Assembly (NCBI GenBank): GCA_004299085.1
Contig: SCQV01000508.1
Span: forward strand, 1-36,523
Origin: Chitinophagaceae bacterium
GTDB taxonomy: Bacteria > Bacteroidota > Bacteroidia > Chitinophagales > Chitinophagaceae
Reading direction: 5' to 3'
Length of the DNA stretch: 36,523 bases
Shown here: in pieces, positions 1 to 36,523 of the stretch
Numbering within the stretch: position 1 is the stretch's first letter
How the letters are laid out: every line of letters starts with the position of its first letter
The notes under the pieces: model-generated
Seen by the model: the letters and a program-made list of their open reading frames with translations, nothing else
What the model was told of the DNA's origin: nothing
The model's database searches: none
Made by a program: the position numbers and the translations under genes

Positions 1-248
1 AACCATTGGAGATTGCAGGGAGGTAATCTTCTAAAATATGTTTGTTTCTCAGCGCACCGGATTATTTTTTCAGTTCCCTGCGTACTTTCTTTACAAAATT
101 CACAGAAACTTCAGCAATATAGGTAGCCTATGCAGAATAAGTATGGGGAATTATATCTGGCAAGAACGACTAAATGCCCTATCTTCAGAAAAAATTAACC
201 ATATTGGTGGAAACCAGCAATTCCTGATGATCTAATGAAAAATAATAA

Positions 249-577
249 ATGAAAAAAGAAAATACTATAAAGATATTTGAGCAGAAACAAGTCCGCACTC
301 AGTAGACGAGGAAAAGGAACTTTGGTATATTTCAGTCATTGACGTATTGGAAGTGCTTACCGAAACAGGCCAGAAAGTATTTGACCTGAAACCCAAGCTA
401 AAAAAAGAAGGAAGTGAACTAATCGGACAGTTGAAAATACCTGTACCAGATGGGAAAATGCGACTAACTGACATAGCCGATACTGAGCAGATTTTCAGGC
501 TCACAACATTGATTCATAAAATAGATAAAGATATATTTCCTGATAAAAATAATCGTATTGATCCTCAAACTTATTGA
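249..577 (+). pseudogene. Frameshifted BRO-N / antirepressor-type protein remnant
   Basis: An ATG at 249 opens a short frame (MKKENTIKIFEQKQVRTQ) that stops at 303-305. A different frame continues from about 302 (VDEEKELWYISVIDVLEVL...), carrying KMRLTDIADTEQIFRL, and stops at 577. Together the pieces read like the N-terminal BRO domain of phage-antirepressor/DinD-like proteins common in Bacteroidota, whose usual text here is RTHWDEE; a loss of about one base near 303 explains the break. Intact relatives are usually well over 200 residues, so the C-terminal part is also missing: after IFRL the sequence no longer resembles the family and soon stops. The family assignment is from memory of the motif. 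No intact partner gene is visible beside it. Confidence 0.75.
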
Positions 578-599
578 ATTGTCCGAGAAGAGTAAATAT

Positions 600-620
600 T
601 TGAATGCAACTCGCATTCAA
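600..620. repeat. Perfect 8-bp hairpin
   Basis: TTGAATGC at 600-607 and GCATTCAA at 613-620 are perfect inverted repeats around a 5-base loop. It follows the pseudogene stop by about 20 bases. No T-run follows on either strand, so a terminator role is only possible. Nothing else recognisable was found in the non-coding stretch 578-837. Confidence 0.45.
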
Positions 621-837
621 CTGAAAGTTAGATCACAAGTTCATATTTTACTTGATCGGGCAACTCTTTTCACATCTTGGTATAGTGTTGTAATTATTTA
701 ATTATGCAACATAGTGCCCATCAAATAATCTAACTAATGAATACTATTACCCTCTTTTTCTTTGGAGGAAAAAAGACTTCAAAAAGGGAATTGAAAAAAG
801 GAATGTTAAGAAGTAAAGGATGGCAAAGGAGCCTTCA

Positions 838-1086
838 TTATTCTTCTCCGGCAGCAGGCCCATTGTGCTTATACCAGCTATAGCCTATCACACCAATCAA
901 AGCAAATGGAATCGCTGCAATATATAAAATACCTCCGTTCAAACCCTTAGCAGCATCAGAACCCTGTTGCGCTGCATCTAATGAACAAATAGAGCAGCCT
1001 TGCGCCATCACGTCAGGAATATTTATCAGCAGCATGATCACTATCAGACCTGCCATCATCATTCCGTATTTTCTTAAATTTTTCAT
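838..1086 (-). CDS. Small secreted/membrane protein with a CxxC pair, end of respiratory locus
   Basis: An 82-residue protein. The N-terminus (about 1-29) is a signal peptide or membrane anchor ending in MAQG. It is followed at once by CSIC (residues 31-34), a short polar segment, and a second membrane helix at about 53-71. The mature protein would expose two cysteines on the periplasmic side, close to the membrane. It lies 54 bp downstream of the DUF420 gene in the same direction, but a TAnnTTTG box at 1102-1109 suggests its own promoter. I do not recognise a named family. The position and the Cys pair make a role in oxidase assembly or metal/thiol handling conceivable, which is inference only. 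Confidence 0.8.
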   Translation of the reverse strand: MKNLRKYGMMMAGLIVIMLLINIPDVMAQGCSICSLDAAQQGSDAAKGLNGGILYIAAIPFALIGVIGYSWYKHNGPAAGEE

Positions 1087-1101
1087 CTCAATGATTTAAA
1101 A

Positions 1102-1109
1102 CAAAGTTA
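1102..1109 (-). promoter_or_regulatory. Putative Bacteroidota -7 box for the Cys-pair protein
   Basis: On the minus strand the bases read TAACTTTG, an exact fit to TAnnTTTG, 15 bases before the ATG at 1086. A TTG lies 15 bases further upstream, slightly closer than the usual 17-23, so the -33 element is weak. Confidence 0.45.
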
Positions 1110-1140
1110 CAACATTTATATATCCAACCGGTTTATTTTT

Positions 1141-1662
1141 TCAATAATAAGGGGCCATCATCATGTACACAATCACTCCGCTGATAGTTACCCACAGCCA
1201 CAAAGGCCAGGTAACACGCGCTATTTTCTTATGCTTCACGAAATTTCCTTTCAGCGCGCGGATCAATGTGATTAAAACTAAAGGAACAATTACAGCCGAA
1301 AGTACAATATGGCTGATGAGAATGGGAAAATAGATATACCGGATGATTCCTTTCCCCCCAAAATAATATTGCGGACTAAGGAAATGAAATGCCAGATATA
1401 CTACCAGAAAAAGTACCGATAATCCTACTGCCGAAAGATTGCAAGCCTTATGTGCTTTCACATTTTTATGCCGGATAAAATAAAAGCTGCAAAGCAGAAG
1501 AATGAAAGTGGTAAAGTTCAATAATGCCTCTATCAACGGCAACACTTTGATATTAAATCCTACAGGAATATTAGGATGAGGGATAAGAAATAATATGGCA
1601 ATTCCCACCGGAATGACAACGGATATCAGAATCAGTGGTATAGTCAGATTTTTGTGCTTCAT
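1141..1662 (-). CDS. DUF420 / CtaM-like oxidase assembly membrane protein
   Basis: A 173-residue polytopic protein with about five membrane helices (near 7-27, 41-63, 73-93, 109-133 and 149-168) and histidines at 65, 71, 93 and 118. It fits the DUF420 family, whose Bacillus member YozB/CtaM is needed to make active heme-copper oxidases. An upstream in-frame start at 1713 would add 17 charged residues and overlap the SCO gene deeply. I prefer the ATG at 1662 because it gives a clean first helix and an ATGA overlap with the SCO stop, implying translational coupling. Its place at the end of the oxidase locus supports the assembly role. Confidence 0.85.
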   Translation of the reverse strand: MKHKNLTIPLILISVVIPVGIAILFLIPHPNIPVGFNIKVLPLIEALLNFTTFILLLCSFYFIRHKNVKAHKACNLSAVGLSVLFLVVYLAFHFLSPQYYFGGKGIIRYIYFPILISHIVLSAVIVPLVLITLIRALKGNFVKHKKIARVTWPLWLWVTISGVIVYMMMAPYY

Positions 1663-2336
1663 TGTCCATTTTTCATCTTTTCGAGCATCAGCATGGAAAT
1701 ATCCCTCACACACTGCCTGACACGGGATGAATCGAAGGCATCATAATAACCTCTTACATATTGGTTTTTCCCCATTAAAATAAACACAGGTGAATATAAT
1801 GAGGTATCACTACTGTTTGCTTTTTGCAAGGTAATCTCAAAATCTGTTTTTGCCATAGCTAATATTTCAGGCCTGCTGCCGGTCAAAAACCACCACACAT
1901 CATGATTGACCTGAAGGCTGTCTGCATAGTTTTTTAAAAGAGTAACCGAATCATGTAGAGGATTTGTGCTAAGTGTAAGAATATGGAAACCAGAATCACT
2001 GCGTTCATACGTATTTTCTATCTTCTTTAAGATGGCCGACATGTGGGAGGCTTTAATGCTATCCGTCGTAGGGAAAAACGTAACTAAGGTTACTTTGCCA
2101 ACGAGATCTTCCCTTGAAATAGTATTTCCGATCTGATTGGTCAGGCTAAAATTATTCAAGCGATGATATACCGTATCAAAATGCTCCTTACCCTTCTCAT
2201 AAGTGCCGTGAATACTTTCTACTACATAATGGCGAGGCATTTGCAAGTCTTTCTTGCTGATGCGATATAAAATAAAAGCGCCGATAACGGGAAGGGCTAA
2301 GATGAAAAGTGGTACAACCTTATTCCACTTCCACAC
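1659..2336 (-). CDS. SCO1/SenC-like protein lacking copper ligands
   Basis: A 225-residue protein with one N-terminal membrane anchor (about 7-25) and a thioredoxin-like SCO domain: VTLVTFFPT, LTLSTNPLHDSV and YVRGYYDA fit SCO landmarks and align with the second SCO protein in this window (18776-19405). Intact SCO proteins carry CxxxC plus a distant His for copper. Here, by-eye alignment puts Thr91 and Lys95 in place of the two cysteines and Tyr181 in place of the histidine, so copper binding of the classic kind is not expected. It lies between the subunit IV and DUF420 genes, overlapping the latter by ATGA. It may be a scaffold or regulator in oxidase assembly; this is inference. Confidence 0.85.
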   Translation of the reverse strand: MWKWNKVVPLFILALPVIGAFILYRISKKDLQMPRHYVVESIHGTYEKGKEHFDTVYHRLNNFSLTNQIGNTISREDLVGKVTLVTFFPTTDSIKASHMSAILKKIENTYERSDSGFHILTLSTNPLHDSVTLLKNYADSLQVNHDVWWFLTGSRPEILAMAKTDFEITLQKANSSDTSLYSPVFILMGKNQYVRGYYDAFDSSRVRQCVRDISMLMLEKMKNGQ

Positions 2337-2378
2337 TGGTTTTATAGATTCCTTTAGTGAAATGATTGCCGGTTTTTA

Positions 2379-2798
2379 TTACTCATTCTGGTGTTTAACA
2401 GTCTGCCAGGGTACAGTAGCCTGAATATCACTGCGGTCGCGCTCACGCATGTGCTTCCACGAATTTCCATCCCACAAAAAAGCCGTGATAGCCCAAAGGA
2501 GCAGCAAAAGAGGGATCAGGAAGACCTTTATTAAAGTACTTACCTCGTGGCGAAGATGCATAAACTCCCCAATAATATAGAACGCTTTTACCACGGTCAA
2601 GCAGATGAAAATGATGTTCAAAAGCATTCGGGGAGGAAACGAAGTAAAGTAATAGAGAAAGGCCAGTGAAATTTCCACAATAGTAACTACCAGGAGTATC
2701 CAAAACACTCTTAGTAATGATCGCACTATAGGGTCTTTTATCCTTTGCTCTTTAGTTTCCCCTCCGGGTTGCATTTCAAGGGCTTGTGTATTTTCCAT
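2379..2798 (-). CDS. Cytochrome c oxidase subunit IV-type protein
   Basis: A 139-residue protein with three predicted membrane helices (about 29-49, 57-77 and 88-108) and the segment GEFMHLRHE between helices two and three, typical of the small prokaryotic COX4/CyoD-like subunit. This subunit carries no redox centre and stabilises the oxidase. The N-terminus is polar and the C-terminal tail (about 110-139) is charged. It sits directly after the subunit III gene in the same direction, about 50 bp away, consistent with one transcription unit. The overlapping alternative frame at 2443-2703 is a shadow. Confidence 0.85.
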   Translation of the reverse strand: MENTQALEMQPGGETKEQRIKDPIVRSLLRVFWILLVVTIVEISLAFLYYFTSFPPRMLLNIIFICLTVVKAFYIIGEFMHLRHEVSTLIKVFLIPLLLLLWAITAFLWDGNSWKHMRERDRSDIQATVPWQTVKHQNE

Positions 2799-2848
2799 AA
2801 TTATTCAGACTTCAAAAAATATGTACAATAAATTTTATGCATTAAATA

Positions 2849-3595
2849 TCAGAACAAATAAAAGCAGGTAAAGATATAAACCCAAACCAGATCCACAAAA
2901 TGCCAGTATAATCCAACCTTTTCCACCATTTCGTAATGGCCTCTCCTTTCGTAGGTACCTTTCACGACATTCATTAAGATAATAAAATTGAGAATTACCC
3001 CTGAAAATACGTGGCATCCGTGAAAGCCCGTAATCAGGAAAAAGAAAGCGCCAAAAGTGCTCGGCCCGGGAGTCGGATGCCCGTTAATCACAGGTCCCAG
3101 CATATTATGAGTGATTGTAACTCCTTTAGTCGTGATTAAATCCACCCATTCAAAGGCCTGACAGCCCAGGAAAAGCAAACCGCCGACAATTGTATAGATC
3201 AACCATTTTGCAACTTCCTTTTTCTTCTTTAAATGACCGGCATGAACGGCTAATACCATCGTAACGGAACTCATAATGAGGATAAAGGTCATCAAGCTTA
3301 CCGACAATAATGGCAAGGTCGCATGTATTCCGAAGAATGAATCGAATGCCACATCGGCATCCGGCCAGAAAGGCTCACTGAATCTGGAACTTCCGTAAGA
3401 AACCAAAAATGCACCAAAAGTAAAGGTGTCTGACAGCAGGAATATCCACATCATCAATTTGCCATAACTCACGTTGAATGGCGAAACCCCTCCCCGCCAC
3501 CACCCATGGGTATTGGTCTCTTTGTCTATAAATTCTACCTGCGGATGCTCATGTAATTGAGCGGCTGATGTTACAGCTATAGCTGAATCACTCAT
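2849..3595 (-). CDS. Cytochrome c oxidase subunit III (long copy)
   Basis: A 248-residue polytopic protein of the heme-copper oxidase subunit III family. It carries the family motifs FHGCHVFSG (about 191-199) and YWHFVDLVWVYIF (about 230-242), with membrane helices from about residue 45 onward and a longer luminal/loop region near 68-95 and 155-180. Subunit III has no metal centre; it stabilises subunit I and supports proton uptake. It is the second of two adjacent subunit III genes (the other is 3626-4201), a duplication often seen in Bacteroidota oxidase loci. I saw no frameshift. Which copy is in the purified oxidase cannot be told from sequence. Confidence 0.9.
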   Translation of the reverse strand: MSDSAIAVTSAAQLHEHPQVEFIDKETNTHGWWRGGVSPFNVSYGKLMMWIFLLSDTFTFGAFLVSYGSSRFSEPFWPDADVAFDSFFGIHATLPLLSVSLMTFILIMSSVTMVLAVHAGHLKKKKEVAKWLIYTIVGGLLFLGCQAFEWVDLITTKGVTITHNMLGPVINGHPTPGPSTFGAFFFLITGFHGCHVFSGVILNFIILMNVVKGTYERRGHYEMVEKVGLYWHFVDLVWVYIFTCFYLF

Positions 3596-3625
3596 TGTTA
3601 TAAAATACTAAAAGTTATTCAAAAA

Positions 3626-4201
3626 TTATTTTATCAAAAGAAAAAAGATGTACAAATAAATCCACAAACCATCCACAAAATGCCAATAAGTGGCTACTAC
3701 TTCCACAGGTACAGGGTCATAGGTTCTTGTATGCCGCCTGTAGGCCCTTGCAAAAATGATAAACAGGGCAATCACACCGCCCAATACATGCAACATGTGC
3801 GCCGATACAATAATATAAATCAGCGCAGCAGAAAGGTTCCATTGAATGGTAATTCCCCTGCTATACATATTGGAGAATCCTAACCCCTGACCAATTAAAA
3901 ATAAAAGACCTAATAATGCGGTAACTGTAATTAATGTTTTATAACGCATCATCTGATGCTCCTTAAAACTCTTCACAGATAAATGCATTGTAAAACTACT
4001 GATTATAATAATCGCGGTAGAAAACCAAAACATATCAGGCAACTTAAAGTCCTGCCATGAACTATGCGATTCCATTACAATATATGCACTCGTAAAAGCT
4101 GCAAAGAACATACAAATACCTGCAATCGCAAGCCACATATTAAACTTATATGGATGTATGCGCTTTCTTTTTGCACTTGCTGTCATTACTCCTGTATTCA
4201 C
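3626..4201 (-). CDS. Cytochrome c oxidase subunit III (short copy)
   Basis: A 191-residue subunit III family protein with about five membrane helices and the motifs SAHMLHVLGGV and TYWHFVDGLWIYLYIF near the C-terminus. It lacks the first two helices of classic seven-helix subunit III, as is common for short quinol/cytochrome oxidase subunits. It is only about 6 bp from the ctaB stop and about 30 bp from the second subunit III gene, so all three are probably co-transcribed. It is clearly homologous to the neighbour at 2849-3595 but too divergent to be a recent copy. Confidence 0.9.
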   Translation of the reverse strand: MNTGVMTASAKRKRIHPYKFNMWLAIAGICMFFAAFTSAYIVMESHSSWQDFKLPDMFWFSTAIIIISSFTMHLSVKSFKEHQMMRYKTLITVTALLGLLFLIGQGLGFSNMYSRGITIQWNLSAALIYIIVSAHMLHVLGGVIALFIIFARAYRRHTRTYDPVPVEVVATYWHFVDGLWIYLYIFFLLIK

Positions 4202-4207
4202 GATCTG

Positions 4208-5149
4208 TCAATGTATTTTGTCAGCCAGCAATGCTAATTGCATCACCGTCAGGTAAATATAAGAACTAAACATAAGCTTCCGGGCATGTTTCACATCACA
4301 AAAGCGATATAAATTAACCGCCCTGTAAAGAAAATACAATCCCAATGCCATAATAATCACTGCCGATATGATCCCCGATATGTTAAAATAATACGGGAAC
4401 CAACCTACGGGAATCAACATGGCCGTATAGGTCACTGCCTGCATGGCCGAATACCCGTTCTTCCCATTTTCTGACGGCAGCAGCTTAAACCCTGCTTTCC
4501 GGTAATCGTCATAAGCCACCCACCCGATAGCCCAGAAATGCGGGAACTGCCATAGAAACTGAATAGCAAACAGTATCCAACCTCCATAGCTCAAAGGTCC
4601 TGCAATCACTCCGGCGGCAGCTACCCATCCGATTAACGGAGGTAAGGCGCCAGGAAAAGCTCCCGCGAACACTGCCAATGAGTTCCATTTCTTCCACGGT
4701 GTATAAACGAATCCATACAATACAAAAGACAAGAAGCTTAGAAATGCACTCAATCCGTTAAAGCAAAAACCCATAATAAGCAAACCGGCCACCAGCAAAA
4801 TACTCAGAAAAATCGCCGCCTCCCTCACTTCCATTCTGCCATCAGGCAACGGACGTTTGCGGGTGCGCGCCATCTTACGGTCAGAATCCCGCTCAATAAT
4901 CTGATTAACTGCATTAGCAGCTCCGGTGATACACAAACCACCTATAAACAGTAAAAGAACTTTCCAAATATCCACTTCTACTCCAGGCACCAACAAATAG
5001 GCAATTACACAAGAAAAAACCACCATAAAGCTCAACGTAAACTTAGTAAGCTGATAATAATCCCTGGCTTTTGCCATAACAGCAACCTGCCATGAAAACT
5101 TTATGGTATCTTCTTCCATCATAACCGGTTCCTGCGCCACTCCACTCAT
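4208..5149 (-). CDS. ctaB: Heme O synthase (protoheme IX farnesyltransferase)
   Basis: A 313-residue UbiA-superfamily membrane prenyltransferase. It adds a farnesyl group to heme B to make heme O, the precursor of the heme A needed by the oxidase encoded alongside. The first Asp-rich motif is at about 82-99 (NQIIERDSDRKM followed by ARTRKRPLP), the typical CtaB/CyoE signature, and about eight to nine membrane helices follow the cytosolic N-terminus. YDDYRKAGFKLLP (about 212-224) forms the second conserved loop. It sits between coxA and the subunit III genes. A heme A synthase (CtaA) is not present in this window. Confidence 0.93.
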   Translation of the reverse strand: MSGVAQEPVMMEEDTIKFSWQVAVMAKARDYYQLTKFTLSFMVVFSCVIAYLLVPGVEVDIWKVLLLFIGGLCITGAANAVNQIIERDSDRKMARTRKRPLPDGRMEVREAAIFLSILLVAGLLIMGFCFNGLSAFLSFLSFVLYGFVYTPWKKWNSLAVFAGAFPGALPPLIGWVAAAGVIAGPLSYGGWILFAIQFLWQFPHFWAIGWVAYDDYRKAGFKLLPSENGKNGYSAMQAVTYTAMLIPVGWFPYYFNISGIISAVIIMALGLYFLYRAVNLYRFCDVKHARKLMFSSYIYLTVMQLALLADKIH

Positions 5150-5223
5150 CCGTCTATTTTTTATTTGTTGAGCTTACTTTTAATCTCAAAAGCGATCCTG
5201 CCATAACTCACAAGTTTCAAGCC

Positions 5224-7098
5224 TCAGACCGGCTGTGGTTGATTTTCTTTCGCCACTTCTATTTCCTCTTCAGGCCCCAGGGGCACATTCTGAGGAATAA
5301 AATCTATTCCGTTTTTACTGTAGTCATAAGGCCAGCGATATACTTCAGGAATCTCACCAATCCAATTACCGTGTCCCGGATGAATGGGAGTAGTCCATTC
5401 CAACGTATTGGCTTTCCACGGGTTAGGATCCGTTTCTTTCCTTCCTTTGAAAATACTGTAAAAGAAATTAAATAGAAACAGGATCTGCGCAATAAACACC
5501 ACGATAGCCACAACACTGATAAAGGTATTCACTCCCTCGAAAGGAGCGAACGTATGCCATGCCGCATAATCATAATACCTTCTCGGCATACCAGCCAATC
5601 CCTCATAGTGCATCGGCCAAAATATCAGATAAGCGCCGACCAATGTGATCCAGAAATGGATATATCCCAGCGTATTATTCATTTTCCTCCCGAACATTTT
5701 AGGGTACCAATGGTAAACACCGGCACACATTCCTAATATGGAGGCTACTCCCATTACCAGATGGAAATGTGCAATGATAAAATAAGTATCGTGAATATCC
5801 AGATCTATCGCTGAATTAGCCATCCATATTCCAGTCAGTCCACCCGAAATAAACGCGCTGACAAAACCTATCACAAACAAACACGGAACACTTAAATGAA
5901 TATTCCCCTTCCACATAGTACCTATCCAGTTAAATACCTTAATCGCCGAAGGCACCGCAATTAACAAAGTCAATAGAACAAAGAATGCACCCAGGTAGGG
6001 ATTCATGCCGGTTACGAACATGTGATGCGCCCATACCAGAAATGCCAGGATACAAATTGCAAAAAAGGCAGTTACCATTCCTCTATACCCGAATATCGGC
6101 TTCCTGCAATTTATCGCGATCACTTCTGACGCAATTCCCATAGCAGGCAAAATCACAATATATACCTCCGGATGCCCCATAAACCAGAATAAATGCTGAT
6201 ACAAGATTGGGCTGCCGCCTACATTAGGCAATGCATGTCCGCTAATATAAATGCTATTCAGATAAAAGCTTGTGCCCAAATGTTTATCAAAAAACAACAA
6301 CACTAAACCGGTAATTACTACAGGGAAAGAAAGCAATCCAAGAATGGCTGTTACCAATAATCCCCATATTGTCAAAGGCATACGGCTCATGCTCATTCCC
6401 TTTGTTCGCATATTCAAAATAGTAGATATATAGTTAATACCCGCAAAAATCTGTGATATAAAGAAAAGCAAAACCGCGATAAGCCATAGATCTCCTCCTG
6501 TGCCGGAGCCGGGTGATGCATCCTTTAATGCGCTCAAAGGCGGATAAGCAGTCCAGCCTCCTGAAAAAGGACCCGTGCTGACAAACAGGGAAGAAAACAT
6601 AACGACGCTGGCAATGAAGAATATCCAATAGGACAGCATATTCATGAAAGGCGAAGCCATATCCCTGGCGCCTAACTGCAGAGGTATCAGCAGGTTGGCA
6701 AAAGTTCCGCTCATTCCTGCCGTTAATACGAAAAAGAGCATGATGGTACCATGCATAGTCACTAAACCATAATAAGCTTCAGGCGTAAATTGTCCATTGG
6801 GCGCCCAATTTCCGAAAATAGTGTGCAACCACATAAAATGGTCATTCGGAAAACCTAACTGCAGCCTGAACAGGACGGAGAAAAAGCCACCGATAGTGGC
6901 CCAGATGATTCCGGTAATCAGAAACTGCTTACTAATCATCTTATGATCCTGGCTAAAAATATACTTGGTGATAAAAGGCTCATGGTGATGTATCCCGTGC
7001 CCCTCCGCTACCTGCGTCTCATGGCCTGTGGGAACAGGTATTGCCACAGCCTGAGGATGCGTTATCTCCTGATGGGGATTATTCATTTCGTTGCTCAT
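5224..7098 (-). CDS. coxA: Cytochrome c oxidase subunit I
   Basis: A 624-residue catalytic subunit, about 12 membrane helices, that reduces O2 to water while pumping protons. Visible ligands: His116 (MHGTIMLFF) and His446 for the low-spin heme, His444 (IIAHFHLVMG) for the high-spin heme, and His309 (GHPEVY), His358 and His359 (WAHHMF) for CuB. Glu311 and the cross-link Tyr313 in HPEVY mark an A1-type enzyme. The N-terminal extension is His-rich (about 25-40) and cytosolic. The C-terminal tail after the last helix is polar and long. Its neighbours coxB and ctaB complete the core. The N-terminal ATG at 7098 is the only sensible start. Confidence 0.97.
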   Translation of the reverse strand: MSNEMNNPHQEITHPQAVAIPVPTGHETQVAEGHGIHHHEPFITKYIFSQDHKMISKQFLITGIIWATIGGFFSVLFRLQLGFPNDHFMWLHTIFGNWAPNGQFTPEAYYGLVTMHGTIMLFFVLTAGMSGTFANLLIPLQLGARDMASPFMNMLSYWIFFIASVVMFSSLFVSTGPFSGGWTAYPPLSALKDASPGSGTGGDLWLIAVLLFFISQIFAGINYISTILNMRTKGMSMSRMPLTIWGLLVTAILGLLSFPVVITGLVLLFFDKHLGTSFYLNSIYISGHALPNVGGSPILYQHLFWFMGHPEVYIVILPAMGIASEVIAINCRKPIFGYRGMVTAFFAICILAFLVWAHHMFVTGMNPYLGAFFVLLTLLIAVPSAIKVFNWIGTMWKGNIHLSVPCLFVIGFVSAFISGGLTGIWMANSAIDLDIHDTYFIIAHFHLVMGVASILGMCAGVYHWYPKMFGRKMNNTLGYIHFWITLVGAYLIFWPMHYEGLAGMPRRYYDYAAWHTFAPFEGVNTFISVVAIVVFIAQILFLFNFFYSIFKGRKETDPNPWKANTLEWTTPIHPGHGNWIGEIPEVYRWPYDYSKNGIDFIPQNVPLGPEEEIEVAKENQPQPV

Positions 7099-7183
7099 GA
7101 TCTCTCTGTTTTTTATACAATAATCGGAATAATTCCAGATAAAATTATCATTAAATTACATCGTTTTAAAATTTCAGCCAAAA

Positions 7184-8263
7184 TTATTTCGCAAAAGCTA
7201 CTTTGGCTTTGGTACTGTCAGACGGAGGCAAAGATGTCTTTGTGCCAATGGTATCTTTTACATCCGGAGTTGAAGCCGGATTCAGGTCGGCCATTGCTAT
7301 CTTATACTGTGACTCCTGACTTGCTTCCCATTGATTAAACTGTTGTTGTGTTTCCACAATGATGGTAGCTCTCATGGTAAAATGACCTTGTCCGCATAAC
7401 TGATCGCACGCAAGTTCATATACAAAATCAGGATCGCCGGTTTTCTTAATCATCTGAGCAGTCGTAATGGTAGGGGTAAACCAAAGAGTAGTCGGAATAC
7501 CCGGCATTGCATCCATTTTTAATCTGAAATACGGCATTCCCACGTCATGGATCACATCCTGCGAATTAATAATTAACCTCACCGGACGATCCACCACCAA
7601 ATGCATCACGCCGGAAGAAACCACATCGTCATCATTAGCCTGATCACTCCAGTCCTGGCCTAACGGATTATCTTTCGCCGGGTCTATCAGCTTATAATCT
7701 TTTCTGCCTAAAACACCATCCTTTCCCGGATAACGAAATAACCAGGCAAACTGTTTGCCCGTCACCTCCACTACCATAGCATTCTTAGGTGCCGGTCCGG
7801 TAATCTCAAACCATTCCTTTAATCCGAAAATAGTCAATACCAGCATTACAAGTGCCGTGATAGCCGTCCACGTAATTTCCAAAGGATCATTATCCGGAAG
7901 GTATTTTGCTTTTCTGCCCGGCTTATTATGATAGCGAAATCCAAAATAGAACAGCAGTATCTGTGTGACAAAGAAAACAAATGCGGTAATGATCCCTGTA
8001 ACAATGATCATGTGATCAATGGCCGCACCCTGCACAGAAGCCGCCACAGGGAGTAACTTACCCTTCAACAACTCCTGACAAATATAAATTCCGATCAGTC
8101 CAAAAATGAGAAATAGAATCAACAACCAAGCATTCACCTTATCGGATTGCTGTACGGATTTTTCTTTTCCCTTCAGAACAGACACATATTCACTGGCTTT
8201 GGAAATCTGAATAATGATCACCAGTATTAGTACAACAGTAATAACTATCAGCAAATCAGTCAT
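7184..8263 (-). CDS. coxB: Cytochrome c oxidase subunit II (CuA)
   Basis: A 359-residue protein with four hydrophobic segments (about 4-20, 45-62, 83-109 and 130-148), two more than the classic two-helix subunit II, and then a cupredoxin domain. The binuclear CuA site is intact: His239, Cys286, Cys290, His294 and Met297 in CDQLCGQGHFTM; the usual Glu between the cysteines is Gln, giving a backbone ligand. There is no C-terminal cytochrome c domain, so electrons must come from a separate cytochrome or heme domain, most likely ActE or the fused domain of ActA. It lies between actF and coxA in the locus. Confidence 0.95.
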   Translation of the reverse strand: MTDLLIVITVVLILVIIIQISKASEYVSVLKGKEKSVQQSDKVNAWLLILFLIFGLIGIYICQELLKGKLLPVAASVQGAAIDHMIIVTGIITAFVFFVTQILLFYFGFRYHNKPGRKAKYLPDNDPLEITWTAITALVMLVLTIFGLKEWFEITGPAPKNAMVVEVTGKQFAWLFRYPGKDGVLGRKDYKLIDPAKDNPLGQDWSDQANDDDVVSSGVMHLVVDRPVRLIINSQDVIHDVGMPYFRLKMDAMPGIPTTLWFTPTITTAQMIKKTGDPDFVYELACDQLCGQGHFTMRATIIVETQQQFNQWEASQESQYKIAMADLNPASTPDVKDTIGTKTSLPPSDSTKAKVAFAK

Positions 8264-8354
8264 CGTTTATAATCTTAAAAAATGATATTTGACAAACTAA
8301 AATATTCAAACAATTATTCTAAAAAAAAGATTAAATTATCTTTTAAAAAAACGC

Positions 8355-9554
8355 TTACGATTGATGTATAATCGCCTCTTTCATGTACGGATGATTCTTG
8401 AGGAATAATGGTGCCTTAGACAGATTACGGGTAACCACTAAGATCATCAGACCAATAAATCCTAAGGTAATGCCTATTTCGTACCAGCCTATATGCCAGT
8501 TATTCTTTAATGGACCGGGCATGAATTTCAAATAAAAATCCAGGTAATGTCCGATAAAAACCAGTATAGCCATGTAAGCTACAATAGTATAATTTCTTTT
8601 TGAATCTCTGGTCATTAAAATAAGGAACGGAGCACAGAAATTAATGATTAGGTTTATGTAGAATAAGGTATGATAAGAACCCCATGCCCTGATGGTAAAG
8701 TAAGTTGTTTCTTCGGGGATATTGCCATACCAAATCAATAAATATTGGGCAAACCACAAATACATCCAGAAGATAGAAAAGGCAAACATAAATTTACCCA
8801 TATCGTGCAGATGCTCGTAGGTAATCCATTCCAGATAGCCTAAATTTCGCAGAAGAATTACAAAAAGTGTAATGACTGCTATGGATGAAACGAAGAGACT
8901 GGCCCAAATATACCACATAAACAAGGTGGAATACCAATTCACATCTATGCTCATAATCCATTGCCAGGTTGAAACCGCATTACTTACATAATAAAAAGCA
9001 ACAAAAATGGCTGCTACCCTGTAGGTTTTCCAGAAGATTTTGGTGGTTCCGGCTGTAGATAAATCTTCCTTCAGAGAAAGCTTGCGAATATGATAGCCAA
9101 AGTATGTCCACAAGCCGAGCATAATTACAGCCAGTATGGTGTAAAAAGTTGGATTCAGGAAAGCGCTTTTTTTCTGCAATAATTTACTATGTGCAACCAA
9201 ACTCTTGTCAGCCCATGCATAAATAGCGCTTTTGTCGCCCCACACAAGGCACATCATGATAATAAATGCAATGATGGCAAATACCGGCATGGCCATAAAA
9301 ATAGCTTCTATGACACGGCGATAGGCAATATGCCAGCTTCCCTGCGCCAGCGTAGCGGCACAGAGCACAATGAGCGCGCCCAATGTCATGAACAGGAAAA
9401 ATATGGCATTAAAAAACAATACGATCCAAAAGCGGGTTCCACTCACCGGCCCGTTCAGGGCGAAAATACCTATAATCAGTGCGAGTATCCCAATGGCGAG
9501 AAGTACAATACTAATCGTCCTTAATTTCGCCGGCATTACAAATTGCTCTTTCAT
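8355..9554 (-). CDS. actF: Alternative complex III subunit ActF
   Basis: A 399-residue membrane protein with about ten helices, homologous in layout to the C-terminal integral subunit of alternative complex III (quinol:cytochrome c oxidoreductase). ActF is related to the NrfD-like ActC but shorter and without cofactors. It lies exactly where expected, between actE and the oxidase subunit II gene, about 90 bp from coxB. Aromatic-rich helices such as WFAQYLLIWYGNIPEE and the final FIGLMILVV support the family. The start at 9554 gives a short cytosolic N-terminus before the first helix. Confidence 0.9.
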   Translation of the reverse strand: MKEQFVMPAKLRTISIVLLAIGILALIIGIFALNGPVSGTRFWIVLFFNAIFFLFMTLGALIVLCAATLAQGSWHIAYRRVIEAIFMAMPVFAIIAFIIMMCLVWGDKSAIYAWADKSLVAHSKLLQKKSAFLNPTFYTILAVIMLGLWTYFGYHIRKLSLKEDLSTAGTTKIFWKTYRVAAIFVAFYYVSNAVSTWQWIMSIDVNWYSTLFMWYIWASLFVSSIAVITLFVILLRNLGYLEWITYEHLHDMGKFMFAFSIFWMYLWFAQYLLIWYGNIPEETTYFTIRAWGSYHTLFYINLIINFCAPFLILMTRDSKRNYTIVAYMAILVFIGHYLDFYLKFMPGPLKNNWHIGWYEIGITLGFIGLMILVVTRNLSKAPLFLKNHPYMKEAIIHQS

Positions 9555-9607
9555 GCTATAATGATACTGAGTTAACGTTCAAAATATTTCTTGCTTTCTC
9601 TCAATTT

Positions 9608-10309
9608 TTATTTACTTCCCATACCGCCGGTTGCAGCTCCGCCTTTTAAAGTGGATAAATAGGCTGTTTCCAGGGAATGTAAAGTAGAATCTTCTTTTTC
9701 CGGAGTTGAAATCCCTTTACTCCTTTCCACGCTTTTGATATAAGATACAATCATCCAGCGTTGGTGTTGATTCACCTGGCTGGCATAGCTTCCCATATTA
9801 CGAAGTCCATAAGTAGCTACATAAAAAATAGTTCCCTCCGGTAAAGTGGAAGTCGGGCCTGCAATAAAGTTGGCGGGAGCGGCAATGAATGGTCCCGATC
9901 CGCCTTTATATAAAGGTCCATCTCCGTCTAATTTTTCTCCATGACAAATAGCACAATAAATGTCAAACAAGCGTTTTCCTTCTTTCAAAATACTATCATC
10001 CACATGCAAAGGATTTGCAACAGTTCCGGAATAAGCATAACCGGAATCACTCTCGGGAATATGATACGGCAACATCGCCCCGCGCTGAACGGTCCCCGAA
10101 ACCGGGAGCCGGCTTGTCTGATTATCGGCAAAAACCGGATTTTCTGTATAAGCATCATACGCTCTTGAATATTCCATATCCGGCATGTAAATATCTTTAG
10201 GCTCATGATATTTTCTGGTATGACATGCGGACAGGAGCAACAAGCTTCCTGCTGTTACAAAAAGGATAACTATAATATTGATCCGCTTCATCTGATATAA
10301 ATTCTTCAT
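9608..10309 (-). CDS. actE: ActE, monoheme cytochrome c lipoprotein of alternative complex III
   Basis: A 233-residue protein. The lipobox LLSAC puts the lipidated Cys at residue 29, so the domain is tethered outside the cytoplasmic membrane. One c-type heme motif, CAICH, is at 119-123, and Met172 (RNMGSYA) is the likely sixth ligand. This is the small cytochrome subunit of alternative complex III that can hand electrons to the CuA domain of the neighbouring oxidase. The gene follows actD with almost no gap. A second Met start (residue 7) is possible and would still leave a normal signal peptide. Confidence 0.93.
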   Translation of the reverse strand: MKNLYQMKRINIIVILFVTAGSLLLLSACHTRKYHEPKDIYMPDMEYSRAYDAYTENPVFADNQTSRLPVSGTVQRGAMLPYHIPESDSGYAYSGTVANPLHVDDSILKEGKRLFDIYCAICHGEKLDGDGPLYKGGSGPFIAAPANFIAGPTSTLPEGTIFYVATYGLRNMGSYASQVNQHQRWMIVSYIKSVERSKGISTPEKEDSTLHSLETAYLSTLKGGAATGGMGSK

Positions 10310-10315
10310 GATTAT

Positions 10316-10921
10316 TTATGATGTTACCGGGTGGCCGGCTTCTAATTCCTGTTCATATTTCGCAGGCATTGAAAAATTGCCATACCACCAGCCTTCTTCA
10401 GCTCTCTGTTGGGATATTTCAATGGCACCAAGGTCTGCAAACCATTTCTTCACTTCTTCCGCTTGTGAATCCTTAGTTAGTTCAATAGCCATTACTATCA
10501 GATCATCCGTCTGCCTGGGATGAAAAATATGCTTTTTTACTCCCGGCATAATCTGGCATAACCAACAAAAGGTTAGTGTCATACCTACAGAAGATACCAA
10601 TACGGTGAACTCGAAGGTAATCGGAATAAAAGAAGGCAAAGGGAAATGTGGTTTGCCATCTATATTTAAAGGCCAGCTATGCACGGTACAATAGGCCATT
10701 CCGGCCAGCGCCGCAATAACGCCAAATAATCCGTAAAAGAACCCGGCAGTATGCAGGCTTGTTTGCCGCATACCCATGGCTTCATCTAAGCCATGCACCG
10801 GATAAGGGCTATAAATATCATGTAGCTTGAATCCGGAAGTCCGTACTCTTTTTACGGCTTTGAAAACACCTTCCTCTTCTTTAAAACAACCCACTACAAA
10901 ATTTTTTACCGGCATGATCAA
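10316..10921 (-). CDS. actD: ActD, membrane subunit of alternative complex III (DUF3341)
   Basis: A 201-residue protein. It has a cytosolic ferredoxin-like N-terminal part beginning with VVGCFKEEEG, two membrane helices (about 60-80 and 105-127), and a cytosolic C-terminal part with GWWYG near the end. This matches the DUF3341/ActD family. The subunit has no cofactor and helps hold ActC and ActF. Either Met1 or Met3 could be the start; both keep the domain whole. Distances to actC (about 40 bp) and actE (6 bp) fit an operon. Confidence 0.9.
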   Translation of the reverse strand: MIMPVKNFVVGCFKEEEGVFKAVKRVRTSGFKLHDIYSPYPVHGLDEAMGMRQTSLHTAGFFYGLFGVIAALAGMAYCTVHSWPLNIDGKPHFPLPSFIPITFEFTVLVSSVGMTLTFCWLCQIMPGVKKHIFHPRQTDDLIVMAIELTKDSQAEEVKKWFADLGAIEISQQRAEEGWWYGNFSMPAKYEQELEAGHPVTS

Positions 10922-10963
10922 ATATTTTCAGTTAAAAATTGCTGTTTAATCCTTACAAACATC

Positions 10964-12427
10964 TCATCTTAATGCTCCGACACCCGTACTAATATGTTCT
11001 TCACGCGAAACTCTTTCCACAAATTCAGGCAACGGTTGCGTTTCTATAGATTTCATGTTTTGCTTATAGCTTTCTCCAGATACTCTGAGCACATGTTTTA
11101 TCTCATGAATAGCAATGACCGGCAGGTATTTGGAAAACAGGAAATAGCAGGTAAAGAACAAACCGAAGGTTCCGATATAAAATCCCATATCTGCCCACGT
11201 TGGCGAAAAATAAGTCCAGCTTGAGGGTATCCAGTCATGATACAGCGATAAAACGATGATTACAAAACGTTCAAACCACATTCCTATATTAATGATAATG
11301 GACATATAGAAAGTGAATGCAATATTACGCCGCAACTTTTTGAACCAGAACATTTGCGGGCATATTACATTACAGGTAATAAGGCACCACCATGCCCACC
11401 AATAAGGGCCGTCAACACGCCACCAGAACTGCCCGCCTTCTCCAAAATCACCCGAATACCAAGCCACAAAAAACTCACTGCAATATGCCATTGCTACGAG
11501 GCTTCCCGTGAGCATAATGACTTTATTCATGGCCTCAATATGGCCTAACGTAATATATTCTTCTAAATGCAATACTTTTCTCGTAACGATCAACAAAGTC
11601 TGCACCATTGCAAAACCGGAGAAGATGGCGCCCGCAACAAAGTAAGGCGGGAAAATGGTCGTATGCCATCCCGGAATGACAGAAGTCGCAAAGTCCATTG
11701 ACACTACTGAGTGAACAGAGAGCACCAGCGGAGTCGCCAAGGCAGCCAGCACAAGAAATAATGCTTCAATACGTTGCCAGCTTTTTACATTACCTGTCCA
11801 TCCAAAAGAGAAGTACCCATATAAAAACTTGCGTAATTTGGTTTTGGCACGATCACGAAGCGTTGCCAGATCAGGAATAAGACCTGCATACCAGAATAAA
11901 ACGGATACCGTGAAATAAGTTCCTACCGCGAATACATCCCAGAGTAAGGGTGAATTAAAGTTTGGCCAAACCGGACCTCTTGTATTGGGATAAGGGAAAA
12001 TGAAGAACACATCCCATACACGTCCTACGTGCCAGATCGGAAATTGTCCTGCACACATCACTGCAAAAATAGTCATGGCTTCTGCAGCACGGTTTACACC
12101 AGTTCTCCACCCCTGTCGGAATAACAAAAGGATGGCGGAGATCAACGTTCCCGCATGTCCAATACCGACCCACCATACGAAGTTGGTAATAGCCCATGCC
12201 CAGTCAACGGTTTTGTTAACACCCCAAACGCCAATACCCCAATATACTTCCCAGAAAACTGCAAAAACGCCAAACAGCAACATGGCTACCGAAATATACA
12301 AGCCTACATACCATAAAGTACCAGGCTTTCCTTCAATCGGGCGTACGATATCCTCTGTTACCTGATGGAAATCTTTAGTCCCGTTAATTAAAGGTTCTCT
12401 TATTGTAGATTCATATCTCAGCGACAT
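10964..12427 (-). CDS. actC: ActC, NrfD/PsrC-like quinol-binding subunit
   Basis: A 487-residue membrane protein with about ten helices, of the NrfD/PsrC family. In alternative complex III, ActC is the main integral subunit that binds menaquinol near the Fe-S subunit ActB and contributes to proton movement. The sequence has the long N-terminal cytosolic segment, tryptophan-rich helix ends (WYVGLYISVAM, WWVGIGHAGTLISA) and a C-terminal tail typical of the family. It follows actB by about 60 bp. No cofactor motif is expected and none is seen. Confidence 0.93.
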   Translation of the reverse strand: MSLRYESTIREPLINGTKDFHQVTEDIVRPIEGKPGTLWYVGLYISVAMLLFGVFAVFWEVYWGIGVWGVNKTVDWAWAITNFVWWVGIGHAGTLISAILLLFRQGWRTGVNRAAEAMTIFAVMCAGQFPIWHVGRVWDVFFIFPYPNTRGPVWPNFNSPLLWDVFAVGTYFTVSVLFWYAGLIPDLATLRDRAKTKLRKFLYGYFSFGWTGNVKSWQRIEALFLVLAALATPLVLSVHSVVSMDFATSVIPGWHTTIFPPYFVAGAIFSGFAMVQTLLIVTRKVLHLEEYITLGHIEAMNKVIMLTGSLVAMAYCSEFFVAWYSGDFGEGGQFWWRVDGPYWWAWWCLITCNVICPQMFWFKKLRRNIAFTFYMSIIINIGMWFERFVIIVLSLYHDWIPSSWTYFSPTWADMGFYIGTFGLFFTCYFLFSKYLPVIAIHEIKHVLRVSGESYKQNMKSIETQPLPEFVERVSREEHISTGVGALR

Positions 12428-12490
12428 ATCGAATAATGATTGTACATGAAATTAAAATTCAAAAATTCATCTGTCAGGAAAAGCTATCCT

Positions 12491-15400
12491 TTACAAGCTA
12501 TGTGTCAATTCTTCATATTGGAAGAAATCTTCCTCATCCTTATTTCTGATCTTAGCCAGATAGGTAATGTTTGGTAAAGTATGCAATACTTCCAAAACCC
12601 CATATCCTCTGCTTTTCTGTTCCTGACGAAGCTTGTATATTTTACTATTCTTATCATTGGCGTCTCCAAAAACAATAGCGTCTGCAGGACATGCCTGTTG
12701 GCATGCCACCACCGCTTCTCCGTCTTTAATAGGTCTGCCTTCTTTCTTAGCATGCAGCTTGGTCATCTGCAATCTCTGGACACAGAAAGTACATTTTTCC
12801 ATGACACCGCGGCTACGGACCGTAACATCAGGGTTGAGCACCATCCGGGTAAGGCTCTTATTCATTTCCAATATAACCGGATCATTATCCCAAAGATCAT
12901 CTTTAAAGCTGCCAGCGCCAGTCCAGTTATGCCAGTTAAAACGGCGTACTTTATACGGACAGTTATTTTCACAATAACGTGTTCCAATACAACGGTTGTA
13001 AACCATCATGTTCAAACCTTCGTCACTATGTGAGGTAGCTGCTACCGGACATACGTTTTCACAGGGTGCATTATCACACTGCTGACAAAGCATTGGTTGG
13101 AATACCACCTGCGGGTTTTCCTGGTCGCCTTCAAAATAACGGTCAATCCTAATCCATTGCATTTCATGACCTTTGGCCACCTCTTCTTTGCCCACCACTG
13201 AAACATTATTTTCAGCATAGCAGGCAATAATGCAGGCACCGCAACCAATACAGGCATTCATATCAATAGCCATCCCCCAGTGAAGCCCTTGAGCATAGGG
13301 ATATTCATTGGGATACATCGTAGCATCTTTTCTAAAATCCGGACCATATTTAGCAAATTCCTCATTCCTCTCTTTCAGTAATTCTTCAGGATCTTTCTGA
13401 AAAGCAGCAAGGGTAGTTTCCTCTACAATAGGACGTCCTTCATAGCTGCTGTGTGACTGGGTAATACCCAGTAAATAAGTCTCCCCGTTATTGGCAATAT
13501 TTACGATATTGGAGGTATAATTGAATGTTCCTGTTTGTGAATTGTAGCTAACCCACGGGTAAGTATTTTTCCCCACGGATGCTGCTGCTACTCCCAGATT
13601 ACGGCGGGCTTTTTTCAATTCTTCACCTTTCAGATAATTACCACCTCGCCCATATCCAACCGCTATGGCGATTACCTCGGGATGCATCCCCGGTAATACC
13701 ATGATGGGCAGATTAAGGGATTTGCCATTCACTTCTACTTTTGCAACCGGCTTATGATAATTGACTTCATTAAAACGTGTCAGGGAGGCATTCAATTTGT
13801 CAGCCATTGCCGGAGATACGCAAATATAATTGTCCCAGGTAACACGCGCCATTGGATCAGGCATTTCCTGAAGCCAGGGATTGTTACTATGACGTCCATT
13901 GCCAATTGCGACCGATTCGTATAATACAATCTCCACATTTCCTGGCTTAGGAGCAGAAGCTGCTAATTGCGTAGCAGCGGCATTTACATCACCTTTAAAA
14001 TTACCTGCCGCTTTAGCCGGAACCTGTGCAGGTTCCATAATCCCATTTTGTAAAGTCTGATCCCACCAATGCTGCCACTGATCACCATTACCATACTTCG
14101 GAAAAATATTTGTTTTCCAATATTGCTGAACATAAGTCAGCGCATCAGGGTTAGCCACACCACTCCAAATCAAAAATGACTCTAATGCCTGCCTTGTTTT
14201 AAATAAAGGATCAATACCGGGCTGTTGCAGACTATAATAACCGGTCCTCGGTTCTGCGTCACCCCAACTTTCCAGATAATGGCTGTCCGGCGCTACATAT
14301 TTGCACAGTTGGGTGGTTTCATCATTATGATCATTCAGAGATACCGTCAGACTTACCTTCTTTAAACCCGAAGTAAATTTATCAACAGCATAATAATCGT
14401 AAGCCGGATTAACACCGTACATAATCAAGGCGCCGATGCTTCCGTTATTCATATCATTCACGAGTTGTTCCATTTCGGAATCTATACCCTGATGATAATT
14501 CAATTGAGTAGAATAATCAATCGTATTTCCTCCCGAACCCAGCATCTCATTCAACGCGTTGACAATAACCTGTGCATTCGGGTTATTAAATCCGCAAACT
14601 ACCAAAGAAGCCCCTTTGTTGGCCACTAACGATTTCGTTGCTTTCTGTATTCCTTTGGCAAGGCGTTGATCGGTAATTGCAGGTGCATTGGGCAGCGCAG
14701 GCTTTCCCAAAGCAGAAGCCACTGCATTATAAAGACCGGTGATGATAGCGGCCGTTTCAGACGGCTTATGAACATACCGGTAATCTGCATTGGATCCTGT
14801 CAGTGAAAGATAGCTTTCAAACTGAAAGTGCCTGCTCATTTCCGGATGAGCCGGATCAATCTTTCGGGTTGTTACCCATTGTTTAGTAAATTCTACCGGA
14901 GATACCCATGCTCCCAAAAAATCAGCATCCAGCCCTACTATACATTTTGCATTTTCAAAATGATAGGTTGGCATGGACGATTGTCCATAACAAACTTGAT
15001 TAGCCATCAGCATAGCCGCATAAGACACAGGCTCATAGACAATATGTTTGGCAGAAGGATATTTCTTAATAAAATCCTGAATAGACTGTTTAACGGATGG
15101 GCTAAGCACGGGAGAGGTCAATAAAACAATGGGCGCATTCCCGGCAGCCGTCAACCCGCTGATCACAGCCTGATCCAATGCCTGCCAAGTGGAAGCTTCT
15201 TTTCCATCCATCATAGGGAACCGCGTACGCGTTACATCATATAATGTAAGCACAGATCCCTGCACACGGGCGGAGGTGCCACCCTGAGTGACAGAAGACA
15301 TCGTATTACCTTCTATCTTGATTGGACGGCCATCCATATCTTTGATCACCACAGCACAATATTCACCGTCAACAGCATAAGTGGATGCATAGTAATTGGG

Positions 15401-15727
15401 CACACCAGGTGTGATTTCTGCAGGCTTATTCAAATAGGGTATTGACTTCCGTACTTTTAACTGGCAACTTGCTGCAAGTGTAGCTGCTGCCGTACCGAAA
15501 CCCAAATATTTTAAAAAATCCCTGCGGGGAGTGGTTGCAGAAAGGTACTCGTTATCTTTTTCACCGAAAGGAAGCTCTTCCTGAAATTCATTCTTAATAG
15601 CCTTGGCATATCCCTCAGGATCTTTCAATTCCTCTAAACTCTTCCAGTATCTTTTATTCTTTAAACTCTCTAACTCTTCTGCACTTGGTTTTTCCTCTTG
15701 GGGGAGACCGCTGATTTTAACTGACAT
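12491..15727 (-). CDS. actB: ActB, iron-sulfur subunit with molybdopterin-enzyme-like domain
   Basis: A 1078-residue fusion. Residues 68-88 look like a Tat signal (RRDFLKYLGFG) reached after a charged N-terminal leader, so the protein is exported folded. Residues of about 100-780 resemble the molybdopterin oxidoreductase fold but ActB is known not to hold the cofactor. The C-terminal ferredoxin-like part has four cysteine clusters: CIGCGACIIAC at 826-836, CQQCDNAPCENVCP at about 881-894, CIGTRYCENNCP at about 913-924, and CTFC (979) with CQQACP (1009). In the third, Thr replaces the second Cys, as in sites that hold [3Fe-4S]. The clusters carry electrons from quinol at ActC to the ActA hemes. 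Confidence 0.95.
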   Translation of the reverse strand: MSVKISGLPQEEKPSAEELESLKNKRYWKSLEELKDPEGYAKAIKNEFQEELPFGEKDNEYLSATTPRRDFLKYLGFGTAAATLAASCQLKVRKSIPYLNKPAEITPGVPNYYASTYAVDGEYCAVVIKDMDGRPIKIEGNTMSSVTQGGTSARVQGSVLTLYDVTRTRFPMMDGKEASTWQALDQAVISGLTAAGNAPIVLLTSPVLSPSVKQSIQDFIKKYPSAKHIVYEPVSYAAMLMANQVCYGQSSMPTYHFENAKCIVGLDADFLGAWVSPVEFTKQWVTTRKIDPAHPEMSRHFQFESYLSLTGSNADYRYVHKPSETAAIITGLYNAVASALGKPALPNAPAITDQRLAKGIQKATKSLVANKGASLVVCGFNNPNAQVIVNALNEMLGSGGNTIDYSTQLNYHQGIDSEMEQLVNDMNNGSIGALIMYGVNPAYDYYAVDKFTSGLKKVSLTVSLNDHNDETTQLCKYVAPDSHYLESWGDAEPRTGYYSLQQPGIDPLFKTRQALESFLIWSGVANPDALTYVQQYWKTNIFPKYGNGDQWQHWWDQTLQNGIMEPAQVPAKAAGNFKGDVNAAATQLAASAPKPGNVEIVLYESVAIGNGRHSNNPWLQEMPDPMARVTWDNYICVSPAMADKLNASLTRFNEVNYHKPVAKVEVNGKSLNLPIMVLPGMHPEVIAIAVGYGRGGNYLKGEELKKARRNLGVAAASVGKNTYPWVSYNSQTGTFNYTSNIVNIANNGETYLLGITQSHSSYEGRPIVEETTLAAFQKDPEELLKERNEEFAKYGPDFRKDATMYPNEYPYAQGLHWGMAIDMNACIGCGACIIACYAENNVSVVGKEEVAKGHEMQWIRIDRYFEGDQENPQVVFQPMLCQQCDNAPCENVCPVAATSHSDEGLNMMVYNRCIGTRYCENNCPYKVRRFNWHNWTGAGSFKDDLWDNDPVILEMNKSLTRMVLNPDVTVRSRGVMEKCTFCVQRLQMTKLHAKKEGRPIKDGEAVVACQQACPADAIVFGDANDKNSKIYKLRQEQKSRGYGVLEVLHTLPNITYLAKIRNKDEEDFFQYEELTHSL

Positions 15728-15792
15728 GAAACAAATTTTAAAACATTATTTCTTACACACCGGTTATATAAAAAACATATAATGATACCCGA

Positions 15793-17091
15793 TCAATAGT
15801 GACATTTATTACAATCCGTACCGCCTTGCATCTCAACCGTTACACTGTCTATCTGATGCATTTTCAATTCTTTCTCATATTTTGTGAATATGGTATAGTA
15901 TCCATTGGAAGTGAATTGTACTTTGGTGGTGCGGTGGCAATTAATGCACCATCCCATTCCCAGGGTAGCATATTGATATACTTCATTTTCCGTTGCAATA
16001 GGTCCATGACAGGTCTGGCATTGGATCTGGCCAACTTTAACATGCTGGGAATGATTGAAATACACGAAGTCAGGAAGATTGTGAATCTGCACCCACTCAA
16101 TCGGATGGCCGGGCTTGTCATACTTTTTCGTTTGATCATTCCAGCCCACGTACTCGTACAATTTCTGTATCTGAGCGGTTCCATCCACCAACTTCCCTCC
16201 ATCATCATGTATGGCTGGACCAGTATAATGATCTATTACCCTGTGGCAGTTCATGCAAATATTCGGGGAAGGGATCATAGCATAACGGCTCTTTTCAGCA
16301 CCTGCATGACAATAAAGACAGTTGATCTGATTGATGCCTGCATGTACTTTATGTGAAAAGAAAATAGGCTGACGCGGCTGATAGTTTTTACTATATCCAA
16401 TCGTAGTGGCCCCATCCACTAACAAGTAACCTCCGATAAAAAAGAGAATAATTACCAGCATGAAGATATTCCTTTTCCTGCGGTAAAAAGGAATCGGCTT
16501 GGGATTTTCAACACCTTCTTTATCATTAGCCAGCTTGCGAAGGTTGCTATTAACCTGAACCAGAATCAGCACTAAGATAGCAAGCACTAAAGTAAGGATA
16601 CCAAATACAAGGCTATTGCTACTGCTACCGGGTGCTGCCTGACCGGAAGGGGCACCGGAAGCTGTAGGAGCGCTGCCCGGCGCAACAAAGTTATCTACAT
16701 AAGCAAAAATATCATCAATGTCCTTATCACTTAGTTGAGGGAAATGCGTCATATTGACTTTTCCATACTCATTATAAAGATCATTAAAATACTTATTGCC
16801 CGATGCGAGTACTGCTGAAGAATTATGCACCCATTTATAAACTTCATCCATGCCGCCCGGCACTTTCCCTTCAGCGCCCTGCAACGGAGGACCAATAAGT
16901 TTAGTCAATGGAGTATGGCAGGATGCGCAATTATTTTGAAATAATGTTTTACCCGCGGTGGCATCACCTTTCGGAGCAGCCGCTCCTTGTGCCCATAAAA
17001 CTTGTGGAGTGAAAAAGAACAGTGTCACGGCAAAAACTAAAGAAGCTGTCAGTTTTCTCCATAAAGTCTTGTAAAGACTATTCACACCCAT
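15793..17091 (-). CDS. actA: ActA, multiheme cytochrome c with fused monoheme domain
   Basis: A 432-residue exported cytochrome. A signal peptide ends near AQG (residue 36). An N-terminal monoheme domain has CASCH at 55-59 and a likely Met ligand at 114. A linker rich in Gly/Ser/Pro leads to two membrane helices (about 160-180 and 208-226). The ActA pentaheme part follows with CLYCH 258, CMNCH 279, CQTCH 358, CINCH 382 and CNKCH 427, the last ending one residue before the stop. The ORF runs back to 17148, but the ATG at 17091 is preferred because it gives a proper signal peptide and because a -7 box (17135-17142) lies inside the longer version. First gene of the ACIII-oxidase locus. Confidence 0.93.
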   Translation of the reverse strand: MGVNSLYKTLWRKLTASLVFAVTLFFFTPQVLWAQGAAAPKGDATAGKTLFQNNCASCHTPLTKLIGPPLQGAEGKVPGGMDEVYKWVHNSSAVLASGNKYFNDLYNEYGKVNMTHFPQLSDKDIDDIFAYVDNFVAPGSAPTASGAPSGQAAPGSSSNSLVFGILTLVLAILVLILVQVNSNLRKLANDKEGVENPKPIPFYRRKRNIFMLVIILFFIGGYLLVDGATTIGYSKNYQPRQPIFFSHKVHAGINQINCLYCHAGAEKSRYAMIPSPNICMNCHRVIDHYTGPAIHDDGGKLVDGTAQIQKLYEYVGWNDQTKKYDKPGHPIEWVQIHNLPDFVYFNHSQHVKVGQIQCQTCHGPIATENEVYQYATLGMGWCINCHRTTKVQFTSNGYYTIFTKYEKELKMHQIDSVTVEMQGGTDCNKCHY

Positions 17092-17134
17092 TATTAAAAA
17101 AGTTAATTTAAACCTGATGAATTGTAAAACGGCA

Positions 17135-17168
17135 CAAAAATAAGACACAATATTGACAATCCCTCAAT
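17135..17168 (-). promoter_or_regulatory. Putative promoter of the ACIII-oxidase locus
   Basis: On the minus strand, TATTTTTG at 17135-17142 fits the Bacteroidota -7 box TAnnTTTG exactly. A TTG within 17165-17168 lies 22 bases upstream, inside the 17-23 spacing known for this phylum. Transcription would start near 17128, leaving a leader of about 37 bases before the ATG at 17091. Confidence 0.5.
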
Positions 17169-17381
17169 AAAAAATATTTTTTTATCTTAATTTTTCTAAC
17201 GGATACCTTATCATATATCGGGGCTCAGATTAAATCTGCCGTTTTGAGGCATGAAGATACAAGCATCTTTATAAAAAATAAAAACAAATTATCTCTCTCA
17301 TCATTTTTTTTATTTGCTTTGGGCAAATTTACTTTTAAAAACCATCAACCTTAACGGTTGGCTCAAATATTTTCGGATAAC

Positions 17382-17954
17382 ATGAAAAATCTTGTCATAT
17401 TTGCATCCGGCGCAGGCAGCAACACGCAAAAGATCATTGATTATTTCAAAAACTCATCTCTTGCTACAGTAACCCTCATCGTTTGCAATAAGCCGGAGGC
17501 GGGTGTTTTGCAAATCGCCGGTAAAGAAAATATTCCATCACTGATTATCAGCCGGCATACATTTTATGAAACGCATGACATCGCCGGGAGACTTTCAGGT
17601 ATTCAGGCAGACTGGATCATTCTCGCAGGTTTTTTGTGGAAAATTCCGGAATATCTGGTGTCAGCATTCCCCCGGCGCATTGTCAACATTCATCCTGCAT
17701 TGCTTCCCAGACATGGAGGTAAAGGCATGTATGGCATGCGGGTTCATGAAGCTGTAATAGCTTCCGGTGAACAAGAGAGTGGAATTACGATTCATTATGT
17801 CAATGAAAGATACGATGAGGGAGAAATGATCCTTCAAAAAACATGCTCAGTATCACCAGGGGATACACCGGAAAGTCTGGCACAAAAAGTGCATCAACTT
17901 GAATACGAATGGTATCCTCAAATTATAGAAAAATTAATAATAGCACATCCATAA
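17382..17954 (+). CDS. purN: Phosphoribosylglycinamide formyltransferase
   Basis: A 190-residue PurN-type enzyme that transfers a formyl group from 10-formyl-THF to GAR in purine synthesis. Seen: the phosphate-binding SGAGSN near residues 9-14, LAGFLWKIP, and the catalytic Asn/His block NIHPALLPRHGGKGMYG followed by the conserved Asp in the RYDEGE loop. A TTG at 17358 would add eight residues; the ATG at 17382 starts directly at the Rossmann strand and is preferred. It stands alone on the plus strand, divergent from the respiratory locus. purQ, another gene of the pathway, lies at 26522-27226. Confidence 0.93.
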   Translation: MKNLVIFASGAGSNTQKIIDYFKNSSLATVTLIVCNKPEAGVLQIAGKENIPSLIISRHTFYETHDIAGRLSGIQADWIILAGFLWKIPEYLVSAFPRRIVNIHPALLPRHGGKGMYGMRVHEAVIASGEQESGITIHYVNERYDEGEMILQKTCSVSPGDTPESLAQKVHQLEYEWYPQIIEKLIIAHP

Positions 17955-17997
17955 TCCACTTCATTATTTTTATGTACCTTTTGTCCCGAATCAGCCA

Positions 17998-18660
17998 ATG
18001 AAAAAATTTGTTTTTACCATATTACTATTGTCGGGTGCGGGAATAACTGTCGCTTTCGCACAAAGGAAAACTTTTCTCAAGCTGAATCCAACCACACTCG
18101 TCAATGAGGTGGATGTATATCTGGGCCATGAGATAAGCCCTTCCCTTAGCCTGGAATTAGGCGGCGGGTTTATTTATACAGATTATTGGGACCACATTTT
18201 AAACCAATTCGACTTCGGCCAGATAAAACCAAATATCAGTGCGCGCCAATATCTGAATGCAAAAGGATACGCCGCCCGTATGGGATTAAGATTCTATGTT
18301 ATCTCCCCATATACTAATGACAACAACGTCCATGCAAGAGGAACTTATTTCGAGCCTTTAATTTTTTTCAAGCAAATCTGGTACCCCCACGACAACAAAG
18401 AACTGAACTCCAATGATTATATTGAGAAGGGACAAAAGTATGTATCCGGCATCCAACTTCTGATTGGACGGCAATATAAGAAAGGCAAAATTTATCTTGA
18501 TAAATACTTGGGACTTGGCGTAAGAGCGAAAACATATAGTTTCGACAATTTTCAACTTGACCCTAATGGCGGCGTGAATAATAATGGCAAGCGTACCACC
18601 TCGTGGTTACCCAGCATTCAGATGGGAATAAAAATAGCTTTTGACCTTTCGCATCCTTAA
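17998..18660 (+). CDS. Secreted protein, probable outer-membrane beta-barrel
   Basis: A 220-residue protein with a signal peptide (residues 1 to about 21, ending AFAQ). The rest is rich in alternating hydrophobic/polar strands with aromatic ends (LELGGGFIYTDYW, AARMGLRFYVISPY, GLGVRAKTYSF) and closes with a strand MGIKIAFDL. This looks like a small outer-membrane beta-barrel of the DUF3575/OmpA-barrel kind, but no specific family is certain. It starts 43 bp after purN in the same direction. TACCTTTTG upstream (about 17970) is one base longer than the -7 consensus. Confidence 0.8.
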   Translation: MKKFVFTILLLSGAGITVAFAQRKTFLKLNPTTLVNEVDVYLGHEISPSLSLELGGGFIYTDYWDHILNQFDFGQIKPNISARQYLNAKGYAARMGLRFYVISPYTNDNNVHARGTYFEPLIFFKQIWYPHDNKELNSNDYIEKGQKYVSGIQLLIGRQYKKGKIYLDKYLGLGVRAKTYSFDNFQLDPNGGVNNNGKRTTSWLPSIQMGIKIAFDLSHP

Positions 18661-18761
18661 ATCTGCAATTTGAAACAGCGCATTCAGGGCTTTACAGAAG
18701 TTTAACAGTCACACCGGCTTTTATTTATTTCGGTGCTCTCATTATGTTATACCTTCGCAAC

Positions 18762-18767
18762 AGGAGG
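18762..18767 (+). promoter_or_regulatory. Strong Shine-Dalgarno before the intact SCO gene
   Basis: AGGAGG lies 8 bases before the ATG at 18776. Most genes in this window have no such site, so this one fixes the start clearly. TACCTTCG at 18750-18757 resembles the -7 box with one mismatch, which would give a very short leader. Confidence 0.7.
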
Positions 18768-18775
18768 AAAAGATT

Positions 18776-19405
18776 ATGTCAAAAAAAGGAATATCAAAAA
18801 AGACGATGTATATCGTCGTCGGCTTTGTAGTGTTGGTCGGCATTTTCTATGTTATTGCCACATCCATGTCTGTTAAAAACCAGCCGGGTCTTCCTGTCTT
18901 GGGTAATCCGGGTCATACTGTAGGACCTTTCGCCTTTGTCGATCAGGAAGGAGATACCGTTACCCAAAATAATTTAAACGGGAAAGTTACCGTAGTGGAT
19001 TACTTCTTCACACGCTGCACCAGCTTTTGTCCGAAAATGAATGCTAACATGGACAAGATCTATGAAGAGTTTAAAAATAATGCTGATTTTCAGATCATGT
19101 CCAATACGGTTGACCCTGCACACGACAGCGTGCCGGTGCTTGCTAAATATGCCGAGCAATATGGCGCCAGTCCGAAAGTATGGAAGTTTTGTACAGGCCC
19201 TCGTCACGAACTCTTTGATGTGGCTGTTCATCAATATCTGCTCAGTGTAGCTGATTCTCTTGGAGTAAATGATCAGTTTGTGCACACTCAATATTTTGCT
19301 TTGGTTGACAAAGACCGCCAGATTCGCGGTTTTTATAATGGACTCAAACAAGGTGATCTGAATAAATTAAAGCAAGACATCAAGATTTTGCTGAAGGAAG
19401 AGTAA
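18776..19405 (+). CDS. SCO1/SenC family copper chaperone (intact)
   Basis: A 209-residue protein with an N-terminal membrane anchor (about 11-30) and a SCO thioredoxin-like domain facing the periplasm. The copper site is intact: Cys81 and Cys85 in RCTSFCPKM, and His170 in FVHTQYFALVDKD. SCO proteins deliver copper to, or reduce, the CuA site of oxidase subunit II. Landmarks shared with the ligand-less SCO at 1659-2336 include the DPAHDSVP segment and the IRGFYNG strand. It sits outside the oxidase operon, on the opposite strand, yet is the only SCO here able to do the classic job. Confidence 0.93.
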   Translation: MSKKGISKKTMYIVVGFVVLVGIFYVIATSMSVKNQPGLPVLGNPGHTVGPFAFVDQEGDTVTQNNLNGKVTVVDYFFTRCTSFCPKMNANMDKIYEEFKNNADFQIMSNTVDPAHDSVPVLAKYAEQYGASPKVWKFCTGPRHELFDVAVHQYLLSVADSLGVNDQFVHTQYFALVDKDRQIRGFYNGLKQGDLNKLKQDIKILLKEE

Positions 19406-19454
19406 AAAAGTTGTCAGTTACCGATTGCCAGAGAAAAGATTTATCTAAGTTTTT

Positions 19455-20120
19455 TTAAATCTTCCTGTTACTATTTTTCATTCTTTCCTGATAGAGCTTT
19501 TTCCATGCTATATACCCCAAAATAGCTATAATCACATAGAAGATATTTAATCCGCAAAACAGGATCAGTTTCTTTACAAAAAACACGGCGATGTCCACTC
19601 CATCGGCTATCAAAAGCGCTATCCAGTTCTCTACTTTTCTTTTCGCCAAAAGCCACATGCCTGTTGCTGCCATAGCGGATGTGAAGGAATCCATCACAGG
19701 TACATTATTGATTTTATAAGTATCAAGCCACCAGAATAAAATTCCCCACAACACAATAAAAATAACTGCAGCAGTGAAATATTCTCTTTTATTACACCAG
19801 GTGATGGGTGTCTCTTCTTTTTTCTCACTCTTTTGAAGGGTATCTTTACCCGGAGGTTTCTTCAGCCAGAAATACCAGCCGTAAACACTCATCACCAGAT
19901 AATATAAGTTCAAGGCCGCATCGGGATATAATTTGTATTCAGCTCCAATGAAAATATAAATACTCAAAAGAATGCCCGCTATTCCGGCAGGATATACCCA
20001 GATATTATTGGCTCTCGCAAATAACACACTGGCAATGGCAAAAATAACCGCCAGCGCTTCAGCCCAACTCATATTATGGATGCCCGCCATCAGGCCCTGG
20101 TATAATTCCTGGTAAGTCAT
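19455..20120 (-). CDS. pnuC: PnuC-type nicotinamide riboside transporter
   Basis: A 221-residue membrane protein with about seven helices. Hallmarks of the PnuC/NMN-transporter family: NNIWVYPAGIAGILLSIYIF near 40-59, the tyrosine/tryptophan motif MSVYGWYFWLKKP, and positively charged loops. PnuC facilitates uptake of nicotinamide riboside, which is phosphorylated inside for NAD synthesis. The gene starts 1 bp after the stop of the PNGase F-like gene, with that gene's last codons supplying a GGAGAAA ribosome site, so the pair is probably translated from one message. I could not find a TPP or NAD riboswitch upstream. Confidence 0.88.
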   Translation of the reverse strand: MTYQELYQGLMAGIHNMSWAEALAVIFAIASVLFARANNIWVYPAGIAGILLSIYIFIGAEYKLYPDAALNLYYLVMSVYGWYFWLKKPPGKDTLQKSEKKEETPITWCNKREYFTAAVIFIVLWGILFWWLDTYKINNVPVMDSFTSAMAATGMWLLAKRKVENWIALLIADGVDIAVFFVKKLILFCGLNIFYVIIAILGYIAWKKLYQERMKNSNRKI

Positions 20121-20121
20121 C

Positions 20122-21804
20122 TCATTTTTTTATTTCTCCTAAAAGAACACCGGACACATTCCAGAAGCTGAAGCTGCTTCCTGCAGGTTTCCCTTCGGGA
20201 ATAGTCACCGTGAACGTATGCCAGCCGGATTTTAAATCCGGCAACGGGATATACACAGGATTCGTAGTGGTTCCGGGACACCATCCCGAACGGCTGTAGT
20301 CAGAAGAAGAAAGTCCGTTACCTGCATTGCCTGACGATGGGTTTTCCAACCGGAAAGTAGCACAATCTGTTCGCCAGGGAGTATAGGAGAATACCTGTTT
20401 ACCATCCATAAAAATCGTATTCATCTTCGGGTTAAATTCATCGCCGCCATCCCAGCCGCCATGCCCTGTGCTGATATAACGCAAACGGATATTCGTTATG
20501 TTTTCAGGGAGAAATATTTTTATCTTTAATGAATCATTCCCAAACAATTTACCATAATTCTGCCCGCTCATTTCCATCATATTCAAAGTATTAAAAAGCG
20601 GAAGAATCCATTTTTTTTCTGAAGTATCATCTCCTCCTTCAGCAGGGTAAAAATCCAGCTTCAGAGAAACAGTATGCCCGTTTTTATCATAATTGCCGAT
20701 ATAAGCACCTATCCATACATCACCCTGCAACAAAGGTTCCAAGCCCGTTACATCCTGGACAAAAGTTACAGAATCTGCCCAATGATAACCGGCTATTTTC
20801 ACTTTATTATTATAAGCCCCAATACCGAATGGGGTAAAAAAACGCATGATTTCTACAGGTGGCTGATAATCTTTAGTAGCAGTAATTCCCTGATATTCGT
20901 TATCGTCATTATCTTTATAAACTGGCAATACTTTAATCCCATTTTCCAATGCATCTAAAAATGTAACTGATTTTTTAGTTGGAATGACAAATACACATCC
21001 GGTACGGTCATACGCATCCCCATTAGAATATTGGGTAAGCGAAGCAAAAATACTTCCATGAAAATCTTCCGGTAAATGAATTTTTTTTAAAATAACCGTG
21101 CCGCCTGAATAACGATAGAGGATATTCATTTTGTCAGCGGGAGGATTCGTTATTTTATCTCCGAAATTAATTTGCTGATCCGTAAACACAGGGATAGATG
21201 TATAACGGCTTTTTATCAATAAGGACTGAAATGTCGCTTCATCCACTGGCATCCCGGCTTCAGGAATTTTCCAATTCAAGGTGGAATCATTTTTTAGGCT
21301 GATATTCGTAGCATACCATTCAAAACTTCCGTTGCGCACAATTTTTAAAACTAATCCAAGATAGGGCGCTACATCCAAAAGCGGAGAACCTTTGACGGCA
21401 GGCAGATCCGTAAACCAAACATCCATATTGTTGGAACGAATGACCAAATGTGCTTTACGGCAAAGATACCCCAATATGGTAGCGGTATCTTTTGTTACTG
21501 TAGCCTGCATTAAAGAATCAAAGGATGTTTCTAATGTATATGTTTTATTATCTGAATGCAGTACTCTGTAAATCGCCTGCTGGTTATAATTAATATATTG
21601 TTGTTCTTTTACACCTTCCCTACCGGTATTCAGCAAAGCAATTCCGTTTTTATAGCTTATCTGTAACGGAGGCCCCGTATGTATTTCTTTCCCGTTTATT
21701 TTAAGTCTGTAAGTGACAGTCCCCTGTCCAAAAGTGATGAAAGGAATAAAAAGAATCACACTTAAAATGGCAGTCCTTATTTCAGGTAAAACATATTTCT
21801 TCAT
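20122..21804 (-). CDS. Secreted PNGase F-like N-glycanase with extra N-terminal domain
   Basis: A 560-residue protein beginning with a signal peptide (cut near TFGQG). The C-terminal half matches PNGase F (peptide-N4-(N-acetyl-glucosaminyl)asparagine amidase), which removes N-glycans from proteins: the two-lobe jelly-roll motifs are visible as YISTGHGGWDGGDEF, PWRTDC and SRSGWCPGTTTNPVYI. By eye, catalytic Asp and Glu match Asp266 (DAYDRTG) and Glu456 (GGDEF); a third acidic residue of the classical enzyme appears to be Gly. The N-terminal 250 residues resemble the GLPGLI-type domain of Bacteroidota. The ATG at 21804 is preferred over 21867 because a -7 box lies at 21826-21833. Co-transcribed with pnuC. 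Confidence 0.87.
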   Translation of the reverse strand: MKKYVLPEIRTAILSVILFIPFITFGQGTVTYRLKINGKEIHTGPPLQISYKNGIALLNTGREGVKEQQYINYNQQAIYRVLHSDNKTYTLETSFDSLMQATVTKDTATILGYLCRKAHLVIRSNNMDVWFTDLPAVKGSPLLDVAPYLGLVLKIVRNGSFEWYATNISLKNDSTLNWKIPEAGMPVDEATFQSLLIKSRYTSIPVFTDQQINFGDKITNPPADKMNILYRYSGGTVILKKIHLPEDFHGSIFASLTQYSNGDAYDRTGCVFVIPTKKSVTFLDALENGIKVLPVYKDNDDNEYQGITATKDYQPPVEIMRFFTPFGIGAYNNKVKIAGYHWADSVTFVQDVTGLEPLLQGDVWIGAYIGNYDKNGHTVSLKLDFYPAEGGDDTSEKKWILPLFNTLNMMEMSGQNYGKLFGNDSLKIKIFLPENITNIRLRYISTGHGGWDGGDEFNPKMNTIFMDGKQVFSYTPWRTDCATFRLENPSSGNAGNGLSSSDYSRSGWCPGTTTNPVYIPLPDLKSGWHTFTVTIPEGKPAGSSFSFWNVSGVLLGEIKK

Positions 21805-21825
21805 AGAATTACCGCAGTTTTCAGG

Positions 21826-21833
21826 CAAAAGTA
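21826..21833 (-). promoter_or_regulatory. Putative -7 box for the PNGase F-pnuC operon
   Basis: Minus-strand TACTTTTG fits TAnnTTTG exactly, 21 bases before the ATG at 21804. No clear TTG is seen at the usual upstream distance, where the hairpin 21853-21882 lies. Confidence 0.45.
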
Positions 21834-21852
21834 CCTCAAGACGGGATATAAA

Positions 21853-21882
21853 GAAAGCGATCCGCAAAGGCAGATCGCTTTC
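21853..21882 (-). terminator. Hairpin terminator after the Nfu gene
   Basis: GAAAGCGATC (21853-21862) and GATCGCTTTC (21873-21882) form a perfect 10-bp stem with a 10-base loop, 30 bp downstream of the nfu stop. On the minus strand the stem is followed by TTTATAT, a weak U tract. It separates nfu from the PNGase F operon. Confidence 0.65.
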
Positions 21883-21911
21883 ACACCTGATTTGTATATA
21901 TCCAAAAAGAT

Positions 21912-22505
21912 TTAATCCGCCTCAGCCACTACTTCCCTCACTTCCGGAATCATGCGTTTCATCATCCCTTCAATACCAGCCTTTAATGTAATCATGGAAG
22001 AAGGGCAACCGGAGCAGGCCCCTTGCAACATCACCGTCAGTTTGCCATGACCATAATGCTTAAAGCGTATATTTCCACCGTCCATTTCCACCGCAGGCTG
22101 CACATAATTTTTCAATAATTCTTTGATACGTTTTTCCACATCTGTCTCATCCCCTGCAGGTTCCTCTAATTCAGCTTGTCTTGTTGCTAATTCCTCATCA
22201 TTTACAATGGGGCGGCCTTCATCAATATATTCCCTCAGGAAAGTCTTGATACTTGGAATTACATCGTACCAGTCCGTTTCCCGGGTCTTGGTAAGCGTTA
22301 TAAAATTACTTGCTATAAAAACACCTTTTACGAATGGAAATGTGAATAGTTCCGCTGCTAAAGGAGAAGGGGCCGCACTCGCCTCATCGGGAAAGTCCGC
22401 ACTTTTTCCCGGATACAACAATTTATTTATCACAAATTTCATTGTTCCCGGATTGGGCGTCTCTTCTGTATAAATGCTGATAACAGGATTGCCGGTCTTT
22501 ATCAT
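21912..22505 (-). CDS. NifU-like Fe-S cluster carrier (Nfu) with N-terminal domain
   Basis: A 197-residue protein. An N-terminal Nfu_N-type domain (EETPNPGTMKFVIN, with FVKGVFIASNFITLTK) is followed by a NifU C-terminal domain with MDGGNIRF and the cluster-binding CSGC (Cys164 and Cys167). Such proteins take a [4Fe-4S] cluster from the SUF machinery and hand it to client enzymes; the aconitase/Complex I clients in other bacteria are known examples. An upstream GTG at 22523 is inside a -7 box and is rejected in favour of the ATG at 22505. Divergent from mgsA. Confidence 0.93.
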   Translation of the reverse strand: MIKTGNPVISIYTEETPNPGTMKFVINKLLYPGKSADFPDEASAAPSPLAAELFTFPFVKGVFIASNFITLTKTRETDWYDVIPSIKTFLREYIDEGRPIVNDEELATRQAELEEPAGDETDVEKRIKELLKNYVQPAVEMDGGNIRFKHYGHGKLTVMLQGACSGCPSSMITLKAGIEGMMKRMIPEVREVVAEAD

Positions 22506-22522
22506 GAGAAATTTATTTACCA

Positions 22523-22530
22523 CAAAGATA
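22523..22530 (-). promoter_or_regulatory. Putative -7 box for nfu
   Basis: Minus-strand TATCTTTG is an exact TAnnTTTG match, 17 bases before the ATG at 22505, which gives a very short leader. No convincing TTG at the -33 position. Confidence 0.5.
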
Positions 22531-22654
22531 CGAAATTACCCTGAACATATTATAAGGAGTTTCTATAAGCATATCTATATCTTTTTTTATAAAATCCTTC
22601 CACGGCAAAGCCATAAATTGCACTACTTTTACCTACGAAAACACACTAATTACT

Positions 22655-23113
22655 ATGGAAAATACCCGTAAACTACACGTCAGGAAACGAATCGCCTTAG
22701 TGGCACATGATAATAAAAAGCATGAATTGATTGAATGGGCGGAATATAATAAAGGCGTGCTGGCTCAGCACGATTTGTACGGCACGGGCACTACCGGAGC
22801 CATGATTGAAAATGCTACGGGATTAAAAGTCCAAAAATTAATGAGCGGCCCCATGGGCGGTGATTTGCAAATAGGCGCTATGATAGCGGAAGAAAAAATC
22901 GGAGTGGTTATTTTCTTTTGGGATCCGATGGAGGCCCAACCTCATGATCCGGATATAAAGGCATTGCTCCGGGTAAGCGTGGTCTGGAATATTCCCATGG
23001 CCTGCGACCGGTCCACCGCCGATTTCCTGATTACTTCACCGCTGATGTACGAAGAATATGAGGCAAAGATGACCGATTACAGTAAATATATGGCAAGGAA
23101 GATACCTGTGTAA
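22655..23113 (+). CDS. mgsA: Methylglyoxal synthase
   Basis: A 152-residue enzyme that converts dihydroxyacetone phosphate to methylglyoxal and phosphate, a bypass of lower glycolysis under phosphate limitation. Seen: VAHDNKK near 16-22, GTGTTG near 43-48, GPMGGDLQIG with catalytic Asp70, and DPMEAQPHDPD with His97 and Asp100, matching the known active-site residues. Length is normal. It is monocistronic, with the nfu gene diverging upstream and a gene-free repeat region downstream. Confidence 0.95.
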   Translation: MENTRKLHVRKRIALVAHDNKKHELIEWAEYNKGVLAQHDLYGTGTTGAMIENATGLKVQKLMSGPMGGDLQIGAMIAEEKIGVVIFFWDPMEAQPHDPDIKALLRVSVVWNIPMACDRSTADFLITSPLMYEEYEAKMTDYSKYMARKIPV

Positions 23114-23146
23114 ATATCACGCAAGTCTGAGTTTTTGTGGAATTTA

Positions 23147-23210
23147 TTTGAATTCGTGCCTGCCCGTTCCGTTCAGGCGGGCATTAGTGTTTAAAGGCCT
23201 CCTTACGAGG
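23147..23210 (+). repeat. Repeat copy R0, interrupted by a small palindrome
   Basis: TTTGAATTCGTGC (23147-23159) and ATTAGTGTTTAAA (23183-23195) are contiguous in copy R2 (23474-23499) but here are separated by 23 bases (23160-23182). The inserted bases are palindromic: TGCCCG at 23161-23166 pairs with CGGGCA at 23178-23183. The tail to 23210 ends in GAGG, as in the other copies. This looks like a filled site beside an empty one. Confidence 0.7.
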
Positions 23211-23251
23211 TAATTCAAAGCAGAATAAGACATACAGGTCAAAAATAACCG

Positions 23252-23350
23252 CGAATGCCTCGCCTATGTCGAGGCAGGGTATTTTGGGTATCTTATTCGT
23301 GCATTAGTATTTGAATTCGTGCATTCGTGTCTAAAGCCCATCTTATGAGG
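23252..23350 (+). repeat. Repeat copy R1
   Basis: A 99-bp unit starting with a hairpin (TGCCTCG 23256-23262, CGAGGCA 23270-23276), then TTTGGGTATCTTATTCGTGC and a second part GAATTCGTGCATT, ending CTTATGAGG. It is nearly identical to R2 at 23414-23511, 162 bp away. Confidence 0.85.
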
Positions 23351-23413
23351 TGATAAGGCGCTTTTTCTATTAAAATGATTTACCCTGTTTTACTAAGGTC
23401 TAAATTTTGACCA

Positions 23414-23511
23414 CGAATGCCTCGCCTATGTCGAGGCAGATTACTTTGGGTATCTTATTCGTGCATTAGTATTTGAATTCGTGCATTAGTGTTTAAAACC
23501 CGTCTTATGAG
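23414..23511 (+). repeat. Repeat copy R2
   Basis: A 98-bp unit matching R1 throughout, including the same hairpin (23418-23438, 7-bp stem). Its second half contains the uninterrupted form of the sequence that is split in R0. No ORF is present; function unknown, probably a dispersed intergenic repeat. Confidence 0.85.
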
Positions 23512-23520
23512 GGTATATTG

Positions 23521-23762
23521 CCGGCTCGCTTATATACTTTAGTGCGCTTTTAATAGGGCGATGGTAGGGCTAAGATAGGGAGAAGACAGGGAGTATCCTC
23601 CTTTTATCTTGCTCTTTGATGGGGTTGAGGAGACTCCCTGCCTGCATCCTGCCATATCCTGAAAAGTTGGAGGGTGGATAGAGGAGAGCTACTGAATAGA
23701 TTAGGCATGGATGAAGCATGGACTAAGGGGTATTAAAAGCGCTTAGCGTATCAATGAGCCGG
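23521..23762. mobile_element. MITE-like 242-bp element with terminal inverted repeats
   Basis: The ends are imperfect inverted repeats: the left arm (23521-23557) and the reverse complement of the right arm (23729-23762) share CCGGCTC at the tips and GCGCTTTTAATA inside. The 171-bp interior has no ORF. It contains an inner hairpin (CAGGGAG 23587-23593 with CTCCCTG 23634-23640) and short tandem units of 10-11 bp (AGATAGGGAGA then AGACAGGGAG; GCATGGATGAA then GCATGGACTAA). No clear target-site duplication was found, so a transposon origin is inferred only from the ends. A structured RNA is the alternative. The remaining bases up to 23867 hold nothing recognisable. Confidence 0.5.
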
Positions 23763-23867
23763 ACTTGTCCACAGGGTTAAAGAGAAGATAAGGCTTGATC
23801 AGCACATAGATCATCAAACTCACATTAACTTCCGCAAAACACTTACTTTTTCAAAAATAAGCTATTA

Positions 23868-25922
23868 TCAGGAATTCTTTTTATGATATTCCGCATCGGC
23901 TTTTTCCAAAAAGCTGAGAAACTTCTGCGGGTCATAACCATCTTGTGCAGAATAGCCTTTATCGGTGAGCATATTTCCATTCTGGTCCAGAAAAACATAG
24001 TAAGGCTGTGAATTACGGTTGAAGTGTGTGGCTTCGAAATCCGTATTCTTTAGTCCCAAAGTGGTTATTTTTGTATCTAATATTTTAGAATAATACTGCA
24101 GGCTGTCGGGCAGCTTGTGCTTTTCATCCACATAGAGTTGAAGAAGCACAAAATCTTTATTGATCTCATTTTTCACCGCCGGATTGGTCCATACTTCGCT
24201 TTCCATTTTACGGCAGTTTACGCAAGACCAGCCGGTAAAATCAATCATCAACGGCTTCTTTAGTTTTCGTGCCGCAGCTATCGCTTCCTCATAATCATAA
24301 AATGCTGTGTAGCCCGGCGGAGTGGATTTGGTAAAAAGATCCGCGTATTTCACAGGTGTTATGCCATCATACACATTAGCCGGAGCAGGATCCGCTCCGC
24401 CACCGCCGGCAAATGCGGCCGGTTGGGAAAAGCTGGAATAATTAGGCAAAAATCCGGCAACCACCCCCTTTAATTCTGCCCCAAATAATCCGGGAATTAA
24501 ATACACCATGAACGCAAAAGAAGCGATGGCAAAAAATAAACGCGTAACTGAAACATGCTTCACCTCACTGTCATGATGAAATTTTAGTTTCCCTAAAAGA
24601 TAAAAACCAATGATAGCAAAAATAACGATCCATATCGCTAAGAATACTTCCCGGCTCAGGATATTCCAATGATAGGCCATATCCACATTAGACAAAAACT
24701 TTAATGCCAGTGCCAGTTCCAATAAGCCTAATACCACTTTTACGGAGTTCAGCCATCCTCCGGCTTTTCCAATCTTATTCAGCCAGCTTGGGAAAATAGC
24801 GAATAAGGCAAAAGGAATAGCCAATGCGAGGGAGAAACCAAACATACCTACTAAAGGACCGCTTTTGCCACCCCCTGCTGCCAGCACCAATAAATTACCG
24901 ATGATGGGCCCCGTACAGGAAAAAGAAACAATGCTCAGCGTTAATGCCATAAAGAAAATACCAAAGAAATTCCCCAACCCTGCTTTTGTATCCGCTTTAG
25001 TGGACCATGAGCCGGGCAACGTAATTTCAAAAGCACCTAAAAACGAGATGCCAAATAATACAAAAATGACAAAGAAGATCAGATTAGCCCAGATGTTGCT
25101 GGCCAACTGATTCAAGGCGCTGGCACCGAAAATAACGGTAATCAAAAAGCCCAGAAAAGTGTAAATGATCATGATGGAAAGCGAATACATGATCGCATTT
25201 TTGATACCTGCAGCTCGTGTTTTGCTTTGCTTGGTAAAAAAACTTACCGTAATGGGTATCATAGAAAAGACACACGGTGTAATAAGCGCGAGAAATCCGC
25301 CGGCAAAACATGCCCAGAAAATCCATCCCAGGGATTTGTTGCTGGCATTATCTTCAGCTATGGATTTAACGACAGGGCTGTTAGTAACGGCGGCTACCGC
25401 TAATTTTGACTGGGTTAAAGCGTTTCCTGTATCAACAGTGGCTGCCGTTGGAATTGATGCAGCGTTTGCCGGTCCCGAAAGTTGAAAACTGAAGGGTACA
25501 TCTTTAGGAGGCAGGCAATTCACATCATTACAAACCATATATTCCAAAGTGCCTTTCAGCGTGGCATTTCCTTTTACTATAACCTTTTGTACGAAATTAA
25601 CCTCATTTTCATAATAACGCAGTTGCGAGTTAAACACTTTATCAAAAGTCTTTACCTCTTTCCCTTTTTCCTCCACATCGCCTGCCAGCTTTACCTGTGA
25701 ATTATTATCAAAAGTAAAAGAGGTGGGAATAGGCCCGTCCCCCGCATGTTGAGAATACACATGCCAGCCATTATCTATGCTTGCTCTCATGTTCAATAGG
25801 TAGGTGCTGTCATTGATCTTTTGTGCAGTATAATCCCATTTCACAGGGTTCAGTATCTGTGCCTGCGCAAATGCCGGCAAAACCAGAAGCCATAACAACC
25901 ATATTTTTAATCTACTATTCAT
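23868..25922 (-). CDS. dsbD: Thiol:disulfide interchange protein DsbD
   Basis: A 684-residue three-domain membrane protein that moves reducing power from cytosolic thioredoxin to the periplasm. A signal peptide (to about 22) is followed by the N-terminal domain with its cysteine pair Cys131/Cys136 (MVCNDVNCLPPKD), an eight-helix membrane part with the two conserved cysteines (ITPCVFSMIPI and SFSCTGPIIG), and a C-terminal thioredoxin-like domain with CVNC at 567-570. All redox cysteines are present. In this phylum it serves cytochrome c maturation and disulfide repair, which fits the many c-hemes encoded in this window. A stand-alone relative of its first domain lies just upstream. Confidence 0.93.
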   Translation of the reverse strand: MNSRLKIWLLWLLVLPAFAQAQILNPVKWDYTAQKINDSTYLLNMRASIDNGWHVYSQHAGDGPIPTSFTFDNNSQVKLAGDVEEKGKEVKTFDKVFNSQLRYYENEVNFVQKVIVKGNATLKGTLEYMVCNDVNCLPPKDVPFSFQLSGPANAASIPTAATVDTGNALTQSKLAVAAVTNSPVVKSIAEDNASNKSLGWIFWACFAGGFLALITPCVFSMIPITVSFFTKQSKTRAAGIKNAIMYSLSIMIIYTFLGFLITVIFGASALNQLASNIWANLIFFVIFVLFGISFLGAFEITLPGSWSTKADTKAGLGNFFGIFFMALTLSIVSFSCTGPIIGNLLVLAAGGGKSGPLVGMFGFSLALAIPFALFAIFPSWLNKIGKAGGWLNSVKVVLGLLELALALKFLSNVDMAYHWNILSREVFLAIWIVIFAIIGFYLLGKLKFHHDSEVKHVSVTRLFFAIASFAFMVYLIPGLFGAELKGVVAGFLPNYSSFSQPAAFAGGGGADPAPANVYDGITPVKYADLFTKSTPPGYTAFYDYEEAIAAARKLKKPLMIDFTGWSCVNCRKMESEVWTNPAVKNEINKDFVLLQLYVDEKHKLPDSLQYYSKILDTKITTLGLKNTDFEATHFNRNSQPYYVFLDQNGNMLTDKGYSAQDGYDPQKFLSFLEKADAEYHKKNS

Positions 25923-25953
25923 ACGGGCTAAAAGGGTTATCGCTAAAAAAGGA

Positions 25954-25975
25954 TAGGCTAACCATCGTTAGCCTA
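25954..25975 (-). terminator. Rho-independent terminator between the DsbD-N gene and dsbD
   Basis: TAGGCTAAC (25954-25962) and GTTAGCCTA (25967-25975) are a perfect 9-bp stem with a 4-base loop; on the minus strand it is followed by TCCTTTTTT. It lies 30 bp after the stop of the upstream gene and 32 bp before dsbD, so most transcription should end there unless antitermination or a separate dsbD promoter exists. Confidence 0.8.
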
Positions 25976-26004
25976 CCTGTAAACAATTTCAGTATCAATA
26001 TCCA

Positions 26005-26451
26005 TTACAAATTAATGCTAAAATCAATATCCTTTGGTGGCAGGCATTGATGATTGTCGCATACCATATATTCCAAAGAACCTTTGACGGATTTTGTGCC
26101 GGCCTTTACTTTTACATATTGTACAAAATCCACCTTATTTTCATAAAACTTCAACACAGAATTAAAATTTTTGTCGAATTCTTTCCGTTCCTTCCCTACT
26201 TCGCGAACCTTACCCACAAAGTCGGTTTCTACGCTCTTATCAAATTTAAAGCTGGTGGGCACCGGTCCTTCACCGGCATCCTGTGCATAAACATGCCATC
26301 CCGGATCAATGTTTGCAGTTAAGTGTAAAATGTATTGACCATTGCCCATACTTTTCGCGGAATAATTCCAGTGAACAGGATTTAAAATCTGTGCATTGAC
26401 CAATGCCGGAATTGCAAATAAAGCAATAACTAAAATGAACAATTTTTTCAT
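26005..26451 (-). CDS. Stand-alone DsbD N-terminal-domain protein
   Basis: A 148-residue exported protein (signal peptide to about residue 20) made only of the DsbD alpha-type immunoglobulin-like domain. It aligns with the first domain of the neighbouring DsbD from the signal peptide onward (ILNPVHWNYSAK, GWHVYAQDAGEGPVPTSF) and keeps the redox pair at the same positions, Cys131 and Cys136, in MVCDNHQCLPPKDIDF. It lacks the membrane and thioredoxin parts and ends cleanly with a strand. It may be an extra periplasmic thiol carrier fed by DsbD. A strong terminator separates it from dsbD. Confidence 0.88.
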   Translation of the reverse strand: MKKLFILVIALFAIPALVNAQILNPVHWNYSAKSMGNGQYILHLTANIDPGWHVYAQDAGEGPVPTSFKFDKSVETDFVGKVREVGKERKEFDKNFNSVLKFYENKVDFVQYVKVKAGTKSVKGSLEYMVCDNHQCLPPKDIDFSINL

Positions 26452-26513
26452 AATGATTTAGTCGTTTGTTTCAGTGAATCCTTATTGTTTTATTTTAAAA
26501 CAATTTATAAGCT

Positions 26514-26521
26514 CAAAAGTA
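26514..26521 (-). promoter_or_regulatory. Putative -7 box for the DsbD-N gene
   Basis: Minus-strand TACTTTTG fits TAnnTTTG, directly after the purQ stop and 62 bases before the ATG at 26451. A -33 TTG at proper distance is not seen, so this is a weak call. Confidence 0.35.
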
Positions 26522-27226
26522 CTATGCCGGCACCTCTGCCCGTTGCATAAGTCCTTGTAATATCAGCCTTCCGTCTGTATTTCCCAAAGCAATTGAAGTC
26601 GCTCTTTCAGGATGCGGCATCATACCAAAAACGTTTTTGCGGCGATTACAAATGCCGGCTATATTTCTAAGAGAGCCATTCGGGTTTATTTTACCCTTCT
26701 GTTCACCATATTCGTTACAATAATGAAACAGGATTTGTTTATTTTTGTACAGATTATCCAATGTTTCATTATCTGCATAATACCGTCCTTCACCATGTGC
26801 CACGGGAATTCTCAATACTTTTCCGGTAATATCTTTTGTGAGGAGAGTAGTATCATTATCGCTGATGAGGTGAATATTTTTGCAGACAAATTGCCTGTTT
26901 TCATTTCTCAATAAAACGCCGGGTAATAATCCGGATTCGCAGAGGATCTGGAATCCATTGCAAATGCCTAACACTTTGCCGCCCTTATTGGCAAAATCTA
27001 TGACCGATTGCATCATTGGGCTGAAGCGGGCAATGGCGCCACAACGCAAATAATCACCGTAAGAAAAACCACCCGGTAATACGATGCAGTCCTCCGTTCT
27101 GAAAGAATCTATGTCCTTATCCTTATGCCACAGCGGAATGACTTCCTGCCCGAGATCATGCCGCAAAGCATCCATCATGTCGCGGTCGCAATTGGACCCC
27201 GGAAAAATGACTACCCCGAATTTCAT
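26522..27226 (-). CDS. purQ: Phosphoribosylformylglycinamidine synthase, glutaminase subunit
   Basis: A 234-residue class I glutamine amidotransferase that supplies ammonia for the fourth step of purine synthesis (FGAR to FGAM) together with PurS/PurL. Seen: GSNCDRDM near 10-17, LPGGFSYGDYLRCGAIARFSP, the nucleophile Cys89 in LGICNGFQ, and the His/Glu pair in FGMMPHPERA near the end. No purS or purL lies next to it. A promoter-like TTG-N23-TAATTTTG is upstream. The product is complete and the family length is normal. Confidence 0.96.
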   Translation of the reverse strand: MKFGVVIFPGSNCDRDMMDALRHDLGQEVIPLWHKDKDIDSFRTEDCIVLPGGFSYGDYLRCGAIARFSPMMQSVIDFANKGGKVLGICNGFQILCESGLLPGVLLRNENRQFVCKNIHLISDNDTTLLTKDITGKVLRIPVAHGEGRYYADNETLDNLYKNKQILFHYCNEYGEQKGKINPNGSLRNIAGICNRRKNVFGMMPHPERATSIALGNTDGRLILQGLMQRAEVPA

Positions 27227-27251
27227 TTGTATAGAACAGATTTGCTTCCTG

Positions 27252-27285
27252 CAAAATTAAGCTAATCCGGTTTAAATACCCCCAA
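27252..27285 (-). promoter_or_regulatory. Putative purQ promoter
   Basis: Minus-strand TAATTTTG (27252-27259) with TTG at 27283-27285, spacing 23, at the edge of the known 17-23 range. The expected start gives a leader of about 20 bases before 27226. The TTG lies inside the hairpin at 27279-27292. Confidence 0.45.
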
Positions 27286-27292
27286 AAAGGGG
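27279..27292. terminator. Hairpin between the membrane-protein gene and purQ
   Basis: CCCC (27279-27282) pairs with GGGG (27289-27292) around an A-rich loop, with a T-run on the plus side and TATTT on the minus side. It sits 15 bp after the stop of the gene at 27307 and may end that transcript. Confidence 0.45.
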
Positions 27293-27306
27293 TTTTTTAA
27301 CAATTT

Positions 27307-28290
27307 TTAGTAAATCCATTGAAATAAAAAGATGTATGCCAAAGCGCTCAAATGTACAACAGTGGCTATCCAGCCCCGCCTGATGTGTAAAAAGCCAATG
27401 GATAAAAAAGCTGTAATGGGAATGAAAGCAATCTGCCAGCCGGAAAAGGAGAAATTATCCGGAAGAAAAGGCAGCACCAATCCGATACAAACAAATGCCA
27501 GCATTATTTGCCAGCATTTACGGGTATGAATGAGCATTTTCATATAATCTTTCTGCAAATGAAGGCTGCCATACAGAAACCACCAGATTAACAAAATCAT
27601 GCCTGCCAGCAGCCAATAGGAAACTTCTAAATGAGGATAACCAAATTCAGGATAGCTTAAGTGCATGGCTAAATGTAACCGGCCTGTGAGAAATAATACG
27701 GTAAGCAAAAAATAATAAGGACATAATATTCCTGCAATAGCCAATATCCATTCCGCCAAACGAAAAGGGCGGCTAAAAAGGAGGGCAATCCAGATCAGTA
27801 ATAACAATCCGATTGCAGGCATATAGAGCAGCGAAGCTAATCCGGTAATAAATCCCAGGCTAAATGTTTTGGAACGGGATTGCTGAGTGGAATATAGCTG
27901 AAAGGATTGATACAAGACAGCTATCAACAACAAGTTAGCAACCAGAGGAGAGGAAAACGAATTCCATTCTTTAAAAAAAGAAGAAAACAACAGAAAACAG
28001 AATGCCGGGAAATAATTATTTGCATGCAGTATCCTGAAACGGTTTAGAATACTATTCAACAATAACGCTTCTATAAATAAGATGATAAAAGCCAGCACGC
28101 TGAAACCCACATTAGATAACCCGGCTTTTTGTTGCAACCATTGCACCAAATAAGGATATAACCACCCGTCTGCTGTGGGCTGCATCATGGGGCCGGAACC
28201 ATGCAAGAGATAAAAATATTTAATCACTATTGCATATATCAGCAAAAGCAAAATATTATACGGATTTCCTGTTCTTAACCAACGAAACAC
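27307..28290 (-). CDS. Polytopic membrane protein, possibly DUF6427-like
   Basis: A 327-residue integral membrane protein with about nine or ten hydrophobic helices and short loops; no enzymatic motif is visible. The beginning (MFRWLRTGNPYNILLLLIYA) and general layout resemble DUF6427 proteins of Bacteroidota, an assignment I hold weakly. It starts 18 bp after the stop of the secreted protein at 28309-29844 in the same direction, so the two are probably co-transcribed. A hairpin follows its stop. Confidence 0.75.
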   Translation of the reverse strand: MFRWLRTGNPYNILLLLIYAIVIKYFYLLHGSGPMMQPTADGWLYPYLVQWLQQKAGLSNVGFSVLAFIILFIEALLLNSILNRFRILHANNYFPAFCFLLFSSFFKEWNSFSSPLVANLLLIAVLYQSFQLYSTQQSRSKTFSLGFITGLASLLYMPAIGLLLLIWIALLFSRPFRLAEWILAIAGILCPYYFLLTVLFLTGRLHLAMHLSYPEFGYPHLEVSYWLLAGMILLIWWFLYGSLHLQKDYMKMLIHTRKCWQIMLAFVCIGLVLPFLPDNFSFSGWQIAFIPITAFLSIGFLHIRRGWIATVVHLSALAYIFLFQWIY

Positions 28291-28308
28291 GGGATGGGGC
28301 TTTGAAGG

Positions 28309-29844
28309 TCAGAAATCAATTTTTGCGAAACAAACAAAATTCCGGTAAATACAAGGTATCACTACCTGCCGGGCGCTGATCTGCTTACCATATCGCGGCA
28401 TCCAGGTATAACCCTGGTCCAAACCGCGCAGCGTAGGCAGCTTGGACAATTTTCCATCAGGTGTTGCACTCATCACCGTAATCAGATAAGAGCGTCTGAA
28501 CGGCTCATTGTAAATAAATTGTAACGCGCTGGCAGTATTAACCATCTTATAAGATAAAAATGCATCGTTGTTATCATCTGATTGTTGCTTACGGATGAAG
28601 TTGCTCCATTCCAGCTTGCCATCAGCATTATAAGAAAGCACGGCTACATCGTTGTAATGGTATTGCGTACCCTGGTTATTATTCCAATTGTAAGGATTAT
28701 AATAAAAAGGAGAGAAAGGAGAGTAATAATAGGGCGAATAATAAGGTGAAAATCCCCAGGGGCTATACATATAATTCCACCTGTTCCACGGTTGATTACC
28801 CGAGGTAGTATAATAACTTTCAGCAGTCAGTAGAAATCCTCCATCACCACGAACCACCAATTGACGAATAAAATAGTCGTTAAATGCATTATTGATCGAA
28901 GAATTGTTTTTGGCGTTCATTTTCAGGTCGTCACTGAAAGGAATGAATTTTAAATCATCAAAAGAACTTGCATTCCAGTTATATTCTCCCGCATAAAGTC
29001 CTATAATATTCCCCCTGCGCTGCTGGGTGTAAAAAGAAGCCATAAAAACTTTATTATTCACATTGTCCAGCGTCAATTTCATTTCATCTAAATATTTCCC
29101 CTGAAGGTTTAAGGGATGTACAATGAAGCTGTCTGTCATCGGTGGCTTTATAATCAATGCAGCGTCAGAAAGATTCCCGTTTGCTCCGGCCCGGGCTTCT
29201 TTTATAAAAACAAAATGACCGTCATTACTTAAAAGAAAGTCGCTCAAAAAAGACCTGTTTTCCCGCATAGACAAGGTAAGCCTGCTGTTGTTGACAAGGT
29301 CGAGCTGTGAATCGAATAAGAAAGTATAGAAGATATTATTATTATCATTGTCCTGGTTGATTTTATAAATAAGGACTTTTTGCATGTTATCCGAATGAAT
29401 AACTGAATAGATCTTAGCTTTTACATTGCCGTTTCCCACGCGGCTCGAATCAATCAATATCGGTTGCCCAATCATATTGGCATCCTGATCCATCAAAACG
29501 CCATAGCAATAAACATACGCTTTATACTGAAACTGGTAGATCATCTGAAAATGATCAGGGTAAGCTACAAAATCCACATTTAATGTCCTGTCTGGTAAAA
29601 ATTGTAAAGGAACATTTTTCACCAGCTTCATGTTTTCGTCATAGACGGAAATAACATTGTTACCCCGGTTATTTTTATATACCAAAATATCACTGCTCAC
29701 TTTACCGATGATTTCCACAGAAGTATTCCGGTAATCATCATCGCGTTGTGGCATAGAATAGGTAACCTGCTGTGACCATGCAGGGATGGCACAGAAAGTA
29801 ATTGCCATTACTCCCAAAGACAGGATGATAGTTTTCATATTCAT
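28309..29844 (-). CDS. Secreted protein of unknown function, Tyr-rich (paralogue 1)
   Basis: A 511-residue exported protein with a signal peptide (to about 24, ending AWSQ). I do not recognise a family. It is homologous to the neighbouring 29994-31496 gene along its length: shared features are PLQFLPD, MIYQFQYKAYVYC, the ILIDSS segment, and a common C-terminal block with LPTLRGL, MPRYGKQ and VVIPC, ending FAKIDF. The repeated short strands suggest a beta-rich, perhaps propeller-like fold. Between about residues 375 and 420 it carries a Tyr/Pro/Asn-rich low-complexity stretch absent from the paralogue. Followed closely by a membrane protein gene. Confidence 0.85.
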   Translation of the reverse strand: MNMKTIILSLGVMAITFCAIPAWSQQVTYSMPQRDDDYRNTSVEIIGKVSSDILVYKNNRGNNVISVYDENMKLVKNVPLQFLPDRTLNVDFVAYPDHFQMIYQFQYKAYVYCYGVLMDQDANMIGQPILIDSSRVGNGNVKAKIYSVIHSDNMQKVLIYKINQDNDNNNIFYTFLFDSQLDLVNNSRLTLSMRENRSFLSDFLLSNDGHFVFIKEARAGANGNLSDAALIIKPPMTDSFIVHPLNLQGKYLDEMKLTLDNVNNKVFMASFYTQQRRGNIIGLYAGEYNWNASSFDDLKFIPFSDDLKMNAKNNSSINNAFNDYFIRQLVVRGDGGFLLTAESYYTTSGNQPWNRWNYMYSPWGFSPYYSPYYYSPFSPFYYNPYNWNNNQGTQYHYNDVAVLSYNADGKLEWSNFIRKQQSDDNNDAFLSYKMVNTASALQFIYNEPFRRSYLITVMSATPDGKLSKLPTLRGLDQGYTWMPRYGKQISARQVVIPCIYRNFVCFAKIDF

Positions 29845-29993
29845 AACCGCTAAATTATGATTTTCACAGATAATTTGTTAATAAAACAAATTTCCTTCCC
29901 GAATATTTCATTTAAGCAAAAATTTTAACAATAGATAAAGCATAGAATTCTTATTCCGGGAGAAATAATTTCCTTCATGACCATAAAAACTAT

Positions 29994-31496
29994 TCAGTAA
30001 GCTATTTTGGCAAACAACAGGCTGCTTCCAATCGTACAGGGAACAACCACTTCACTCCTGCTGACCTGTACACCATACCTGGGCGCCCAGAAGTATTTAT
30101 TGGCAAGCCCTCTCAAAGTGGGCATTTGCTCCAGTTTCTGATTATCTCCATAGCGATAGTCGGTAAGCAAATACCGGTAATTATTCAAAAACCGGAAAAC
30201 ATGATGCGATTTATTCATCAAAAAATGCAACGCATGGCCGATATTAACCATCATATAGGATGCATACACAGAAGATAAATCGCTTCCCTGGTCTTTTTTT
30301 ATCTTCTGAATACCGGTTAATACGCCGGATGAATTGATGGTAAAAAACGCCATATCATTATGATGCGTAACATTATTAATATCCGTATATTTTTCTTCGG
30401 CTATCAATAAAGTGGTTTCATCGTTACCAACCACCAGTTGATTCAGGTTATAATCATTAAATGTTTCATGCAATCCTTCGTCCTTGCTTTCCATATTTTT
30501 TTTAATTGAGTCTGTAAGCAATACTGTATTGTATTTTAAGAGCTTCAGACTGTCCATACTGAAAGTCCATAACATCAGCCTGTCAATATTGTGAATCTTA
30601 TTATCATATCCGAAAGCGCTTACCCACAACTTTTGATGCAGCTCATCTATTTTTAAAACAGGATTTGATTTCAATAAATGTCCGCCGGAAGAAACCGTAT
30701 CGCTTAGCAGCGTATCTCTGCCTGCCGGCTTGATGTATATCTTCATTCGCTGATAATACGGGTCCGAAGGATTTGTTTTATTACCCATCAGAAAATAGAG
30801 ATTACCATCATCAGCTACCTTAAACCTGACAGGCTTTTCATCCAAAACGGCATAAGATAAATTCACAGCACCTGTATTTAAAATACGCATGGCACTATCA
30901 TATAAAAAAGTATGAATATGATATTCCAGAGAATCTTCTTTCCCCAACATTTCAAATATCATGATTTTGCTTTTATCGTCTGAATGAATGGCAGCATAGG
31001 CTTTATCTCCAAAAACCTGCTCCGGATGAATGGTTTTATCAATCAACACAGGCGTTGATAAAGGCACTGCATCTTCATTTAACTGCACCGACTCACAATA
31101 GATATCTTTTTTGTGTGTGTATTGATAAATCATGATTACTTTATTTCCGAGGTTTACAAAATCCTCTTTCACGGTTTCTTTTGGAAGGAATTTGAGTGGA
31201 ACCTGGTCAATGATATTCATGGAATCATTATACAATACCATATTATACTCATTGTAGGAAGATTTAAAGATCAGCAAATGATTGTGACAGTATCCCACAA
31301 TATCAAAGTCAGTATTTTGAATATTATCTCCTAATGGAACGGAATATTCTATTTGTTGTCCGCTGGTATTTATATTACCTGCAGTCAAAACAAACAAAAC
31401 CAGTATTGCGGTGTTGAATATTGGATGACTTTTCACAAAAACAGTCTTACTTTCAGGTAACAATATACATATTTTTAAGGTTTTAGAAAAATTCAT
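29994..31496 (-). CDS. Secreted protein of unknown function (paralogue 2)
   Basis: A 500-residue exported protein, homologous to paralogue 1. Shared landmarks include PLKFLPKETV, MIYQYTHKKDIYC, PVLIDKT, MPTLRGLANKYFWAPRYG and the C-terminal VVVPC with FAKIAY. The reading frame extends to 31613 but that would overlap the divergent gene; the ATG at 31496 is preferred, though the signal sequence is then unusually long (hydrophobic part at about 27-40). An internal GTG at 31436 would give a more ordinary signal peptide. It lacks the Tyr-rich insert. A 149-bp gap separates it from paralogue 1. Confidence 0.82.
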   Translation of the reverse strand: MNFSKTLKICILLPESKTVFVKSHPIFNTAILVLFVLTAGNINTSGQQIEYSVPLGDNIQNTDFDIVGYCHNHLLIFKSSYNEYNMVLYNDSMNIIDQVPLKFLPKETVKEDFVNLGNKVIMIYQYTHKKDIYCESVQLNEDAVPLSTPVLIDKTIHPEQVFGDKAYAAIHSDDKSKIMIFEMLGKEDSLEYHIHTFLYDSAMRILNTGAVNLSYAVLDEKPVRFKVADDGNLYFLMGNKTNPSDPYYQRMKIYIKPAGRDTLLSDTVSSGGHLLKSNPVLKIDELHQKLWVSAFGYDNKIHNIDRLMLWTFSMDSLKLLKYNTVLLTDSIKKNMESKDEGLHETFNDYNLNQLVVGNDETTLLIAEEKYTDINNVTHHNDMAFFTINSSGVLTGIQKIKKDQGSDLSSVYASYMMVNIGHALHFLMNKSHHVFRFLNNYRYLLTDYRYGDNQKLEQMPTLRGLANKYFWAPRYGVQVSRSEVVVPCTIGSSLLFAKIAY

Positions 31497-31518
31497 ACTT
31501 CTTTTCCACGGAAATAAT

Positions 31519-32439
31519 ATGGAAACTGTTTTAATTACCGGAGGCACCGGAATGATTGGATCTGCATTAACGTCATTTCTGAAAGAAGAAGGATATAAGA
31601 TAATCATTCTCACCAGAAAAAAAGAAAAGTTATTGAAAAACGATGAAGTAACTTATGGATGGTGGAATCCGGAAAGCAATGAAATAGATTTTTCGGTGTT
31701 AGACGAAGCTGATCATATTATCCATCTGGCTGGAGCGAATATAGGCCGCGGAAAGTGGACAAAGGAAAGGAAAAGAGAAATCAGAGACAGCCGGATATCC
31801 GGAACCCATTTTCTGACGGAACAATTAAGCCGGTATTCAAACAAGGTCGTATCATTTATCTCTGCCTCGGGAACCGGATATTACCGGCAAAACGGAGAGC
31901 TTCTGTCAACAGAAAAATCACCGGCGGCCGGCGACTTTCTGGGAGAAGTATGTGAATCCTGGGAAGCCGAAGCCCAACGCATAGCGGTTTTAGGAAAAAG
32001 AGTTGTCATTCTTCGAACAGGTATTGTGCTTAGTCCCGAAGGCGGGATGCTGCCTGCCCTCATCCGGCCACTGAAATACGGAATTGCCACTATTCCGGGA
32101 AATGGACAGCAATGGATCAGTTGGATACACATTCGGGATTTAGTGCGATTATACGCCACAGCGATTATGAATAAAAATTTCAATGGCGTTATCAATGCAG
32201 TATCCCCTTTTCCAGCCACGCAATTTCAAGTGGTTACAGCACTCGCACACATCGTCAAAGGACGTAATTATTTGTCATTTTATGCTCCGGCGCCCCTTAT
32301 CAGGCTTTTTATGGGAGAAAGGGGACAGGAATTATTGAAAAGCAACAAGGTCTCTGCTGAAAAATTATTACAGACCGGTTTTGAATTTTCATTTCCTACT
32401 ATTGGGAGCGCCCTGGAAGATTTGTATAGCAAAAAATAA
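31519..32439 (+). CDS. TIGR01777-type SDR epimerase (YfcH-like)
   Basis: A 306-residue protein of the extended short-chain dehydrogenase superfamily, TIGR01777 branch. The Rossmann fold begins at once with LITGGTGMIG (5-14), and the family block HLAGANIGRGKWT and the SASGTGYY motif follow. PGNGQQWISWIHIRDLVRL is another hallmark. Substrate is unknown for the family, which is often linked to cell division or sugar metabolism only by context. It diverges from paralogue 2 with only 22 bp between the start codons. Confidence 0.92.
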   Translation: METVLITGGTGMIGSALTSFLKEEGYKIIILTRKKEKLLKNDEVTYGWWNPESNEIDFSVLDEADHIIHLAGANIGRGKWTKERKREIRDSRISGTHFLTEQLSRYSNKVVSFISASGTGYYRQNGELLSTEKSPAAGDFLGEVCESWEAEAQRIAVLGKRVVILRTGIVLSPEGGMLPALIRPLKYGIATIPGNGQQWISWIHIRDLVRLYATAIMNKNFNGVINAVSPFPATQFQVVTALAHIVKGRNYLSFYAPAPLIRLFMGERGQELLKSNKVSAEKLLQTGFEFSFPTIGSALEDLYSKK

Positions 32440-32531
32440 AAAGCCTGTCATATAGCTAAATCATATTTTTATTTCCTAAAGTCATACTTTTTCATATACT
32501 GCAAAAGATTAGCTTATTCTATCTACAAAAG

Positions 32532-32721
32532 ATGCAGACTCAGGCCTACTTTGAAAACATTCAACCTGAAATTGTAAAAGAACTTAATTTATGTGGCAGT
32601 CGCTTGGTTTACAGATCGTGAACTTTATGATATTTCTTACAGGAAAGCATGCGAAAGGCTTACTGTATCTGTAATTATCTTGAATGACGAAATAAATTCC
32701 AACTTCAATCTTCAGCCTTGA
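32532..32721 (+). pseudogene. Broken N-terminus of a phospholipase D-like protein
   Basis: An ATG at 32532 opens MQTQAYFENIQPEIVKEL, the usual start of Bacteroidota PLD-like nuclease-family proteins. The frame then fails near 32586, and the next frame carries on with LIYVAVAWFTDRELYDI and VIILNDEINSNFN, again the family text, ending at a stop at 32719-32721. Thus a small deletion and shift removed the usual linker residues, and the catalytic HKD parts downstream are absent. It converges on, and overlaps by 10 bp, the orphan gene at 32712. Confidence 0.8.
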
Positions 32722-33857
32722 CTCCATGTATCAATGTCATCCATATTTCCATAATAGTCGTCAAAATCTCCCAATTGACCGCCAGTCATAAAATCAAAAT
32801 ATTCTCGCTCCCAATTCCCCCTACCAAAATCCTCATCGTATGCGTTATTCCTTCTCTCACGAATGCGCATATCTTCCTCAATCCTTTTTTTTGTCCAACG
32901 TTTTATTATGAGATTGCGTATAGCTTCATCATTTAAAACAATATCCTCGCACTCTTCATAGGTACCGTTGAAAATATTTTCATTCACTACTGAACTTCCC
33001 CTCTCATTCGTATAATTCCAATTCTTATTTTTATTCTCTACAAATGACATTCCTTTGAATCCTTGGGGTAAAACATCAAATACATATTTCCGAGGTATAT
33101 ATAAATCAGGATGAGATTTTATATATTCATTATCATGTGGAAAAGGGATGTCCTTCACTTCATAATAAGGCGGTAAAACAATTTCACCCTCTAATCTCGT
33201 TTTCTTGTTTTTCAAGTTTACATGTGGTACCTTCCACCAACATTGCAACTTATAAAAGTTTTCTACGTCTTTCGCTTGGCCATAATAAAGTCGAATGCAA
33301 TAATTAATATTGTTCCGATTAGAAAGATTAATTTTATCAATGCCACTCAAGAAGTCATCAAAATTATGAAATAAGTCAACAGGACGACCCTTATCATATT
33401 CGTCATGGCTAATTTCCACACATGAGCCATGATCTACAAGTATTAAAAAATCAATTAATGTTTCAATAGGACCGTGATTAGCAAGCTCAAATAGAGGAAT
33501 ATTAAGATTTCGCTCCCTTCTGTATGAAATCTTATTATGCTCAATAACTTTAATTTGTGTTTCTTCAAATATTGAGTCTTGTTCACTAAGAGCTGATTCT
33601 TCCGGGATCTCTACTTCTTCAATCTTGGTATCGATCCGCTTAATAAATCCTATGGAATATGGTATTTCCCATTCGTCTTGGTCAATTTTAGCAATCAAAT
33701 CAAGAAAGACTTCTTTCACTTCCATTTTATATGACCCTTTTTGAGGGTTCCCACATAATAAAAGCTGCGATGGATACTTAATCGGAGATTCGCTAATTGA
33801 TTTAATCACAGTTTCGATTTCAATATCGTATTCTTTACATGTCATAGTCAAATTCAT
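32712..33857 (-). CDS. Orphan acidic protein of unknown function
   Basis: A 381-residue protein I cannot assign. It has no signal peptide or membrane helix. It is rich in Asp, Glu and Asn; the last 40 residues are especially acidic and aromatic (YDEDFGRGNWEREYFDF, then DDYYGNMDDID). Many charged residues alternate with Ile/Leu, suggesting a soluble cytosolic protein. The base composition is clearly more AT-rich than the respiratory genes, and it lies between a broken PLD-like gene and DUF2158 genes, pointing to recent acquisition. Met5 is an alternative start. Confidence 0.75.
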   Translation of the reverse strand: MNLTMTCKEYDIEIETVIKSISESPIKYPSQLLLCGNPQKGSYKMEVKEVFLDLIAKIDQDEWEIPYSIGFIKRIDTKIEEVEIPEESALSEQDSIFEETQIKVIEHNKISYRRERNLNIPLFELANHGPIETLIDFLILVDHGSCVEISHDEYDKGRPVDLFHNFDDFLSGIDKINLSNRNNINYCIRLYYGQAKDVENFYKLQCWWKVPHVNLKNKKTRLEGEIVLPPYYEVKDIPFPHDNEYIKSHPDLYIPRKYVFDVLPQGFKGMSFVENKNKNWNYTNERGSSVVNENIFNGTYEECEDIVLNDEAIRNLIIKRWTKKRIEEDMRIRERRNNAYDEDFGRGNWEREYFDFMTGGQLGDFDDYYGNMDDIDTWSQG

Positions 33858-33970
33858 TTAGGGATAAAACAAATAAATTGTTAATAAATTATCAGGTCAA
33901 CTTCGATAGGTTAAATGAATTTTTAGTTTCCTTGTTAAATTAAGGGAATTTTGAATAAAAACAAACCTAT

Positions 33971-34019
33971 GAAAAAAGTTACCCTATCATAAAGTTAGGG
34001 CTGCAAATCAACTTTTTTC
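33971..34019. terminator. Composite hairpin upstream of the orphan gene
   Basis: GAAAAAAGTT (33971-33980) pairs perfectly with AACTTTTTTC (34010-34019), enclosing a smaller CCCTA/TAGGG stem (33982-33986 and 33996-34000). Both strands end in a T-rich arm, so it could act as a bidirectional terminator, or as a structured leader. No other feature was seen in 33858-34058. Confidence 0.45.
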
Positions 34020-34058
34020 TGTCTATCATTCGTTAGGAATGGAAACAATTAAATAAAA

Positions 34059-34076
34059 GCCCCACTTTTGCAGGGC
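34059..34076 (-). terminator. Hairpin terminator after the DUF2158 gene
   Basis: GCCCCAC (34059-34065) and GCAGGGC (34070-34076) form a 7-bp stem with two G-U pairs in the minus-strand RNA and a 4-base loop; the minus strand continues with TTTTATTT. It lies 16 bp after the stop at 34093. Confidence 0.65.
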
Positions 34077-34092
34077 CTTTATTGGAGACTCC

Positions 34093-34284
34093 TTAATCAT
34101 TGCCATAATGGACAATGTTTAATTCATCAAAATCAAACCACACTGTTTTGTGGTCCATCTCGCAGCCTTCTAAAAAACTGCATTTTGCCTTCACGCCTTT
34201 TATGGCTTCGACAACCATTGGAACTCCTCCGTTAAGGAACTTGATTTTGTGGCGAACGTGATCACCGGGCTTTAAATTATTCAT
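34093..34284 (-). CDS. DUF2158 (YodC-like) small protein
   Basis: A 63-residue protein beginning LKPGDHVRHKIKFLNGGVPMVVEAI, cited here in parts: the GDHVRHK start, a GG-P-MVV turn, and a final WFDFDEL strand, which fit the DUF2158/YodC family of small SH3-like proteins. Function is unknown. There is no signal peptide. A decayed copy of the same gene lies immediately upstream at 34452-34618, with the same C-terminal ending YGND. Confidence 0.82.
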   Translation of the reverse strand: MNNLKPGDHVRHKIKFLNGGVPMVVEAIKGVKAKCSFLEGCEMDHKTVWFDFDELNIVHYGND

Positions 34285-34451
34285 TTTTAATGAATTTTAT
34301 TGGTCGCAAGTTGGCTATTTCTTTTGAGAGGCATTGACTTCTGTAGGTAGCTTACAGAGATATCCTTTATTCGAATATCAATTGAATCTTCCGGCAAATA
34401 ACCCGATATATATATTCAAACAATCTAATTTTTATCTGCTTAAACCTTCTC

Positions 34452-34618
34452 TTAATCATTACCGTAATAGACGATTCTAAATTCATTTATCAATTTGTTC
34501 TCAGCCATCATAAAGACTGAATCTTGGTCTTTTGACCCTCTGTAACTTCAACTGATATTGATACTATTAAGGAATTTTGCCTCGTGACGAAGGAGATGTT
34601 GATTTCTATATTTTTCAT
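34452..34618 (-). pseudogene. Frameshifted DUF2158 paralogue
   Basis: An ATG at 34618 starts MKNIEINISFVTRQNSLIVS in one frame; the rest, GSKDQDSVFMMAENKLINEF then RIVYYGND and a TAA at 34452, is in another. The ending matches the intact neighbour (NIVHYGND then stop), and DQDSVFMM corresponds to its MDHKTVWFD. The 167-base length confirms a net shift. It is a tandem duplicate in decay. Confidence 0.7.
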
Positions 34619-34682
34619 ATGAAATGCTTTATAACATTATAGAAAAAAGTGTGGAATACCAGAAAAGTCAGTTTGTAAATTT

Positions 34683-34988
34683 TTACTCCTTCGCTATTCT
34701 TCCTCTCCAATAATCAGGTTTTCTATGCAGGTGAGCAACAGCAACAATCGTAATTTCTATTTTACCGGAATCATACAAATAAATAATACCATAAGGGAAT
34801 TTATTGACCAAGCATCGGCGTGTGTTGACACTAAATGAGGAGTACGCTTCGGGAAGTGCCTTAATACGCTCTACAGCATCTTTTATGGCAATGACAAATC
34901 TTTCTCCCAGTCCTTCCAACTGCTGTTCATAATAGACAGCTGCCTCATCCATTTCAAGGGCTGCTGCTTTATAGAACCGGACTTTCAA
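34683..34988 (-). CDS. ParE/RelE-family toxin
   Basis: A 101-residue toxin of the ParE/RelE superfamily (plasmid stabilisation type). Typical start MKVRFYKAAALEMDEAAVYY and the end VAVAHLHRKPDYWRGR match family members that poison gyrase or translation; which target applies cannot be told. The start codon is TTG at 34986-34988, overlapping the antitoxin stop as TTGA; an in-frame stop just upstream rules out an earlier start. Weak initiation coupled to antitoxin translation would keep toxin levels low. Confidence 0.9.
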   Translation of the reverse strand: MKVRFYKAAALEMDEAAVYYEQQLEGLGERFVIAIKDAVERIKALPEAYSSFSVNTRRCLVNKFPYGIIYLYDSGKIEITIVAVAHLHRKPDYWRGRIAKE

Positions 34989-35212
34989 AGGCGATGTTTA
35001 TTCCATTTGCTAAAAACTTCTTCTTCCGGGATAATTTCCATTTCTCCCTTTTGTGCAGCCAAAATACGAACTTCCGCCTCTTCTTTCCATAAATTATCTA
35101 TGGCAGGATCAGGCGTATCGAGGCTGGATAAAAGCTTGTCCGCCACCGTAGCCCGCTTGTCCGCCGGAAGCTTAAGCGCTTCATCTATTATTTTTTCAAC
35201 GGTTGTATTCAT
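34985..35212 (-). CDS. Antitoxin, addiction-module family
   Basis: A 75-residue acidic helical protein of the addiction-module (PF09720-type) family. Features are KIIDEALKLPADKRATVADKLL with SLD at the N-terminal half (cited in parts) and a Glu-rich C-terminal tail EIIPEEEVFSKW that should wrap around the toxin. It precedes the toxin and overlaps it by 4 bases, the normal order for such modules. Such antitoxins often repress their own promoter. Confidence 0.9.
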   Translation of the reverse strand: MNTTVEKIIDEALKLPADKRATVADKLLSSLDTPDPAIDNLWKEEAEVRILAAQKGEMEIIPEEEVFSKWNKHRL

Positions 35213-35292
35213 AATTATCGCTTTTTTCGCCAGGTTTTCTCATGTATTTATTTGCTCATTCCGGTCCTTTCCATGCCTGTAAGTTGTCTTTA

Positions 35293-35300
35293 CAAAAATA
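35293..35300 (-). promoter_or_regulatory. Putative -7 box for the toxin-antitoxin operon
   Basis: Minus-strand TATTTTTG fits TAnnTTTG about 80 bases before the antitoxin ATG at 35212; no clear TTG upstream. The remaining gene-free bases to 35511 hold only an exact tandem duplication of AATGCTCAGGA (35453-35463 and 35464-35474). Confidence 0.35.
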
Positions 35301-35452
35301 ACTTATTTTCGCCTGAAAGAATGTATTTTTTATTTTCCTGGCAAGGGAACTTGATCGGACAGTAGTCATTTTTGCCTACCACCGGAGAGATAGAAAATAT
35401 TTGGATTTGTCAGCTATTATTTCTTTGGGCAGAAAGACTGGAATTCCCTGAT

Positions 35453-35474
35453 AATGCTCAGGAAATGCTCAGGA
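35453..35474 (+). repeat. 11-bp tandem duplication
   Basis: AATGCTCAGGA occurs twice without spacing in the non-coding bases between the toxin-antitoxin pair and the 2TM gene. Possibly a replication slip; no function suggested. Confidence 0.8.
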
Positions 35475-35511
35475 CAAAAAGTTAAATGTACGGCAAAAGT
35501 GACCTTTCCTT

Positions 35512-35775
35512 TTAGTGATCTCTTTCATAAAGATATTTCTCATAATATTTATCTTGATGGTTTCTGTTACTATCGAAAACGATATTGCAGAGATGGCCTA
35601 ACAACACAATTCCAAGAGCGGTGGTAAACCATGCCGGCCACGGATACATATTTCCAAAGGCCGCCGCATCCTGATGAGCATAGATGGACCAAAGAATAAC
35701 CATAATAATGGTGTAAACAATAGCATGGATTATCAGCCAGGTCCAGGAAGTACCAATAGTTTTCTTGTCGTTCAT
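35512..35775 (-). CDS. 2TM-domain protein
   Basis: An 87-residue membrane protein with two helices (about 10-32 and 48-66) linked by a short loop, and charged tails. The pattern IIHAIVYTIIMVILW, then WPAWFTTALGIVLLGH, fits the 2TM domain family (PF13239) common in Bacteroidota, often near sensor kinases or as a small regulator partner; function is unknown. The frame extends to 35796, but the ATG at 35775 is preferred because the -7 box at 35794-35801 overlaps the longer version. Confidence 0.85.
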   Translation of the reverse strand: MNDKKTIGTSWTWLIIHAIVYTIIMVILWSIYAHQDAAAFGNMYPWPAWFTTALGIVLLGHLCNIVFDSNRNHQDKYYEKYLYERDH

Positions 35776-35793
35776 GATATACAGATTTGGGAA

Positions 35794-35823
35794 CAAAGGT
35801 AATTAAATTTGATTTTTCCCCAA
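35794..35823 (-). promoter_or_regulatory. Promoter of the 2TM gene
   Basis: Minus-strand TACCTTTG (35794-35801) with TTG at 35821-35823, spacing 19: the best consensus match in the window. The expected start lies about 12 bases before the ATG at 35775. Confidence 0.65.
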
Positions 35824-35839
35824 GAATAAAAAATCTAAT

Positions 35840-36523
35840 TCATCCTGGCTTCATCACCCTGTTCCCCACCCATACAAAACGCTTTTCAATAAATAAGGGA
35901 TCGGTAAATCCTGCATTGCCTGCCGGGTTACCGCCGGTCACATGAAAATCGGAAAAAGCAGCATGCTGGTTTACCCAGATAAATCCGGTCAGATTAAAGG
36001 TTACCGGCGTGAAAACTTCATTCATTTCATCGGTAATATGCTGCATCGTTTGGTCATTAATCGTGTAGGCAGCACAGGTAATAGCACCCTGCTGTTCAGC
36101 TATATGCTTTGCCAGGCGAATGGATTCCTCTGTATCTTTTGTCTTGATAATGATGATTACAGGACCAAAAAGTTCCTGCTCATACATTTCTGCACCGGCG
36201 GCATCCGTTTCTAAGATAGTAGGTGATAAGGTCCGTGCATGTTCAAACTCAGGATTTTGAACCGCTTCACCCTGAAGTACGATCTGCTCGTTTTTACCAC
36301 TTGCCACAGATTGTGTTCTTTGGATGGTTTTATCATTTTGAATAGCGCCCAAAGTGCCTGCACCTGCTTTGGGATTGGTCACTAACTGATTAACGGCATT
36401 TTTTATTTTTTCAACCACTTCTTTATATGATAGATTGTTTTGCGGCGTGCCTACACCGGATACCGGAATAAAGAAATTTTGTGGCGCTGTACACATTTGC
36501 CCTGAATAAAGGCAGGATGAAAA
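35840..36523 (-). CDS. paaN: PaaN-type aldehyde dehydrogenase (C-terminal part, cut by window end)
   Basis: The last 227 residues of an aldehyde dehydrogenase-fold protein; the reading frame runs off the right edge. The catalytic Cys is seen in YSGQMCTAPQN near the edge. The block ELFGPVIIIIKTKD (cofactor/substrate side) and the C-terminal FHVTGGNPAGNAGFTDPLF with RFVWVGNRVMKPG are characteristic of PaaN, linked to phenylacetate breakdown in Bacteroidota. The N-terminal half and any upstream paa genes are outside the window. A start at 36496 would be wrong, as the conserved sequence continues upstream of it. Confidence 0.87.
   Translation of the reverse strand, partial: FSSCLYSGQMCTAPQNFFIPVSGVGTPQNNLSYKEVVEKIKNAVNQLVTNPKAGAGTLGAIQNDKTIQRTQSVASGKNEQIVLQGEAVQNPEFEHARTLSPTILETDAAGAEMYEQELFGPVIIIIKTKDTEESIRLAKHIAEQQGAITCAAYTINDQTMQHITDEMNEVFTPVTFNLTGFIWVNQHAAFSDFHVTGGNPAGNAGFTDPLFIEKRFVWVGNRVMKPG

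Follow-up and report, generated by a model that had tools for sequence, protein, structure and literature searches.

The SCO protein encoded inside the oxidase operon of the window – the whole stretch of 36,523 nucleotides that was analysed, from a Chitinophagaceae bacterium – has lost all three of its copper ligands. Ligand loss in the operon copy is common to a clade of three genera, recurs in a second family of the same class, and is accompanied in every loser read by an intact SCO. We suggest, at a probability of about 0.55, that the operon SCO (scoA) keeps a second, copper-independent task in oxidase assembly, docking being the likeliest, and that the copper and thiol chemistry is carried out by a separate SCO (scoB).

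The operon gene (scoA; 1659–2336, minus strand) begins with GTG at 2336, ends with a stop codon at 1661–1659 and encodes 225 amino acids in a full-length, unbroken reading frame. Its identity as an SCO rests on the translation, on a match to Pfam SCO1/SenC (PF02630; 44.4 bits against a cut-off of 22.8) and on a confident AlphaFold model (pLDDT 87, pTM 0.77), for which the best Foldseek match among solved structures is BsSco (1xzo_A; TM-score 0.83 on the target). The predicted protein comprises one membrane anchor – a single helix at residues 4–30 – and an SCO/thioredoxin-like domain from which the copper ligands are missing. A preliminary description of this DNA had held that the gene is not broken and that the landmarks of the fold are kept: the reading frame, the Pfam match and the model all agree with it. 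The start codon is uncertain because the sister genome carries GAA where the window has GTG; translation may in fact begin at a non-standard codon as many as 13 codons further upstream. The stretch of 13 codons that separates this GTG from the cox4 stop (2337–2375, minus strand) is similar in the sister, and several of the differences are synonymous.

Alignments of scoA with scoB, with relatives and with B. subtilis Sco agree on the three ligand columns. Combined with a reading of the codons on the minus strand, they place Asp92 (GAT, 2061–2063) at the first ligand cysteine, Ala96 (GCC, 2049–2051) at the second and Tyr181 (TAT, 1794–1796) at the ligand histidine; both the CxxxC motif of copper-binding SCO chaperones and the distal copper-ligand histidine are absent. 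The preliminary description was right that all three ligands are gone and that Tyr181 stands for the histidine; the residues it gave for the cysteines, Thr91 and Lys95, are each one position off. The only other genome of the window's genus carries an 80% identical scoA with the same Asp, Ala and Tyr, and this gene is the one found in the named record of Chitinophagaceae bacterium FW021_bin.31 (L152; the genome itself is G001).

Searched with the scoA protein, all 294 genomes of the window's family, which span 101 genera, gave matches, and a reading of the resulting table puts at least two SCO-like matches in all but about 12 of these genomes. The operon SCO was read in 133 genomes representing all 101 genera and then in 20 more; one of these 153 (G013 of genus g13), cut before the histidine, was left out, so that 152 of the 294 searched genomes were counted at the ligands. 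The operon copy carries Cys, Cys and His in 142 of the 152 and has lost ligands in ten: both genomes of the window's genus (g1), all five read of g15, the one of g54 and two of three of g88. Judged from these sequences, the loss in scoA is not a matter of chance, given the prevalence of Cys-Cys-His in the family and the shared D/A/Y of the sister. Ligands are missing from nine other genomes of the family as well, which makes an assembly error unlikely. Genus g15 is Thermoflavifilum, the neighbour genes of two of its loci (L133, L135) being identical to those of named records (L186, L190), and g54 appears to be CRAIB_MAG81 (L160), whose motif and ORF position match locus L023. Across 73 named loci, planctomycetes and others included, 68 are intact, one is truncated and four depart from Cys-Cys-His, namely L152, L160, L186 and L190. 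No ligand loss was found in other families of the order, where 40 of 40 loci from 39 genomes, 30 of them beside DUF420, have Cys-Cys-His. In the operon SCO of Thermoflavifilum (L131–L135) a conserved FYCF[ST]C, a CxxC, ends at the first ligand position.

The history of the loss was traced on trees from which SCO was left out, because the SCO tree carried a warning of long-branch attraction; this artefact is thereby set aside as a source of the clade. A tree of DUF420, COX4 and COX3, built from 60 rows chosen among the 165 of a fast tree, unites g1, g54 and Thermoflavifilum in one clade of eight species (support 100/99, with the bootstrap not fully settled; the clade is also present in the fast 165-row tree). 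Each of the eight species has lost the histidine and at least one cysteine. The second cysteine survives in g54 and Thermoflavifilum has a cysteine at the first position, so that both are lost only in g1; the distribution suggests that the histidine went first and that stepwise erosion followed. The expectation that the ligand-less form would be conserved as a clade is thus borne out in part: the loss is common to three genera, but loss of all three ligands is confined to the window's genus. The alternative offered alongside it, plain decay restricted to this genome, is contradicted by the sister and by the three-genus clade, and purifying selection likewise rules out the decay of one genome. 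Within g88 one of the losers pairs with an intact species (G164) to the exclusion of the other loser (99/87, the g88 rows being represented only by DUF420, which makes up 34% of the columns), a topology that would require two losses if regain is excluded.

Further evidence of recurrence comes from a family (f23) in the same class as that of the window. Twenty loci were read from other families of the class. Eighteen were intact; the two that lacked ligands both belong to f23 and lie between cox4 and DUF420. Sixty of the 61 f23 genomes searched were read (G598 was left out): in 31 the operon SCO is intact, and in 29, distributed over 11 of 25 genera, it has lost at least one ligand. All three ligands are gone in 15 of these 29, the histidine in 24 (in eight of them the histidine only), both cysteines in 18 and one cysteine in three. 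The neighbours are constant: cox4 and cox3 flank the gene in 60 of 60 genomes and DUF420 in 59, the one exception being intact. On a tree of the neighbour genes, made by a quick method with no bootstrap, the best topology has eight changes, at least five of them on starred branches. With the topology of g88, these changes lead us to reject a single old loss for all cases, provided that regain is excluded. Some losers may still bind copper, given that eight of the 29 in f23 retain both cysteines and that Thermoflavifilum and g54 retain one.

A critical issue is whether an SCO competent to bind copper is present where the operon copy is not. In the window this is scoB (18776–19405, plus strand; PF02630, 84.9 bits), in which alignment bears out the earlier observation of intact Cys81, Cys85 and His170. 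A PF02630 search of the window's genome returned seven matches above the cut-off. Four, matched over just a portion of the profile, resemble other thioredoxin-like proteins; the remaining three are scoA, scoB and a protein on another contig (C274), and the ligand set of Cys, Cys and His is complete in the latter two. An intact scoB-type SCO is present in nine of the ten losers of the family, and the tenth (G273, 89% complete) has another intact SCO. In f23 a separate SCO was read in all 29 losers; every copy has Cys-Cys-His, and none has DUF420 within the stretch analysed. The separate SCO is also intact in all 29 genomes read among the 142 of the window's family with an intact operon copy (a thirtieth locus, L364, proved to be the operon copy of G033), and in the three f23 genomes with a single SCO match (G577, G589 and G625) that SCO is intact.

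The setting of scoA is that of an oxidase operon, as the preliminary description had placed it. On the minus strand the gene sits between cox4, for oxidase subunit IV (COX4_pro; 2379–2798; PF03626, 44.4 bits), and a CtaM-like DUF420 gene, ctaM (1141–1662; PF04238, 142 bits for the ORF 1141–1713). It lies downstream of ORFs, all on the same strand, that we take to encode oxidase subunit III (2849–3595), a second subunit III-like protein (3626–4201), a heme O synthase-like protein (CtaB; 4208–5149), oxidase subunit I (CoxA; 5224–7098) and oxidase subunit II (CoxB; 7184–8263); each of the first four has the same place in relatives, and the gene order is the same in L152, L153 and L186. The CuA motif of CoxB, read directly, is intact (CDQLCGQGHFTM), as it is in the sister (L152) and in one Thermoflavifilum (L186); the requirement of the oxidase for CuA copper has thus presumably persisted. 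Searches for PCuAC and for Cox11 each found nothing in the 14 family genomes examined, and matched 3 and 1, respectively, of 14 control genomes. After DUF420 comes an 82-residue protein (838–1086, minus strand) in which a CSIC motif and a probable signal or anchor segment can be made out by eye; neither Pfam nor NCBIfam matches it at E 0.001, and L152 and L160 carry it at the corresponding position.

That the genome divides its labour between two SCO proteins, as was first proposed for the window, is supported because the loss is clade-wide and recurrent and because an intact SCO is present in every loser read, ten in the window's family and 29 in f23. The course of events may have been as follows. 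Both paralogues would have bound copper ancestrally; once the second covered copper delivery, the first would have been free to lose its site, repeatedly, while its other task was kept. The likeliest such task would be membrane-anchored docking alongside two other products of the operon, CtaM (DUF420) and CoxB (the CuA subunit), the operon SCO holding apo-CoxB, CtaM or both in place for the copper-loaded SCO. We infer any function of the ligand-less protein, its docking role and the identity of its partners from sequence. Docking at CtaM and CoxB is favoured because the linker and tail are constrained, because the neighbours are fixed, and because a hand-over of copper between CtaM and Sco has been proposed: in a 2026 study CtaM is suggested to export copper that is then bound by Sco (PMC13344008). 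The same study notes Sco-DUF420 fusions in planctomycetes (PMC13344008). More tentatively, the operon SCO could be a copper-free, permanent docking platform or accessory subunit that joins CtaM to CoxB in those Bacteroidota lineages from which PCuAC and Cox11 are absent. If the split between the two proteins is real, then the operon SCO is retained for something other than binding copper.

A less probable though still serious explanation is relaxed selection after redundancy, by which the operon SCO would be on its way out and held mainly by translational coupling to the downstream ctaM. The pattern of divergence bears on this directly. Between genera of f23 (six without both cysteines against 15 intact), identity falls from 0.44 in intact to 0.19 in lost proteins for the core, and from 0.50 to 0.45 for the linker, 0.60 to 0.47 for the tail, 0.63 to 0.44 for the anchor and 0.67 to 0.58 for the neighbour genes. 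Between genera of the window's family (four losing against 97 intact) the corresponding falls are from 0.51 to 0.29 for the core, 0.55 to 0.51 for the C-terminal tail, 0.41 to 0.36 for the linker and 0.37 to 0.23 for the anchor. After the loss the core diverges fast and the linker and tail less so, though the anchor too becomes less conserved, few losing genera (six and four) standing behind these figures. The faster divergence of the core would fit slow decay too, and so would the loss of other well-conserved core residues: among positions at least 80% conserved in intact proteins, F89, P97, D125, Y159 and F179 are changed in most of the ten losers of the window's family. These changed positions probably lie near the copper site, and P34, D54, W148, R195 and G196 are among those kept in ten of ten. 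Shortened or very divergent cores in two f23 genera (g244, g247) point the same way, as does the pN/pS of scoA between window and sister (0.142, with synonymous sites near saturation), which exceeds that of scoB (0.086), DUF420 (0.083) and COX4 (0.113).

Against the view that the gene is being lost stand the absence of inner stops from all ten losers of the window's family and all 29 of f23, the conservation of linker and tail, and the fact that three genera have the loss in common. Moreover, dN/dS is well below one: 0.03–0.10 in those comparisons, between window and sister and within Thermoflavifilum, for which it could be computed, and 0.073–0.221 for f23 loser pairs (six of nine pairs computable), against 0.116–0.175 for three closer f23 intact pairs. 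Coupling to ctaM finds a basis in the window, where the DUF420 ATG overlaps the scoA stop as ATGA; such an overlap occurs, however, at only 20 of 199 SCO loci checked, and 19 of these 20 are not operon copies.

A copper-independent assembly task remains our preferred reading, and it differs from a further explanation, rather improbable to our minds, in which the operon SCO has passed from assembly factor to structural part and now belongs permanently, as an accessory subunit, to the oxidase or to an ACIII-oxidase supercomplex. Its place among subunit genes and the location of constraint – in the linker and the RIRGYY...DEI tail and not in the active site – would suit such a subunit, but a sequence search of solved structures (E 0.01) found only SCO, thioredoxin-like and uncharacterised soluble chains and no chain of an oxidase complex. 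Least probable is that the operon SCO has kept a capacity to bind metal, copper or another, by means of Asp, Tyr, or a remaining Cys or Met: Asp or Glu does occupy the first cysteine position in g1, G088, g182 and g244, the CxxC of Thermoflavifilum is conserved and CxxxC persists in the His-only losers, but because the replacements vary by lineage (D/A/Y, S/C/P, N/A/H, V/A/M and others) and cysteine is altogether missing from 11 of the 24 f23 loser rows inspected, no common new metal site is seen. The C-terminal Cys209 (at about 1710–1712 in the window) is found in every one of the ten losers of the family and in 32 of the 142 genomes with an intact operon copy; as a new ligand it is set aside, being present also in the intact g88 species, and in view of the Cys-free rows of f23.

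SCO proteins lacking ligands are not without precedent. Plant HCC2 is a eukaryotic, mitochondrial protein that is not known to be encoded in an oxidase operon. The nearest precedent to scoA is HCC2 of Arabidopsis, which likewise has an SCO fold and an anchor, has lost the copper motif and is accompanied by an intact paralogue, HCC1 (PMC6696091, PMC3971200, PMC6307045). HCC2 partly rescues a yeast sco2 sod1 strain (PMC6307045) and is dispensable for normal oxidase activity (PMC3971200); a review names a role of SCO besides copper binding as an open question and describes HCC2 as lacking the site yet functional (PMC6696091). The resemblance extends to scoA in each respect, with ligands lost, fold kept in the predicted structure and an intact paralogue in the genome. 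It differs in that the loss in scoA is bacterial, lies inside an oxidase operon and has arisen several times. The two losses are presumed to be separate because scoA has intact relatives.

Comparison with characterised bacterial proteins is also instructive. In its Pfam match, predicted fold and predicted anchor scoA is like the SCO/YpmQ/PrrC/ScoI proteins (PF02630), from which it departs in having neither CxxxC nor the distal histidine. ScoA and ScoB of P. denitrificans, unlike scoA, both carry the copper motif. They are likewise two SCO paralogues that serve the oxidase in one organism (PMC9145763), and human SCO1 and SCO2 form a similar pair in which both members carry the motif (PMC6307045). 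We found no earlier report of a ligand-less SCO in Bacteroidota in the open literature, subscription journals (such as the Sco genome survey of Banci et al. 2007) falling mostly outside that scope. Within the literature searched, ligand-less SCO proteins are known as a kind, and the bacterial, operon-bound and recurrent form appears to be new.

What bacteria have provided here is a natural experiment, several times repeated, in which the copper site is removed or damaged, the gene stays by ctaM and an intact SCO is present in each of the losers read. The ligand-less operon proteins isolate the copper-independent part of SCO, with the linker and tail suggested as the regions that matter. There is also a caution for annotation: a "SCO family protein" in such operons is often unable to bind copper in the known way.

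Elsewhere in the window, two neighbouring minus-strand genes (28309–29844 and 29994–31613) look by eye like paralogues and have a common C-terminal PTLRGL...PRYG motif, and a third (34683–34988, minus strand) encodes what by eye is a small RelE/ParE-like protein.
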